Source: Pseudomonas oryzihabitans
GTDB lineage: Bacteria > Pseudomonadota > Gammaproteobacteria > Pseudomonadales > Pseudomonadaceae
Length of the DNA stretch: 64,000 nucleotides
Assembly: GCF_001518815.1 (NCBI RefSeq)
Contig: NZ_CP013987.1
Coordinates: 4,052,501-4,116,500 of the forward strand
Direction of reading: 5' to 3'
The translations under genes and the position numbers were made by a program. Shown here one piece after another: positions 1-64,000 of this stretch. How positions within the stretch are numbered: position 1 is the stretch's first letter; each line of letters starts with the position of its first letter. A model generated the notes under the pieces. That model was not told where the DNA came from and did no database searches. It was given only the letters and a program-made list of their open reading frames with translations.

Positions 1-2
1 GT

Positions 3-239
3 GGCAGCTTCGAGGGCATCCGTCAGTCGGTGGACGAGATCCGCGACCAGGCCCTGCAGATCGCTGCGGCCGCCGAGGAGCAGCATCAGGTGGCCGAGGA
101 CATCAACCGCCACATCGCCCAGATCCAGGACGACGCCCAGCAGGTGGAAGGCCTGGCCCAGTCCACCACCCGCGATTCCTCGCGCCTGTCGCAGCTGTCG
201 GGTGAGCTGGATGGACTGGTAAGACGCTTCAAGGCCTGA
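3..239 (+). CDS. Methyl-accepting chemotaxis protein, C-terminal fragment
   Basis: The gene runs in from before the window, so only the last 78 codons are seen. They form the distal arm of a chemoreceptor cytoplasmic coiled coil. Visible marks are the AAAEEQ methylation-type segment preceded by DEIRDQALQI, then a hydrophilic helix rich in Q and E, ending in LDGLVRRFKA. This tail matches in style the end of the complete receptor at 8059-9684. Receptors of this kind signal through CheW and CheA to the flagellar motor or another output. The ligand domain is outside the window, so nothing can be said about the signal sensed. A strong terminator lies about 20 bases after the stop. Confidence 0.9.
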   Translation, partial: GSFEGIRQSVDEIRDQALQIAAAAEEQHQVAEDINRHIAQIQDDAQQVEGLAQSTTRDSSRLSQLSGELDGLVRRFKA

Positions 240-255
240 TGGCTGGTTGAGATAG

Positions 256-840
256 CGAAAGCCCCGCCGGTAATCCCGGCGGGGCTTTTTGTTGGGCGGC
301 GTTGGGGAGTCCGGGTCGCGTGGATAAGGCTGCGCCGTTATCCACACTACGAAGTCGGCTCTTCACCCTGAATGTCCCCGCCGCACCGTATGGCTCTCCT
401 TCCCGCTTAGGACGGCAGGTGCAAGAGAGGGCCGTAGCGTGGAAAACGGCGCAGCCTTTGCCACTCCTGGCATCAGGTGAGCCTTTGTTGGGCTTCGCTA
501 TGCTTAGCCCAACCTACCGGGCTGATCGCGCTGCCTGACACGAAAGGCCTGGGGCTTTTTTGTTGGTAGCGTTGGAGGTCCGGGTCGCGTGGATAAGGCT
601 GCGCCGTTATCCACACTACGAGGTCGGCGCTTCACGCTGAATGTCCCCGCCGCACCGTATGGCTCTCCTTCCCGCTTAGAACGGTAGGTGCAAGAAAGGG
701 CCGTAGCGTGGAAAACGGCGCAGCCTTTTCCACTCCTGGCATCAGGTGAGCCCTTGTTGGGCTTCGCTGCGCTCAGCGCCAACCTACGACCGTGCACTCC
801 GTAGGTTGGGCTGAGACGGCTCTATCGTCGAAGCCCAACA
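256..840. repeat. Tandemly duplicated repeat block with REP-like elements
   Basis: No gene is supported between 240 and 856. The stretch from about 301 to 520 is repeated with roughly 90% similarity at 571-788 (period about 270). The unit even includes a remnant of the terminator at 261-290. Each copy holds two family C palindromes (GTGGATAA/TTATCCAC near 319-350 and 588-619; GTAG-headed GTGGAAAA forms near 434-463 and 703-733) and one family A element (487-517 and 756-787, ending in the complement of GTAG). A further family A element with the longer loop lies at 801-839. Open frames on both strands here are chance readings through palindromic DNA. Confidence 0.85.
261..290 (+). terminator. 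Rho-independent terminator after the chemoreceptor gene
   Basis: GC-rich 10-bp arms GCCCCGCCGG and CCGGCGGGGC separated by TAATC, directly followed by five T. It ends the receptor gene at 239. A degraded version of the same end (GGGGC followed by six T) recurs near 551-561, at the start of the second copy of the downstream duplicated block. Confidence 0.9.
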
Positions 841-856
841 GAACCCTGCACCCGAA

Positions 857-1477
857 CTACAGTTTGTCCGGCAGCATCTTGCCGCCCTTGGCTTCGGCGC
901 GTTGGCAGCCCGGCAGCTGGCGCAGGCCCTCGAAATAGGCCTTGAACACCGGATAGTCGTCCAGCACCCCGGCCATGGCGACCATGGCGCCCAAGTAGGA
1001 GAGCTGGATGTCGGCCAGGGTCAGGCGGTCGTCGACGATATAGGTCTTGCCGCGCAGGTGGTCGCTCAAATAGCCAATCACCCTGTCCAGCTCCGGCTTG
1101 CCACGAGGTTCGAGCACACCGACGTCGCCCCGTTTGCCAAAGATCAGGATCAGCACCGGCGGCCAGGCCGAGGCTTCGACGAAGTCCAGCCATTCCTCGT
1201 GATGGGCCCAGGTGGCGGTGCCTGGCTCCGGCGCGAAGCGCCCCTGGCCATAGCGCTGATTGAGATAACGCAGGATCGCCGAGGACTCGGACAGTTGCAG
1301 CTCGCCATCTTCCAGCACCGGCGATTTGCCCAGCGGGTGAACGCGCTTGAGTGCCTCGGGTGCCTGGAAAGTCTCGGTACGCGGATAGCGGACCAGTTCA
1401 TAGGGCAGGCCCAGTTCTTCGAGCAGCCAAAGCACGCGGTGCGAACGGGAATAATCGAGGTGATGCAGCTTGATCAT
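857..1477 (-). CDS. Glutathione S-transferase family protein
   Basis: A 206-residue protein with the two-domain GST layout. The N-terminal thioredoxin-like domain starts IKLHHLDYSRSHRVLWLLEE and holds the KSPVLEDG turn and the ESSAILRYL helix that bind glutathione. The all-helical C-terminal domain carries the LTLADIQLSYLGA N-capping motif. It would conjugate or reduce electrophiles in the cytoplasm; the substrate is unknown. The ATG at 1477 is chosen because AGGAG lies just upstream and it matches the family start; the frame is open to 1522 but that extension has no site. It lies 16 bases after the reductase gene at 1494-2930 and is probably co-transcribed with it. Confidence 0.9.
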   Translation of the reverse strand: MIKLHHLDYSRSHRVLWLLEELGLPYELVRYPRTETFQAPEALKRVHPLGKSPVLEDGELQLSESSAILRYLNQRYGQGRFAPEPGTATWAHHEEWLDFVEASAWPPVLILIFGKRGDVGVLEPRGKPELDRVIGYLSDHLRGKTYIVDDRLTLADIQLSYLGAMVAMAGVLDDYPVFKAYFEGLRQLPGCQRAEAKGGKMLPDKL

Positions 1478-1493
1478 GGGATCTCCTGGGGTG

Positions 1494-2930
1494 TCAGGCG
1501 CCAGAAGGCGAGCCCTGGTCACGGTCGCCGCGCAGGCTGCTGTGGGCTCCCTGGCAGATCTCGCGCAGACCGGACTTCAGACCTTCTTCGAGGGTGGGGT
1601 GGTAGAAGGGCATGTCGAGCAGCGAACTGGCGGTCTCGCCATGGATCAGCGCCAGTACCAGCAGGTGGCCGATATGGTCCATGCCCGGCCCGACCATGGC
1701 CGCGCCAGTGAGCTTGCCGGTACCCGGCTCGGCATAGAAACGAGCGACGCCCTGGTTGCGGGCCTCGGCCCGGGCACGGCCCTGATCCTGATAGGAAGAG
1801 GTGCCGATCAGACTGCCCGCGTCTGGCGGGCTACCCAGCACGGCCACCGGCGGATCGGTGAAGATCAGCGAAAACAGCGGCGAGCGTGGCGTGGGTCGAA
1901 CCTCGGGATAACAGGCAGCGTTGTGGCCGGCGATGGCGCCCTCACCGGACGCCTCATGGAGGATAGGGCGGTCGTGGTCGGCATCGCCGGCGATGAAGAT
2001 CGACGAGGAGCCGCATTGCAGGGTCTGGGGGTCGTAGACCGGAGTGCCATGGTCGTCCAGCTCGATGCCGGTGGTTTCCAGGCCCAGGCCCTTCAGGCGC
2101 GGCGGTCGCCCGGCCGCCACCAGCACGTAATCGAAATCGCCCTCGCCGCTCGTGTCACCGGACCAGGACAGCCGGACGCCCTCGCCTTCACGCCGGGCAT
2201 CCACCTCGACATTCAGGTACAGGGTCAGATCCTGCTCCAGGATCTTGCGCAGCTCGGCCTTGACCTCGGTGTCCTGGAGCGCACCCAGGCCGTCATCCTG
2301 ACCGAACAGGGTGACGGCCACGCCCAGGCGGGCCATGGCCTGGGCCAGTTCCAGGCCTACAGGACCGGTGCCTATCACCGCCAGCGAACGTGGCAGGTCG
2401 GGTAGCTCGAAGATCGTTTCGTTGGTCAGGGCGCGGTCGCCCAAGGCGTCGAAGGGCGCGGGCACCAGCGGATAGGAGCCCGTGGCGATGATGATACTTT
2501 TGGCCTGAATAGTTTTACCATTACTCAGTTGCAGTCGATCTGGCGCGATGAAGCGGGCGGTGGCGCACTGAGCCACACCCTCGGGTAATTTCTCGAAACC
2601 CTGCTTGGTCGCCGCAACAAAGTGATCGCGTTCGCGGCGCACCCGCGCCATGACGGCGGCGCCATCGACGTGGACCTCGCCTACCTCGATGCCAAAGGTC
2701 GCGGCGCGCTGGACGGCATGATGGGCCTCCCCCGCGATGATGAGCAGTTTGGACGGCATGCAACCCACCGAAGCACAGGTGGTGCCGGCCCAGTGGTCGT
2801 CGATCAGCAGGGTGCGGGCACCCTGGCGCCGGGCGGCGCGTTCGGCAGCGAGGCCAGCAGTTCCGGCACCGATCACGGCGACGTCGCAATGGAGATCCGG
2901 GGGAGTCGAACGCTGTGCGGGGTCACTCAT
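1494..2930 (-). CDS. Pyridine nucleotide-disulfide oxidoreductase (dihydrolipoamide dehydrogenase-like)
   Basis: A 478-residue flavoprotein. An N-terminal FAD-binding GAGTAGLAA motif is followed by the redox-active disulfide in TTCASVGCMPSK, an NAD(P)-binding GTGPVGLELAQAMARLG segment, the second FAD motif IFIAGDA, and a C-terminal dimerisation domain ending with the FYHPTLEEGLK region that supplies the catalytic histidine and glutamate. This is the class I disulfide reductase pattern. No 2-oxoacid dehydrogenase genes are nearby, so it may be a stand-alone Lpd-like enzyme and not part of a dehydrogenase complex. ATG at 2930 is preceded by a GTG codon (2933) in frame, and AGGTGA lies just upstream. 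It precedes the GST gene in one transcription unit. Confidence 0.88.
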   Translation of the reverse strand: MSDPAQRSTPPDLHCDVAVIGAGTAGLAAERAARRQGARTLLIDDHWAGTTCASVGCMPSKLLIIAGEAHHAVQRAATFGIEVGEVHVDGAAVMARVRRERDHFVAATKQGFEKLPEGVAQCATARFIAPDRLQLSNGKTIQAKSIIIATGSYPLVPAPFDALGDRALTNETIFELPDLPRSLAVIGTGPVGLELAQAMARLGVAVTLFGQDDGLGALQDTEVKAELRKILEQDLTLYLNVEVDARREGEGVRLSWSGDTSGEGDFDYVLVAAGRPPRLKGLGLETTGIELDDHGTPVYDPQTLQCGSSSIFIAGDADHDRPILHEASGEGAIAGHNAACYPEVRPTPRSPLFSLIFTDPPVAVLGSPPDAGSLIGTSSYQDQGRARAEARNQGVARFYAEPGTGKLTGAAMVGPGMDHIGHLLVLALIHGETASSLLDMPFYHPTLEEGLKSGLREICQGAHSSLRGDRDQGSPSGA

Positions 2931-3090
2931 CACATCACCTGACGTTGCGAAGGGTTAACCCGACTCACGCCAGGCTCTAGTTAGGGACCCCAAGCGCAGC
3001 GTTGAGGTTGCATCTCCAACTCGTGACCCACTTCGACAAAAAACCGACAATTCTTGTCAGGAGCGTCAATTTTCATGCCATTCGTCACCT

Positions 3091-3096
3091 TATACT
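3091..3096 (+). promoter_or_regulatory. Possible -10 element
   Basis: TATACT matches the sigma-70 -10 consensus in five of six positions and lies about 50 bases before the hypothetical gene at 3145. No good -35 is found at 16-18 bp; TTTTCA at 3070-3075 is only 15 bp away. A 5-3-5 inverted repeat (GACAA, TTC, TTGTC) at 3046-3058 lies upstream and could be an operator. Weak evidence. Confidence 0.35.
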
Positions 3097-3144
3097 GGCG
3101 AACTGGAACCATTGAGGCGTCTCATCCTCAATTAGCCAACTTAT

Positions 3145-3672
3145 ATGGACGCAGGCATTCACATGGAACGTGACATCAGTAAGATCCCGCTCATCAACGA
3201 TTGGTCCTACCTGATCGCTCTGGAAACCGGCCTGTTCACCCGTGGTGAACTCAGCGGCGTGGTGCTCAAGGCACTCAACGACCAGGCCCGCCTGCTCTCC
3301 CGTCGCTATCTGGTGCAGAAGTCCAAGCTGGATGTGCGCAAGCTGACGCCTGCCGAGACCGAGATCCTCGATACCCTGAGCGAGACCGCCGCCAATCTGC
3401 GTCGCCGGCACCGCCTGCCGCACAACATCGTCAAGAGCCTCCGCGCTGGCGGCCTGATCGCCGCCGTCGAGCGCAGCGTCTGCGCCTCGGGCATCCTGCA
3501 GTGCCATAACGGCTTCTATGAAGACGGCCTGGAGCCTGGCGCCTTCGAGCGTATCGTCATGCGTCATCCCCAGGAATTCGGCGACCACGCCCGCCAGAGC
3601 GCCGCGCTCTATTTCGCCCAGGAACATCCGCAGGAAGACCTGCAAGACCAGTTGCTGCAGGCCAGCGCCTGA
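3145..3672 (+). CDS. Conserved-looking hypothetical protein
   Basis: I do not recognise this 175-residue protein. It is soluble, with no signal peptide or membrane segment, and mostly helical in appearance. There is a leucine-rich helix near residues 25-60, a basic patch (NLRRRHRLP) near 84-92, and cysteines near 113 and 119 (SVCASGILQCHNG). A second ATG at 3163 (MERDIS) is an equally possible start; neither has a strong ribosome binding site. Codon use fits the surrounding genes, so it is probably real. It stands alone with its own promoter-like region and a hairpin after it, so the neighbours give no clue to its role. Confidence 0.7.
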   Translation: MDAGIHMERDISKIPLINDWSYLIALETGLFTRGELSGVVLKALNDQARLLSRRYLVQKSKLDVRKLTPAETEILDTLSETAANLRRRHRLPHNIVKSLRAGGLIAAVERSVCASGILQCHNGFYEDGLEPGAFERIVMRHPQEFGDHARQSAALYFAQEHPQEDLQDQLLQASA

Positions 3673-3692
3673 TGCGCGTGACGTGCGCAGGG

Positions 3693-3724
3693 AAAGGGGC
3701 GGCCGGGAGGCCCCAGTCCCCTTT
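3693..3724 (+). terminator. Hairpin after the hypothetical gene, possible terminator
   Basis: Arms AAAGGGG and CCCCTTT enclose an inner GGCC-GGGA-GGCC stem, and a short T run follows. It sits 20 bases after the stop at 3672. The rest of 3725-4024 before the acyltransferase gene holds no recognised gene or element. Confidence 0.45.
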
Positions 3725-4024
3725 CGTCTGCGCGCGTCACCCGTCCCTGCTCGTCCCCGCGGTAGTGCTTTTCCGGAGTCCTGGCGCATGACGCCCGCTT
3801 TCGCCCCGCTCAGCCCCCCATAGCTCCTGCCCTCGCTGGCCGGCCGGACGATCCCGTGGATCGCGCTGGCTGCCGCCCCTTCGTTGCCGGTAGATCCGGC
3901 AGCGGCCTTTGCCTGCGTCCGTCTCGCTGACGGGCGTTCCTGCCAATGCCGTCCGCGTCACCGCCTGCCTGGCGTTCGTCCAGGGTGGTGGCCGCGGCAT
4001 GGGCCACGGCTGCGAGGAGCAGAC

Positions 4025-5077
4025 ATGACCACCGCTCACGTCCCCCATGGACGCAACAACTTCGATTTTCTGAGATTCGCCGCGGCCTCCACCGTGGTGA
4101 TCGGCCACGGCTTCTGGCTCTCGGGGCACATCGGCGCCGAACCCATCCTCAACTTCACCGGCTTCACCGACGCGGCCAACATCGCCGTCTATGTGTTCTT
4201 CGTGATCAGCGGCTTTTTGATCACGGCGTCCTTCCAGCGCAGTCGCAATCCGCTGGACTTTCTCGCCAAGCGCGCCCTGCGGATCTTTCCGGCCCTGATC
4301 GTTTCGGTACTCTTCTCCGTACTGGTGGTGGGCTGGCTCGCCACCAGTCGCGAGACCGGCGCCTATTTCAGCGACCGTCAGACCCTGGGCTTCTTCAAGA
4401 ACATCTTCCTGATGACGCGCTTCGAACTGCCCGGCGTCTTTACCGGCAATCCCTATCCCGACACGGTGAACGGCAGCTACTGGACCCTGCCCTACGAGGT
4501 GTTCATGTACCTGTCGCTGCTGATCATCGGGGTGCTGGGGCTGCTGACCCGCTCGGTGGTCATGGCCACCCTGGTGGTGCTGGTGCTGGGCAACTTCCTG
4601 CTGCTGCCGCAGATGGGCGTCGCCAGCTTCGTGCTGCACAAGGTGTTCAGCCTGGGCATGTTCTTTTTCGCCGGCGCCCTGCTGCAGCTGGCGGGACCGC
4701 GCATCCCCTGGCGGCTGGATCTGGCCCTGGCGCTGTGCCTGCTGTCGCTATCGGCGATCGTCTGGAAGATCGCGCCGGTGATCCACCTGGTGTCGCTGTC
4801 CTACGTGATCATCTACCTGGCCCAGGTGCAGGTGCCGGTGCTGCATGGCTTTGGCCGCTTCGGCGACTATTCCTACGGCCTCTACCTGTTCAACTTCCCG
4901 GTCCAGCAGCTGCTCATGCACTGGTTTCCCGACCGCTTCTCGCTGGGTGGCTTCCTGGTGGTGAGCTATGTGCTCACCCTGGGCATCGCGATACTGTCGT
5001 GGCACCTGATCGAGGCGCCCGCGCTCAAGTTCAAGCCGCGGCGCAAGGTTCCGACCGCCCCCGTGGCACCGGCCTGA
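4025..5077 (+). CDS. Acyltransferase 3 family membrane protein (OafA/YrhL type)
   Basis: A 350-residue multi-pass inner membrane protein. The start NNFDFLRFAAASTVVIGHG carries the family's conserved arginine and histidine in the first membrane helix, and VYVFFVISGFLIT and WTLPYEVFMYL follow. About ten hydrophobic segments run to the C-terminus. Members transfer acetyl or other acyl groups to O-antigen, exopolysaccharide or other cell-surface glycans. The frame opens further upstream, but the ATG at 4025 has GAGGAG about six bases before it and begins at the family's usual position. It stands alone. A paralogue lies at 27482-28582, with the same order of conserved blocks. The acceptor is unknown. 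Confidence 0.88.
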   Translation: MTTAHVPHGRNNFDFLRFAAASTVVIGHGFWLSGHIGAEPILNFTGFTDAANIAVYVFFVISGFLITASFQRSRNPLDFLAKRALRIFPALIVSVLFSVLVVGWLATSRETGAYFSDRQTLGFFKNIFLMTRFELPGVFTGNPYPDTVNGSYWTLPYEVFMYLSLLIIGVLGLLTRSVVMATLVVLVLGNFLLLPQMGVASFVLHKVFSLGMFFFAGALLQLAGPRIPWRLDLALALCLLSLSAIVWKIAPVIHLVSLSYVIIYLAQVQVPVLHGFGRFGDYSYGLYLFNFPVQQLLMHWFPDRFSLGGFLVVSYVLTLGIAILSWHLIEAPALKFKPRRKVPTAPVAPA

Positions 5078-5095
5078 TGCCGGCGGCCGGTCGAC

Positions 5096-5473
5096 TCAGC
5101 CGAGTCGGCCGGCCAGGGCGAAACCGGCCAGGGTCAGCAGCAACGACCCCAGCACATGGATGGTGATGGTCAGTGCCGCCCAGCCCAGGCGACCGCTCTG
5201 CAGCAACGTCACCACCTCGGCGGAAAAGGTCGAGAAGGTGGTGAAACCGCCGCAAAAGCCGGTCACCAGGAGCAGCTTCCACTGCACATCCACTTCCGGA
5301 TAGCGGGCGAACAGCCCCAGCGCCAGACCTATGACGAAGCCGCCAACCAGGTTCACCAGCAGCGTGCCCATCGGCAGCAGCGGGAACAGCGCATTCAGCC
5401 GCAGACCGACCCACCAGCGGCAGGCGCTCCCCAGGGCACCGCCGAACATCACCGCGAACAGCGCATAGGGCAT
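5096..5473 (-). CDS. crcB: Fluoride ion channel CrcB/Fluc
   Basis: A 125-residue, four-helix membrane protein. It has the [13 protein letters not shown] start, NLVGGFVIG in helix 2 and [14 protein letters not shown] in helix 3, which are the signature blocks of Fluc fluoride channels. These work as antiparallel dimers and let fluoride leave the cytoplasm. It lies 12 bases after nhaA on the same strand and is probably read from the same transcript, an unusual partner for a fluoride channel. I searched the leader of nhaA by eye for a crcB (fluoride) riboswitch and did not find one. Confidence 0.95.
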
Positions 5474-5485
5474 CTCGAACTCCTC

Positions 5486-6655
5486 TTAACGACGACGGGC
5501 AGCCAGGAGCAGCACGGCGACGCCGGCCAGGGCTGACAGCAGCGAACCCAGCAGCACACCGATCTTGACCTCGTCGACCAGGAAGGGCGCGCTGGGAAAG
5601 GCCAGGGCGCCAATGAACAGGCTCATGGTAAAGCCAATCCCGCAAAGCAGGGCCACGCCATAGAGCTGCATCCAGTTGGCGCCCTCCGGCAGGCGCGCCA
5701 GGCCACTGCGGATGGCCAGCACCGCCATCAGCGAGATGCCGACCTGCTTGCCGAGGAACAGCCCCAGGGCGACACCCAGCGGGACCGGGTCCAGCAGATT
5801 GCCGGGCGACATGCCGGCCAGGGAAACTCCGGCATTGGCGAAACCGAACACGGGCACGATGAGGAAGGCCACCCAGGGATGCAGCGCGGACTCCACCTTG
5901 AGCAGCGGCGAGGCGTCGTCGGCTTCGGTATCGCCCAGGGGAATGAACAGCGCCAGGATCACCCCGGCCAGGGTCGCGTGGATGCCGGAGCGCAGCATGC
6001 AGAACCACAGCAGCGCCCCGACCAACAGATAGGGCAGCAAGGCGGTGACCTTGAGGCGGTTGAGCACGAACAGCACCGCCACCAGTCCAGCCGCGGCCAG
6101 CAGCATGCTGCTGGAGAGATCGCTGGTATAGAACAGGGCGATGATCAGCACGGCGCCGAGGTCGTCGAGGATCGCCAGGGCCGAAAGGAAGACCTTGAGC
6201 GATACCGGGACCCGCGAACCCAGCAGCGACAGCACGCCGAGGGCGAAGGCGATGTCGGTAGCGGCGGGAATCGCCCAGCCCGACAGGGTCTGGGGATCGT
6301 GGCGATTGACCAGGACATAGAGCAGCGCCGGCACCAGCATGCCGCCCAGGGCCGCGAGGCCCGGCAGGGCGCGATCACCCCAACTGGAGAGTTGGCCGAC
6401 CGCCATCTCGCGCTTGATCTCCAGGCCGACCAGCAGAAAGAAGATGGCCATCAGGCCGTCGTTGATCCAGTGACCGAGCGACAGACCACCGATGTACCAG
6501 TGCAGGCTGGCGAAGTAGCCTTCGGCCAGCGGTGAGTTGGCGACGATGATGGCGATGGCCGCGGCGATCATCAGCACCACGCCACTGGCCGCTTCGGCGG
6601 CGACGAAGCGATTGAGATAGGCCAGGGCCTTGGCAGGGGAAACCGGGGTTGGCAT
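5486..6655 (-). CDS. nhaA: Na+/H+ antiporter NhaA
   Basis: A 389-residue polytopic membrane protein with NhaA landmarks: IIVANSPL in the first helix, [19 protein letters not shown], the paired aspartates in [16 protein letters not shown] that bind the ion, and a proline- and glycine-rich middle that includes [13 protein letters not shown]. It exchanges external protons for internal sodium or lithium and protects against alkaline and salt stress. The ATG at 6655 ([11 protein letters not shown]) is preferred because the 15 extra upstream codons lack family similarity. It leads the nhaA-crcB unit and is divergent from the HPP/CBS gene at 6889. Confidence 0.95.
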
Positions 6656-6888
6656 GGGCAGCAGCACTCCGCGCGGCGGCCCGACCTGCGCTCTGTTCAA
6701 CCTGTCCTACCGCGCTATTGCGGCGACACCCAGCCCTCGATGTTACTACGGCCTCCCGGCCCGTCGCAGCAGAAAATGCCAGCCCGCCCCCTCACTCGCA
6801 GGGCCACGCCCGATCTGCTCCGGTCTTGCCAGTGACTTGCACACGGAGGACCATCACTCCCCCGTTCTGCCCAGCAGCTGCCTTTCGC

Positions 6889-8055
6889 ATGTCCCAGGAA
6901 CCCGTCACGCCCCCCTCCTCCAGCCCCCTTACCCGCCTCGGCCAAGGCCTGCGTGCCTTCTGGCCGGCCCCCTTGCCCATCGACGCCCGCGAGCGGCTGC
7001 GTGCCAGCCTGGGTGCCGGGATCGGCATCCTGCTCGCCGCCCTGCTGGCGGCCTGGTGGCTGGAGGGCCAGCCGGTGCATCAGCACGGTGCCCTGGCGCT
7101 GGCGCTGGTGGCCCCGCTGGGCGCCAGTGCGGTGCTGGTGTTCGCCCTGCCGTCCAGCCCCCTGGCGCAACCCTGGTCGGTGGTGGGCGGCAACACCCTG
7201 TCGGCGCTGATCGGCATCGCCTGCGCGCTGTGGATTCCCGAAGCCAACCTGGCCGCCGCCGCAGCGGTCGCCCTGGCCATCGCCGCCATGTTCACCCTGC
7301 GCTGCCTGCACCCCCCGGGCGGCGCCTCGGCACTGCTGATGGTGCTCATCGGCGCCCAGGATTTCAGCTATGCCTGGAGTCCGGTGGCGGTGGATTCACT
7401 GCTGCTGGTCGCCGCCGGCCTGATCTACAACAACCTGACCCGCCGCCCCTGGCCCCATGTGCCGCGCCCCGCCGAACCAGGCGGCGAGACCCTTCTGCAG
7501 CGGGCCGACCTGGATGCCGTGCTGGCGCGCTACAACCAGGTGCTGGACATCAGCCGCGACGACCTGGCCGAACTGCTCGAACAGGTGGAAGCCCTGGCCT
7601 ACCAGCGCAAGATGGGCGAGTTGCGCTGCGCCGACGTCATGAGCCAGGAGCCGGTGACGGCCCGCGCCGAGATGCCGCTGCAGGAAGCCTGGGCACTGAT
7701 GCGCGCCCGCCGCATCAAGGCGCTGCCCGTGATCGATCGCCAGGGCTACCTGCTGGGTATCGTCACCGTGGCCGACTTCATGCGGCAGATCGACCTGGAC
7801 GTTCATGAAGGCCTCGGCTGGCGCCTGCGCACCCTGGTCCGGCCGAAGGCACGCCAGGACGACCATACCGTCGGCCACATCATGACCCGCACCGTGCGGG
7901 TGGCCAGCGCCGATCGCCTGCTCATCGACCTGGTGCCGGTGTTTTCCGAGAACGGCCACCGCCACATCCCCATCATCGACGGCTCGCGCCGCCTGGTGGG
8001 CATCATCACCCAGTCGGATCTGATCCGGGCGCTGTACCAGGCGGTGCGCGTCTAG
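6889..8055 (+). CDS. HPP family integral membrane protein with CBS pair
   Basis: A 388-residue protein. Residues about 30-180 are four to five membrane helices of the HPP family, with the eponymous motif in CLHPPGGASALL. Residues about 240-385 are two CBS domains (ADVMSQEPVTA, then HIMTRTVRVAS and HIPIIDGSRRLVGIITQSDL). CBS pairs usually bind adenosine nucleotides and gate an attached transporter or enzyme. HPP proteins have been linked to nitrite transport in plastids, but the bacterial substrate is unsettled. The ATG at 6889 lacks a good ribosome binding site; the frame stays open to 6649 but that part is low-complexity. The stop lies 3 bases from the end of the convergent receptor gene. 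Confidence 0.88.
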   Translation: MSQEPVTPPSSSPLTRLGQGLRAFWPAPLPIDARERLRASLGAGIGILLAALLAAWWLEGQPVHQHGALALALVAPLGASAVLVFALPSSPLAQPWSVVGGNTLSALIGIACALWIPEANLAAAAAVALAIAAMFTLRCLHPPGGASALLMVLIGAQDFSYAWSPVAVDSLLLVAAGLIYNNLTRRPWPHVPRPAEPGGETLLQRADLDAVLARYNQVLDISRDDLAELLEQVEALAYQRKMGELRCADVMSQEPVTARAEMPLQEAWALMRARRIKALPVIDRQGYLLGIVTVADFMRQIDLDVHEGLGWRLRTLVRPKARQDDHTVGHIMTRTVRVASADRLLIDLVPVFSENGHRHIPIIDGSRRLVGIITQSDLIRALYQAVRV

Positions 8056-8058
8056 GGC

Positions 8059-9684
8059 TCAGACCTGGAAGCGGTTCACCAGCCCCTGCAGATCCACGGC
8101 CAGCCGTGACAATTCCTGGCTAGCGGCACTGGTCTGGTGGGCACCGTCGGCGGACTGGGTGGAAAGATCGCGGATGTTGACCAGGTTGCGATCCACCTCG
8201 CGGGCCACCTGGGCCTGCTCCTCGGCCGCGCTGGCAATCACCAGGTTGCGCTCGTACATCTCGCCAATGCGGGTATTGATCTCTTCCAGCGCCACCCCGG
8301 CGGTTTCTGCCAGGGCGCGTGTGGCCTGGGCGCGTTCACTGCTGCTGTGCATGGAGCCCAGGGCCTGGCTGGCACCGCTGCGCATGCCCGAGACCATCTG
8401 CTCGATCTCGTGGGTGGACTGCTGGGTGCGGCTGGCCAGAGCACGCACCTCGTCGGCCACCACGGCGAAACCACGCCCGGCCTCGCCCGCCCGCGCCGCC
8501 TCGATGGCGGCATTGAGCGCCAGCAGGTTGGTCTGCTCGGCGATGGCGCGAATGACGTCGAGCACCTTGCCGATGTCCTGGGACTGCTCGGCCAGGCGCT
8601 GGACCACCGTCCCGGTGGCCGCCACCTCGTCGGACAACGCCTCGATGGCGCCCAGGGTCTCGGCGACACGGGTCTGGCCCTGCTGCGCCGCCTGGCTGGA
8701 GGCACGCGAGGCCTCTGAGGTGGAGACGGCGTTGCGCGCCACCTCGTCCACCGCGGTGCTCATCTCGGTGACGGCGGTGGCAGCCTGTTCAATCTCGTCG
8801 TTCTGGCGCTGCAAGCCCTGTCCGGCGGCCTCGGTGACCGCATTGAGCTCTTCGGCGGCGGTGGCCAGCTGGGTGGAAGAGCCGGCGATGCGCGAGAGGG
8901 TCTCGCGCAGCTGCCCCTGCATCTGCTGCAAGGCGCGCTGCAACTCGCTCACCTCGTCGCGCCCCTGCACCGCCAGGGTCTGGGTCAGGTCACCCTGGGC
9001 GACCCGGCGGGCGGCCAGTAGCGCTTCACGCAACGGTCCGACGATGCTGCGGGTCAGGAGCCAAGCCATGAGCACCGTGGCCAGGGCGGCCAGGGCGATC
9101 ACCGCGATGACGATCAGCCGCGACGCCTCGTAGCGGTCCGCGGAGACCTTTCCATCCCGCTCGATGCCTTCGGCATAGAAGTCGCCCAACTCGCCGAGCT
9201 GCTTGCCGGTGCCGTCGACCACCGGCTTCATGTCCACCAGGGTCAGCTTGTTGAGCGCGGCCGTGTCACCCTGGCGCGCCAGGGCGAAGGAAGAGGTCAT
9301 GCCCTGCTGATAGGTGGCGAAGTCACGCTTGAACAGGTCCCAGCGCTGGTGCTCCTCGGGGGTGTCGACGAAGGCCTCATAGGCCTTGATGCCCTCCATG
9401 AGCACCTTGTTGCGCGCCTCGTACTGGCCGACATAGGTGTCGATATTGCGCGGATCCGGGTCCAGCGCCAGGCGCAGGGAGATGGTACGCACCCGCAGCA
9501 TGTTTTCGCGGATGGCATCCACCGCACGGATGCTCGGCACCCAGTCGCGCTCCACCAGCACCTGACGTTCGCGGATGCCGGCCATCTGCGCCAGGGAAAA
9601 CAAGCCGAGAAAGGCCACCATCAGGGCAATCAGGCCGAAGCCCAAGGCCGCGCGGGGCGCTATGTTGCAGTTGCGTAACAGCAT
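8059..9684 (-). CDS. Methyl-accepting chemotaxis protein
   Basis: A complete chemoreceptor of 541 residues. A membrane helix at about 10-32 is followed by a periplasmic four-helix-bundle sensor, a second membrane helix near 190-212, a HAMP domain ([21 protein letters not shown]), then the long cytoplasmic coiled coil. The signalling tip is [19 protein letters not shown], which contacts CheA and CheW. It ends in [12 protein letters not shown], with no CheR-binding pentapeptide. The open frame extends to 10200, but the ATG at 9684 has GGAGA just upstream and begins directly before the first membrane helix. The ligand is unknown. Confidence 0.93.
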
Positions 9685-9841
9685 GGAAATCTCCGTGGCC
9701 GCTGGCCCTGTTGTTGTCTGACAACGTATATCGGCCAGGACACCCTGCCCTTTAGCGCAGCGGTTGCAGCGAACCTCGCCGCGTTTTCGTCGTCTCACAG
9801 GCACTGTCGCCCATTCCGGGCGACCTGCCAGGAATGTACGG

Positions 9842-10273
9842 ATGAAAACCGGTCCCTCTCGCGCCTCCCCGTTCTCCGCGCCCCGTGCGCTGCTCGCCAG
9901 CCTGGTCCTGGGTGGCGGTCTGCTGCTCGCAGGCTGCGCCGGCAATCCGCCGACCGAGCAGATGGCCGTGACCCAGTCCGCCGTCGACGAAGCCGTGAGC
10001 AGCGGCGGCAACCAGTTCGCCCCGGTCGAGACCAAGTCCGCCCAGGACAAGTGGACCCAGGCCCAGGCGGCACTGTCCAACGAGAAATACGACGACGCCA
10101 AGCGTCTGGCCGAACAGGCCGAGTGGGACGCCCGCCTGGCGACCCGCAAGACCCAGGCCGCCAAGGCCGGTTCGGCACTCCAGGATGCGCAGAACAGCAT
10201 CCAGCAGATTCGCGAGGAAGGTCAGATCAACCTCCAGCTGCAACAGAATCTCCAGAAAAAGGTGCAGCAGTAA
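9842..10273 (+). CDS. DUF4398-type lipoprotein
   Basis: A 143-residue small lipoprotein. The N-terminal signal ends in the lipobox LLAG followed by cysteine (LLLAGCAG), so it should be lipidated. The mature part is a charged helical protein with the [19 protein letters not shown] segment typical of DUF4398 proteins and a glutamine-rich tail. AGGA lies about eight bases before the ATG. It is 31 bases ahead of a second lipoprotein with the same plan, so the two are probably one operon. In other pseudomonads such genes often sit before an OmpA-like gene; here none follows. The function is unknown, probably in the envelope. Confidence 0.85.
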
Positions 10274-10304
10274 GGCTGCCCCGCTCTCTTGAAGGACGAA
10301 ACCC

Positions 10305-10694
10305 ATGCGTAAACGTTTTCTGCTCCCGGTACTGTCGGCGCTGACCCTTACCCTGGCCGCCTGCGCCACCCCGCCCAACCCCAACCTGGAAAAGGCGCGC
10401 AACGACTACGCCGCCCTGGAATCCCAGCCGCAGGCCACCCAGCTGGCGGCGCTGGAAACCAAGGACGCCGGCACCTGGCTGACCAAGACCGACAAGGCCT
10501 ACAAGGACGGTGAGAACGAACGTACCGTCGACCAGCTGGCCTACCTGACCCAGCAACGCATCCAGACCGCCATGCAGACCATCAAGCTGCGTATGGCCGA
10601 GGCCGAGCTGAAGAAGGTCGACGCCCAGCGCGGCGAAACCCGCCTGAACACCCGCACCGAGCAGCTGCAGCAACTGCAGAAGGCCATCAAGTAA
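10305..10694 (+). CDS. DUF4398-type lipoprotein, second copy
   Basis: A 129-residue lipoprotein with signal peptide and lipobox LAAC (TLTLAACATPPN). The mature region is an extended helix rich in A, Q, E and K (AYKDGENERTVDQLAYLTQQ), ending in a coiled-coil-like glutamine and lysine stretch. It resembles the preceding gene in size and composition, though direct similarity is modest. A hairpin follows directly. The neighbour downstream is a quinone oxidoreductase-like gene with its own ribosome binding site. The role is unknown; both could be periplasmic helical accessory proteins. Confidence 0.85.
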   Translation: MRKRFLLPVLSALTLTLAACATPPNPNLEKARNDYAALESQPQATQLAALETKDAGTWLTKTDKAYKDGENERTVDQLAYLTQQRIQTAMQTIKLRMAEAELKKVDAQRGETRLNTRTEQLQQLQKAIK

Positions 10695-10701
10695 GGCCGA
10701 C

Positions 10702-10733
10702 GGGTGCAGGATCCTTACGGGAATCCTGCACCC
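10702..10733 (+). terminator. Long hairpin after the lipoprotein pair
   Basis: Perfect 11-bp arms GGGTGCAGGAT and ATCCTGCACCC with a 10-base loop, starting 8 bases after the stop at 10694. There is no T tract, so it may end transcription weakly or protect the mRNA 3' end. Confidence 0.55.
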
Positions 10734-10798
10734 CCTACCGTGGTCCTCTACAGACCCGCGAGCCCTCTGCTCGCCATCGCTCTGGAGGATCTCACCTG

Positions 10799-11806
10799 AT
10801 GCACGCCATACGCCTACGCAAACCCGGCGGTCTGGACCAGCTGGAACGCTGTGAACTGCCCGATCCCGGTCAGCCCGGAGCCGGCGAGATCCGTGTGCGG
10901 ATCAAGGCCAGCTCGCTGAATTTCCATGACCTGGGCGTGGTGCTGGGCAAGATGCCCGCTGCCGACGGTCGCATTCCCATGTCCGATGGCGCCGGTGTCG
11001 TCGAGGCGGTGGGCGCCGACGTCAGTGAGTTCGCCGTGGGCGATCACGTGGTCTCGACCTTCTTTCCGCACTGGCTGGACGGCGAGCCGCCCATCGACGA
11101 CTTTTCCACCACCCCCGGCGATGGCGTCGACGGCTTCGCCTGCGAGGTAGTGGTGCGACCGGCCACCGCCTTCACCCGAGCGCCCAAGGGCTACAGCCAT
11201 GCCGAGGCGGCGACTCTGACCACCGCCGGTCTCACTGCCTGGCGCGCCCTGGTGGTGGACGGCAATCTCAAGGCCGGCGACAGCGTGCTGGTGATGGGTA
11301 CCGGTGGCGTCTCCATCTTCGCCCTGCAGATCGCCAAGGCCATGGGCGCCACGGTGATCGCGACTTCCTCCTCGGACGAGAAGCTGCAGCGCGCCTATGC
11401 CCTGGGCGCCGATCACCTGATCAACTATCGCAGCGAACCCGAGTGGGGCGCCAAGGTCCAGGCCATCACCGGCGGACGCGGCGTCGACATCGTGGTGGAA
11501 GTCGGCGGTCCGGCGACCCTGGCGCAATCCATCCAGGCCGCGCGCATCCATGGTCACCTGGCGCTGATCGGCGTGTTGACCGGGGTCGAAGGCCAGGTGC
11601 CCACCGCCAATCTGATGCGCCGTCACCAGCGACTGCAAGGCCTGATCGTCGGCAGCCGCCGTCACCAGCAGGACATGATCCGCGCGCTGGAAAGCACTGC
11701 AATCAAGCCGGTCATCGATCGCAGCTACCCGCTGGAGGAGATCGCCCAGGCCTTCGCCTTCCAGAAGGATGGCAGCCATTTCGGCAAGATCGTCCTGGAG
11801 TTCTAA
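10799..11806 (+). CDS. NAD(P)-dependent alcohol dehydrogenase/quinone oxidoreductase family (MDR)
   Basis: A 335-residue medium-chain dehydrogenase/reductase. It has a GroES-like N-terminal domain and the nucleotide-binding motif GTGGVSIFALQIAKAMGA near residues 168-185. The [11 protein letters not shown] block is present, but the zinc ligands of classical alcohol dehydrogenases are missing (no GHE motif and no four-cysteine lobe). It is therefore likely a zinc-free reductase acting on quinones, enones or similar carbonyls in the cytoplasm. GGAGG lies about ten bases before the ATG. It is not obviously linked to its neighbours. Confidence 0.85.
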   Translation: MHAIRLRKPGGLDQLERCELPDPGQPGAGEIRVRIKASSLNFHDLGVVLGKMPAADGRIPMSDGAGVVEAVGADVSEFAVGDHVVSTFFPHWLDGEPPIDDFSTTPGDGVDGFACEVVVRPATAFTRAPKGYSHAEAATLTTAGLTAWRALVVDGNLKAGDSVLVMGTGGVSIFALQIAKAMGATVIATSSSDEKLQRAYALGADHLINYRSEPEWGAKVQAITGGRGVDIVVEVGGPATLAQSIQAARIHGHLALIGVLTGVEGQVPTANLMRRHQRLQGLIVGSRRHQQDMIRALESTAIKPVIDRSYPLEEIAQAFAFQKDGSHFGKIVLEF

Positions 11807-11851
11807 AAATCGTCAGACGAATGCAGGGCGTAAGGTGAAACAGCTCTGCTA

Positions 11852-11888
11852 GACTTCCGGAACCGCCGCATCGCGTGTTCCGGAAGTC
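11852..11888 (+). promoter_or_regulatory. Hairpin covering the ribosome binding site of the receiver gene
   Basis: Two perfect 12-bp arms, GACTTCCGGAAC (11852-11863) and GTTCCGGAAGTC (11877-11888), enclose a 13-base loop and end 3 bases before the ATG at 11892. The only Shine-Dalgarno-like sequence (GGAAG) is inside the right arm. In RNA this would be paired. It could be a translational switch, an operator, or both; a TAGACT -10-like hexamer overlaps the left arm. Confidence 0.75.
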
Positions 11889-11891
11889 CCG

Positions 11892-12284
11892 ATGACCCTG
11901 CCCTCCTCCCCGCCCTACGTCGTCGTCATCGAAGACAACGGGATGCTCGCCGAACTGCTGGGCAACCATCTCGAAGAACGACTGCAATGGGCGTGCACGC
12001 GCTTCGACAATGCCGACGATGCCCTGGTGCATCTACTGCAGCAGCAGGATGCTCCTGCCCTGGTGATCACCGATCACCTGATGCCCGGTCAATTGCACGG
12101 CGGCGAACTGGCGCAGATGCTGTTGCAGCGCTGGCCTGAATTGCCGATGGTGATCACGTCCGGCTATGGCTACGAAATCACCACGGCGTTGCCACCCCAG
12201 GTGATCTTCCTGCAGAAGCCCTGGACTCTGGATGAAGTGGATTCGGCGGTACGCCTCGCACGAGCGCGTCAGGCGGTCGGTTAG
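11892..12284 (+). CDS. Stand-alone response regulator receiver domain protein
   Basis: A 130-residue single receiver domain with no output domain. The acidic pocket is IEDNG near residue 14 (E-D), the phospho-acceptor is Asp61 in LVITDHLMPG, the conserved Ser is in VITSGYG, and Lys is in FLQKPW. It would be phosphorylated by a kinase and act through protein contacts, like CheY or an intermediate in a phosphorelay. It ends with a 4-base overlap with the convergent receiver gene at 12281, and a hybrid kinase lies 600 bases away. Its start codon sits directly after a 12-bp hairpin, suggesting controlled translation. Confidence 0.88.
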   Translation: MTLPSSPPYVVVIEDNGMLAELLGNHLEERLQWACTRFDNADDALVHLLQQQDAPALVITDHLMPGQLHGGELAQMLLQRWPELPMVITSGYGYEITTALPPQVIFLQKPWTLDEVDSAVRLARARQAVG

Positions 12285-12664
12285 ACGCCCAACTGGCCGC
12301 AGGCCTTCAGCAACTGGTCGATGGTCCAGGGCTTGGGCAGGAACAGCGCCCGGTCTTCACGTTCGGCATATTGCTGGCCGGTATACCCGGAGGACACCAG
12401 GATGGGCAACTGCGGAAACCGTTGGCGGACCTGTTTGGCCAGGGCGAGCCCGTCCAGTTGACCGGGCATGCGCACGTCGGTGAACAGCAGATCAGGTGGC
12501 AGCGGGTCGGCTTCGAACCAGCACCAGGCGGCATCGGCGGTGTCGAACGACTGGACGGCATAACCTTCCATTTCGAACACCTCCGTCGCCAGCGATCGCA
12601 GTACGGGATCGTCTTCGACGACCAGCACAGTGGTAACGGCTGCGGAAGAAACTACATCGGTCAT
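12281..12664 (-). CDS. Stand-alone response regulator receiver domain protein
   Basis: A 127-residue receiver-only protein. It has VVEDDP for the acidic pocket, Asp63 in LLFTDVRMPG as phospho-acceptor, VSSGYTG and FLPKPW. It resembles both the receiver at 11892 and the receiver fused to the kinase at 12909, and lacks any DNA-binding part. It is divergent from the hybrid kinase gene, with a 244-base shared upstream region, and overlaps the other receiver by 4 bases at the 3' end. It probably works with that kinase as a phosphate acceptor or sink. This is inferred from position. Confidence 0.9.
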   Translation of the reverse strand: MTDVVSSAAVTTVLVVEDDPVLRSLATEVFEMEGYAVQSFDTADAAWCWFEADPLPPDLLFTDVRMPGQLDGLALAKQVRQRFPQLPILVSSGYTGQQYAEREDRALFLPKPWTIDQLLKACGQLGV

Positions 12665-12678
12665 GGCAACGCTACTTC

Positions 12679-12693
12679 ATTAGTACGACTAAT
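12679..12693. promoter_or_regulatory. Inverted repeat between receiver and hybrid kinase genes
   Basis: Perfect 6-3-6 repeat ATTAGT-ACG-ACTAAT, in an AT-rich patch 15 bases before the minus-strand receiver start and 216 bases before the kinase start. It is placed as an operator or promoter element for the divergent pair. No known regulator is assigned. Confidence 0.4.
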
Positions 12694-12908
12694 TAGACCG
12701 AATTTACTCGAATTGGATCACAACACTCGGATAGGCGGCTGGTCGCTTTCCGCTAGCACTTGTCTGATGCCCGCGCGACGACTTAATTCCCAGTCGCTCG
12801 AAAAAAGAGTCAGTGAATCCCTGGCCGTCCTCGGACTCTTTAACTCTAAGGCTCTCGCTGGACGCTGTTGGCGTCCTCCCTCTGCTGCTAACGCGTTCGA
12901 ACGACCTC

Positions 12909-15830
12909 ATGGCTGAATCCGATCTGTCCTACGCTGAACTCCAGGCGGAAGTCCGCCGCCTCCGTACCGCGCTCGACCAGTGCACCGCGTTGCCCGCCCA
13001 GGACGCCCAGCGGCGCTTGGCGATCTTCGACGGCGCCATCGACTTCGCCATGGTCGTGCTCGACCCCACCGGAATAATCAGCGACTGGAACAGCGGTGCC
13101 GAACGCCTGCTGGGCTGGACGGCGGAGGAGATCCGCGGCGCCCCGGCCGAGCGCTTCTTCACCCCGGAAGACAACCAGATCGGCCGGGCGACGCTGGAAA
13201 TGCAACTGGCCCTGCGAGATGGCCGCGCCGAGGACGAACGCTGGCATCTGCGGCGCGACGGCAGCCGCTTCTGGGCCAGCGGCGAAATGCATCCGCTGCA
13301 CGATGACGCCGGGCGCCATACCGGCTACGTCAAGATCCTGCGGGACCGCACCGCCCAGCACCTGGCGGGCCAGGCCAAGCACGATGAAGAAGGCTATCGC
13401 CGGGCGCTCGCCGAACTGGCTGAAGGTTTCAGCCACCTGAACGACACCGACGCCGTCACCGAACTCGCCTGTGCCACCCTAGGCACTACCCTGGATGCCC
13501 ATCTGGTGGGCTATGGGCTGGTGGATGACGACGCTGAAACCATCCGGGTGGAACGCGACTGGACGGCGCCGGGCACCCGCAGCCTGATCGGCACCCTGAA
13601 TTTCCGCGACTACGGCAGCTGCATCGAGGATTTCAAGCGCGGCGAAACCGTGGTGATCGAAGAGGTCCGCGAAGATCCGCGCACCCGGGCCAATCTTGCG
13701 GCCCTGGAGCAGCTGGACACCCGTGCCTTCGTCAACACCCCGCTGTTCGAACATGGGCACTTCGTCGCCCTGCTCTATGTCAGCTCCCGCCATCCACGGC
13801 GCTGGACGGCGGCCGAATTGCGCTTCATCGGCGAGGTGGCCAATCGCACTCGCTCGGCAACGGCACGGCTGACCGCCGAGCATGCCCTGCACGACAGTGA
13901 GCTCAACCTGCGCCTGGTGGCCGACACCCTGCCCTGCCTGATCGCCTTCGTCGACCGCGCCCTGGTGTATCGCTTCGCCAACGCCGAGGCGCCCAAGTGG
14001 TTCAAGAACGCCCCGGACAGCATCCTTGGCCGCAGCATGGCGGAGGTCTTCGCGCCAGAGCTGTTCGCCGCCCGCCGCCCGGCCATCCAGGCCGCACTGG
14101 ACGGTACCCCGGCACGGCTCGACCTGCCCTGGGCCTGGCCGGACGGCCGCCGGCGCATCGCCGATATCCACTACCGCCCACGGCGCGACGCCCGGGGCGC
14201 GGTGGATGGCTTCTATGTCTTCGCCCAGGACGTCACTGTCCAGCGCGACGCCCAGGCGCTTATCCAGGCGCAGAATTTCAGCCTCAGCCAGGAGGTCCAG
14301 GCACGTACCGCCGAGCGTGACCGTCTCTGGGCACTCAGCGAGGACCTGCTGCTCACCGCCGACTTCACCGGGCAACTGCTCCGGGTGAGTCCGTCCTGGT
14401 CACGCGGGCTGGGCTATTCCGAGGCGGATCTGCTGAGCCGTCCCTATCCCGAGCTCATCCATCCTGACGATCTACCCGGGGTCCTGGCAGCGCTGGATGA
14501 ACTGCGCCGCAGCGGGCTGCCGACCCGGGTGGAGAATCGGGTCCAGGCGGCGAATGGCAGCTGGCGCTGGCTGGCTTGGACCCTGTCGCTGGACCTCGAT
14601 CAGGAGCACCTCACCGGGGCCGGTCGCGACATAACCCGGGAAAAGGAGGCCATGGAGACCCAGGCCGTGCTGGAAGAGCAACTGCGGCAGTCGCAGAAGA
14701 TGGAAGCGGTCGGCCAACTCACCGGTGGCCTGGCCCACGATTTCAACAACCTGCTCGCCGGCATCGTCGGCAGCCTGGATCTGCTCACGCTGCGCATCGG
14801 CCAGGGTCGGCTGAACAATCTCGAGCGCTACACCACGGCGGCCCAAGGCGCCGCCATCCGCGCCGCCGCCCTGACCCACCGCCTGCTGGCCTTTTCCCGC
14901 CGGCAGACGCTGGATCCCAAGCCCACCGACGTCAATCGCCTGGTGGCCGGCATGGAAGACCTGATCCGCCGCACGGTGGGTCCGGCGATCCAGATCGAAG
15001 TGGTGGCCAGCAGCGATCTCTGGTCAACCCTGGTCGATCCGCCTCAGCTGGAAAACGCCCTGCTCAACCTCTGCATCAACGCCCGCGACGCCATGCCCGA
15101 AGGCGGGCGCATCTTCATCGAAACCGCCAACCGGGTACTGGATTCCCGCATGGCCCGGGTGCGTGATCTGGAGCCGGGTGAATACATCGCCCTGAGCGTG
15201 ACCGACAACGGCTGCGGCATGCCACCCGAGGTGATCGCCAAGGCCTTCGATCCCTTCTTCACCACCAAGCCGATCGGCGTGGGCACCGGCCTGGGCTTGT
15301 CGATGATCTATGGTTTCGTCCGCCAGTCCGGTGGCCAGGCGCGCATCCATTCCCAGGTCGACCAGGGCACCAGCGTCACCCTGTTCCTGCCACGGCATCG
15401 CGAAGCCGCAGCCAGCGCCGACTCCGCCATCGCCCAGCCGGCCCTGCCCCGAGTCGGTCATGGCGAGACGGTGCTGGTGGTGGATGACGAGCCCACGGTG
15501 CGGATGTTGGTCGTCGAGGTACTGGAAGAGCTGGGCTACGCGGCCCTGGAGGCGGCGGATGCCAGCTCCGGGCTGCGACTGCTGGAGTCCGACGTGCGCA
15601 TCGACCTGCTGGTCAGCGACGTCGGCCTGCCTGGCGGCATGAATGGTCGACAGATGGCCGACGCCGCGCGGCAGCGCCGCCCGGGGCTGAAGGTACTGTT
15701 CATCACCGGCTACGCCGAGAACGCCGTGGTCGGCAACGGCCACCTGGAACCAGGCATGCACGTGATGACCAAGCCCTTCGCCATGGACGCCCTGGCGGTG
15801 CGCATTCGCGATCTGATCGAAGGGACCTGA
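12909..15830 (+). CDS. Hybrid sensor histidine kinase with PAS, GAF and receiver domains
   Basis: A 973-residue soluble hybrid kinase without membrane segments. In order: a PAS domain (about 35-150, [20 protein letters not shown]), a GAF domain (about 165-320), two further PAS domains (about 330-450 and 470-590), a dimerisation/phospho-acceptor domain with His610 in [11 protein letters not shown], an HATPase domain ([28 protein letters not shown]), and a C-terminal receiver with Asp904 in [11 protein letters not shown]. It should sense cytoplasmic cues such as light, redox or small ligands; a chromophore cysteine is not evident. The ATG at 12909 has no clear ribosome binding site. Two free receivers lie directly upstream. 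Confidence 0.9.
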
Positions 15831-15848
15831 CGTCCGCTTTCGAGTGGG

Positions 15849-16125
15849 TCCCCCCTCACCCCAGCCCTCTCCCAGAAGGAGAGGGGGCGGTTGGGATGCC
15901 CTGGGTGGATAAGGGTGCGGCCTTGTCCACGAACGGGATCAGGGCTTGCCCAGTGGAAAACGCTGCGCGGTTTTCCACGCTACGGTGACGCGGCCAAGGT
16001 GCACGAGCCACAACCCCGCACCCGGCTTAATCGCCCCCTCTCCCCTTGGGAGAGGGCTGGGGTGAGGGCGCTCCAGCACAGAGGCCGCCCCCTCGTTGGG
16101 CTTCGCCGCGCTCAACCCAACCTAC
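15849..16125. repeat. Cluster of palindromic repeats (families A, C, D)
   Basis: This region between the kinase and prpF holds no gene. It contains a head-to-head pair of family D elements (15851-15887 with CCCTCTCCC, and 16034-16069 inverted), two family C palindromes (GTGGATAAGG type at 15904-15930 and GTGGAAAA/TTTTCCAC at 15952-15983), and a family A element at 16095-16125. The TAG stop codon of prpF (minus strand) is the TAG of the GTAG head of that family A element. Confidence 0.85.
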
Positions 16126-17273
16126 CGGATCTCCGCCGGTACCCGTACCCAGCCTTCCATCAGCCGCCGGGCACTGCGACTCATGCTGGCTTTTTCTACC
16201 TGCCAGCTGCCGTCGATCTCGCGCGCCTGGGCGCCGACCACCACAGTGCCCGCAGTATGCCCCATGCGCACCTGACGGCCGCCCAGGTCACCGGTCAGCT
16301 GATTGACCAGGGTCCCCGGCAGCGCAGCGGCCACCGCCACGGCGACCGCGCCGGTACCGGGGATGGCATGGTGCAGCTTGCCCATGGAGATCATCCGCGC
16401 GATGACGTCGATAGCCTCGGCCGGCACCTGCTTGCCACCCGCCACCTGGTAGGTCTGGGGCGGCGCGATCAGGCACAGCTTGGGTGTATGCGGACGTTCC
16501 ACGGTGGCCTGAACCGCGGTCCTGGCCAGGCCCATGGCCACTGCGCCAGTGGCGCGGACGGCTTCCAGGCGCTCCAGCAGCGCCGCATCGCCATTGACCT
16601 GCGCCTGGGTCTCGGTGCCGCTGAGGCCGAACGATTCGGCATAGGCGAAAACAGTGGGGTTGCCGGCGTTGAGCAGGGTCACCGGCAGCCGGCCCAGCCC
16701 AGGGACATCCAGCTCGTCGACCAGTTGCCCGCTAGGTAAGACGCTGCCATCGGTGCCAGTGGGATCGAGGAAGTCGAGTACCACCTCGGCGGCCGGAAAG
16801 GCCACGCCGTCGAAGCGGAAATCGCCCTCCTCCTGCACCTCGCCATTGACCATGGGAACGTGGGCAAGAATGCGCTTGCCGAGATTGGCCTGCCAGATGC
16901 GCACCGTGGCCAGGCCGTCGCGGGGCGCCTCGACCAGGCCCTCGCTGATCGCGAAGGGACCTACGGCGGCGCTGAGATTGCCGCAGTTGCCCGACCAGTC
17001 GATTACCGGCGCCTCGATGGCCGGAGCGCCGAATAGGTAGTCGACATCGCAGTCCGGCCGACAGGAGGGCGTGATCACCACCACCTTGCTGGTGCTGGAG
17101 GTGGCGCCACCCATGCCATCGATCTGCTTGCCATAGGGATCGGGACTGCCGATCACCCGCAACAGCAGGGCATCACGCGCTGGACCGGCGGGCGGCAGGT
17201 CACGAGCATGAAAGAACACGCCCTTGCTGGAACCGCCACGCATGTAGACGGCAGGAATACGCAGTTGCGGCAT
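16122..17273 (-). CDS. prpF: PrpF family protein (2-methylaconitate isomerase-like)
   Basis: A 383-residue member of the PrpF family, of the diaminopimelate epimerase-like fold. It has the N-terminal MRGGSSKGVFF motif and the catalytic-type cysteine Cys97 in WSGNCGNLS. PrpF isomerises trans-aconitate or methylaconitate in the 2-methylcitrate cycle; relatives such as GalD act on oxalomesaconate. No prpBCD genes are nearby, and its partner here is a dienelactone hydrolase 20 bases upstream in the operon, so an aromatic-acid ring-cleavage role is equally possible. The stop codon lies in the head of a palindromic repeat, suggesting the repeat inserted at the gene end. Confidence 0.85.
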   Translation of the reverse strand: MPQLRIPAVYMRGGSSKGVFFHARDLPPAGPARDALLLRVIGSPDPYGKQIDGMGGATSSTSKVVVITPSCRPDCDVDYLFGAPAIEAPVIDWSGNCGNLSAAVGPFAISEGLVEAPRDGLATVRIWQANLGKRILAHVPMVNGEVQEEGDFRFDGVAFPAAEVVLDFLDPTGTDGSVLPSGQLVDELDVPGLGRLPVTLLNAGNPTVFAYAESFGLSGTETQAQVNGDAALLERLEAVRATGAVAMGLARTAVQATVERPHTPKLCLIAPPQTYQVAGGKQVPAEAIDVIARMISMGKLHHAIPGTGAVAVAVAAALPGTLVNQLTGDLGGRQVRMGHTAGTVVVGAQAREIDGSWQVEKASMSRSARRLMEGWVRVPAEIR

Positions 17274-17293
17274 CGGTTTCTCCGGTGTGGGAA

Positions 17294-18184
17294 TCAGGCG
17301 AGATAGCGGCCGAACCAGTCCAGGGTGCGCTGCCAGGCCAGCTGGGCGGCCGCTTCGTCGTAGCGCGGGGTGGAGTCGTTATGGAAGCCGTGGTTGGTGC
17401 CGGGATAGCGGTGCACCTCGTAGGTCCTGCCCGCGGCCTTGAGCGCCTCTTCGTAGGCGGCGGCGCCTTCGTTGATGCGCGGATCGTTCTCGGCGTAGTG
17501 GATCAGCAATGGGGCCTTGATGCGCGCGACCTCCTCCGCCCGCGCCTGGCGGCCGTAGAAGGGCACCGCAGCGGCCAGCTCGGGATAGGCGACGGCGGCC
17601 GCGTTGGCCACGCCGCCGCCATAGCAGAAGCCGGTGATGCCGACCTTGCCGGTGCTGAATTCATGGCCCATCAGGGTTTCCACGGCGGCGAAGAAGTCGT
17701 TCATCAGCTTTTCGGGGTCGACCTGCTGCTGCAACTCGCGCCCCTTGTCGTCGTTGCCGGGATAGCCGCCCATGGACGTCAGGCCATCCGGCGCCAGGGC
17801 CAGGTAGCCAGCCTTGGCCAGACGCCGCGCCACGTCTTCGATATAGGGATTGAGGCCGCGGTTCTCGTGGACCACCACCACGGCCGGTACCTTGCCGCTG
17901 GCCTTGGCCGGGCGCACCAGGTAGCCGCGCACTCGGCCATGGCCCTGGGGCGAGGGGTAGTAGACGTATTCGGCGACGATATCCGGATCGGTGAATTCCA
18001 CCTGGCTGGCCAGGGCATAGTTGGGGCTCAGTGCCGCCAGCACGCCGGTGGCCGAGAGCCCCAGCACCGCGGCGCAGACCCCGGCGCGGTCGAGGAAGTC
18101 GCGCCGGCTGATGCGACCGTGGACATAGAAGTCATAGAGTTCGAGCAGTTCGGGCGAGAAATCCTTGGCGGTGAGACGGGTCAT
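17294..18184 (-). CDS. Dienelactone hydrolase family protein with Tat-type signal
   Basis: A 296-residue alpha/beta hydrolase. The nucleophile is Cys187 in GFCYGGG, with an aspartate in ENDPRIN and the histidine in NHGFHND: the Cys-Asp-His triad of dienelactone hydrolases. Unlike the classical cytoplasmic enzyme, it has an N-terminal twin-arginine-like motif SRRDFLDRAG followed by a hydrophobic stretch and ALAS, so it is probably exported folded. It hydrolyses lactones or esters; the natural substrate is unknown. It leads the unit with prpF. The ATG at 18184 has GAGGAG-like bases upstream (complement of CTCCTC near 18192). Confidence 0.88.
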   Translation of the reverse strand: MTRLTAKDFSPELLELYDFYVHGRISRRDFLDRAGVCAAVLGLSATGVLAALSPNYALASQVEFTDPDIVAEYVYYPSPQGHGRVRGYLVRPAKASGKVPAVVVVHENRGLNPYIEDVARRLAKAGYLALAPDGLTSMGGYPGNDDKGRELQQQVDPEKLMNDFFAAVETLMGHEFSTGKVGITGFCYGGGVANAAAVAYPELAAAVPFYGRQARAEEVARIKAPLLIHYAENDPRINEGAAAYEEALKAAGRTYEVHRYPGTNHGFHNDSTPRYDEAAAQLAWQRTLDWFGRYLA

Positions 18185-18347
18185 CGCGGCGCTCCTCTGG
18201 CGGGAAACGGAGCGCTCGACCCAGTTGGGTAGGCGCCCCGGTGGCTCCCGAGTGTGCCGCGAATCGTCTGACTATGCCACCGACTCTCCCTGGCGCCGAG
18301 GAACGCCTGCAGCACGGCGATCACTGCCTCGAAACTGACCCATTTAT

Positions 18348-20681
18348 TCAGAACAACCCCATTTGCCGATCCAGCAGTCGGTCGAAGCGGTCGCCAACGA
18401 AGGGCAGGATGGCGTCGGCCACCGGCGCCAGCTGGCGCTGTACATAGTGGTCGTAGTCGGGCGGCGCATGGGGCAGCTCGACCGGTTCGGCACCGGCGGT
18501 GGTGATCAGGTAGCTGATCCAGCCGCCACGGCGAAAGCGCCTGCGGCGTCCCAGCCGGGCGTTTTCCGCCTCCAGCAGGCGTGCGGCGCGGACCTGCGGC
18601 GAAAGGTTGCTCTGGTACTCTTCCAGAGGTCGGCGCAGGCGCTTGCGATAGACCAGCAGGTCGTCGAAGTCGCCGGCGCGGGTTCGGGCGACGAAGTCGC
18701 GCACGTAGTCCTCGTGCGGTTCGCCGGTGAAGATGCGCAGGTACAGCTCACGCTGGAAGCGCTGGGCCAGCGGCGACCAGTCGCTGCGCACCGTTTCCAG
18801 GCCCTTGAACACCAGCTCGGGCTGGCCGTCGGCTCCGGGCCTGAGCCCGGCGTATCTCTTCTTGCTGCCCTCCTCCGCGCCGCGGATGGTAGGCATGAGA
18901 AAGCGGCTGAAGTGGGTCTCGTACTGCAGCTCCAGATGGCTTTCCAGCCCCAGCTCCGCCTGTAGCCGCTCGCGCCAGTGGGCGTTGACCGCCGCCACCA
19001 GCTCGCGACCGATACGCTCGGCCTCGGCCTCCTCATGGGCAGCCCCGAGCCAGACGAAGGTGGAGTCGGTGTCGCCATAGATGACCCGATGGCCACGCGC
19101 CTCAATCAGCTCGCGGGTCTGGTGCATCACCGCGTGGCCGCGCAGGGTGATGGACGAGGCCAGGCGGTGATCGAAGAAGCGGCAGTGCGGCGTGCCCAGC
19201 ACCCCGTAGAAGCTGTTCATGATGATCTTCAGCGCCTGGGCCAGGGGCGCGTTGCCGGCACGCTTGGCGGCGTCACGGCCTTCCCAGACCCGCGCCACCA
19301 TCTCCGGCAGGCAATGCCGGGTGCGATGGAAACGCGCGCCGCGAAAGCCCGGCACGGTCTCGTCCTCGGATAGCGCCAGCCCCTCCACCAGGCCCACCGG
19401 ATCGATGAGAAAGGTGCGGATCAGCGAGGGATAGAGGCTCTTGTAGTCCAGCACCAGTACCGAATCGTAGAGCCCGGGCCGGGAATCCATGACGAAGCCG
19501 CCCGGGCTGGCCTCGGGCGGCTGGGCACCGAGACTGGGGGCGACGAAGCCCTGGCGGTGCATCAGCGGCAGATAGAGGTGGTAGAAGGCGGCGATGGAGG
19601 CGCCATGGCGCTCCAGCGGCAGGCCGGTGACGCTGGCCCGTTCCAGCAGGAAGCGCAGCAGCTCGGTCTTGGCGAAGATGCGGGTGACCAGTTCGCAGTC
19701 CACCAGGTTGTAGCGCGCCAGGGCGCTCTTCTCGCCCGCGAACATGCGGTTGATGGAGGCCATGCGGTCGTGGGGATTGTCGATGGCCTTGCCTTCGCCC
19801 AGGAGGCTGCGGCTGACGTTCTCCAGGCTGTAGGAAGGAAACACCCAGGTCGCCGACTTGAGCGCCTCCACCCCATCGATGATCGGCCGTCCGGCCAGCA
19901 GCGCCTGGAATTGCCGGCCCTGGCCGCCGGGTTCGTAGCGATCGTCCTCCAGTGCACCACGCCCCAGGTGCAGGGGCACGCCCAGTTTGCGCGCGTGTTC
20001 GTGGAGCACGCGGATGTCGAACTGCAGCACGCTCCAACCGATGATGACGTCGGGATCATGGCGCGCCATCCAGGCGTTGAGACGTTGGAGCAGGGTGGCG
20101 CGGTCGTCGACGTATTCCAGGTCGAAGTCCACGGCCGCGTCCTCGCCAGTGGGCGGGCCGAGCATGTACACCTGGCGCTGGCCGCAGCCGTGCAGGCCGA
20201 TGCTGTAGAGCTCGCCGCGCTCGCTGGTCTCGATGTCCAGCGACAGGGTGCGCAGCGTGGGGCGATAGTCGGGATCGGGCCGCAGTGGCCCGCCGTCTGC
20301 CGTGGGCAGTGTCACCGGCGCGGTGATGAAGCGCTCCATGAGGAAGCGATCCGCCGGGGTGATGTCGGCTTCGTAGAGGTCGATGCCGGCGGCGGGGAGG
20401 CGCTGCTCCAGTTCGCGCAGGGTGCGATAGCGCGGCGCATAGAGCCCCAGGACGGGGCGCCGCTGGAAGTCCTGCAGCGCCAGCTCGCGGATCTCCACCC
20501 CGGCCGGCAGCAGGCGCTCGATGTCCGCCCGTCGCGCGGCTGGCGCAAAGGCCACGGCCTGTTGCGCCGGCACCCGCAGCTGGCGCGGACCGCTGTCAGT
20601 GGCGAACCAGAACACCAGCTCCATCCCGGTGGACGTCTCGCGCCAGAGGCGTGTCAGCAAGAAACCCTGGGCGGCGACCAA
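18348..20681 (-). CDS. polB: DNA polymerase II
   Basis: A family B DNA polymerase of 777 residues, close to the 783 of E. coli Pol II. The exonuclease domain has LSLDIETSERGE (Exo I) and the polymerase domain has DYKSLYPSLI (motif A), the KIIMNSFYGVLG helix (motif B) and YGDTDSTFVW (motif C). It is a high-fidelity polymerase for restart and translesion synthesis. The start is placed at TTG 20681: GAGGAG lies ten bases upstream, and translation from there begins next to AAQGFLLTRLW, as in relatives. An ATG at 20717 is the alternative. I find no LexA box upstream, although polB is SOS-controlled in E. coli. Confidence 0.93.
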   Translation of the reverse strand: MVAAQGFLLTRLWRETSTGMELVFWFATDSGPRQLRVPAQQAVAFAPAARRADIERLLPAGVEIRELALQDFQRRPVLGLYAPRYRTLRELEQRLPAAGIDLYEADITPADRFLMERFITAPVTLPTADGGPLRPDPDYRPTLRTLSLDIETSERGELYSIGLHGCGQRQVYMLGPPTGEDAAVDFDLEYVDDRATLLQRLNAWMARHDPDVIIGWSVLQFDIRVLHEHARKLGVPLHLGRGALEDDRYEPGGQGRQFQALLAGRPIIDGVEALKSATWVFPSYSLENVSRSLLGEGKAIDNPHDRMASINRMFAGEKSALARYNLVDCELVTRIFAKTELLRFLLERASVTGLPLERHGASIAAFYHLYLPLMHRQGFVAPSLGAQPPEASPGGFVMDSRPGLYDSVLVLDYKSLYPSLIRTFLIDPVGLVEGLALSEDETVPGFRGARFHRTRHCLPEMVARVWEGRDAAKRAGNAPLAQALKIIMNSFYGVLGTPHCRFFDHRLASSITLRGHAVMHQTRELIEARGHRVIYGDTDSTFVWLGAAHEEAEAERIGRELVAAVNAHWRERLQAELGLESHLELQYETHFSRFLMPTIRGAEEGSKKRYAGLRPGADGQPELVFKGLETVRSDWSPLAQRFQRELYLRIFTGEPHEDYVRDFVARTRAGDFDDLLVYRKRLRRPLEEYQSNLSPQVRAARLLEAENARLGRRRRFRRGGWISYLITTAGAEPVELPHAPPDYDHYVQRQLAPVADAILPFVGDRFDRLLDRQMGLF

Positions 20682-20892
20682 AGCGGCAGCGCTCCTCGAC
20701 GTGAATGAAGAGCTCATTCTCGCAAGACCGGCTACGACCGGCGACCCCGGCGCGCCAGATGGTCCGCTCGTCGCCACCGCCGAACGGCCTGTGTCCTGTG
20801 GCGATGATCTTGCATCGAATGCCCACACCCGTCGTAGAGCCGACCCTGTCGGCTTCTGGGCGCCTCCTTGGTTTCACCTGTCAGGCCGTGTC

Positions 20893-21585
20893 ATGAACCT
20901 GTTGTCGTCGTCTTTTTCTGCCACTGCCGTCCCCGGCTACAACGCCCAGCAAGTACGGGCGCGCGAACAGGCGCGCCGCTGGCTGGAGCAGGATGTGCTG
21001 GTGCTGGATACCGAGGCGACCGGCCTGGGCGAGGACGCCCAGCTGATCGAGGTGGCGGTGATGACCCTCAGCGGCCGGGTGCTGCTCGATACCCTGGTCC
21101 GCCCCAGCATCGCCGTACCGCGCGAGGCGACCCTGATCCACGGCCTGACCGATGCCCACCTGAGCCAGGCGCCCGCCTTTCCCGAGGTGTTCGCCCAGCT
21201 CTGGCCGCTGCTGCAGGGTCGCACCGTGCTGGGCTATGGCATGGCCTTCGACTATCGCCTGCTGGCCCATAACGCGGGCTTGCATGGCCAGGCACTGCCG
21301 CCGGAACTGGAGCGGGAGACGCCGCCGGTGCAACTGGTGGATGGCACCCGCCTGCACTGCCTGATGCAGCTCTATGCCCAGTTCTGGCAGGAGCCGAGCC
21401 TGGACAGCCGGAGCCAGGACGGCTGGCGGCGCAAGTCCCTGGCCACGGCTGCGCGCCAGCAGGGCGTCGCCGTGCAGGAGACCCACCGCGCCCTGCCCGA
21501 TTGTCGCCTCAAGGCCGCCCTGGTCCGGGCCCTGGCCGACGAAGCGCCGGCCACCTGGCATGGCGTGCAGGCCCTGGCCGGCTAA
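20893..21585 (+). CDS. DnaQ-like 3'-5' exonuclease (DEDDh family)
   Basis: A 230-residue protein with the exonuclease motifs VLDTEATGLG (DxE, near residue 38), an internal YGMAFDYRLL (Exo II-type aspartate) and HRALPDCR (Exo III, HxAxxD). It would remove nucleotides from 3' ends of DNA or RNA. It is divergent from polB, 211 bases apart, so the two nuclease/polymerase genes may share control. The frame is open far upstream into the polB region; the ATG at 20893 is the first start that avoids that antisense part. It overlaps the convergent Lrp-type gene by 4 bases at the 3' end. Confidence 0.87.
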   Translation: MNLLSSSFSATAVPGYNAQQVRAREQARRWLEQDVLVLDTEATGLGEDAQLIEVAVMTLSGRVLLDTLVRPSIAVPREATLIHGLTDAHLSQAPAFPEVFAQLWPLLQGRTVLGYGMAFDYRLLAHNAGLHGQALPPELERETPPVQLVDGTRLHCLMQLYAQFWQEPSLDSRSQDGWRRKSLATAARQQGVAVQETHRALPDCRLKAALVRALADEAPATWHGVQALAG

Positions 21586-22058
21586 CCGAGCAGGTAATCC
21601 ACCGGCAGTTGGCGGTCGAGCTTCATCTCTCGCAGGCAGAGGTTGGAGCGGATGTTGAACACCCCCGGCAGCTTGCGCAGCACCTGCTCGACGAAGCGGC
21701 TGTAGTCGTCCAGATCTCGCGCCACCACGTGCAGCAGGAAGTCCGCTTCCCCGGTGACGTTGTAGCAGGCCAGTACATGGGGCGAGGCACCGATGATGGC
21801 CTCGAATTGCGCCGTGACCTCTTCACTGTGCTGGGTGCAGCCGATCTGCACGAAGGCCATGACGCCGATGCCCAGCCGCCTGCGGTTGAGCACCGCCTGA
21901 TAGCCCTCGATCACCCCGGCCTCCTCCAGGCGCTTCTGCCGTCGCCAGCAGGAGGCCTCGCTCATCGACAGCTGCTCGGCCAGCCGTGCATTGGACAGCC
22001 GGCCATCGCGCTGCAGGCGCTCGACGATGGCGACATCCTGACGATCGAAGTGAGGCAT
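21582..22058 (-). CDS. Lrp/AsnC family transcriptional regulator
   Basis: A 158-residue regulator. The N-terminal winged helix-turn-helix ([21 protein letters not shown], about 20-42) is followed by the RAM ligand-binding domain with [13 protein letters not shown]. Lrp-type proteins form octamers and respond to amino acids or related metabolites. It is divergently oriented from the zinc alcohol dehydrogenase at 22192 across a 133-base region, so that gene is the likely target (inference). AAGGATCC precedes the ATG at 22058. Confidence 0.92.
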
Positions 22059-22191
22059 GGAAGGATCCTTTCTGATTAGGTTGCTGGCACGAAAGACTAT
22101 TTCAACTTGGCGGCTTCCGAGAAGCCAATCAGACAGGCTAATTCCGCGCGGCTCGCCATACTGGAGGTCTCATCCCACCCGAGGCCCCGCC

Positions 22192-23235
22192 ATGAAAGCC
22201 GTCGTCTACGAAGCCTTTTCCGCGCCACCCCGCCTGTGCACCGTGCCGGACCCTACCCCCGAGCCGCACGGCGTGGTGCTCAAGGTCATGGCCACCGGCG
22301 TCTGCCGTAGTGACTGGCACGGCTGGGTCGGCCATGACACCGACATCGAACTGCCCCATGTACCGGGCCACGAACTGGCCGGGGTGGTCGAGGCGGTAGG
22401 CAAGGACGTCAGGAGGTGGCGGGTTGGCGACCGGGTAACGGTGCCCTTCGTCGGTGGCTGCGGCGCCTGCCCGCAGTGCCATGCCGGCCACCAGCAGGTC
22501 TGCGACCATCAGTTCCAGCCCGGCTTCACCCACTGGGGCTCCTTCGCCCAGTACGTCGGCATCCACCAGGCCGATCTCAACCTGGTCGGGCTGCCCGAGC
22601 AGCTGGACTTCGCCACGGCGGCGAGCCTGGGTTGTCGCTTCGTGACGTCCTTTCGCGCCGTGGTCGACCAGGGCAAGGTCAGCGCTGGCCAATGGGTGGC
22701 GGTGCACGGCTGCGGTGGCGTCGGGCTCTCGGCGATCATGATCGCCAGCGCCCTGGGCGCCCAGGTGGTGGCCATCGACATCACCGCCGACAAGCTGGCC
22801 CTGGCCCGCAGCCTCGGGGCCGTGGCCACTCTCGATGCCACCCAGGTGGCCAGCGTGCCCGAGGCGGTGCAGGAGATCACTGGCGGCGGTGCCCATGTCT
22901 CCCTCGACGCTCTGGGGCATCCCACCACCTGCTTCAATTCCATCGCCAGCCTGCGCAAGCGCGGCAAGCACGTTCAGGTCGGGTTGCTGCTGGGCGACCA
23001 GGCGACGCCGGCGCTGCCGATGAACCTGGTGATCGCCAAGGAGTTGGAAATCCTCGGCAGCCACGGCATGCAGGCCCATCGCTACGACGTGCTGATGGAC
23101 ATGCTGCGCCAGGGCACCCTGGCACCGGAGCGGTTGATCGGTCGCGAAATCAGCCTGGCCGAGTCCAGCGAAGCCCTGATGCACATGGACAGGTTCGAGG
23201 GTACCGGCGTGACCGTCATCACCCGCTTCGACTAG
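22192..23235 (+). CDS. Zinc-dependent alcohol dehydrogenase family protein
   Basis: A 347-residue MDR enzyme with both zinc sites. Catalytic zinc ligands lie in GVCRSDWHG and PGHELAG, and structural zinc ligands in [17 protein letters not shown] (four cysteines). The nucleotide-binding motif is [18 protein letters not shown]. It oxidises an alcohol or reduces an aldehyde with NAD(P). The ATG at 22192 is preceded by GAGG. It is divergent from an Lrp-type regulator and likely under its control, which hints at an amino-acid-derived alcohol as substrate; this is only positional inference. Confidence 0.92.
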
Positions 23236-23239
23236 GGCG

Positions 23240-23731
23240 CTAGCCGGACTCCGCCGCCTGCAACACCCAGCGCAGCCCCTGCAGGTCCTCGGCGGACAGG
23301 GTTGCGCGCAGACGGCAGAGGCGATAATTGACCCGGGTATTCATCGCCACCCATTCCAGGTCCTGGCGGCTAGGCTGGCCGATGAAGTACTCGCCGTAGC
23401 GCTCATCCAGCCCGGCCATGCGGTACTGGCCCTTGAGCGGCAGGTAGAGCTGACCGTTCATTTCCCAGCGACTGGCGCTGCAACCATGGAAGCGCACCTT
23501 GTCGCCAAAGGTGGACAGCTGGGTGCGGAAATCGGTGGTGGCGTTGCCAGCACTGGTCTTGAACTGGCTGGCGATCACGCTGAAGACGATCCCATCGGGC
23601 GAGGGCGCCCCACGCCATTCGATGACCCGGCGATTGAGCGCCGTGTCGAACTTGTCGGTGAAGATGCCGGCGGCCTGCGCCGTGAGCGTTGGCAGGGTCA
23701 GGGCACCCAGCAACGCCATCATTGTTTTCAA
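23240..23731 (-). CDS. Hypothetical secreted protein
   Basis: A 163-residue protein starting at TTG 23731 (reading MKTMMALLGALTLP), which has AGGAG seven bases upstream; ATG 23722 would place the site too far. An N-terminal signal peptide ends near AQA, so the mature protein is periplasmic or secreted. The mature part has two cysteines (HGCSAS and YRLCRL) that could form a disulfide, and several aromatic residues. I do not recognise the family. It converges on the alcohol dehydrogenase gene, with 4 bases between the stops, and is divergent from ilvE. Confidence 0.7.
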   Translation of the reverse strand: MKTMMALLGALTLPTLTAQAAGIFTDKFDTALNRRVIEWRGAPSPDGIVFSVIASQFKTSAGNATTDFRTQLSTFGDKVRFHGCSASRWEMNGQLYLPLKGQYRMAGLDERYGEYFIGQPSRQDLEWVAMNTRVNYRLCRLRATLSAEDLQGLRWVLQAAESG

Positions 23732-23973
23732 AACAGACTCCTGGTGGCGACCCGCACACCCAGCCTGAAGCAACAGGCAGAGGCGGCAAAGGGCCAGCTT
23801 CAGTCTTTGGAGACCCGATTGGCTGAAAGGTGCCCCCAGCGGTCCGGATAAGCGGTATCTTTCACAGTCTAGCGACGAGCCAGGCTCGTCCATCCCTTGA
23901 ACCGTCGCCAGCGAGGCGTACGGCCCGACCACGAAACGACCGGCCAAACCGCCGGAGAGCACTGCGAGGATCT

Positions 23974-24993
23974 ATGAGCGCTGCGGACATCGATTGGAAG
24001 ACCCTCGGTTTCGACTACATCAAGACCGACTTCCGCTATATCGCCACCTATCGCAACGGCAGCTGGGGACCCGGCGAGCTGACTCGCGACAACCAGCTGC
24101 ACATCAGCGAAGGCTCCACGGCCATCCACTACGGCCAGCAGTGCTTCGAGGGCCTCAAGGCCTATCGCTGCCAGGACGGCTCCATCAACCTGTTCCGTCC
24201 CGACCGCAACGCCGCGCGCATGCACAAGAGCTGCGCCCGCCTGCTGATGCCGCCGGTCCCCACCGAGATGTTCATCGATGCCTGCCAGCAGGTGGTCAAG
24301 GCTAACGAGGCCTGGATTCCGCCCCACGGCACCGGCGGCGCCTTCTACCTGAGACCCTTCGTCATCGGCGTCGGTGACAACATCGGCGTGCGCACCGCCC
24401 CCGAATTCCACTTCGTGGTATTCGGCATCCCGGTCGGCGCCTACTTCAAGGGCGGCATGACCCCGCACAACTTCGTCATCTCCGGCTACGACCGCGCCGC
24501 GCCCCAGGGCACCGGTGCCGCCAAGGTCGGCGGGAACTACGCCGCCAGCCTGATGCCCGGCGCCCAGGCCAAGGCCGAAGGCTTCGCCGACTGCATCTAC
24601 CTGGATCCCCTGACCCATCGCAAGATCGAGGAAGTCGGCTCGGCCAACTTCTTCGCCATCACGGGCGACGGCAAGTTCGTCACCCCGCGCTCCGAATCCG
24701 TGCTGCCGGGCGTGACCCGCATGTCGCTGATGGAACTGGCCCGCGAGCGGCTGAACCTGGAAGTGGTCGAGGGCGACGTCTATATCGACCAGCTCGACCA
24801 GTTCGTCGAAGCCGGCGCCTGCGGCACCGCGGCGGTCATCACCCCCATTGGCGGCATCCAGTACGGCGAGAAGCTGCACGTCTTCCACAGCCTGACCGAC
24901 GTCGGCCCGGTGACGCGCAAGCTGTACGAGGAACTGACCGGCATCCAGACCGGCGACAAGCCGGCTCCGGAGGGTTGGATCGTCAAGGTCTGA
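23974..24993 (+). CDS. ilvE: Branched-chain amino acid aminotransferase
   Basis: A 339-residue fold-type IV PLP enzyme. Lys184 in GAAKVGGNYAASL forms the Schiff base with PLP. Other family blocks are STAIHYGQQCFEGLKAY, RPDRNAARM and GACGTAAVITP. It makes leucine, isoleucine and valine from their keto acids using glutamate, or the reverse. The length and the VGGNYA form fit the bacterial BCAT-2-like group found in pseudomonads. GAGGA lies upstream of the ATG. A strong terminator follows, so it is monocistronic. Confidence 0.95.
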   Translation: MSAADIDWKTLGFDYIKTDFRYIATYRNGSWGPGELTRDNQLHISEGSTAIHYGQQCFEGLKAYRCQDGSINLFRPDRNAARMHKSCARLLMPPVPTEMFIDACQQVVKANEAWIPPHGTGGAFYLRPFVIGVGDNIGVRTAPEFHFVVFGIPVGAYFKGGMTPHNFVISGYDRAAPQGTGAAKVGGNYAASLMPGAQAKAEGFADCIYLDPLTHRKIEEVGSANFFAITGDGKFVTPRSESVLPGVTRMSLMELARERLNLEVVEGDVYIDQLDQFVEAGACGTAAVITPIGGIQYGEKLHVFHSLTDVGPVTRKLYEELTGIQTGDKPAPEGWIVKV

Positions 24994-25017
24994 CTTGGGG
25001 GTTGGTTCAGTGTGAAG

Positions 25018-25040
25018 AAGGCGCCTCAGGGCGCCTTTTT
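25018..25040 (+). terminator. Rho-independent terminator of ilvE
   Basis: Arms AAGGCGCC and GGCGCCTT around TCAG, continuing into a T tract. It sits 25 bases after the stop at 24993. Confidence 0.92.
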
Positions 25041-25133
25041 CGTTTGGGTAGACCAGATTCATGCCATTGCTGCCGCTCTGGCTGTTTATCGAGCGATCTG
25101 CCGAAACTCGTTTCGCCTCGCTGGCGACTCACC

Positions 25134-25690
25134 TATCGCGGCCATGGGCCGCTCCTACAAGATAGTCGGCTGCTGTAGGAGCGGCCCATGGCCGCGATTT
25201 CAGCAAGGCTCAGGTCTATCCAACGTTGGGCTTCGCTTGCGCTCAACCTAACCTACAAAGGCTCAGGTCGTAGCGTGGAAAACCGCAGAGCGTTTCCCGC
25301 TGGCAACCCTTAACCGCCGAAGCCCAACATCCATAGGAGCAACCGTCCTTATCGCGGCCATGGGCCGCTCCTACGGATAGCCGGCTGCTGTAGGAGCGGC
25401 CCATGGCCGCGATTCCAGCGAGCTCAGGTCTATCCAACGTTGGGCTTCGCTTGCGCTCAACCCAACCTACAAAGGCTCAGGTCGTAGCGTGCAAAACCGC
25501 AGAGCGTTTCCCGCTGGCAACCCTTAACGGCCGAAGCCCGACATCCATAGGAGCAACCGTCCTTATCGCGGCCATGGGCCGCTTCTACGGATAGCCGGCT
25601 GCTGTAGGAGCGGCCCATGGCCGCGATTCCAGCGAGGTCTAGGTCTACGCACCGTTGGGCTTCGCTTGCGCTCAACCCAACCTACGCAGC
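25134..25690. repeat. Tandem 215-bp array carrying REPIN pairs (2.5 copies)
   Basis: Copies start at 25134, 25350 and 25564; the third is cut off after its family A element at 25654-25685. Each unit begins with a family B REP in inverted orientation and a second in direct orientation 15-16 bases later (25135-25158/25175-25198; 25351-25374/25390-25413; 25565-25588/25604-25627). Each B element is GTAG then GAGCGGCC, CAT, GGCCGCGAT. Family A elements follow at 25225, 25439 and 25654, and family C elements at about 25269 and 25484. The unit is not a CRISPR: no regular short repeat or unique spacer pattern. 25041-25133 holds nothing recognised. Confidence 0.9.
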
Positions 25691-25696
25691 CCTCCC

Positions 25697-26260
25697 CTAC
25701 GCCCCCTCTCGCCGCCGCAGGATGGCGCGGGCGCCGATAAAGAGCACCACCACGCAGATCGCCGCCGCGACCAGCCAGCGCTTCGACACATGATGCTCGG
25801 CGAAGAAATCTCGCAGGATCTCCCCTACCGCATAACCGATGCCGGTCATGACGAAGCCCCACAGCAGGGCGCCGATGATGTTGAAGAACAGGAACCGCCG
25901 CGGCCGCACGCCGCTGGCACCGATCAGCAGCGGGCCGATCAGGCGGAAGCCATAGGCGAAACGGATGCCGATGATCCACAACGCCTCGTGGCGATGGATG
26001 CGGCTGCGCAGCCAGTCGATGCGCGCTTGCTGGCGCTTGAAGCGGCTGAGGATGCTGTCGCCATAGCGACGGCCGAGATAGAACAGCGTCTGATCGCCGA
26101 TGAAGCCGCCCAGGGCCACGCACAGCGCCGTGAGCGGAAACAGCAGGTAGCCATGTCGCGCGGCGATACCGGCCAGGATGGCGACGCCGTCGCCCTCCAC
26201 CAGGGCGCCCAGGACGGCGGCGCCGTAGCCGTAGTTGCTGATCACCTCGCTGTCGATCAT
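25697..26260 (-). CDS. DedA family membrane protein
   Basis: A 187-residue DedA/SNARE-associated family protein. It shows the first re-entrant region with the conserved glutamate (ALVEGDGVAILAG), a second half with RFAYGFRLIGPLLIGASG, and about four to five membrane segments. DedA proteins are envelope transporters or flippases needed for membrane homeostasis and resistance to cationic compounds. It follows chaA by 9 bases on the same strand, so the pair is likely an operon. Its stop is followed within 15 bases by the REP array. Confidence 0.9.
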   Translation of the reverse strand: MIDSEVISNYGYGAAVLGALVEGDGVAILAGIAARHGYLLFPLTALCVALGGFIGDQTLFYLGRRYGDSILSRFKRQQARIDWLRSRIHRHEALWIIGIRFAYGFRLIGPLLIGASGVRPRRFLFFNIIGALLWGFVMTGIGYAVGEILRDFFAEHHVSKRWLVAAAICVVVLFIGARAILRRREGA

Positions 26261-26269
26261 GGGGCCGTC

Positions 26270-27376
26270 CTAGAGACCGAGGATGGTCAGCATGATGAAG
26301 GTGCCGAACAGCACGAAATGGGTCATGCCCTCGATGGCGTTGGTCTCGCCGTCGTTCAGGTTGATGGCGGCGACGATCAGGGTCACGGCCATCATCACCG
26401 TCTGCACCGGCGTCATGGCCATCTGGATCGGCTGGCCGTTGTACAGGGCGATGGCCTCCACCACCGGTACGGTGAGGATCACGGTGGACAGGCTGGCGCC
26501 CAGGGCGATGTTGATCACCGACTGCATGCGATTGGCCATCGCCGCGCGCAGGGCGGTGAGGATCTCGGGGCTGGCGGAGATCACCGCCACCACCAGCGCC
26601 GGGACCAGGGCGGGAACAGCCAGACCTTCCAGCCCGGTATCCAGCGACTTGGACATCACCTCGGCCAGGGCTCCGGTGGCGACGATGCCGACGATCAGCA
26701 TGGCGATGGACAGGGTGGCGCTGCTTTCACCATGGCCGGCGGTGGCGGCTTCGCCCTCGGCAACCGGGCGCTTACGCTTCTTGTCCGGGTAGTTGTAGCT
26801 GAAGAAATAGCTGTGCGGGCCGGTCTGCATGCGCAGGAACAGGGCATAGAGCAGCGCCATGGCACCGATGGTGAAGAAGGAATAGACGTGCCACTGGGCC
26901 GAGGGAATGAATTCCGGCACCAGCATGGAGATGCTCACCGCGGTGATGATCATCACCCCGTAGCTGCGGCTGGAGTCATCGTTGTAGGCCTGCTCGCCGT
27001 GCTTGAGGCCCCCGAGCAACGCGGCCAGGCCGATGATGCCGTTCATGTCCAGCATGACCGCGGCATAGATGGTGTCGCGGGCCAGGGTCGGCGAGTGGTC
27101 GTGGCTCATCATGATCGCCAGGATGATCACCTCCACCAGCACGGCGGAGAGCGTCAGGATCATGGTGCCATAGGGATCGCCGACCTTTTCCGCCAGCAGT
27201 TCGGCGTGGTGGGCCACACGCATGGCCGCACAGATGATGGCGGCGATCAGACCGCCAGCCGCGATCAGCGCCAGGGTCTGGCCACCGCCGAGCAGCGCGT
27301 GTTCGAACACATAGGCCAGCACCGTGGCGCCAATGGCGACCAGCAGCAGGGTTTCGTCTTTGAGAGCGGCGAGCAT
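26270..27376 (-). CDS. chaA: Calcium/proton (cation/H+) antiporter, ChaA-like
   Basis: A 368-residue CaCA-family exchanger with about ten or eleven membrane helices. The alpha-repeats carry conserved glutamates: GDPYGTMILTLSAVLVEV and ALVVAVISASPEILTALRAA. A hydrophilic loop with KKRKRPVAEGE separates the halves. It exports calcium (and possibly sodium or potassium) in exchange for protons. A leader of about 100 bases before the ATG can form several hairpins (see findings). It is co-directional with dedA downstream and lies after an acyltransferase gene on the same strand. Confidence 0.9.
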   Translation of the reverse strand: MLAALKDETLLLVAIGATVLAYVFEHALLGGGQTLALIAAGGLIAAIICAAMRVAHHAELLAEKVGDPYGTMILTLSAVLVEVIILAIMMSHDHSPTLARDTIYAAVMLDMNGIIGLAALLGGLKHGEQAYNDDSSRSYGVMIITAVSISMLVPEFIPSAQWHVYSFFTIGAMALLYALFLRMQTGPHSYFFSYNYPDKKRKRPVAEGEAATAGHGESSATLSIAMLIVGIVATGALAEVMSKSLDTGLEGLAVPALVPALVVAVISASPEILTALRAAMANRMQSVINIALGASLSTVILTVPVVEAIALYNGQPIQMAMTPVQTVMMAVTLIVAAINLNDGETNAIEGMTHFVLFGTFIMLTILGL

Positions 27377-27481
27377 GGAAAAGGGCGTCCTTGGTTGAGC
27401 AATGCCTTGTTACGACCGCCGTAGACGGCAAAACGCTCGCAGGCACCTCCATCCCGCTGGAGATCGCCGCCCCAGCCGGGC

Positions 27482-28582
27482 TCAACCCACGCGAGCAGGC
27501 GGCACCAGCCGCTTCCATACCGCCTTGGTGCCGGTCGCGCAGGCCTGGCGATAGCCCAGGGCATGGCGTTCCACCAGGAACCAGGACACCACCGCCAACG
27601 GCAGGGTGATGCCGATGGAGAGCACCACCATGGTCCAGGCCTCGATGCCGGGAATCACCGCCGCCAGGGTCTGCTGCACCGGGAAGGAATAGATGTAGAG
27701 GCCGTAGGAGTAGTCGCCTACTTCATTGAAGGCGCGGATGCGCCCGGCCGGTACGAAGGCGAGATAGAGCAGCACATAACCTAGCGTCAGGTTGTAGACC
27801 AGGTAGAAGCTGTCGCGGTCGGGCATCGCCACCGCCAGCAGCGCCACGGCGGCGACGAAGGCCGCCCGCGACAGGGGGATGTAGCCACGCAGCACATAGA
27901 AGGCACCGCCCAGGAAGAACATCTGGAACAGCCGCAGCAGGTGCGATTCGCTGGCGAAGAAGTAGTAGGCGAACAGCTTGAACAGCACGGCGCCCGCGGC
28001 GAACAGCAGGATGGCGCGCTGGAAGTGGCGACTGTCCAGCCGCAGCCAGAGCACGAACAACCAGAGCAGCGCCAGGGCGCCGTACATGCCCACCTCGAAG
28101 GGCAGCGTCCACAGCGAGCCATTGACGATGGCCTGCAGCGGATTGCCCTCGAACAGACCGGGCAGGTCGAATTCGGCGCCAGCGATCAGGCCGGTGTTCT
28201 TGAACAGATAGAACCAGGTCTGGGGATCGCTCAGATAGTCGTGCAGCGGCGCCCGGGTCAGCCAGGCGCCCAGGCCCAGCACGGTCAGCACCAGCATCAC
28301 CAGCAGCCCTGGCACCACGCGCAGGGCACGGCCCCATACGAAGTCGATGATGTCGGCGCGGCTGAGCAGACTCTTGGTGACCAGAAAGCCACTGGTGATG
28401 AAGAAGATGTCGACCGCGATGTCGCCCAGGGTCATGCCCAGGCTCTCGCGTCCGGGTTCCGCCGTGGCAGTACCGCTGGAAATGGCGAAGCTGTGGCTGA
28501 AGACCACGGCGAGCGCCGCGATCATGCGAATCAAATTGAGATTGTTGTTCTTGCCGCCAACGTAATCCTGAACGGTCTGCAC
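27482..28582 (-). CDS. Acyltransferase 3 family membrane protein
   Basis: A 366-residue membrane protein of the same family as 4025-5077. It has NNLNLIRMIAALAVVFSHS with the conserved Arg and His, VDIFFITSGFLVT, VNGSLWTLPFEVGMYGAL and YSYGLYIYSFPVQQ, and about ten helices. It likely O-acylates a surface polysaccharide. Start choice: GTG at 28582 has GAGG five bases upstream; ATG 28612, ten codons earlier, lacks a clear site but cannot be excluded. It lies 105 bases before chaA on the same strand. No glycan gene cluster surrounds it. Confidence 0.85.
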   Translation of the reverse strand: MQTVQDYVGGKNNNLNLIRMIAALAVVFSHSFAISSGTATAEPGRESLGMTLGDIAVDIFFITSGFLVTKSLLSRADIIDFVWGRALRVVPGLLVMLVLTVLGLGAWLTRAPLHDYLSDPQTWFYLFKNTGLIAGAEFDLPGLFEGNPLQAIVNGSLWTLPFEVGMYGALALLWLFVLWLRLDSRHFQRAILLFAAGAVLFKLFAYYFFASESHLLRLFQMFFLGGAFYVLRGYIPLSRAAFVAAVALLAVAMPDRDSFYLVYNLTLGYVLLYLAFVPAGRIRAFNEVGDYSYGLYIYSFPVQQTLAAVIPGIEAWTMVVLSIGITLPLAVVSWFLVERHALGYRQACATGTKAVWKRLVPPARVG

Positions 28583-28627
28583 GGATACCTCACGTCTGGT
28601 GTTTGGAGCCATGCGTCCCGATTGTAG

Positions 28628-30570
<1,943 letters not shown>

Positions 30571-30583
30571 GACGCCCACTTTC

Positions 30584-30811
30584 GTAGGTTGGCGCCGAGC
30601 GCAGCGAAGCCCAACATTACAGTGCGTCCAGCCTGGCTTATCGGCGCTCTGGCTGCTTAGCGAGGTTTGGGGGGAGATGCTGTTCGAGACAAGAACCACC
30701 AGCAGCCCTCTATAACCCACCAGGGCCCTATAGCTAACCCTCAGCAATCGCGGCCATGGGCCGCTCCTACAGGTTCGGATTAGACCTGTAGGAGCGGCCC
30801 ATGGCCGCGAT
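30584..30811. repeat. Family A REP and a family B REPIN
   Basis: A family A element lies at 30584-30615, just after the phosphatase gene. A REPIN is formed by family B elements at 30747-30770 (inverted) and 30788-30811 (direct). Their ends are linked by AGG ... CCT, so the two palindromes fold into one long hairpin. The rest of 30571-30878 holds nothing recognised. Confidence 0.85.
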
Positions 30812-30878
30812 TGGCGATGCTCCATTTTCCGTAGGAACGGCAATATCGGCGGACAATCAGTGAGCCCCCGCCGTACCC

Positions 30879-32633
30879 ATGCACGTCGCCTCGGGCAACC
30901 TCCTTAAGCCCCCTCTAAGCCAAACCCCGTATACCGGCAGGATTCCGCCAAGAGTCATTGCCTTGCTCCCCTCCTCCTCCCCTGCCTCGCCACGCGCCGC
31001 GCGTCTGGAGCGGGTACTGCTGCTCTGCTGCCTGGTTGCCTACCTGCTCGCCGGTCTATTCGGCCGTGGCCTGTGGAAGGCCGACGAGCCCTACTCCTTC
31101 GGCATGGTGTGGAATTTCCTCACCACGCCGGACTGGCTGATCCCGCGGGTCGGTACCGCGCCCTTCATGGAAAAGCCGCCGCTGATGTACTGGACCGGCG
31201 CCCTGGCCGCGCGGCTGTCTTCGCCCTGGTTGAGTGCACCGGACGGTGCCCGGCTGGCGGTACTGGCCTGGATGCTGGTGACCCTGGCCGCCCTGGCCTG
31301 GCTTACCCAGAGGGTGCTGCCCGGGCGTAGGCGCCAGGCCGTACTCGCCCTGCTGGGCATGTTCGGCATCGTGCAGCACAGCCATCTGCTGATCGCCGAC
31401 GTGCCCCAGCTGGCCGGCGCCACCCTCGGCCTGGCCGGCCTCGCCGCGCAGCTGCACGACCGGCGCCACCCCTGGCGTCATGGCCTGCTGTTTGGCAGCG
31501 GCCTCGGCATCGCCTTCATGAGCAAGGGTCTGCTGGTGCCGGGGGTACTGGGGCTCACGGGAGGACTCTGCGCGCTCTGCTGGCCCAGGCGCCTGGTCGA
31601 GCCGGAAGGTCGCCGCTGGCTGCTCGCCGCCAGCTTGGCCGCCCTGCCCTGGCTGCTGATCTGGCCATGGCTGCTCTGGCATCGGGCCCCGGAGCTGTTC
31701 CATACCTGGTTGTGGACCAACAATATCGGCCGCTTCTTCGGCCTGGAAGCACGCAACAGCGACAGCGATGGCCTGGTCTCCAGCCTGGCGGACCTGGTGG
31801 CGCTGTCCTTTCCCACCGGACCGATCCTGCTCGGCGCCACGCTCTGGCAACTGCACCACCGCGGCGGCAGCCCCTTGCGACGGCTGGGCCGCCATCCCGG
31901 CCTGGCCACGGTGGTGCTCTACACGATCGTCTGCCTGGCGGTCCTGCTCAAATCAGCGGTGTTTCGCAGTCTCTATCTACTGCCGCTGTTTCCGGCCCTG
32001 GCGCTGCTGACGGCGCGCCTGCAGTCGCCGCCCCCTCTCGCTCGGTTCGGGCGCGTTCTTGGCCTGGGCGTCTGGACGCCTCTCATCGCCCTGCTGGCCC
32101 TGGGTGGCCTCGGCCTGGCGCGGGGCTGGCCGCTACCCTGGCCAGCCTTGATCCGCGATCACCTGCCGATAGGAGAACGCCTGCCGGTGAGTCTTCCGGC
32201 CTGGACCCTGGCCCTGCTGGCCCTGGTCGCCTGGGGACTGGTGCTGGGTGTGTGCCGTCGACTGACGCCGGCCAGTGTCTGGTTCGTCGGCCTGACCGTC
32301 AGCTGGAGTCTCGCCAACAGCCTCTGGCTACCCTGGGTCGATCTGGGCAACAGCTATGCGCGGCCCTTCAGCGAGCTGCAGCGGGTACTCCCGCCCACGG
32401 CTTGCCTGGCCAGCTATGGCCTGGGCGAGTCGGAACGCGCCATGGTGCATGTCTATACCGGCTATCCGCCGCAGGAGATATCCGACCTCGCCCAGGTGCC
32501 CTGTCGAATCCTGGTGGTCCAGGACGAAAGACACGAAGCGGTGGCCGTGCCTGGGGGCTGGCAGGAGCTCTGGCAGGGCGCCCGCCCCGGCAATCGCAAG
32601 GAGCGCTTTCGCGCCTTTCGGCTCAGCCCCTAG
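30879..32633 (+). CDS. Glycosyltransferase family 39 (ArnT-like) membrane protein
   Basis: A protein of up to 584 residues with about twelve membrane helices. The first periplasmic loop has the GT-C-type acidic motif WKADEPYSF and the SFMEKPP-like sequence FMEKPPLMYWTGA, as in ArnT and other dolichyl-phosphate-mannose-type transferases. It would move a sugar from an undecaprenyl-phosphate carrier to lipid A or another periplasmic acceptor. The start is uncertain: ATG 30879 has no ribosome binding site, while TTG 30963 is close to the first helix and preceded by AAGAG. No arn operon genes are nearby, so the sugar is unknown. Confidence 0.8.
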   Translation: MHVASGNLLKPPLSQTPYTGRIPPRVIALLPSSSPASPRAARLERVLLLCCLVAYLLAGLFGRGLWKADEPYSFGMVWNFLTTPDWLIPRVGTAPFMEKPPLMYWTGALAARLSSPWLSAPDGARLAVLAWMLVTLAALAWLTQRVLPGRRRQAVLALLGMFGIVQHSHLLIADVPQLAGATLGLAGLAAQLHDRRHPWRHGLLFGSGLGIAFMSKGLLVPGVLGLTGGLCALCWPRRLVEPEGRRWLLAASLAALPWLLIWPWLLWHRAPELFHTWLWTNNIGRFFGLEARNSDSDGLVSSLADLVALSFPTGPILLGATLWQLHHRGGSPLRRLGRHPGLATVVLYTIVCLAVLLKSAVFRSLYLLPLFPALALLTARLQSPPPLARFGRVLGLGVWTPLIALLALGGLGLARGWPLPWPALIRDHLPIGERLPVSLPAWTLALLALVAWGLVLGVCRRLTPASVWFVGLTVSWSLANSLWLPWVDLGNSYARPFSELQRVLPPTACLASYGLGESERAMVHVYTGYPPQEISDLAQVPCRILVVQDERHEAVAVPGGWQELWQGARPGNRKERFRAFRLSP

Positions 32634-32975
32634 TCTCGGCTCGCTACCCGGGCAGGCGGTCGAGAACGTGAAGGGCCCGCTCGAAGATGAAAAACCCGTA
32701 GCCCTGGACAGACGAGCTGAATCGTTTAACCTTGCCACGACAAGCTCTAGCCTGCGGATTTCAGGCGAAACGGCTCTGCGCTGCCAGACGGCCGTGCCCG
32801 GGCCATGGCTGTGCTCTTGACGTGCTAGAGTGAAAAAACGGATCGACGCTGCAACGCTCGACCGAAGGTTCGTCGACCAGGACGGTGCGGACCCGAACGA
32901 CCGTGCTGCCGGAGCCGCTCGCATTCCGGCGCAGTCGGCACGGATCAGACGCTGAAAAGGCCCAAGGAGCAGTTC

Positions 32976-33659
32976 GTGAATCAGGCCAGCGATTCCCCGC
33001 CACGCAAACCTCGTCAACCCAGTCCCGCCGCCCAGCTGCGACGACAGCGCCAGATCGAGGCCAAGCGTACCCAGATCCTCAGCGCCGCCCTCGACATCTT
33101 TTCCCGCTTCGGCCTGCATGGCGCCAGCCTGGATCAGGTGGCGCTGCAGGCGGACGTCTCCAAGACCAACCTGCTCTACTATTTCAGCAACAAGGAAGAA
33201 CTCTATCTCGCGGTGCTGCGCCAGCTGCTCGCCACCTGGCTGCGGCCCCTGCGCATCTTCAGCGAAGACCAGGAGCCCCTCGACGCCCTGCGCGGCTATT
33301 TGCGACAGAAGCTGGAGATGTCCCGCGACCACCCCGCCGAATCCCGGTTGTTCTGCCTGGAGATGGTCCAGGGCGCACCCTTGCTGCTGCCCGAATTGCA
33401 GAGCAGCAGCCTGCACGCCCTGATGGACGAGAAGGTCCGGGTGATCCGCGCCTGGATCGACGCCGGCCGCCTGGCACCGGTGGATCCGCATCAGCTGATG
33501 TTCAGTATCTGGGCCACCACCCAGCACTATGCGGACTTCCGGGTACAGGTACAGGCCCTGTGCGGCCGCACGCTGAAGGATCCGGTCTTCTTCGACGAGG
33601 TCCTGCGCGGCCTGGAAACCCTGATCATCGACGGCCTGCGTCCACGTCCGGCCGTCTGA
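32976..33659 (+). CDS. rutR: TetR family regulator RutR
   Basis: A 227-residue TetR-family protein. The N-terminal helix-turn-helix (ASLDQVALQADVSKTNLLYYF, about 50-71) and the C-terminal domain, with SRLFCLEMVQGAPLL and FSIWATTQHYADF, closely follow E. coli RutR, which senses uracil and thymine and controls pyrimidine breakdown. Start is GTG 32976, preceded by AAGGAG. No rut genes lie in the window. The upstream region 32634-32975 has no gene, and I identify no clear promoter in it. Confidence 0.88.
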   Translation: MNQASDSPPRKPRQPSPAAQLRRQRQIEAKRTQILSAALDIFSRFGLHGASLDQVALQADVSKTNLLYYFSNKEELYLAVLRQLLATWLRPLRIFSEDQEPLDALRGYLRQKLEMSRDHPAESRLFCLEMVQGAPLLLPELQSSSLHALMDEKVRVIRAWIDAGRLAPVDPHQLMFSIWATTQHYADFRVQVQALCGRTLKDPVFFDEVLRGLETLIIDGLRPRPAV

Positions 33660-33666
33660 GCACGCC

Positions 33667-34572
33667 TCAGGGCGTCAGGAAGAAGTCGGCGAACAACTCG
33701 CTCAGCAAGGGCCAGAGCGGTGCCGGCAGATCGTGAGCCATCTCGGCAATGAGCTCGAAGCGGGCACCGGGAATGGCCCTGGCCACGGCGCGCCCACAGG
33801 CTGGGCGCAGAAGCGGATCCCGCACGCCATGTACTACCAGAGCCGGCGCCTGGATGCGCCGGGCGAAGGGGCGCAGGTCGCCACTGCCCAGCAGGGCGAA
33901 CAGCTGCCGCTGCACCCCGTCCACGTCCACCCCGCGCGCCAGGATACGCTGCACCAGGCGTTCGAGATCGGCGTCGCTCTGGCGGTAGCTGGGGCTCTCG
34001 ATACCGCGCAGCAGGTTCTTCTGTCGGGCGAGCGCCGCATCGGCCGGCAGGTCGGCCGGCGGCCGCAGCAGCAGGCTGCCAAGCAGCTTGAACGAGGGCG
34101 GCGGCAACAGCGGCTGATTCGTGGACGAGAACAGGATACCCAGGCGCGCGACCCGCTGCGGCCAGTCGGCGGCGAGTATCTGGGCGATCATGCCCCCCAT
34201 GGAGCCGCCCAGCACATGGGCGCGCTCCAGCCCCAGGTGATCGAGCAGCCCGACCGCATCGGCGGCCATGGCTTCCAGGCGATAGGGCACCGCGCTGGGC
34301 TTGCCCAGCTGCGCCCGGCCCAGCACCGGCCACAACGACGGCGGTCGCCCACCGGGCCAGTTCAGCCGCGAGGACTGGCCGACGTCGCGATTGTCGAAGC
34401 GGATCACCCGCAGTCCACGCCGGACCAGGGCTTCGCAGAAGCCTTCCGGCCAGAGCAGCAGCTGGGCGCCAAAGCCCATGATCAGCAGCAGCGCTGGATC
34501 GGCGGGATCGCCCCAGTCCTCGTAAGCCAGTTCGAGGGCGCCAACCCGGGCGCGACCTTCACGTATGTCCAT
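33667..34572 (-). CDS. Alpha/beta fold hydrolase
   Basis: A 301-residue alpha/beta hydrolase. The nucleophile elbow is GGSMGGM, the oxyanion region ALLLIMGFGAQ, the aspartate is in VHGVRDPLLRP, and the histidine in EMAHDLPAPLW. The LIMGFGAQLLLWPEGFCEAL block is typical of esterases related to PA-type hydrolases and aclacinomycin methylesterase-like proteins. Start ATG 34572 has GGGGAG upstream; ATG 34602 (MNLYRFRGGA) is a fair alternative. It converges on rutR (7-base gap). The substrate is unknown. Confidence 0.85.
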   Translation of the reverse strand: MDIREGRARVGALELAYEDWGDPADPALLLIMGFGAQLLLWPEGFCEALVRRGLRVIRFDNRDVGQSSRLNWPGGRPPSLWPVLGRAQLGKPSAVPYRLEAMAADAVGLLDHLGLERAHVLGGSMGGMIAQILAADWPQRVARLGILFSSTNQPLLPPPSFKLLGSLLLRPPADLPADAALARQKNLLRGIESPSYRQSDADLERLVQRILARGVDVDGVQRQLFALLGSGDLRPFARRIQAPALVVHGVRDPLLRPACGRAVARAIPGARFELIAEMAHDLPAPLWPLLSELFADFFLTP

Positions 34573-34699
34573 GGCTCCCCCGCGAAATCGGTAAAGGTTC
34601 ATGCTACCCCAAGGCCAGCGCGTGCAAAGCGGTAGAACCCGACGATCACGCAGCAGCGGTGCGCTATGCTCAGGCGACCCTCTACCTGAGACCACGGCC

Positions 34700-35128
34700 A
34701 TGCTTGCAGCGCCACTGGAGTACCACCTTACCGATGAGGCGCGCGAAGAGCTGCGCCAGGCCATCGGTGTGCCGCTGCGACAGTACAACGAAGCCCAGGT
34801 CGGCCCGAGCGGTTATCGGGCCCTGGTCATCAGCCTGAGCCGCGACGGCCAGCCCCTGGGCGGACTCTGGGGCTACACCAGCTACGGCTGGCTCTATGTG
34901 CAGTTGCTGGCGGTGGACGAAGCCGCCCGTGGCCAGGGTGCCGGCCGCGAGCTGATGCTGCGCGCCGAGGCCGAAGCGGTAGCCCGCGGCTGCCACGGTG
35001 CCTGGCTCGACACCCACGAATTCCAGGCCCGCGGCTTCTACGAGCGCCTGGGCTATGAGCTGTTCGGCGAACTGGCGGACTATCCGCCGGGCTTTGCGCG
35101 GTATTTCCTGCGCAAGACGCTGAGCTGA
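34700..35128 (+). CDS. GNAT family N-acetyltransferase
   Basis: A 142-residue acetyltransferase. The acetyl-CoA binding motif A is VDEAARGQGAGRELMLRAE (Q/R-x-x-G-x-G/A), and motif B is RGFYERLGYELFGEL. It acetylates a small molecule or protein amine. It is divergent from the hydrolase gene and is followed after 21 bases by a small exported protein gene. The substrate cannot be told from sequence. Confidence 0.88.
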   Translation: MLAAPLEYHLTDEAREELRQAIGVPLRQYNEAQVGPSGYRALVISLSRDGQPLGGLWGYTSYGWLYVQLLAVDEAARGQGAGRELMLRAEAEAVARGCHGAWLDTHEFQARGFYERLGYELFGELADYPPGFARYFLRKTLS

Positions 35129-35149
35129 GCGGCCGGCTACCGAGGGACC

Positions 35150-35644
35150 ATGCGAGGCTCATCCTTTCGAGCAATGGGTCTGATAGCGTTGCTGACGCTG
35201 GCTGGCAGCAGTCAGGCCGAACCAGGCGTCAGGGTCATCGACGGGCGCGGCTGCCTGCTGGGCCTCACCACGGGAAGGCAAACCCAGACTCAGCCGACGC
35301 TGGCCTTTGTCGGCGCCCTGTACGATGAGCCAGGAATTCGCCGGGAGGTGCTCTTGCAGATGGCGCAGACCGCCCTGGCCGCCGGCTGTCCGGCCGACGA
35401 ACCTGTCGACGCCGGAGGCCTGACGCCGCTCAACGCCGCCATCCTCTTCAATCGGCCGGACCTGGTCGCCCTGCTGTTGCGCTACGGCGCCGATCCGGAG
35501 CGACGTATCGCGCGCCCTGGCAAGGCATCGGACGGCTGGAATGCCTACCAGCTCCAGGCCTTCCTGAAGCAGAAGCGGCCCCTTGATCGCAGTGCCATCG
35601 ACCGCTTGCTGGACGAGCATCGCCAGCGCGCCGCGCGCCCCTGA
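35150..35644 (+). CDS. Exported ankyrin-repeat-like hypothetical protein
   Basis: A 164-residue protein with a signal peptide (about 1-23, cleaved near SSQAEP). The mature part contains a recognisable ankyrin unit, GLTPLNAAILFNRPDLVALLLRYGADPE in sense, at about 92-120, with a weaker preceding unit. It likely binds another protein in the periplasm. GAGGGA precedes the ATG at 35150. It may be read with the GNAT gene upstream, but no functional link is evident. Confidence 0.7.
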   Translation: MRGSSFRAMGLIALLTLAGSSQAEPGVRVIDGRGCLLGLTTGRQTQTQPTLAFVGALYDEPGIRREVLLQMAQTALAAGCPADEPVDAGGLTPLNAAILFNRPDLVALLLRYGADPERRIARPGKASDGWNAYQLQAFLKQKRPLDRSAIDRLLDEHRQRAARP

Positions 35645-35649
35645 AGTCG

Positions 35650-36465
35650 CTAGAACGCGGTCAGGAAATTCCCCACCCGGGCGTTCTCCTCCCCACCCTC
35701 CAGCAGCGGCACCTCGGCTTCGTCCTTGAGCTGCACCCCGGAGAGCTTGCGGCGATCCGCTTCGCGCATCAGGTAGAGCAGCTTGTGCGCTGCCAGCCCA
35801 TAGGCGAGGCCCTCCAGGCGCACGTTGGAGATGCAGTTGCGACCGGCATCGTTGAGGCCCGGGCGCGGACCATAGGTGAAATAGAGGCCGAGGCTGTCGG
35901 GTGAGCTGAGACCGGGGCGCTCGCCGATCAGCATCACCAGCAGCCGCGCCTTGAGCAAACCGCCGATCTCGTCACCCACCGCCACCCGGCCCTGTTCCAC
36001 CAGGGTGACCGGCGCCCAGCGCCAACCGTCGGCCTTGGCCTGGTCGGCCAGCCGCTCCAGGAACGGTAGGGCATGGCGATGCACCGCCAGGGCCGAGAGG
36101 CCGTCGGCAATGACCACGGCGACGTCGAAGCCGTCCGGATGCTCGGCGGCATAGGCCTGGAGTTCGCGGGCGGATTCCTCCGACAGCTTGCGTCCCAGAT
36201 CGGGGCGCTGCAGATAGGTGTGGCGATCCGGCGCGGCGCTCTTGAGCACCAGGGTCTCGCGGCCCTGGGCGGTCAGGCCTTCGCGCAGCGCCTGGTGATC
36301 GAAGGCCAGGTGCACGGCATCGCGGGCCTGGGCATGGGCGGCCTGGAAGTCCAGCTGGGCGGCAGTGGGCAGGCTGGTGCCGGCGCGGCCCAGGGCGATG
36401 CGCGCCGGGGTCAGGCGACGCAATTCGGCCCAGGGATCGGGGCGGGCGGTGTCGGAGTCCTTCAT
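35650..36465 (-). CDS. eutC: Ethanolamine ammonia-lyase light chain
   Basis: A 271-residue EutC. Landmarks are the N-terminal helix [56 protein letters not shown] and the C-terminal cysteine in GRNCISNVR. Together with EutB it forms the adenosylcobalamin-dependent lyase that turns ethanolamine into acetaldehyde and ammonia. GAGGAGG stands just before ATG 36465. It is the last gene of the eat-eutB-eutC unit and is separated from eutB by 189 bases filled by three palindromic repeats, where relatives have a short gap. Confidence 0.95.
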
Positions 36466-36478
36466 GGCAACCTCCTCG

Positions 36479-36644
36479 GTAGGTTGGGTTGAGACGGCTT
36501 CATCGTCGAAGCCCGACAAGCAAGGATTGGGGCTGGCACTCGGCCCTTTCGTAGGTTGGGTTGAGATAGCTCCACCGTCGAAGCCCAACAGGCACGAGTC
36601 GAGCCTGGCAACGTTGGGCTTCGCTAACGCTCAGCCCAACCTAC
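36479..36644. repeat. Three family A repeats between eutB and eutC
   Basis: Elements at 36479-36517, 36551-36589 (both direct, long-loop form with GAGACGGCTTCATCGTC-like or similar interior) and 36613-36644 (inverted). All carry the GTAG head and GTTGGG/CCCAAC arms. They fill the whole intergenic region inside the eut operon. Confidence 0.9.
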
Positions 36645-36654
36645 GAAAAACCAT

Positions 36655-38046
36655 TCAAATCTGCGCCAACACCTGCTGGAACGGCGCGGGCAGGCCCTCG
36701 CCGAGGCGGAAGCGGCCGTCCTCCAGGCGCAGGATGCCCAGGCGATCGAGCCAGGCGGCGAATTCCGGCGCCGGTTGCAGGCCCAGCACCTGGCGGGCGT
36801 AGAGGGCGTCGTGGAAGGAGGTGGTCTGGTAGTTGAGCATCACGTCGTCCGAGCCCGGGATGCCCATGATGAAATTGATGCCCGCCGCGCCCAGCAGGGT
36901 CAGCAGCATGTCCATGTCGTCCTGGTCCGCTTCGGCATGGTTGGTGTAGCAGATGTCGCAGCCCATGGGCACGCCGAGCAGCTTGCCGCAGAAGTGATCT
37001 TCGAGGCCGGCGCGGATGATCTGCTTGCCGTTGTAGAGGTACTCCGGGCCGATGAAGCCGACCACGGTGTTCACCAGTAGCGGCTTGAATTGACGGGCCA
37101 CGGCGTAGGCGCGCACCTCGCAGGTCTGCTGATCGACGCCATGGTGGGCGCCTGCAGAAAGAGCACTGCCCTGCCCCGTCTCGAAATACATGAGGTTGTC
37201 GCCCAGGGTGCCGCGGCGCTGCGACAGCCCCGCTTCGTAACCTTCCTGCAGCAGCGCCAGGCTGATGCCAAAGCTCTCGTTGGCGCCCTGGGTCCCGGCG
37301 ATGGACTGGAATACCAGATCCACGGGCGCGCCGCGTTCGATGGCGGCGATGCTGGTGGTGACGTGGGTCAGCACGCAGGCCTGGGTCGGGATCTCATAGC
37401 GCTGGATCACCGCATCGAGCATCTTCAGCAGCTCGCAGATGCCGCCCGTGCTGTCGGTGGCCGGGTTGATGCCGATCACCGCGTCGCCGTTGCCGTAGAG
37501 CAGGCCGTCGAGGACGCTGGCGGCGATGCCGGCCGGATCGTCGGTGGGGTGATTGGGCTGCAGCCGGGTGGACAGCCGCCCACGCAAGCCGATGGTGTTG
37601 CGGAAACGGGTCACCACGCGGACCTTCTGGGCGACCAGGATCAGGTCCTGGATACGCATGATCTTGGACACTGCGGCGACCATCTCCGGGGTCAGTCCCG
37701 GGGCCAGCGCAGCGAGACTGGTCTCGTCCGCCGCCGGGCCGAGCAGCCAGTCGCGAAAGCCGCCCACGGTGAGGTGGGCGACCGGGGCGAAGGCCTGGGC
37801 ATCGTGGCTGTCCAAGATCAGCCGGGTAACCTCGTCGGCCTCGTAGGGGATCACCGCCTCGGTAAGGAAATGCCTGAGCGGCAGCTCGGCTAGGGCCATC
37901 TGCGCCGCCACCCGCTCTACGTCGTTACTCGCGGCGACTCCGGCCAGGACATCTCCCGACCGCGCCGGAGTGGCCTTGGCCATGAGCGCCTTGAGATCGG
38001 TGAAACGCCAGGTCTGGCCGGCCACACTGTGCTGGAAACCGCTCAT
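36655..38046 (-). CDS. eutB: Ethanolamine ammonia-lyase heavy chain
   Basis: A 463-residue EutB, the catalytic TIM-barrel subunit. Family blocks include VKIMR-like VSKIMRIQDL, the FRNTIGLRGRLSTRLQPNHP segment, GDAVIGINPATDS, SIAGTQGANESFG and GCDICYTNHAEADQDD. It holds the substrate and cobalamin cofactor. GGAGG precedes ATG 38046. It follows the permease gene by 22 bases and precedes eutC. No microcompartment (eutS/K/L/M/N) or eutA genes are present, as usual for the short pseudomonad pathway. Confidence 0.96.
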   Translation of the reverse strand: MSGFQHSVAGQTWRFTDLKALMAKATPARSGDVLAGVAASNDVERVAAQMALAELPLRHFLTEAVIPYEADEVTRLILDSHDAQAFAPVAHLTVGGFRDWLLGPAADETSLAALAPGLTPEMVAAVSKIMRIQDLILVAQKVRVVTRFRNTIGLRGRLSTRLQPNHPTDDPAGIAASVLDGLLYGNGDAVIGINPATDSTGGICELLKMLDAVIQRYEIPTQACVLTHVTTSIAAIERGAPVDLVFQSIAGTQGANESFGISLALLQEGYEAGLSQRRGTLGDNLMYFETGQGSALSAGAHHGVDQQTCEVRAYAVARQFKPLLVNTVVGFIGPEYLYNGKQIIRAGLEDHFCGKLLGVPMGCDICYTNHAEADQDDMDMLLTLLGAAGINFIMGIPGSDDVMLNYQTTSFHDALYARQVLGLQPAPEFAAWLDRLGILRLEDGRFRLGEGLPAPFQQVLAQI

Positions 38047-38068
38047 GCTACCTCCCGGGTTGCGCTGC

Positions 38069-39433
38069 TCAGGCCTCGCCAAAGGCAGCATCGGGTGCAA
38101 TGTCGCCCTGTCTACGGCTGAGACCACAGACCAGCGCCCCTATCACCATCAGTACCACGAAGACGCTGGCGATCACCGGGTTGTACCAGACCATGGCGAT
38201 GAGGCAGACCACCGCCAGCACCAGGGCGATGGCTGGCACCACCGGATAGCCAGGGGCGCGGAAGGTGCGCTCCAGGTGGGGTTCGCTGCGGCGCAGCTTG
38301 AACAGGCTGAGCATGCTCATGATGTACATGACGATGGCGCCAAACACGCTCATGGTGATCATGGCGGCGGTCAGGGTCATGCCCTGCAGGCTGATCACCC
38401 CGTCGCTGAAAATGGCGGCGATGCCCACCACGCCGCCGGCCAGCACCGCCCGATGCGGCGTCTGGAAGCGCGACAGCTTGGCCAGGCCATGGGGCAGGAA
38501 GCCGGCGCGGGCCAGGGCGAAGAATTGCCGCGAATAGCCAAGGATGATGCCGTGGAAGCTGGCCACCAGCCCGAACAGGCCGATGCCTACCAGCAGGTGC
38601 AGCCACATGGAGCCTTCGCCCACCACCCCCTTCATGGCCTGGGGCAGCGGATCGTTGATGTTGGACAGCGCTCGCCAGTCGCCCACGCCGCCAGCGAAGA
38701 TCATCACGCCGATGGCCAGGGTCACCAGGGTGAGGATGCCGGCGATATAGGCCTTGGGAATGGTGCGCTTGGGGTCCTTGGCTTCCTCGGCCGCCATGGC
38801 CGCGCCCTCGATGGCGAGAAAGAACCAGATGGCGAAGGGAATGGCGGCGAACATGCCGCCTACCGCGGCCAGCGAGAACTGGTCCTGGCCAGCCCAGCCA
38901 CCGCTGGTGAAGTTGGTCAGGCTGAAGCCCGGCGCCACCACGCCCATGAAGATCAACAGCTCGATCACCGCCAGCACCGTGACCACCAGTTCGAAGGTGG
39001 CGGCGATGCTCACCCCGAGGATGTTCAGGGTCATGAAGATGAAATAGGCCGCTACCGCGCAGAGCTTGGGATCGAGGGTGGGAAACTGCACATTGAGGTA
39101 GGCGCCGATGGCCATGGCGATGGCCGGTGGCGCGAAGACGAACTCGATCAGCGTCGCGATCCCGGCGATGGTACCGCCCCGGGGACCGAAGGCGCGGCGG
39201 CTGTAGGCGAAGGGGCCGCCGGCATGGGGAATGGCGGTGGTCAGCTCGGTGAAGCTGAAGATGAAGCAGGTGTACATCACCGCCACTACCAGCGCGGTGA
39301 CCAGAAAGCCCAGGGTCCCGGCGACGCCCCAGCCATAGCTCCAGCCGAAGTACTCCCCGGAGATCACCAGACCCACGGCGATACCCCAGAGGTGCAGGGT
39401 GCCGAGGGTCGGCTTGAGTTTTTCGTTGGTCAT
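38069..39433 (-). CDS. eat: Ethanolamine permease (APC family)
   Basis: A 454-residue amino acid-polyamine-organocation family transporter with twelve predicted helices. It begins TLGTLHLWGIAVGLVISGEYFG (the first helix break) and has the FFLAIEGAAMAAEEAKDPKR block of the ethanolamine permease subgroup. It imports ethanolamine for the ammonia-lyase encoded downstream. ATG 39433 is chosen, with GGGGAG about ten bases upstream; the frame stays open to 39547 without a likely start. It is divergent from the AraC-type gene at 39772. Confidence 0.93.
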   Translation of the reverse strand: MTNEKLKPTLGTLHLWGIAVGLVISGEYFGWSYGWGVAGTLGFLVTALVVAVMYTCFIFSFTELTTAIPHAGGPFAYSRRAFGPRGGTIAGIATLIEFVFAPPAIAMAIGAYLNVQFPTLDPKLCAVAAYFIFMTLNILGVSIAATFELVVTVLAVIELLIFMGVVAPGFSLTNFTSGGWAGQDQFSLAAVGGMFAAIPFAIWFFLAIEGAAMAAEEAKDPKRTIPKAYIAGILTLVTLAIGVMIFAGGVGDWRALSNINDPLPQAMKGVVGEGSMWLHLLVGIGLFGLVASFHGIILGYSRQFFALARAGFLPHGLAKLSRFQTPHRAVLAGGVVGIAAIFSDGVISLQGMTLTAAMITMSVFGAIVMYIMSMLSLFKLRRSEPHLERTFRAPGYPVVPAIALVLAVVCLIAMVWYNPVIASVFVVLMVIGALVCGLSRRQGDIAPDAAFGEA

Positions 39434-39771
39434 GACAGGCCACTCCCCTTGTAGCGACGTGATCCGAATGGGCGACCGCGATCCCGCGATGCCCGGCTTT
39501 TTCGAGCTTAAACAGGCCAGGACCGCGCCGACTTGACCGCTCGGCACGGGCGGTGCGACCCAGGGTCAAGTCGGCGTTACCCCTCTTCCCAGGCTGCTAC
39601 CCGCGACCGCACCAGCACGGTGCGACACCCACCCTCGCGCCCCGCAATGAGGCATGCCAAGGGCCGAATACCGTGAAGCCCTCGACGTTACGGCACCTGT
39701 ACCGGGTCGACGTCCGGCCCGGGGCACAGCCTTTGCTTCATTCATGCCGATCCCCTCCCTGGACCCGCCCC

Positions 39772-40815
39772 ATGCCTCTGGCCGCTTCCGGCTTAGCCGC
39801 CCTGACCTCACCGTCGCGCAACCTCGGCGTGCTCTCTGCCGCCGCTAGCGGGCTGGATACCGTCATCACCAGCCACGGCGGCGATGTCGATCGCATCTTC
39901 GGCACCGCCGGCATCGATCCGGAACAGTTGCAGCACCCCACCCTGAGCCTGGGGCTGGGCAACTACTGCCGGGTCCTGGAAGAAGCGGCGGCCCAGTCCG
40001 GCTGCGACAATTTCGGGCTGCACTACGGGCAGCAATTCAAGCCGCAGATGCTCGGCCTGCTGGGCTACGTGGGGCTCTGCTCGCCCACCGCCGAGGCAGC
40101 GCTGCAGAACTTCGCCGCCGCCTTTCCCTTCCACCAGCACAGCACCCTGATTCAGCTGGTGGACGCCGGCGATTGCTGGCGCTTCGACTACCAGGTGCGC
40201 CACGGCGCCATCGTTGCCCGCCGCCAGGACGCCGAGCTGACCCTGGGCATGCTGCTCAACCTCTTGCGCCATGTGCTCGGCCCGACCTGGGCGCCGCGGG
40301 CGGTGCAATTCGAACATCCCCGGCCCGAGGGCTGGCACGAGCATCGCCGGCTGTTCGATGCCGCGGTCAGCTTCGGTCACCCTTGCAACGCCATGCTGGT
40401 GCCCAAGGCCGACCTGCGCGACCGCACCATGCCCGACCACGACCCACTGCTCCTGCTGGTGGTGCAGGACGCCATTCGCCAACTCGGCCAGCGCCTGCCG
40501 CAGCTGGAACTGCTCGAAGAGGTCCGCGCCTCGGTACGCCTGGCACTGCCCCTGGGCGAACCCAGCCTGGAGACCATCGCCCAGCGCCTGGACCTGTCCA
40601 CCAGCCAGCTGCAACGCCGCCTGCGCGACCAGGGAGCGAGTTTCTCGGCGCTGGTCGAAGGCGTCCGCCGCGACCTGGCTCAGCACTACCTGCGGCAGCG
40701 GCTGCCGATCACCGACCTGGCGCCGCTGCTGGGCTACTCGGAGACGAGTGCCTTTTCGCGGGCGTTTCGGCGGTGGTTTCAGGTGAGTCCGCGGCAATGG
40801 CGGGGCCTTTCGTAG
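39772..40815 (+). CDS. AraC family regulator, probable regulator of the ethanolamine genes
   Basis: A 347-residue protein. The N-terminal arabinose-type/OruR-like ligand domain (about 30-220) is followed by a C-terminal AraC double helix-turn-helix: SLETIAQRLDLSTSQLQRRL (first) and ITDLAPLLGYSETSAFSRAF (second), ending FQVSPRQWRG. It is divergent from the permease-eutBC unit, so it likely controls ethanolamine use (inference). The TAG stop codon (40813-40815) is the TAG of the GTAG head of a degenerate family A repeat. Confidence 0.88.
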   Translation: MPLAASGLAALTSPSRNLGVLSAAASGLDTVITSHGGDVDRIFGTAGIDPEQLQHPTLSLGLGNYCRVLEEAAAQSGCDNFGLHYGQQFKPQMLGLLGYVGLCSPTAEAALQNFAAAFPFHQHSTLIQLVDAGDCWRFDYQVRHGAIVARRQDAELTLGMLLNLLRHVLGPTWAPRAVQFEHPRPEGWHEHRRLFDAAVSFGHPCNAMLVPKADLRDRTMPDHDPLLLLVVQDAIRQLGQRLPQLELLEEVRASVRLALPLGEPSLETIAQRLDLSTSQLQRRLRDQGASFSALVEGVRRDLAQHYLRQRLPITDLAPLLGYSETSAFSRAFRRWFQVSPRQWRGLS

Positions 40816-40909
40816 AGGTTGGATCCTTGAGCGCCAGCGAAGCCCTACGTCGAGCGGCCATCCAAGCACCGGCATCGGTAGGTTGGTGCTGAGCGTAGCG
40901 AGGCCCAAC
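40812..40909. repeat. Two family A repeats after the AraC-type gene
   Basis: A degenerate element at about 40812-40849 (GTAGAGGTTGG start, GAGCGCCAGCGAAG interior) supplies the stop codon of the regulator gene. A good element follows at 40878-40909. Both are in direct orientation, 77 bases before ureD. Confidence 0.75.
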
Positions 40910-40985
40910 GGCAACCCCTGCTCACCCGGTCAGATTCTTGCAAGGCCTTGCCCCAAACAGCCCCAACCAGACCAACGACCACCCG

Positions 40986-41825
40986 ATGACCTCTGCCCTG
41001 CCCCCTGCCCTCTTCACCCCGGCCTGGCCGGCGCGCCTGGAGCTGGCCTATGCCCGCCAGGGCGACTGGACCCGGCCCACCACCCGCCGCCACCTCGGTC
41101 CCTTGCGGGTGCAGAAGCACCTGCACGCCGAAGGCCCCGCGGTCTGTCAGCACATCCTGGTGCATCCACCGGGCGGCATCGCCGGCGGGGATCGGCTGGA
41201 TATCCAGGTCAGCGTCGGCGAAAACGCCTGGGCTCAGCTCACCAGCCCCGGGGCAGCCAAGTGGTATCGCGCTGACAGCGCGGCCCACCAGCAGATCGAC
41301 CTGCACGTGGACGCTGGCGCCACCCTGGAATGGTTGCCCCAGGAGACCATCGTCTTCTCCGGCGCCCAGGCCCATCTCGCCACCCGCATAGAGCTGGAAG
41401 GCGATGCCCGCCTCTGCTACTGGGACATCGTCGCCCTGGGCCGCCCGGCCAGTGCCGAGCGCTTCACCGAAGGCCTGTTCCAGGCACACCTGGACATCCG
41501 TCGCGATGGCACCCCGCTGTGGCACGAGCGCCAGCGCCTGGTCGGCGCGGACCGCCTGCTGGACTCGCCCATCGGCCTGGCCGGCCAGCCGGTGTTCGCT
41601 ACCCTGCTGATCAGCGGCACCCTGGACGCCGACACCCTGGCGCGCTGCCGCGACCTCGCCCTGCCGGTACGCGGCGACCTGACCCAGCTGCCCGGCCTGG
41701 TGGTCGCCCGCTGCCTGGCCGCCGAATCCCTGCAGGCCCGCGCCTGGCTGATCGACCTCTGGCGCCTGCTGCGCCCGGCCCTGCTCGGCCGCGTGGCCAT
41801 GCCGCCGCGGATCTGGAGTACCTGA
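40986..41825 (+). CDS. ureD: Urease accessory protein UreD
   Basis: A 279-residue UreD (UreH). It shows [43 protein letters not shown] and [12 protein letters not shown], the signature order. UreD binds apo-urease and with UreF and UreG loads the nickel centre. ATG 40986 lacks an obvious ribosome binding site. It is the first gene of the urease operon, as in other pseudomonads. The remaining accessory genes (ureE, ureF, ureG) are not in this window. Confidence 0.95.
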
Positions 41826-41840
41826 GGCAGCGCCGCCCTT

Positions 41841-41864
41841 GTAGGAGCGGCCCATGGCCGCGAT
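41841..41864 (+). repeat. Single family B REP between ureD and ureA
   Basis: One copy of GTAG-GAGCGGCC-CAT-GGCCGCGAT, 15 bases after the ureD stop and 44 bases before the ureA start. It is the only lone family B element in the window; the other eight form four REPIN pairs. Confidence 0.9.
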
Positions 41865-41908
41865 GATCGACCGACTTCCCTTGACCGCATCTGCCAACCG
41901 GAACACCC

Positions 41909-42211
41909 ATGGACCTGACGCCCCGCGAAAAAGACAAACTGCTCATCTTCACTGCCGGCCTGGTGGCCGAACGCCGCCTGGCGCGTGGGGTGAAGCTCAA
42001 CTACCCGGAAGCCATGGCGCTGATCTCCGCCGCCCTGCTCGAAGGCGCCCGTGACGGTCGCACCGTGGCCGACCTGATGCACTACGGCACTACCCTGCTG
42101 ACCCGCGACCAGGTGATGGAAGGCGTTCCGGAGATGATCCCGGAGATCCAGGTGGAAGCCACCTTCCCCGACGGGACCAAGCTGGTCACCGTCCACCAGC
42201 CGATTGCCTAG
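41909..42211 (+). CDS. ureA: Urease subunit gamma
   Basis: A 100-residue UreA, the usual length. It starts [20 protein letters not shown], followed by [12 protein letters not shown] and [19 protein letters not shown]. It forms the structural corner of the urease trimer and does not bind nickel. CGGAA lies upstream of the ATG. It is 10 bases before the acetyltransferase gene. Confidence 0.97.
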
Positions 42212-42221
42212 GGAGACCATC

Positions 42222-42731
42222 ATGAGTCTGATCGTCCGCGACGCCACCCCTGCCGACCTGCCGGCGGTGCTGCACATCTACAACGACGCCGTCAGCAACA
42301 CCACGGCGATCTGGAACGAAACCCCGGTGGACCTGGCCAACCGCCAGGCCTGGTTCGACCTGCGCGCTACCCAGGGCTATCCGATCCTGGTAGCCGAGAA
42401 CGCCGAAGGGACGGTGGTGGGCTACGCCTCCTTCGGTGACTGGCGGCCCTTCGAGGGCTTTCGCCACACCGTCGAGCATTCGGTCTATATCCATCCTGAC
42501 CAGCGCGGCCAGGGCATCGGCCCGCAGCTGATGATGCCGCTCATCGAACGCGCTCGCGCCTGTGACAAGCACGTGATGGTGGCCGCCATCGAGAGTGGCA
42601 ACCAGGCGTCAATCCGCCTGCACGAGCGCCTGGGCTTCATCACCACTGGGCAGATGCCCCAGGTCGGTATCAAGTTCGGACGCTGGCTGGACCTCACCTT
42701 CATGCAACTGATGCTGGAGCAGCGCCCATGA
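42222..42731 (+). CDS. GNAT acetyltransferase (phosphinothricin/methionine sulfoximine acetyltransferase type)
   Basis: A 169-residue GNAT protein. It starts [21 protein letters not shown] and has the acetyl-CoA motif [13 protein letters not shown], then [21 protein letters not shown], typical of the PAT-like group. Position between ureA and ureB is the same as P. aeruginosa PA4866, whose product acetylates methionine sulfoximine and sulfone. It has no known urease role, yet it is tightly placed: GGGAG precedes the start and the stop overlaps the ureB start (ATGA). Confidence 0.92.
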
Positions 42732-43033
42732 TCCCCGGCGAATACCAGATCCAGGACGGCGACATCGAACTCAATGCCGGCCGCCGTACCTTGAGCCTGA
42801 CCGTTGCCAACAGCGGCGACCGACCGATCCAGGTGGGCTCGCACTACCACTTCCACGAAACCAATGACGCCCTGGTGTTCGACCGCGCGCTGGCCCGTGG
42901 CATGCGCCTGAACATCGCCGCCGGCACCGCCGTGCGCTTCGAGCCGGGCCAGAGCCGCGAGGTGGAGCTGGTCGACCTGGCCGGCGCCCGCACCGTCTAC
43001 GGCTTCGCCGGGCGGGTGATGGGCAGGTTGTAG
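42728..43033 (+). CDS. ureB: Urease subunit beta
   Basis: A 101-residue UreB. It begins [16 protein letters not shown] and has [16 protein letters not shown], the conserved block, and ends [14 protein letters not shown]. It is a structural subunit; the length is normal. It overlaps the acetyltransferase gene by 4 bases and is 198 bases from ureC, a gap occupied by two family D repeats. Confidence 0.97.
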
Positions 43034-43039
43034 GGACAG

Positions 43040-43198
43040 CCCCTCACCCCAACCCTCTCCCTCAGGGAGAGGGGGCCAAAAGCAGACACCGTGCCTTTCG
43101 TCCTTCCCTTTTCTGCCTGAGAAATGGCGGGCGTGAAGGCCCCAACCAGAACACCCGCTCTTCCCCCTCTCCCTCCGGGAGAGGGCCGGGTTGAGGGC
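43040..43198. repeat. Head-to-head family D pair between ureB and ureC
   Basis: Two palindromic elements, 43040-43075 (CCCTCACCCC then CCCTCTCCC/GGGAGAGGG) and 43163-43198 (inverted), face each other across 87 bases. They lie inside the urease operon between structural genes and could fold the transcript into one long stem. Confidence 0.88.
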
Positions 43199-43231
43199 AA
43201 ACCGGACCATTTCTATTCGGGATCAACGCCT

Positions 43232-44932
<1,701 letters not shown>

Positions 44933-44957
44933 AGGGCCTGTTCCAACGGCACGGCCT

Positions 44958-45063
44958 GTTGGGCTTCGCTGCGCTCAACCCAACCTACGGGTGCCCAACG
45001 TCGCTTGGCACGGCGTGGAGAGTTGAACCGCGTAGGTTGGCGCTGAGTGTAGCGAAGCCCAAC
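44958..45063. repeat. Inverted pair of family A repeats beside the RAYT gene
   Basis: Elements at 44958-44988 (inverted) and 45032-45063 (direct), the second ending 12 bases after the last base of the transposase gene (45075, minus strand). They belong to the family that also lies upstream of that gene. Confidence 0.9.
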
Positions 45064-45074
45064 ACGACCAACCC

Positions 45075-45608
45075 TCACCGCTCGCCCACCGCCCAGTCCT
45101 CATCGCGCTGTCCTGCCCAATCCGCCGGCAGGACGCCCGCTCGCACGTAGCGATGGATGGACGAATAGGGCCACTCCACCGCCCTACGTGCATGGCCGTG
45201 CTTCACCGGGTTGAAATGGATGTAGTCGAGATGTCGCTGCAGATCCTGCTCGTCGCGGACCTGGTGCTCCCAATAGCGTCTTTGCCAGACGCCACGTTCG
45301 CGTTTCAGCCGACGCGATAGATTCACCGTCTCCAACGGCGGTAACTGCCGGGAGAAGCCTGCCTTGATCAGGCTCCAACGCAGCGGATAGTCACCATCGT
45401 CATCTGGCAGGCGCCAGAGCGCGTGCAGGTGATCGGGGAGGACCACCATGGCGAGGATATCGAAGGGATGCCGGACCTTCACCTCGCGCATGGCCTGCCT
45501 GAGCGATCCGATATGGTCGACGAGCAGGGTGGCCGAGCGGTCATTGAGATTGAGCGTGAAAAAGAAGATGCCGCCCGCGGCGCGGCTGCGTCGATAGTCC
45601 AAGATCAC
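45075..45608 (-). CDS. rayT: REP-associated tyrosine transposase (RAYT)
   Basis: A 177-residue Y1 transposase-like protein of the IS200/IS605-related RAYT group. The metal-binding HUH motif is His60-x-His62 in VVLPDHLHALW, and the catalytic tyrosine is Tyr129 in the signature YIHFNPVKHG; RRYWEHQVRDEQDL precedes it. These proteins cut single-stranded REP hairpins next to the GTAG head and are thought to spread REPs. Unlike transposons the gene has no terminal ends and is usually single copy. Start is GTG 45608. Seven family A elements lie within 1.1 kb around it, so family A is the likely cognate target. Confidence 0.93.
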   Translation of the reverse strand: MILDYRRSRAAGGIFFFTLNLNDRSATLLVDHIGSLRQAMREVKVRHPFDILAMVVLPDHLHALWRLPDDDGDYPLRWSLIKAGFSRQLPPLETVNLSRRLKRERGVWQRRYWEHQVRDEQDLQRHLDYIHFNPVKHGHARRAVEWPYSSIHRYVRAGVLPADWAGQRDEDWAVGER

Positions 45609-45673
45609 CGTCCCTGGTGAATGGAAAGTCGTAGTCTAGAGCCTTTTCCAGTGCCTTTGGATAGATCGTGCCT

Positions 45674-46000
45674 GTTGGGCTTCGCTGCGCTCAGCGCCAA
45701 CCTACGCGGTTCAACCATCCACGTTGTACCCAATCAACATGGGGCACCCGTAGGTTGGGCTGAGGCGGCTCCATCGCCGAAGCCCAACATGCCGTAGCAG
45801 GCATGGGCACCGTTGGGGTTGGTCGTGGTGGGCTTCGCTGCGCTCAGCGCCAACCTGCGCGGCTCGACCATCCACGTTGTACCCAATCAACATGGGGCAC
45901 CCGTAGGTAGGTTGGGCTGAGGCAGCTCCATCGCCGAAGCCCAACACACCACGGCAAGCATGGGCACCGTTGGGCTTCGCTTTCGCTCAACCCAACCTAC
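45674..46000. repeat. Tandem 152-bp repeat carrying five family A elements
   Basis: Unit 1 starts at about 45680 and unit 2 at about 45832, sharing a non-REP core that contains CATCCACGTTGTACCC. Family A elements are at 45674-45705, 45750-45788, 45827-45856 (degenerate), 45903-45944 (GTAG doubled) and 45969-46000, in alternating orientation. They sit upstream of the RAYT gene and reach to within 18 bases of the symporter gene. No gene is supported between 45609 and 46017. Confidence 0.9.
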
Positions 46001-46017
46001 ACGAAACCCGCCGGCGC

Positions 46018-47424
46018 TCAGCCGCGACTGACTGGCGCCGCCGGGGCTTCCGCGCGGTCGTCGCGGTCGTAGGCGGCCTTGTCCAGCTGGCCCATCCAGC
46101 GTGCGGTCAGGGTGCCGGCGGTCATGGAGCCGTTGACGTTGAGCGCGGTGCGCCCCATGTCGATCAGGGGCTCGATGGACACCAGCAATGCCACCAGGGT
46201 GACCGGCAGGCCCAGGGCTGGCAGCACGATCAGGGCGGCGAAGGTAGCACCGCCACCTACGCCTGCTACACCCGCCGAACTCAGGGTGACGATGCCCACG
46301 AGCGTAGCAATCCACAGCGGGTCGAAGGGATCGATGCCCATGGTGGGCGCGATCATCACCGCCAGCATAGCCGGATAGAGACCGGCGCAACCGTTCTGGC
46401 CGATAGTGGCGCCAAAGGAGGCGGCGAAACTGGCGATGGCCGGCGGTACGCCGAGGCGCTCGGTCTGGGCCTCGATGTTCAGCGGGATGGTCGCCGCGCT
46501 GGAGCGGCTGGTGAAGGCGAAGCTCAGCACCGGCCAGACCTTGGGAAAGAAGCGCGCTGGCGACAGGCCGCTCAGGGTCAGCAGCAGCGCATGCACGCCG
46601 AAGAGGATGGCCAGGCCCAGGTAGGAGGCGATCAGGAAGGTGCCCAGCTTGAGCACGTCCTGGGGGCTGGCGGTGGCGACCATCTTGGTCATCAGCGCCA
46701 GCACGCCATAGGGTGTCAGTTGCAGCAGCAGGCGTACCAGCTTCATCACCCAGGCCTGGAGCACGTCGATGCCGGCCAGCACCTTCTCGCCACGCACCGG
46801 ATCGTCGCGCTGCAGGCGCAAGGCGGCGACGCCGAGGAAGGCGGCGAAGATCACCACGCTGATGATGGAGGTGGGACTGGCACCGGCAAGATCGGCGAAG
46901 GGATTCTTCGGAATGAAGGACAGCAGCAGCTGGGGTACCGACAGGTCCGCCACCTTGCCGACATAGCTGTTCTGCAGGGTGGTCAGGCGCGCGGTCTCCT
47001 GGGCGCCCTGCACCAGGCCCTCGGCGCTCAGGCCGAACAGCCAGGTCACCAGCACCCCGACCAGGGCGGCGATGGCAGTGGTGAACAGCAGCGTGCCCAG
47101 GGTCAGCAGGCTGATGCGGCCCATGGACGAGGCCTCGCGCAACCGCGCCACGGCCGCCAGGATGGAGGCGAACACCAGTGGCATGATGCTCATCTGCAGC
47201 AGCTGCACATAGCCGTTGCCGACCAGGTTGAACCAGCTGATGGAGGTCTTGAGCACCGGGGCGTCGTGACCATAGACGAGTTGCAGCACCAGGCCGAAGG
47301 CGACGCCCAGGGCGAGGCCGATGAAGACGCGCACGGCCAGGCTCCAGCCGGTATTGCGGGTACGCGCCAGCAGGCCGAGCAGCACGGCGAAGGCGACGAG
47401 GTTGAGGACGAGAGGCAGATTCAC
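46018..47424 (-). CDS. L-cystine/dicarboxylate-type cation symporter (TcyP-like)
   Basis: A 468-residue member of the dicarboxylate/amino acid:cation symporter family. The [20 protein letters not shown] block is the serine-rich re-entrant loop, in the form seen in the cystine transporter TcyP/Ydj[19 protein letters not shown] and the second re-entrant [14 protein letters not shown] follow. About eight helices. It likely imports cystine with sodium or protons. Start is GTG 47424 with GGAGA upstream. It is a single gene ending in a repeat-rich region. Confidence 0.88.
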
Positions 47425-47656
47425 ACGAGGTCTCCGAAACGGCGCCCGGCGCGGCCGCCGGACGAGAGGCGGGCGATGGTATCAGTTCAGGCCGCCCGGG
47501 CTTAGATCGAGGCGCTATCACCTGATAACCCTGGGACCCTGGGCGGAGCGGTTCTATCGCCGGAGCGAACGGTATTTCCGCGGTGCTCGGCACTGCTAGA
47601 GTGCGCCGCGTCGGGAAACGAAGCCCGACCCTGCCAACCAGAAAAGGAGTCACCTC

Positions 47657-47986
47657 ATGCAACGTTTCGCCAAGCTCGCCGCCTCTTTCGCCCTCGCCGC
47701 CGCCGTCGCTGGCTGCACCGGCACCGCGATGAAGACGCAGAACCTGGATCCGTCGCAGTACACCGTCGTCGGTCATGGCGAAGGCAAGGCCACCGGTCTG
47801 ATGATCCTAGGTTTCATCCCGGTCCAGCAGAACGACCGCTTCGTGCGCGCCCAGCAGGCCGCCATCAAGTCCCGCGGCGGCGATGCCCTGATCAACGCCC
47901 AGGTGCAGGAAAACTGGTTCTGGGCCTATGTCCTGAACGGCTACACCACCACCGTTTCCGGCGACGTGGTCAAGCTCAAGCGCTGA
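47657..47986 (+). CDS. Small lipoprotein of unknown function
   Basis: A 109-residue lipoprotein: signal peptide with lipobox VAGC (AAAVAGCTG). The mature domain has GLMILGFIPVQQNDRFVRAQ and SRGGDALINAQV, resembling small TRL-like envelope proteins. AAAGGAG lies eight bases before the ATG. A good terminator follows, so it is monocistronic. Function unknown. Confidence 0.85.
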   Translation: MQRFAKLAASFALAAAVAGCTGTAMKTQNLDPSQYTVVGHGEGKATGLMILGFIPVQQNDRFVRAQQAAIKSRGGDALINAQVQENWFWAYVLNGYTTTVSGDVVKLKR

Positions 47987-48005
47987 GCCTTCCGCGACCG
48001 ACAGG

Positions 48006-48030
48006 CGCCGCCCACCCGGGCGGCGTTTTT
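48006..48030 (+). terminator. Rho-independent terminator after the lipoprotein gene
   Basis: Arms CGCCGCCC and GGGCGGCG around ACCC, then five T, 20 bases after the stop at 47986. Confidence 0.92.
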
Positions 48031-48067
48031 GCGCTAGGCTGGCAACTTCTCCCCGAGGAAGCCGACC

Positions 48068-48616
48068 ATGACCGCGACCCTGATGAAACTCCCGCTGCAA
48101 TCCATCGACGGCGAAACCCTGACCCTGGAACGCTACCTGGGCAAGGTGCTGCTGGTGGTGAACGTCGCCTCCAAGTGCGGCCTTACCAGCCAGTACGAAG
48201 GCCTGGAACGCCTTTACGAGACCCAGCGCGAGCGCGGCCTGGAGGTGCTCGGCTTTCCCGCCAACGACTTCAAGCAGCAGGAGCCGGGCAGCGATGCCGA
48301 GATCAAGGAATTCTGCTCCCTCACCTACGGTGTGCAATTCCCCCTGTTCGCCAAGCTCAGCGTGGTGGGTGAAGACCAGCATCCGCTCTATGCGGAGCTG
48401 ACCCAGGCACAGCCCGAGACGACTGGCGATGGCCCCTTCCGCGAGCGCATGCTGAGCCGTGGGGGCACCCCCAATCCCAAGCCCGAGGTGCTGTGGAATT
48501 TCGAGAAATTCCTGATTGGGCGCAATGGCGAGGTGGTGGGTCGTTTCGCGCCCGACGTGACGGCGGAAGATCCACGGTTGGTGGAGGCCATCGAGAAGGA
48601 GTTGGCGAAGGGGTGA
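48068..48616 (+). CDS. Glutathione peroxidase family protein
   Basis: A 182-residue thioredoxin-fold peroxidase. The peroxidatic Cys37 lies in NVASKCGLTSQYEGLE; glutamine in FPANDFKQQEPG and tryptophan in LWNFEKFLIGRNGEVVGRF complete the catalytic set. A second cysteine (KEFCSLTYGVQFPLF) may be resolving, so thioredoxin could be the reductant. It reduces hydrogen peroxide and lipid peroxides. Similar to BtuE of E. coli. GAGGAAG lies before the ATG. Confidence 0.93.
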   Translation: MTATLMKLPLQSIDGETLTLERYLGKVLLVVNVASKCGLTSQYEGLERLYETQRERGLEVLGFPANDFKQQEPGSDAEIKEFCSLTYGVQFPLFAKLSVVGEDQHPLYAELTQAQPETTGDGPFRERMLSRGGTPNPKPEVLWNFEKFLIGRNGEVVGRFAPDVTAEDPRLVEAIEKELAKG

Positions 48617-48655
48617 AGCTGCCCTGCCGTTAAATGGCGAGGCGTGACCTGATTC

Positions 48656-48687
48656 GTAGGTTGGGTTGAGCGCCAGCGAAGCCCAAC
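48656..48687 (+). repeat. Family A repeat after the peroxidase gene
   Basis: GTAG head, GTTGGGTTGAGCGCCAGC-type interior and CCCAAC arm, direct orientation. Confidence 0.9.
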
Positions 48688-48726
48688 ACTGCCAGGGTCA
48701 ACCTTCAATATTGGTGCCCTGGCTGA

Positions 48727-49425
48727 TTATCGAGTTTTGCTCGCACTTCTTGTTTCGCTCTCCCGAGCGACTCACTTTTTTCAATCGCGAAAAAAGTAAG
48801 CAAAAACGCTTGCCCCGGACATCCGGCCCTACGCTGCGCTTCGGAGCCACTCACGCCAGCGCCGTTCCGGGGTCGGCCTACACGGGCCGTCCATGGCCCG
48901 TTAGACCTCTCTGCGGCTCGACCCACTCCACAACGCTGGCGTTCGCCCTCCTGAACGGGGCGATTCGCCAGCCTGAAAGTTTTGATTGAAGAGCCGGTTG
49001 GGGGGACAACGGCGCAGCCTTGTCCACGCGTCAAGCGTTGCTCCTTAAGTGGAAAACGCTGCGCGGTTTTCCACACTACACCTGAACACCCAAGCATCAG
49101 GCTTGCGCCCCGTCCCCGTCAGTGAGGCCGAGTGCAGGTGTCACGCAGGGGGATGCGAGGCAGGACGCCGAGCAAGGCGCGAGGGGCAGGAAGCCCCTTC
49201 GTGCCGTGCCCTCGGAGCGGCGCTGGAGCGAGGGAGACGTAGCGAAGCGAAGTAACAGCCGCAAGCTGGCCCGAAGGGTGAGCGAAGCGAATCACCCGGA
49301 GCGTAGCGGAGGGCCGAAACGTGGGGACAAGCGTTTTTGGTTACTTTTTTCGGGGCGCGCAGCCGCGTTTGAAAAAAGTGACTCGCCCGGGTGGGAGAAA
49401 CAAAAGCCATCAGGACACTCGATAA
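48727..49425. repeat. 0.7-kb non-coding element with long inverted arms
   Basis: The arms 48727-48818 and 49323-49425 are imperfect reverse complements: both hold TTATCGAG/CTCGATAA ends, a GCGAGTCACTTTTTTC-like core, AAAAAAGTAA and AAAACGCTTG. The 500-base interior has no convincing gene; it contains family C palindromes near 49005-49029 and 49049-49079 and GC-rich tracts with chance open frames on both strands. No transposase is encoded. It resembles a miniature non-autonomous element or a large dispersed repeat. Confidence 0.7.
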
Positions 49426-49452
49426 CCCGCTAAGGCGCCTGATATCCAAAAT

Positions 49453-49484
49453 GTTGGGCTTCGCTGACGCTCAGCCCAACCTAC
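49453..49484 (-). repeat. Family A repeat before the azurin gene end
   Basis: Inverted copy with GTTGGG and CCCAAC arms and the GTAG complement at 49481-49484, 46 bases beyond the azurin stop. Confidence 0.9.
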
Positions 49485-49529
49485 GGTAAGTGCTTGGAGC
49501 TCCTGCGCGATCAGGCTATGACAGCAGGT

Positions 49530-49979
49530 CTACCCCCGCTGCAACACCCCGCGCATGGACCCGAAATGCCCCGGGAAGGAACAGAAGAAGGTGTATTCCT
49601 TGCCCGCTTCCAGGACCCCGGTGTCGAAGGTCACCGAATCCTTCTCGCCACCGCCCAGCATGCGGGTGTGGGCAATGATGCGTTCGTCGCCCTCGGGCAG
49701 GTAGCCCTTGTCTTCGCCCGCGTTCATGCCGGCGGCGTCGACCGCCGAGGCGTCGGTGGAGCGGGTCAGCACCCAGTTATGGCCCATGACATTCTTGGGC
49801 AGGCTGCCACTGTGGATCAGCTCGACGGTAAAGGTCTTGCACGAGGCCGGGACCTGGATCGAGGCGCGGCTGTAGGTCATCTGGTCGCCGGCTTCGATCT
49901 GGGTGGTGCAACTGTCAGCGGCCCAAACGCCGGTACTTCCCAGGGCGAACAGCGCGGCGGCAAAAAGCTTGGATTTCAT
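49530..49979 (-). CDS. azu: Azurin precursor
   Basis: A 149-residue blue copper protein precursor. A 20-residue signal peptide ends VWA; the mature protein begins ADSCTTQIEAGDQM. Copper ligands are His67 (GHNW), Cys133, His138 and Met142 (FFCSFPGHFGSM) in precursor numbering, one position off the classical H46/C112/H117/M121 scheme. The structural disulfide Cys24-Cys47 is present. Azurin shuttles electrons in the periplasm, for instance to nitrite reductase or cytochrome c peroxidase. GGAGGG precedes ATG 49979. I see no Anr/Fnr box in the 120 bases upstream. Confidence 0.97.
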   Translation of the reverse strand: MKSKLFAAALFALGSTGVWAADSCTTQIEAGDQMTYSRASIQVPASCKTFTVELIHSGSLPKNVMGHNWVLTRSTDASAVDAAGMNAGEDKGYLPEGDERIIAHTRMLGGGEKDSVTFDTGVLEAGKEYTFFCSFPGHFGSMRGVLQRG

Positions 49980-50158
49980 GAACCCTCCGGATGCGTGAAA
50001 GTCGCCAGTCAGACCGATGCGAGGGTGGCGGGTTCCGAGCACGCTGGCAAGCAGGCGCTGCGCTTCGCTCTATCGCCCTCATCGAAACCTTTGCCAGGTG
50101 GCCGTGCCCAATCTCTGCGTACCATGCTCCCATCATCCGCCAGCCAAGGACGCCCGCC

Positions 50159-50251
50159 ATGACCCTTACCGCCCTGCTGCACGAGTTGTTCGCCAGCTAT
50201 GCCCAGGCCGCCAGTGGCAATGCGCCGGAGGAAGCGTTCCTCGCGCGATGA
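50159..50251 (+). CDS. Possible 30-residue small protein or gene remnant
   Basis: A short frame with ATG at 50159, AAGGA nine bases upstream, and 30 codons (MTLTALLHELFASYAQAASG...) ending in TGA. It reads like the N-terminal helix of a larger protein that is cut off, so it may be a remnant. It lies in the 179 bases before azurin and 62 bases before the LOG gene. The good ribosome binding site is the only support. Confidence 0.35.
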   Translation: MTLTALLHELFASYAQAASGNAPEEAFLAR

Positions 50252-50313
50252 CGAAGCTTTGATCCGGGGGAACGGACGGCTAGGCTAGGCGTTTTGCCTG
50301 CCTAGGAGTCCTC

Positions 50314-50901
50314 ATGTCGCTGAAAGCCGTCTGTGTCTTCTGTGGCGCCAAGTCCGGCGCCTCGCCTGTCTTCGAGCAAGCCGCTGCGCAACTCGGCCGC
50401 GCCCTCGCCGAACGGGGCCTCACCCTGGTCTACGGCGGTGGCAAGGTCGGCCTGATGGGCGTGGTCGCCGATGCCGCCCTGGCCGCCGGTGGCGAGGTGA
50501 TCGGCATCATTCCCCAGAGTCTCAAGACCGCCGAGCTGGGCCATACCGGCTGCACCCGCCTGGAAGTGGTCGACGGCATGCATGCGCGCAAGGCGCGCAT
50601 GGCCGAGCTGGCCGATGCCTTCATCGCCCTTCCCGGTGGCCTGGGCACCCTGGAAGAACTCTTCGAGGTCTGGACGTGGGGCCAGCTCGGCTACCATGCC
50701 AAGCCCATGGGCCTCCTGGAGGTCGACGGCTTCTATGCCCAACTGGAGGGCTTCCTCGATCACCTGGTCGCCCAGGGCTTCGTCGCCGCGCCGCATCGCG
50801 CCATGCTGCAGGTGGAAGACTCGCCGATCGCCCTGCTGGACGCCCTCGCCGCCTGGCAGCCCACCGCACCGCCACGCTGGGCGGAACCCGCGCCGCGCTA
50901 G
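50314..50901 (+). CDS. LOG family protein (cytokinin riboside 5'-monophosphate phosphoribohydrolase type)
   Basis: A 195-residue Rossmann-like protein with the family signature [20 protein letters not shown] and the N-terminal [13 protein letters not shown] and [14 protein letters not shown] proteins remove ribose phosphate from nucleoside monophosphates; in bacteria they are nucleotide hydrolases of the TIGR00730 group. TAGGAG precedes the ATG at 50314. It stands alone, with a hairpin after it. Confidence 0.93.
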
Positions 50902-50942
50902 TTCGACTACACCGCCCGTCTCGGGTCTCGAACCCTCGCCGC

Positions 50943-50973
50943 TTGCGGCCTGTCGGTACTGACAGGCCCGCAA
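50943..50973 (+). terminator. Hairpin between the LOG gene and the first dehydrogenase
   Basis: TTGCGGCCTGTC and GACAGGCCCGCAA pair with one bulged base around a 6-base loop. No T tract, so termination is uncertain. Confidence 0.5.
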
Positions 50974-51001
50974 ACGTTTCAAGAGCGACGAGGATTCTCC
51001 C

Positions 51002-51859
51002 ATGACCGATTTCCCCAAATCCCCCATGCCGGAACAGCAGCAAGAGGTTCCCGGCCTGCAATCGCGCATGAATCCGGTCCCGGATTGCGGCGAACAGAGC
51101 TACAAGGGCTCCGGCCGCCTGACGGGCAAGAAGGCCCTGATCACCGGTGGCGACAGTGGCATCGGCCGCGCCGTGGCCATCGCCTTCGCCCGCGAGGGCG
51201 CCGATGTCGCCATCAGCTACCTGAACGAACACGAAGACGCCGAGGACACCGCCCGCCTGGTGCGCGAAGCCGGCCGCGAGGCCCTGTTGCTACCGGGGTG
51301 CCTGTCCAAGCGCGAGCAGTGCCTGGCGGTGGTGGACGAGACCGTGGCCGCCTTTGGCCGCATCGATGTGCTGGTCAACAACGCCGCCTTCCAGATGACC
51401 CACGAGACCCTCGAAGAGATTCCCGACGACGAGTGGGTCTACACCTTCGATGTGAACATCACCGCCATGTTTCGCATCACCCAGGCCGCGCTAAAGCACA
51501 TGGGCCAGGGTGGCTCCATCATCAACACCACCTCGGTGAACTCGGACATGCCGCGGCCGACGCTGCTGGCCTATGCCACCACCAAGGGCGCCATCGCCAA
51601 CTTCACCGCGGGCCTGGCCCAATTGCTCGGCGAGAAAGGCATCCGCGCCAACAGCGTGGCCCCCGGCCCCATCTGGACCCCACTGATTCCCGCCACCATG
51701 CCGCCTGAGCAGGTCAAGGAATTCGGCGGCAACACCCCGCTGGGCCGCCCCGGCCAGCCGGTGGAGCTGGCGCCCGTCTATGTGATGCTGGCCTCGGACG
51801 AATCCAGCTACACCTCAGGTGCGCGTATCGCCGTCACCGGTGGCAAGCCGATCCTCTAA
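51002..51859 (+). CDS. Short-chain dehydrogenase/reductase (YghA-like), copy 1
   Basis: A 285-residue SDR with an N-terminal extension of about 40 residues. The NAD(P) motif is GGDSGIGRAVAIA, NNAAF follows, and the catalytic triad is Ser in NTTSVNS and Tyr-x3-Lys in YATTKGA. This long SDR group includes E. coli YghA and general stress proteins of Bacillus. It reduces an unknown carbonyl. The next gene is a paralogue of equal length; a hairpin lies between them. GAGGA precedes the ATG. Confidence 0.93.
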   Translation: MTDFPKSPMPEQQQEVPGLQSRMNPVPDCGEQSYKGSGRLTGKKALITGGDSGIGRAVAIAFAREGADVAISYLNEHEDAEDTARLVREAGREALLLPGCLSKREQCLAVVDETVAAFGRIDVLVNNAAFQMTHETLEEIPDDEWVYTFDVNITAMFRITQAALKHMGQGGSIINTTSVNSDMPRPTLLAYATTKGAIANFTAGLAQLLGEKGIRANSVAPGPIWTPLIPATMPPEQVKEFGGNTPLGRPGQPVELAPVYVMLASDESSYTSGARIAVTGGKPIL

Positions 51860-51878
51860 GCGCCCGTGAAGTACCTGC

Positions 51879-51910
51879 ACCCCGGCGCGAGCCGGGGTCG
51901 CCTTTCCCCT
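51879..51910 (+). terminator. Hairpin terminator or attenuator between the two dehydrogenase genes
   Basis: Arms ACCCCGGC and GCCGGGGT around a GCGA tetraloop (a stable GNRA type), followed by a pyrimidine-rich stretch with TTT runs. It may reduce read-through into the second copy. Confidence 0.65.
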
Positions 51911-51930
51911 TTCCTGCATCGGAGCCCTCC

Positions 51931-52788
51931 GTGAGCGAGCATCCCAAGCCCCCATTGAAACCCCAACCCCAGACCTTTCCCGGCTCCGAAGCGCGCATGG
52001 AGCCACAGCCCGACAGCGGCGCCGAGACCTACCGCGGCTCGGGTCGCCTGGCAGGCAAGAAGACCCTGATCACCGGTGCCGACAGTGGTATCGGCCGCGC
52101 CGTGGCCATCGCCTACGCCCGTGAGGGCGCCGATGTCGCCATCGCCTACCTGGACGAGCACGAGGATGCCCAGGAAACCGCCCGCCTGGTCACCGAGGCG
52201 GGTCGCCAGGCCGTGCTCTTGCCCGGCGATCTGGCCGAGCGCCAGACCTGCCTGGACGTGGTGCAGAAGACCGTCGAGGCCTTTGGCCGCATCGACGTAC
52301 TGGTCAATAATGCCGCCTTCCAGCAGGTGCGCGACAGCCTCGACGAGATTCCCGACGAGGAGTGGGTGCATACCTTCAACGTGAACATCCATGGGATGTT
52401 TCGGATTACCCAGGCGGCGCTGAAGCACATGCCGCGTGGCGGCTCCATCATCAACACCGCCTCGATCAACGCCGACATCGCGCCCCCGACCCTGCTGGCC
52501 TATTCGGCCACCAAGGGCGCCATCGCCAACTTCACTGCAGGTCTGGCGCAGCTGCTCGGCGAGAAAGGTATCCGTGCCAACAGCGTCGCCCCCGGCCCGA
52601 TCTGGACGCCGCTGATCGTCAGCACCATGAAGCCGGACGAGCCGGAGCAATTCGGTAGCAGCACGCCACTGGGTCGGCCCGGCCAGCCGGTGGAGCTGGC
52701 GCCGGCCTATGTGCTGCTGGCATCGGATGAAGCGAGCTACATCTCCGGCGCCATGCTGCCGGTGACGGGCGGGATGCCGGTGCTTTAA
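51931..52788 (+). CDS. Short-chain dehydrogenase/reductase (YghA-like), copy 2
   Basis: A 285-residue paralogue of the preceding gene, similar over its full length, with GADSGIGRAVAIA, NNAAF, Ser in NTASINAD and YSATKGA. The tandem pair is clearly a duplication. Differences cluster at the N-terminal tail (KPPLKPQPQTFPG) and in the substrate-loop region (MKPDEPEQFGSSTPLG), so substrate range may differ. Start is GTG 51931 with GGAG seven bases before. Repeats follow it. Confidence 0.93.
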   Translation: MSEHPKPPLKPQPQTFPGSEARMEPQPDSGAETYRGSGRLAGKKTLITGADSGIGRAVAIAYAREGADVAIAYLDEHEDAQETARLVTEAGRQAVLLPGDLAERQTCLDVVQKTVEAFGRIDVLVNNAAFQQVRDSLDEIPDEEWVHTFNVNIHGMFRITQAALKHMPRGGSIINTASINADIAPPTLLAYSATKGAIANFTAGLAQLLGEKGIRANSVAPGPIWTPLIVSTMKPDEPEQFGSSTPLGRPGQPVELAPAYVLLASDEASYISGAMLPVTGGMPVL

Positions 52789-52815
52789 GGATTTGCTGGG
52801 GTGCCCGGGGGTCAC

Positions 52816-53034
52816 ACTCACCCCAGCCCTCTCCCAGAGGGAGAGGGGGTTGGCGGGTCCGTAGGTTGGGTTGAACGCAGCGAAGCCCAACGCGGGATAG
52901 CCAGCAGCGTTGGGCTTCGACGATGAGGCCGTCTCAACCCAACCTACGGGATTTCCACCCTGCGAATCCATGTTGGAGACTAGAAGCCTCGGTCAAACGC
53001 CCCCTCTCCCTTCGGGAGAGGGTTGGGGTGAGGG
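52816..53034. repeat. Family D and A repeats as nested inverted pairs
   Basis: Outer family D elements at 52816-52849 (direct) and 52999-53034 (inverted) enclose family A elements at 52861-52891 (direct) and 52909-52947 (inverted). The whole block is a nested palindrome of about 220 bases between convergent genes and could act as a two-way terminator. Confidence 0.88.
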
Positions 53035-53047
53035 CCGCATGGACGCT

Positions 53048-53704
53048 CTACGGCTGCAGGTAGCGCACCATCGCATCGCCGATCATGTTCTTGTGCCGCC
53101 GCAACACCGCCGGTGCCTCCATGTCGATGTCGTGGATGCGGCCGAAGGTGTGGCGGTTGGAGACGCGGTAGAAGCAGAACGAACACATCAGCAGGTGCAC
53201 ATCCACGGCGTCGAGACCGCTGCGGATGTCACCGCTCGCCTCGCCGCGCGCCAGGATGCGGCGCAGAGCCTCCAGGGCCGAGGAGTTGAGGCTGGAGATG
53301 GTCTCGGACTGCGCCAGGTGGCGGCCGCGATGGATGTTCTCGATGCTCACCACGCGGATGAAGTCGTCGTGGCTGCGGTGGTGCTCGAAGAGGAACTCGG
53401 CCAGGGTGCGGATCGCTTCCAGCGGTGGCAGGCGATCAAGCGGCAGCTCGGCTTCGTCGCCGCGCACATCGCTGTAGAGCTTTTCCAGCACCGTCAGGTA
53501 GAGCTGCTCCTTGCTGCCGAAGTAGTAGTAGATCATCCGTTTGGAGGTATGGGTGCGCTCGGCGATGGCGTCCACCCGCGCACCGCTCAGGCCCAGGTCG
53601 GCGAACTCGGCCACGGCGGCGGCCAGGATGGCCTGGCGGGTCTTTTCGGGATTGTTCTTGCGCGGCGTACGGAGCGCGGGCGCGAGCGCCGGGGTGTCCT
53701 GCAT
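53048..53704 (-). CDS. TetR family regulator
   Basis: A 218-residue TetR-family regulator. The N-terminal helix-turn-helix (ARVDAIAERTHTSKRMIYYYF, about 40-60) is followed by a TetR C-terminal ligand domain. It follows quiC on the same strand after 55 bases and is close to a transporter and porin gene, so it probably controls quinate/shikimate-type breakdown (inference). A perfect 22-bp palindrome lies 29 bases upstream of its start, a good autoregulation site. The ATG at 53704 has only a weak ribosome binding site. Confidence 0.9.
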   Translation of the reverse strand: MQDTPALAPALRTPRKNNPEKTRQAILAAAVAEFADLGLSGARVDAIAERTHTSKRMIYYYFGSKEQLYLTVLEKLYSDVRGDEAELPLDRLPPLEAIRTLAEFLFEHHRSHDDFIRVVSIENIHRGRHLAQSETISSLNSSALEALRRILARGEASGDIRSGLDAVDVHLLMCSFCFYRVSNRHTFGRIHDIDMEAPAVLRRHKNMIGDAMVRYLQP

Positions 53705-53732
53705 CGGGTCTGACTCTTGGCTGGGGAGAGAC

Positions 53733-53754
53733 GCGGGTACCTGCAGGTACCCGC
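53733..53754. promoter_or_regulatory. Perfect 22-bp palindrome before the tetR gene
   Basis: Arms GCGGGTACC and GGTACCCGC separated by the self-complementary TGCA. It lies between the quiC stop (53760) and the regulator start (53704). TetR proteins bind such palindromes. There is no U tract after it in the transcript, which argues against a simple terminator. Confidence 0.65.
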
Positions 53755-53759
53755 CTGGC

Positions 53760-55661
53760 TCAGAATTCCAGGGGCGCCGGGCGACCCTGGCGGGCTTGCA
53801 GCATGGCGGCCAGGCGCACCGGACTGTTGGCGGCGCCGTAGCCACTGTAATCCTTGCGCTCCAGGATTTCGAAGAAGAATCGGTCGGCGAAGGACTCGGT
53901 ATAGACGTGGAAAAGCTCGCCACCCTGGGCATCGCGGTCGTAGAGCACGTTGTAGTAGGCCAGGCGACTGAGGAAATCGTCGTCGAAATCGAAGCGCGCC
54001 CCCAAGTCGTCGTAGTAGTTCATCGGGATCTCCAGCAAGGGCACCCCGGCGGCCTTGGCCTGCTCCACCGCCTGGAAGATGTCCCGACAGGCGAAGGCGA
54101 TGTGATGTACCCCGGAGCCTCGGTAGCTGGAAAGCGCTCGGGCGATGGCGGTGTTGCGGTTCTCGGAGATGTTCAGCGCCAGGCGCACGTTGCTCTCGCG
54201 ATTCTTTAGCGCACGGCTTTTCACCAGGCCATAGGGGTCAGGGACCACCACCTCGTCATCAGCGCTGAAGTCGAACAGACTCTTGTAGAACAGCACCCAG
54301 CTGTCCAGCGCATCGGCCGGCAGGGCGATGGCAACGTGGTCGACGTGGGTCAGGCCAAGGCCACCGCTGGCGCCGGCGCTGACATCGAAGTCGGTGTCAT
54401 AGAGGCTGCGCCCGTCGGCGCCGCGATCGGCGAGATAGATCAGGCTGCCGTCCGGCGCCCGCATCGCGGGGATCTCCCGTTCGTTCGGCCCGACCAGGCC
54501 GCGATAGGGCTGCGCCCGGTACTGCTGGGCGCGTTCCAGCGCCGCGTGGCTGTCGGGCACCCGTAGCGCCATGGCGCACAGCGAGGGGCCGTGGGCCTCG
54601 AAGAAGTTGTGGCCGAAGGAATAGGGTTCGGCGTTGAGCACCAGATTGATTTCGCCCTGGCGCAACAGGGTGACGTTCTTGGAACGGTGTCGCCCGGCCT
54701 GGGCGAAGCCCAGCTTGCCGAGCCAACGGGCCAGTTCGGCACCGTGGGCGTCGTCCACGGCGAATTCGAGGAATTCGGTGCCTTCCAGACGCGGCGCCTC
54801 GGGCGGGGCGAACAGGGGCGCCGCCACCGGCGTTTCCTCACGCTGCAGCCGAGCCGCGGTCTGCTCTTCCAGGTACAGCAGGGACCTCAGGCCATCGGCG
54901 GCGGTGGCACGGGTCTGGGCGGCGCGGAAGCCGTCGTTGAAGATCTCCAGCGACAGCGGCCCCTGGTAACCGGTCTGCAGGATGGGCGCGAGAAAGCCGG
55001 CCAGGTCGAACTCACCCTGCCCCGGGAAGCAGCGGAAATGCCGACTCCACTCCAGCACGTCCATCTGCAGCAGCGGTGCATCGGCCATCTGCACGAAAAA
55101 GATCTTGTCCCCGGGAATCTGGGCGATGCCCGCCGGATCGCCACCTATGGACAGGGTGTGGAAACTGTCGAGCAAGACGCCGAGATTGGGGTGGTCGACC
55201 GCCTTCACCAGGCGCCAGACCTGCTGCCAGCTGTTGACGTGGCGCCCCCAGGCCAGGGCTTCGTAGCCGATGCGCAAGTCGCGCCGGGCGGCGTGTTCGG
55301 CCAGCAGCTGCAGGTCATCGGCGATCAGACGCTCATCGCCGAGGCTGTCGGCGGCGGTGTTGCTGCACACCAGGATGAGATCGGTGCCCAACTCCTGCAT
55401 GAGGTCGAACTTGCGCTCGGCGCGGTCGAGATTGCGCTGCAGCCGCTCGCGGCGTCCGCCCTCGAAGTCGCGGAACGGCTGGAACAGGGTGATGGCCAGC
55501 CCCAGGTCCTGGGTACGCTGGCGGATCTCGCGCGGGCTGGCACCGGAATACAGCAGGTCGTTCTCGAAGATCTCCACACCGTCGAAGCCCGCCGCGGCGA
55601 TCGCTTCGAGCTTCTCGGTCAGGGTGCCACTGATGGATACGGTCGCGATGGAACGCTGCAT
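53760..55661 (-). CDS. quiC: 3-dehydroshikimate dehydratase, fused type (QuiC1)
   Basis: A 633-residue two-domain protein. Residues 1-280 are a TIM-barrel sugar phosphate isomerase-like dehydratase (ISGTLTEKLEAIAAAGFDGV, then FQPFRDFEG, MADAPLLQMDVLEWSRHFRCFPGQG in sense, and SLEIFNDGFRA). Residues about 300-633 resemble 4-hydroxyphenylpyruvate dioxygenase, with iron-type histidines in THVDHVAIAL and GVHHIAFACRD and a glutamate in RFFFEILERKDYSGYG. The fusion makes protocatechuate from dehydroshikimate. AGGAG precedes ATG 55661. It is divergent from the transporter gene. Confidence 0.93.
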   Translation of the reverse strand: MQRSIATVSISGTLTEKLEAIAAAGFDGVEIFENDLLYSGASPREIRQRTQDLGLAITLFQPFRDFEGGRRERLQRNLDRAERKFDLMQELGTDLILVCSNTAADSLGDERLIADDLQLLAEHAARRDLRIGYEALAWGRHVNSWQQVWRLVKAVDHPNLGVLLDSFHTLSIGGDPAGIAQIPGDKIFFVQMADAPLLQMDVLEWSRHFRCFPGQGEFDLAGFLAPILQTGYQGPLSLEIFNDGFRAAQTRATAADGLRSLLYLEEQTAARLQREETPVAAPLFAPPEAPRLEGTEFLEFAVDDAHGAELARWLGKLGFAQAGRHRSKNVTLLRQGEINLVLNAEPYSFGHNFFEAHGPSLCAMALRVPDSHAALERAQQYRAQPYRGLVGPNEREIPAMRAPDGSLIYLADRGADGRSLYDTDFDVSAGASGGLGLTHVDHVAIALPADALDSWVLFYKSLFDFSADDEVVVPDPYGLVKSRALKNRESNVRLALNISENRNTAIARALSSYRGSGVHHIAFACRDIFQAVEQAKAAGVPLLEIPMNYYDDLGARFDFDDDFLSRLAYYNVLYDRDAQGGELFHVYTESFADRFFFEILERKDYSGYGAANSPVRLAAMLQARQGRPAPLEF

Positions 55662-55774
55662 GCCGGTGCTCCTGTGTTGAACGGCTGTCTCCACTGGCTG
55701 ACTGTAGCGGAGCGGCTCTGGTTCGTCGGGTCTGGAGACGATTATTCTTGGCGCCGGCCAAGCCAACAACGGAT

Positions 55775-55812
55775 TATGTACGAACTGGTTAGTTTCTGTT
55801 CGCTGATCGAAC
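55775..55812. promoter_or_regulatory. Possible operator region between quiC and the transporter
   Basis: In the 447-base divergent region an AT-richer patch contains AACTGGTTAGTT-like repeats (half sites CGAAC and GTTAG around TG, near 55781) and GTTCG-CTGAT-CGAAC at 55798-55812. Such spaced inverted repeats suit a TetR-type regulator. Nothing else in 55662-56108 is recognised. Confidence 0.4.
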
Positions 55813-56108
55813 AAATGGGTATCTGGCGAATTGACCCACCGCCGTGGCGCCTCGCACTATGGATTGCAGAGCCCTCGTGCTTGCTTCCACCGCGTCAACC
55901 ATAACAAGACAAACAAGAGTGTGCGTCCATGCCTCTGCTATCCACGCTATCCTCCGCCCCCCGTCTCGTCTGTAGCCCCCTGGCGCTCAGTCGGCGACGG
56001 TCAGGCTAGGTCATCCACCCCCTCACACCTTCGGCCCACGGCAGCCCGCACGGACCTGCACGCCATGCCGAAGCTTCCCCTGGCCTGACAATAATTACGG
56101 AGACAACC

Positions 56109-57500
56109 ATGGCCAATACCGCCTCCCACACGTCCAGCTCCCAAGCCAAGAAGGCCACTGCCAGCGGCTGGATCGGCTCGGCGCTGGAATACTACGATTT
56201 CTTCATCTACGCCCAGGCGGCGGCGCTGATCTTCCCGCAGATCTTCTTCCCCTCCACCGATCCCAAGATGGCCATCGTCGCCTCCCTCGCCACCTATGGT
56301 GTGGGCTATCTGGCCCGCCCGGTCGGCGCCTTCGTGCTCGGTCACTGGGGCGATACCCGCGGCCGCAAGAACGTCCTGCTGCTGTGCATGTTCCTCATGG
56401 GCATCGCCACCATGGCCGTGGGCCTGCTGCCCACCTATCACCAGATCGGCATTCTCGCCCCCATCCTGCTGGTGGTACTGCGGCTGATCCAGGGCTTCGC
56501 CGTGGCCGGGGAGATCTCCGGCGCCAGTTCCATGGTGCTCGAACACGCGCCCTTCGGCCGACGTGGCTACTATGCGAGCTTTACCCTGCAGGGGGTGCAG
56601 GCCGGCCAGGTGATGGCCGCCGCGGTGTTCCTGCCGCTGGCCTACTTCATGCCCGCCGATGCCTTCAACAGCTGGGGCTGGCGGATTCCCTTCCTGCTCA
56701 GCGCCTTCGTGCTGCTGGCCGGCTTCATCATCCGCCGCGAAGTCCAGGAGACGCCCGCCTTCGTCAAGGAAGAAGCCAAGACCGAGACCGTGGCCAGACG
56801 CTCGCCCATCGGTGAAGCCCTGACCACCAGCTGGAAGGCCATGATCCTGGTCGGCCTGATGGCGCTGATGAACGTGATCCCCGTGGTGGCGACCATCTTT
56901 GGCGCAGCCTATGCGGTGCAGCCGGCCTATGGCATCGGCTTCGACAAGAGCGTCTACCTGTGGATACCGGTGGTGGGCAACATCGTCGCCGTGCTGGTGA
57001 TTCCCCTGGTCGGCAACCTTTCCGACCGCATCGGCCGGCGACCGACCATGATCGGCGGTGCCCTGGGTTCGGGCCTGCTGGCCTTCGGCTACCTCTACGC
57101 CATCAGCATCCACAGCATGCCGCTGGCCTTCCTGATGTCGCTGCTGATGTGGGGTGTAGTCTACCAGGGCTACAACGCGGTGTTCCCCAGCTTCTACCCG
57201 GAGCAGTTCCAGACCCGCTATCGCGTCTCGGCCATGGCCATCGCCCAGAACATCGGCACCATGCTCACCGCCCTGCTGCCGGCGCTGTTCGCCCTGGTCG
57301 CCCCGCCCGGTACCGACAACATCTGGATCGTGGTCGGTGGCCTGGCCTTCGCCGTGACCTGCCTGTCGGCCCTAGCCGCCTACCTGTCGCCGGAAACCTA
57401 CCGAGTGCCCATGAGCGACCTGGGCAAGCCAGGCGCCCAGCAGATGGACAAGCACGCCTACGACACGGCCCGTCAGGACAGCTTCAAAGCCAGCGCCTGA
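56109..57500 (+). CDS. MFS transporter, MHS family (shikimate/aromatic acid type)
   Basis: A 463-residue transporter with twelve predicted helices. It begins ASGWIGSALEYYDFFIYAQAA, has the MFS loop motif GHWGDTRGRKN and RLIQGFAVAGEISGASSMV, as in the metabolite:H+ symporters ShiA, ProP and relatives. In the middle the second-half loop repeats as GNLSDRIGRRPTMI. With quiC divergent and an OprD-type porin following, its likely cargo is shikimate, quinate or protocatechuate (inference). GGAG precedes the ATG. Confidence 0.9.
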   Translation: MANTASHTSSSQAKKATASGWIGSALEYYDFFIYAQAAALIFPQIFFPSTDPKMAIVASLATYGVGYLARPVGAFVLGHWGDTRGRKNVLLLCMFLMGIATMAVGLLPTYHQIGILAPILLVVLRLIQGFAVAGEISGASSMVLEHAPFGRRGYYASFTLQGVQAGQVMAAAVFLPLAYFMPADAFNSWGWRIPFLLSAFVLLAGFIIRREVQETPAFVKEEAKTETVARRSPIGEALTTSWKAMILVGLMALMNVIPVVATIFGAAYAVQPAYGIGFDKSVYLWIPVVGNIVAVLVIPLVGNLSDRIGRRPTMIGGALGSGLLAFGYLYAISIHSMPLAFLMSLLMWGVVYQGYNAVFPSFYPEQFQTRYRVSAMAIAQNIGTMLTALLPALFALVAPPGTDNIWIVVGGLAFAVTCLSALAAYLSPETYRVPMSDLGKPGAQQMDKHAYDTARQDSFKASA

Positions 57501-57507
57501 TCCGCTT

Positions 57508-57532
57508 GGAGCCCTCGCCAACCGAGGGCTCC
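57508..57532 (+). terminator. Hairpin after the MHS transporter
   Basis: Arms GGAGCCCTCG and CGAGGGCTCC with a 5-base loop, 7 bases after the stop. No T tract; the porin gene lies 222 bases further and may still be read through. Confidence 0.6.
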
Positions 57533-57753
57533 GGCCTGCTACCTTGGTAGTCTTGCCCCAAGACATACGTTGTCATATAACTACTCAGCCGCTCGTATCG
57601 GCCACTGCTTTCCAATAATTCAAATAAGAAAGGAATCCGTCATGTCGCCTGCCCCTTCCTAGCGCCACCTCGCCTCGTCCCGCTCCCCCGCCCTCGTCAG
57701 ATGCCGCCCCTGTGCCGGCAGGGCACCCCTTACCCACAATAACAAGGAACCTC

Positions 57754-59022
57754 ATGAGCACTCGACTCGCTTCCGGCCGGCTCGGCCGTGCCTGCGCCGC
57801 CTTCGCCGCCCTGGCCAGCACCACGCCGCTGTGGGCCGCCGACAACGGTTTCATCGAAGGCACCAAGGCCAACCTCAACCTGCGCAATTACTACATCAAT
57901 CGCAACTTCGTCGATCCGGCCTACACCGCGCAGGACAAGGCCGAGGAATGGACCCAGAGCTTCATCTTCGGCCTGACCTCCGGCTACACCCAGGGGCCGG
58001 TAGGCTTCGGCATCGATGCCCTGGGTCTCTACTCGGTCAAGCTCGATGGCGGCGCCGGCACCTATGGCACCGGGTTGCTGCCGACCCACGCTGGCAACGA
58101 ACCCGCCAAGGACTTCGGGCGCCTGGCGGTGGCGGCCAAGGCCAAGGTTTCCAAGACCGATATCAAGGTCGGCGAATGGTTCGCCGTGCTGCCGATCCTC
58201 AGATCCGACGATGGTCGCTCGCTGCCGCAGACCTTCCAGGGTGCCCAGCTCCACTCCACCGAGATCCAGAATCTGGAACTCTGGGGTGGCCAGATGCGCC
58301 AGAACAGCCCGCGCAACGATGCCAGCATGGAAGACATGTTCATGCAGGGCCGCGCCAATGCCACGTCCGACCGCTTCAACTACGTCGGTGGCGAATACAG
58401 GTTCAACGAGAAGCGCACCCAGATCGGCCTCTGGTACGCCCAACTCGAAGACATCTACAACCAGAAGTTCATCAACCTGGTCCACTACCAGCCGGTGGGC
58501 AGCTGGACCCTGGGCGCCAACCTCGGCTACTTCATTGGCGACGACGACGGCTCGGCCCGCGCGGGCGCCCTGGACAACCGCACCGCCTATGCCCTGCTCT
58601 CCGCCAAGCAGGGCGGTGGCACCTTCTATGTCGGTCTGCAGCGCGTCAGCGGCGACAGCCCCTGGATGAGGGTCAACGGCACCAGCGGCGGCACCCTGGG
58701 CAACGACAGCTACAACTCCAGCTACGACAACGCCCGGGAACGCTCCTGGCAGGTGCGCTACGACCACAACTTCGCCGCCTTCGGCGTGCCGGGCCTGACC
58801 CTGATGAACCGCTATATCAGCGGCGACAATGTCCACACCGGCAACATTACCGACGGCAAGGAATGGGGTCGCGAGTCCGAGGTGCAATACGAGGTACAGA
58901 GCGGTCCGCTGAAGAAGCTGCTGATTCGCTGGCGCAACTCCAGCATGAGACGCGACTACAGTGCCAGCGGCTCCTTCGACGAGAACCGCATCATCCTCAA
59001 CTATCCGATCTCGGTGTTGTAG
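57754..59022 (+). CDS. OprD family outer membrane porin
   Basis: A 422-residue porin precursor. The signal peptide ends PLWAADNG; the mature start FIEGTKANLNLRNYYINRNF is the standard OprD-family opening, and alternate hydrophobic strands run to the C-terminal YPISVL. These 18-strand channels let specific small acids or amino acids cross the outer membrane. Its position after an aromatic-acid-type transporter suggests the same substrate. AAGGA precedes ATG 57754. The open frame starts slightly earlier at 57712 without support. Confidence 0.92.
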   Translation: MSTRLASGRLGRACAAFAALASTTPLWAADNGFIEGTKANLNLRNYYINRNFVDPAYTAQDKAEEWTQSFIFGLTSGYTQGPVGFGIDALGLYSVKLDGGAGTYGTGLLPTHAGNEPAKDFGRLAVAAKAKVSKTDIKVGEWFAVLPILRSDDGRSLPQTFQGAQLHSTEIQNLELWGGQMRQNSPRNDASMEDMFMQGRANATSDRFNYVGGEYRFNEKRTQIGLWYAQLEDIYNQKFINLVHYQPVGSWTLGANLGYFIGDDDGSARAGALDNRTAYALLSAKQGGGTFYVGLQRVSGDSPWMRVNGTSGGTLGNDSYNSSYDNARERSWQVRYDHNFAAFGVPGLTLMNRYISGDNVHTGNITDGKEWGRESEVQYEVQSGPLKKLLIRWRNSSMRRDYSASGSFDENRIILNYPISVL

Positions 59023-59139
59023 GGCGCAGTTTCGGCGGCGGCCGAGGTGGCCGCCGCTCGCGCCGACTGGACTCGTTGATAGCCGTTCCTACAGTCCAGC
59101 CGACCGCTGCACCCTTGCCCCGATCCCTCAGGCCTTATA

Positions 59140-59155
59140 CTGTACAAAGATACAG
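59140..59155. promoter_or_regulatory. LexA (SOS) box before the radical SAM gene
   Basis: CTGT and ACAG separated by eight AT-rich bases (ACAAAGAT), preceded by TA: a full match to the gammaproteobacterial LexA consensus. It ends 17 bases before the ATG at 59172. The PA0069 gene of P. aeruginosa belongs to the LexA regulon, which fits. Confidence 0.88.
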
Positions 59156-59171
59156 CTTTCGAGGCCTCCAC

Positions 59172-60236
59172 ATGACCCAGCCCCAGCGCCCGCCACGGGG
59201 TCGTGGCACCGCCAGTAATCCGCACAATCGCTTTGCCGCCACCCGTAGCGAGGCCGAGCACGACGGCTGGTACGAAGAGGCGACGCCGCTGACCTTCACC
59301 ACCAGCGTCCGCCAGGAAACGGCGAAGACCGTGATCAGCCGCAACCAGTCCCCGGATGTCGGCTTCGATCGCTCGGTGAATCCCTATCGTGGCTGCGAGC
59401 ACGGCTGCATCTACTGCTTCGCCCGCCCCTCCCATGCCTACTGGGATCTCTCGCCAGGCATCGACTTCGAGACCCAGCTGATCGCCAAGACCAACCTGGC
59501 GGAGCGCCTGGAGGCGGAGCTGAGCAAGCCGGGCTACCAGCCGCAGCCCATCGCCCTGGGTATCAACACCGATGGCTACCAGCCCATCGAGCGCCAGTAC
59601 CAGCTGACCCGCCAGGCGCTGGAGATCCTGCTGCGCTATCGCCATCCGGTGACGATCATCACCAAGAGCGCGCTGATCCTGCGCGACCTGGATCTCTTCG
59701 TGCAGCTCACCGAGCGCAATCTGGTCCGCGTCGCCTTCAGCCTCACCACGCTGGACGATGACCTCAAGCGCGTCCTCGAACCGCGCACCGCGGCGCCCCA
59801 GGCCCGCTTGCGCGCCATGCGTACCCTGCACGAGCACGGGGTGCCGGTGAGTGCCCTGCTGGCGCCGATGATTCCCATGATCAACGACCATGAACTGGAG
59901 GCCCTGCTGGAAGCGGCCCGCGACCACGGTGCCCGCTCGGCCGGCTATGCGTTGTTGCGGCTGCCACTGGAGATCGCCGACCTGTTCGAGGAGTGGCTGC
60001 AGACGCACTTCCCCGAACGCGCCGCCCATGTGATGAGCCTGATCCGGCAGTCGCGTGGCGGCAAGAACTACGACAGTCGCTTCGGCATCCGCATGAAGGG
60101 CGAAGGCCAGTTCGCCGAGCTCCTGGCCCAGCGCTTTCGCCTGGCCCGCCGCCGCTTCGGCCTGGAACGCCGCGAGGGCGAAGGCCTGGATTGCAGCCAG
60201 TTCGCCCCGCCGGGGGAGCAATTGGGATTGTTTTAG
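59172..60236 (+). CDS. PA0069-family radical SAM protein
   Basis: A 354-residue radical SAM enzyme related to spore photoproduct lyase. The iron-sulfur motif is RGCEHGCIYCFARPSH (CX3CX2C). It opens with a proline- and arginine-rich tail and ISRNQSPDVGFDRSVNPYR, as in PA0069. The LexA box directly upstream places it in the SOS response, suggesting DNA repair, but its reaction is unknown. The ORF is open far upstream only because it reads through the porin gene out of frame; the ATG at 59172 is the true start. Confidence 0.93.
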   Translation: MTQPQRPPRGRGTASNPHNRFAATRSEAEHDGWYEEATPLTFTTSVRQETAKTVISRNQSPDVGFDRSVNPYRGCEHGCIYCFARPSHAYWDLSPGIDFETQLIAKTNLAERLEAELSKPGYQPQPIALGINTDGYQPIERQYQLTRQALEILLRYRHPVTIITKSALILRDLDLFVQLTERNLVRVAFSLTTLDDDLKRVLEPRTAAPQARLRAMRTLHEHGVPVSALLAPMIPMINDHELEALLEAARDHGARSAGYALLRLPLEIADLFEEWLQTHFPERAAHVMSLIRQSRGGKNYDSRFGIRMKGEGQFAELLAQRFRLARRRFGLERREGEGLDCSQFAPPGEQLGLF

Positions 60237-60257
60237 GACAGGCGCCGCACGGGCTGC

Positions 60258-60429
60258 TCCCTCACCCCAGCCCTCTCCCAGCGGGAGAGGGGGAAAAGCG
60301 GCGCACCCGTAGGTTGGATTGAGCGCAGCGAAACCCAACAACCCTGCCCCTCACCCCAACCCTCTCCCAGAGGGAGAGAGGGAAAAGCGGCGCGCCCGTA
60401 GGTTAGGTTGAGCGCAGCGAAGCCCAACG
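60258..60429. repeat. Two alternating family D and A repeats
   Basis: D-A-D-A order, all direct: D at 60258-60293, A at 60309-60339, D at 60348-60382, A at 60398-60428. This looks like a duplicated 90-base D+A unit in the 262-base gap after the radical SAM gene. Confidence 0.88.
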
Positions 60430-60498
60430 GGCCGGCACCCCCCCAGACCTTCCCACACAGCTGCTAGGCTAACGGCTGTTCCTACTTCTGGAGTCGCC

Positions 60499-62316
60499 AT
60501 GACCGCCCCTACCTCGCTCACGCCGGCCCAGGCTGTTGCCGCCGGCATCGACTTCGCCGAACTCAAGGTCGACGCCAGTGGCCTCTACTGGAGTCAGTAC
60601 GACCCTACCGATGGTGCCACCCGGCTGTGGCTGCGCGCATCCGGCGCCGCACCGCGGTGCCTCACGCCAGCAGGCTTCAGCCTGCGCAGCAAGGTGTATG
60701 AGTACGGCGGTGGCGCCCTGTGCCTGGCGGACGAGGGACCGCTGTTCGTCAACGAAGGGGATCAGGCGATCTATCGCCAACCGCGGGACGGCAGCGCCCC
60801 CGAACGCCTGGCGGGTGGTGAACGCTGGCGCTACGGCGACCTGCACTGGGATGGCGTCCGGCAGCAGGTGCTAGCGGTCGAGGAAGACCGCGGCGAACAG
60901 CCGCCGCGGCATCGCCTGGTCGCCCTGAGCTCGGGCGGCGAGCGCCAGGTGCTGGCCGAGGGCGCGGATTTCTATGCGGCGCCGCGTACCAGCGCCGACG
61001 GCCGCCGGCTGGCCTGGATCGAGTGGGACAGGCCGCACCAGCCTTGGACCCGGACTCGTCTGCTGGCCGCGGTACTGGACGCTCAAGGACGCCCTGGCGC
61101 ACCTACGGTCGTTTCGGCCGATCCCGACGAATCGCTGCAACAGCCGCTCTTCGATAGCGAGCACCGGCTCTGGGCACTGAGCGATCGTCAGGGCTGGTGG
61201 CAACCCTGGTGCGAGACCCCGGAGGGTTTCACACCGCAAGAGGCACCGGCAGCGGATCATGCCGCAGCGCCCTGGCAACTAGGCGGCTCCAGCTGGCTGC
61301 CAACGGTGCAAGGCTGGCTGGCGACCTGGCAGGAGGCCGGCTTCGGCCTCCTCGGCGAGCGGCGGGCGAATGGCGAGATCCGGCGTCTGGCCCCGGACTT
61401 TAGCCGTTTCCGCGGCCTGGCCCTGGACGAGGATCACTGCTACTGCATCGCCGCTGCGCCGACCCGGCCGTCGGCCGTGCTGGCCATCGACCGCCAGAGC
61501 GGTGCGGTGGAGATCGTCACCGGTGGCGTGGCGCCCCTGGCGGAGGCCACCATCGTCGCGCCGCAACAACTGAGCTACCCCAGCGGCGATGGCCAGGCCC
61601 AGGGCTTTCTCTATCTACCCGACGTCCAGGCCGAGGGCCCACCCCCGCTGCTGGTCAGCATCCATGGTGGTCCGACGTCCTGCACCTATCCGGTGTTCGA
61701 TGCCCGCATCCAGTTCTGGGTCCGCCAGGGCTTCGCCGTGGCCGATCTCAACTATCGCGGCAGCAGCGGCCATGGCCGGGCCTACCGCCAGGCGCTGCAC
61801 CTGCGCTGGGGCGAGGTGGACGTGGAGGATGCCTGCGCGGTGGTCGAGCACCTCGGCGCCCAGGGGCTGGTGGATCCGCACCGCGCCTTTATCCGCGGTG
61901 GCAGCGCCGGTGGCTACACGGTGCTCTGCGCCCTGGCCTTCCGCGACGTCTTCCGCGCCGGCGCCAGCCTCTATGGCGTCAGCGATCCCCTGGCGCTGGC
62001 CAAGGCCACCCACAAGTTCGAGGCGGACTACCTGGACTGGCTGATCGGCGATCCCGAGGCCGACCGCGCGCGCTACGAGGCGCGTACCCCGCTGCTGCAC
62101 GCGGATGGCATCCAGGCGCCGGTGATCTTCCTGCAGGGCCTCAAGGACGCCGTGGTGGTCCCGGCCCAGACCGACGCCATGGCCGCGGCCCTGGAGGCGC
62201 GCGGCATACCGGTGGTGGTCAGGCGCTATCCCGATGAAGGCCATGGCTTTCGCCGAGCGGCCAACCAGGCCGATGCCTTGGAACAGGAGGCCGCCTTCTA
62301 TCGCCGTTGGCTGTGA
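60499..62316 (+). CDS. S9 family peptidase (prolyl oligopeptidase/acylaminoacyl peptidase type)
   Basis: A 605-residue serine peptidase. The N-terminal half (about 15-350) is a beta-propeller with WD40-like blades; the C-terminal half is the alpha/beta hydrolase domain with HGGPTS, nucleophile Ser in RGGSAGGYTVL, Asp in GLKDAVVVP and His in DEGHGFRRA. It cleaves short peptides after proline or removes N-acyl amino acids; no signal peptide, so cytoplasmic. GGAG lies before the ATG. A long hairpin follows. Confidence 0.9.
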   Translation: MTAPTSLTPAQAVAAGIDFAELKVDASGLYWSQYDPTDGATRLWLRASGAAPRCLTPAGFSLRSKVYEYGGGALCLADEGPLFVNEGDQAIYRQPRDGSAPERLAGGERWRYGDLHWDGVRQQVLAVEEDRGEQPPRHRLVALSSGGERQVLAEGADFYAAPRTSADGRRLAWIEWDRPHQPWTRTRLLAAVLDAQGRPGAPTVVSADPDESLQQPLFDSEHRLWALSDRQGWWQPWCETPEGFTPQEAPAADHAAAPWQLGGSSWLPTVQGWLATWQEAGFGLLGERRANGEIRRLAPDFSRFRGLALDEDHCYCIAAAPTRPSAVLAIDRQSGAVEIVTGGVAPLAEATIVAPQQLSYPSGDGQAQGFLYLPDVQAEGPPPLLVSIHGGPTSCTYPVFDARIQFWVRQGFAVADLNYRGSSGHGRAYRQALHLRWGEVDVEDACAVVEHLGAQGLVDPHRAFIRGGSAGGYTVLCALAFRDVFRAGASLYGVSDPLALAKATHKFEADYLDWLIGDPEADRARYEARTPLLHADGIQAPVIFLQGLKDAVVVPAQTDAMAAALEARGIPVVVRRYPDEGHGFRRAANQADALEQEAAFYRRWL

Positions 62317-62323
62317 TCGAGGC

Positions 62324-62359
62324 GCGCTCAGAAAGTCGGTCCGGGCCGACGCTGAGCGC
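62324..62359 (+). terminator. Long hairpin between the peptidase and DUF502 genes
   Basis: Outer arms GCGCTCAG and CTGAGCGC enclose inner arms GTCGG and CCGAC with small bulges. No T tract. A TATAGAAT -10-like sequence follows at 62370, so the next gene probably has its own promoter. Confidence 0.6.
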
Positions 62360-62402
62360 ACCCGGGCCGTATAGAATGGCGCTTTAGCCGTCGAGTTCTT
62401 GC

Positions 62403-63143
62403 ATGCCCTTCGTTCGCCGCAGTATCGAAAGCGTCGTATCCACCTGGCTGGCCGGCCTGCTCTTGCTCCTGCCGCTGGTCCTGACCCTGGCGCTGATCGG
62501 CTGGATCGTCAGCTTCCTCAACGGGCTGATCGGACCCAACACCACCCTGGGCAGGCTGTTCGTGGCGGTCGGTCACCCCTTCGTCGGCAACTCCCTGGCG
62601 GCCTACGGCCTCGGTACCCTGCTGCTGCTGGTGCTGCTCTATCCATTGGGACTGGCGGTCAAGCTGGGGCTGCGCCGGCCGCTGGGCTGGTTCGCCGACG
62701 TGACCTTCCGCCGCATTCCGGTGGTGGGCAAGCTCTATGGCCTGGCCGAGCGGTTCGTCGAGTTGCTCGACCGTAAGGAAGGCGGCGCGGATATCCGCGC
62801 CATGAGTCCGGTGTGGTGCTTCTTCGGGGGCCAGGGCGTGGCGGTGCTTGCATTGCTGCCCAACCCGGCGGTGATCGACATCGATGGCCGCCACTATCAC
62901 GCCGTGCTGGTGCCCTCGGCGCCGGTACCGGTGGGCGGCGGGCTGCTCTATGTGCCGGTGGACTGGGTGAAGCCGGCGGACATGGGCATCGACATGTTCA
63001 CCAGCATCTATGTCTCCATGGGCATCACCCTGCCACCGGTGGTCAAGGATCGCCAGGTGGAGTTCATTCCCCTGGAAGAGGCGGTACGCCGCCAGCAGGG
63101 GCAGGAAGACGGGACGACCGAGGAGCCGCCCCGCTCGTCCTAG
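62403..63143 (+). CDS. DUF502 family membrane protein
   Basis: A 246-residue inner membrane protein. Two membrane helices (about 12-40 and 65-90) are followed by a soluble domain with RRIPVVGKLYGLAERFVE, the signature of DUF502, and a late GGGLLYVPVDWVKPADMGID block. The function of the family is not established in bacteria; it is often near stress or amino-acid genes. It ends with a 4-base overlap with the convergent dehydrogenase gene. Its C-terminal tail is acidic and disordered. Confidence 0.88.
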   Translation: MPFVRRSIESVVSTWLAGLLLLLPLVLTLALIGWIVSFLNGLIGPNTTLGRLFVAVGHPFVGNSLAAYGLGTLLLLVLLYPLGLAVKLGLRRPLGWFADVTFRRIPVVGKLYGLAERFVELLDRKEGGADIRAMSPVWCFFGGQGVAVLALLPNPAVIDIDGRHYHAVLVPSAPVPVGGGLLYVPVDWVKPADMGIDMFTSIYVSMGITLPPVVKDRQVEFIPLEEAVRRQQGQEDGTTEEPPRSS

Positions 63144-63937
63144 TTCTGCACGGCCTGGACCGAGCCACCGTCGACGCGCAGATTGCTGCCATTGATGAAG
63201 GAGGCACGCTCCGACACCAGCAGGGCGATGGCCGCGGCCACCTCTTCCACCTTGCCGCGACGCTTCTGCACGATGCCGGGCCGCTCTTCGTCGAGAAAGC
63301 TTTCGATGGCTTCCTCGACCGACACGCCCAGTTCCTTGGCCCGCTTTTCCATCATGCCGTCGGTCATGCCGGTCTCGATGAAGGCCGGCGAGACGGTATT
63401 GCACAGCACGCCATGGGCCGCCTCCTGGTAGGACAGATTCTTGATGAAGGCGGCCAGGGCGGCCTTGGCCACGTTGTAGACGGCTTCTTCCCAGTAGGGC
63501 TGGACGGCGTTTTCCGAGGTGATGCAGACGAAGCGACCCCAGCCCCGCGTGCGCATGCGCGGAATGGCGGCGCGGCCGACACGCACGGCGGAAAAGAAGT
63601 CGGTGGCCCAGGCTTCCTGGTAGTCGGCGTCGCTCAGCTCCAGGGGATCGCCCTTGGCACCGGTAACACCCGCGGTGTGGACCACGATGTCGATCTGGCC
63701 GAAACGGGCCTCACCCTGCTCCACCAGCTTGTCCACCGCGGCCTGGTCGGTCATGTCGGCGGCGATCAGCAGCGGCTCGCCCGGCAGGCGCTTGGCCGCT
63801 TCCTCCAGCTTGCCCTGCTCCAGGTCGGACAGCACCAGCTTGACGCCTTCTTCGGCCAACAGCGTCGCCGTGGCCAGACCTATGCCACCACTGGCACCCG
63901 TGATGAGGGCGACGCGCCCCTTGATTCCCAGATCCAT
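63140..63937 (-). CDS. Short-chain dehydrogenase/reductase
   Basis: A 265-residue classical SDR. The NAD(P) motif is TGASGGIGLATATL, the catalytic Ser is in ITSENA and Tyr-x3-Lys in YNVAKAA; the substrate region VSPAFIETGMTDGM and C-terminal SFINGSNLRVDGG are typical. It reduces or oxidises a hydroxyacyl or small alcohol substrate not identifiable here. Start: ATG 63937 has GAGG five bases upstream; ATG 63952 (MSEVGM) has no such site. Upstream 63938-64000 is cut by the window end and shows no other gene. Confidence 0.9.
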   Translation of the reverse strand: MDLGIKGRVALITGASGGIGLATATLLAEEGVKLVLSDLEQGKLEEAAKRLPGEPLLIAADMTDQAAVDKLVEQGEARFGQIDIVVHTAGVTGAKGDPLELSDADYQEAWATDFFSAVRVGRAAIPRMRTRGWGRFVCITSENAVQPYWEEAVYNVAKAALAAFIKNLSYQEAAHGVLCNTVSPAFIETGMTDGMMEKRAKELGVSVEEAIESFLDEERPGIVQKRRGKVEEVAAAIALLVSERASFINGSNLRVDGGSVQAVQN

Positions 63938-64000
63938 ACCGACCTCGCTCATTGATTGCGTACAGTGCCGTCATCCGGCGTCTCTGATTCCGACTCGCCA

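Follow-up and report, generated by a model that had tools for sequence, protein, structure and literature searches.

In RNA thermometers of the ROSE and fourU types, the ribosome binding site (RBS) lies in a hairpin. In the protection of the IS10 transposase from outside transcription and in the start-site switching of pyrC, a transcription start in or near the 5' arm decides on the hairpin that hides the RBS. For T4 gene e (PMC3014915) and I-TevI (PMC2988022), reviews describe a longer early RNA that is structured over the ribosome site, and a late-promoter RNA without the 5' part of that structure. Here we describe an inverted repeat in front of a stand-alone receiver gene on a bacterial chromosome. 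Its hairpin most likely (probability roughly 0.45) silences only RNA running in from the upstream gene qor, with RNA from the receiver's own promoter being translated.

The locus lies in the window, by which we mean the whole 64,000-nt stretch of DNA analysed, and the source genome is grouped with Pseudomonas oryzihabitans by its named relatives. The qor gene, whose best NCBIfam match is quinone_pig3 with a score under the cut-off, is co-directional with the receiver gene, and its stop codon precedes the left arm of the repeat by 45 nt and the receiver start by 85 nt (Table 1). We found receiver orthologues with 73-100% identity in 10 of the 13 genus genomes; at 10/10 of these loci the 3' end of qor adjoins the element, and in 10/10 of the genomes the receiver orthologue has a convergent receiver match as its neighbour. 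Other genera gave no receiver match at E <= 1e-28 among the 148 family genomes searched, and a plasmid search returned only short matches, located in the oxidoreductase gene where annotated.

Further features were seen in the neighbouring genes. The stop codons of the two convergent receiver genes overlap (window 12281-12284). An inverted repeat, ATTAGTACGACTAAT, stands at window 12679-12693, immediately 5' of the second receiver gene (minus strand); its core TTAGTACGACTA is identical at 9/9 aligned loci, and it may serve as a promoter or an operator. A possible AAAGAGTC/GACTCTTT stem in the histidine kinase leader (window ~12804-12842) is not shared by the aligned relatives.

Table 1. Coordinates of the receiver element and its neighbouring genes in the window
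Feature	Position	Strand	Remarks
qor, zinc-type quinone/alcohol oxidoreductase	10799..11806	+	Pfam ADH_zinc_N and ADH_N
Variable spacer, qor stop codon to promoter element	11807..11846	+	Mean pairwise identity 0.48 (11807-11844)
Extended -10, TGCTAGACT	11847..11855	+	TGC 11847-11849, hexamer TAGACT 11850-11855; runs into left arm
Left arm, GACTTCCGGAAC	11852..11863	+	Contains self-palindrome TTCCGGAA 11855-11862
Predicted transcription start, within left arm	11861..11863	+	By inference, ~6-8 nt past the -10 hexamer
Loop, 13 nt	11864..11876	+	Sequence drifts; short inner helix predicted in 10/10 orthologues, very weak in G008
Right arm, GTTCCGGAAGTC	11877..11888	+	Contains self-palindrome TTCCGGAA 11878-11885
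GGAAG, weak Shine-Dalgarno-like, in right arm	11882..11886	+	GGA invariant, 10/10
Receiver, stand-alone receiver-domain response regulator, 130 aa	11892..12284	+	Pfam Response_reg 41.1 bits, residues 10-120
Second stand-alone receiver, convergent with first receiver	12281..12664	-	Pfam Response_reg 72.6 bits
Hybrid PAS/GAF histidine kinase, C-terminal receiver	12909..15830	+	ATG 12909; listed from GTG 12813

An earlier note on this DNA had described perfect 12-base arms ending three bases before the start codon, with GGAAG in the right arm as the only Shine-Dalgarno-like bases. We found the same: the two 12-nt arms are perfectly complementary with 13 nt between them, their coordinates agree (11852-11863 and 11877-11888), CCG separates the right arm from ATG 11892, and by eye no Shine-Dalgarno-like bases other than GGAAG are suitably spaced from the start. 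That note mentioned neither the self-palindrome TTCCGGAA in each arm (the left and right boxes) nor the extended -10 element TGCTAGACT running into the left arm, and its reading overall is partly supported by what follows.

The RNA of 11840-11940 folds at -34.9 kcal/mol (z = -3.97), and 0/200 shuffles are equally stable. The 45 nt before the receiver start, at -26.5 kcal/mol, fall under all 297 sampled ORF leaders, among which the longest perfect arm is 11 nt (the sample covers 400 kb of the same genome, with ORF starts picked by a crude rule). Repeats with perfect arms of at least 12 nt and a loop of 3-30 nt number eight in the window, this one included, compared to an average of 0.35 in 20 order-1 Markov surrogate windows; at least four of the eight are one REP-like family. 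The exact box pair is found once in the 4.83-Mb genome. Two copies of TTCCGGAA per 64 kb are unremarkable alone (0.52 expected, and 11/100 shuffles reach two); the remarkable aspect of the two boxes is their spacing and their place.

The REP-like palindromes of the window share ATCGCGGCCATGGGCCGCT and lie at 25135-25198, 25351-25413, 25565-25627 and 30745-30813; a palindrome similar to this family stands directly before L050:1470. A second recurring palindrome is formed by inverted repeats sharing CGAAGCCCAAC at window 36579, 45935 and 52881. The receiver element itself was considered as a REP-type or other dispersed palindrome and rejected, since its paired motif is single-copy (exact matches only). 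It was also rejected as an intrinsic terminator, since there is no T run past the stem, where CCCGATGACC stands instead.

The element is present in all 10 genus genomes that carry the receiver (13 genomes searched). In the ten-row alignment, mean pairwise identity is 0.90 for the block 11845-11855 vs. 0.48 for the spacer after the qor stop, 0.81 and 0.92 for the left and right boxes, 0.52 for the loop, and 0.64 for the right flank; TTCCGGA of the right arm is invariant (10/10). The positions of the boxes relative to the -10 element and the start codon are nearly fixed in 10/10 species while the loop drifts, and box-to-box spacing ranges from 21 to 24 nt among the orthologues. Present in 10/13 genus genomes, the repeat is a real, conserved regulatory element.

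The conserved block entering the left arm has the sequence TGCTAGACT in eight species and TGCTAAGCT in the other two, without a recognisable -35, and its CTGCTA is invariant at 10/10 orthologous loci. This conservation, set against the variable spacer upstream, favours a promoter belonging to the receiver and with it the silencing of read-through RNA only; a P. putida study (PMC11784136) gives CTATACT as the RpoS -10 motif. Against such a promoter, a scan requiring a -35 found 0 classical -35/-10 sites between qor and the receiver. A scan of the same interval for terminators found 0 terminator-like sites, and upstream of the -10 element we found no conserved or promoter-like block.

In the genome at large, TGCTANACT is rarer than its reversed control (18 vs. 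46 copies), and this scarcity, too, weighs against an own promoter. Its copies are concentrated before genes, which argues for one: 9/18 precede a start codon by 15-70 nt vs. 2/30 for the reversed control (Fisher p = 0.001, counting the 30 of the 46 control copies available as loci), and 8/17 do so without the receiver locus (p = 0.002). The counting rule was automatic, i.e. the distance to the start codon of a retained ORF, and was applied alike to both motifs. Hand reading puts further TGCTANACT copies at plausible gene starts (L074, L076, L081 and L082), and we prefer the automatic 9/18 because its control was counted identically. For CTANACT in a 400-kb sample, 5/17 copies are in the upstream zone (0.60 expected), compared to 1/29 for the control TGATCANCT (1.03 expected). 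The longer motifs are absent from the sampled upstream zones (TGCTANACT 0/1, TGNTANACT 0/2, TGNTANAAT 0/2), which also speaks against the promoter, with too few copies to judge. By its placement before genes, TGCTANACT acts like a promoter element in the source genome.

Several of the TGCTANACT copies in the source genome (L067-L084) precede genes with RNA-, translation- or helicase-like N-termini, and we take the genes behind these copies to resemble KsgA, Orn, RsgA, PrfC, DbpA and ABC-F. In G008 (L005/L037), an extra 10-bp hairpin, GCAGAGCCGC/GCGGCTCTGC, ends just before TAGACT.

With the -10 hexamer at 11850-11855, the predicted transcription start falls within the left arm, at about 11861-11863; hence, most of that arm would be missing from the receiver's own mRNA, whose ribosome site would be partly open. 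The earlier note had taken the site to be closed as RNA. This would hold for RNA that spans both arms, whereas the native mRNA is probably not closed, as the -10 element reaching into the left arm is conserved and predicts a start inside that arm, a position that the note itself had listed as refuting its reading. That the native site is permanently closed is unlikely because of this predicted start and because TGCTANACT is promoter-like genome-wide.

Predicted folds of the two RNAs show this contrast and favour silencing of read-through RNA only. The Shine-Dalgarno bases are predicted to be unpaired at 0.00-0.02 in the read-through RNA of 8/10 orthologues, the window included, and at 0.31-0.69 in the own-start RNA of 9/10; the window itself gives 0.50 when folded from 11861 and 0.00 when folded from upstream. 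By genome, the predicted read-through/own-start values are 0.00/0.50 (G000), 0.00/0.52 (G011), 0.26/0.35 (G003), 0.00/0.69 (G006), 0.45/0.44 (G008), 0.00/0.31 (G001), 0.02/0.56 (G009), 0.02/0.49 (G007), 0.01/0.47 (G010) and 0.01/0.08 (G012). Departing from the contrast, and thus counting against the reading, G008 is predicted to be equally open in both RNAs, the read-through RNA of G003 only partly closed, and G012 mostly closed either way.

In the mechanism that we favour, the receiver would have its own extended -10 promoter, with both hexamer and start site inside the left arm. RNA from ~11861-11863 would retain no more than the final one to three bases of this arm and hence form no hairpin, and it would be translated via the weak GGAAG site. 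Read-through RNA from qor would hold both arms, fold very stably, hide the ribosome site, and remain untranslated. Since own RNA would be open and read-through RNA closed, translation of the receiver would depend on the promoter from which its RNA comes. What the analysis establishes is the repeat, how well it is conserved, the conserved promoter element and the predicted folds; we infer where transcription starts, that RNA reads through, that translation is lost, and what the arrangement is for.

Base pairing survives sequence change in several relatives, which favours this mechanism. In a hand-registered table, two outer pairs are swapped on both sides in G010 and G012 (G-C to A-T and A-T to G-C), as one lineage and beside an unpaired base; G009 carries a matching extra T-A pair, and the inner stem end has wobbles in place of pairs. 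On the other side, the same table has unrepaired breaks: G003 has a T-T mismatch, G008 two neighbouring mismatches and G007 an unmatched base, and G007 and G009 both show an inner T-T. Pairs left unrepaired in these four genomes and in G010 and G012 weigh against the favoured mechanism, as does RNAalifold, which on the plain alignment gave 9 pairs, none changed on both sides, with four rows out of register. Overall, the hand-registered pair count leans towards RNA structure.

Observed loops are more stable than shuffled loops (sum -210.1 vs. -183.4, sd 6.7; 0/1000, evidence that related rows overstate), which favours a role as RNA, although the single-species fractions are only 0.025-0.236. 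Shuffling the right flank lowers stability, with 0/1000 reaching the observed sum and single-species fractions of 0.005-0.141.

The main rival, which is possible and in our judgement rather doubtful, is that a dimeric regulator binds the two TTCCGGAA boxes as DNA and represses or tunes the receiver promoter, with one box over the -10/start region and the other 21-24 bp downstream. The RNA hairpin would then be a by-product, because the same palindrome occurs twice. An operator at the transcription start had been offered by the earlier note as well, and part of what we found agrees: each box is self-palindromic, a property superfluous for arms that only hide a ribosome site and a better fit to an operator, a repressor on the left box would be in the way of RNA polymerase, and the boxes keep their place relative to the -10 element and the start codon as the loop drifts. 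TTCCGGAA is scarce, with 33 genomic sites vs. 205 for the reversed sequence; hence, two copies 23 nt apart are striking.

What did not appear is a set of targets. We sought a regulon of TTCCGGAA boxes in the source genome and the genus genomes and found none among the sites examined, a result that favours silencing of read-through RNA and at the same time leaves room for a single-target regulator. The exact box pair has no second locus in the source genome. The looser pair, TTCCGGA, matches at 14 further places in the 13 genus genomes: the seven that we inspected are all internal to open frames of 100 aa or more, and the other seven are identical or almost identical in sequence to inspected ones. 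Of the 31 other single boxes we inspected 15; on one strand or the other, 14 are covered by an open frame of 150 aa or more, although GC-rich DNA makes this test a weak one. The -10-plus-box pattern has 13 matches in the genus, 7 of them the receiver locus. Three of the other six were examined: in G004 the match lies shortly 5' of an exported-looking protein, in G009 it coincides with the end of a gene whose downstream neighbour, presumably LeuD-like, begins 22 nt further on, and in G008 it lies inside open frames. The two matches near gene starts thus concern unrelated genes in single genomes each.

Other results also speak against an operator. The qor, receiver, second receiver and kinase products all lack a DNA-binding domain match, and the two Pseudomonas papers found for TTCCGGAA do not concern such a site, judged by title and abstract opening. 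Spacings of 21, 22, 23 or 24 nt would alter the helical phase of two bound boxes, whereas they are easily tolerated by a hairpin loop, and the pairing of flank and loop is left unexplained. The two readings are not mutually exclusive: an operator is compatible with a hairpin that silences read-through RNA.

Improbable in our view is a conditional RNA switch, in which the native RNA begins before the left arm and its closed site is opened by temperature, a small RNA or a protein, as the earlier note had suggested. A strong conserved hairpin across the ribosome site is what such a switch would have. However, the conserved -10 element penetrates the left arm and predicts a start inside it, and nothing conserved or promoter-like stands upstream of that element. 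The stem is also far too stable, with a predicted energy of -26.5 kcal/mol at 37 °C, -24.2 kcal/mol at 42 °C and still -20.8 kcal/mol at 50 °C, and Rfam gave no match up to E = 1 across 11500-13000. Since loop identity is only 0.52, there is no obvious ligand or small-RNA seed. An RNA thermometer or riboswitch was rejected on the stability of the stem, the lack of an Rfam match, and the start that is probably inside the left arm; temperature control, in particular, is unlikely.

We give still less weight to the idea that the stem acts mainly on the qor mRNA, by stabilising its 3' end or by providing a processing or termination site. The stem does lie 45 nt past the qor stop, in an interval with no terminator-like site. 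No T run follows it, however, the terminator scan was empty, and a function at the qor 3' end would leave unaccounted for the near-fixed position of the boxes relative to the -10 element and the start codon in 10/10 species. Least probable of all is pairing without selected function, i.e. a promoter and a weak ribosome site complementary by chance: the unrepaired breaks in several species would suit it, but identity is 0.81 and 0.92 in the two boxes compared to 0.48 in the spacer and 0.52 in the loop, and the stability exceeds that of all 297 sampled leaders.

Taken a step further, and more tentatively, silencing of read-through RNA would make this a case of promoter-coded translation in a chromosomal two-component gene, in which the left arm is the promoter and the palindromes possibly double as an operator. 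If true, a phage-type insulator would sit within a bacterial regulatory gene and have been maintained across a genus, and a tightly packed signalling gene would be shielded from its neighbour's leaky transcription without a terminator. It would also follow that the promoter should be located before an RBS-hiding hairpin is named a thermometer or a riboswitch, and that a -10 element in the left arm together with an RBS in the right arm could serve as a search rule for insulators in bacterial chromosomes.

Among the matches listed in our literature search, no title describes the receiver element, and its closest counterparts are the systems introduced above. Like the ROSE and fourU thermometers, it has its RBS in a hairpin; unlike them, its stem is a perfect 12-bp helix, far too stable, and its transcription start is probably inside the left arm. 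Unlike the IS10 case, the element is not at a transposon end, and in contrast to both IS10 and pyrC, a start shifted by one or two bases would leave the receiver stem unrestored. The likeness to the T4 gene e and I-TevI leaders is one of logic only. The element differs from them in lying on a bacterial chromosome, in having an extended -10 rather than a T4 late promoter, in its co-directional metabolic gene upstream, and in its self-palindromic arms. By that logic, the receiver element would work as they do: the ribosome site lies in a stable RNA structure, RNA from an upstream promoter is closed (as predicted here), and the gene's own promoter gives an RNA without the 5' portion of the fold (again as predicted here).
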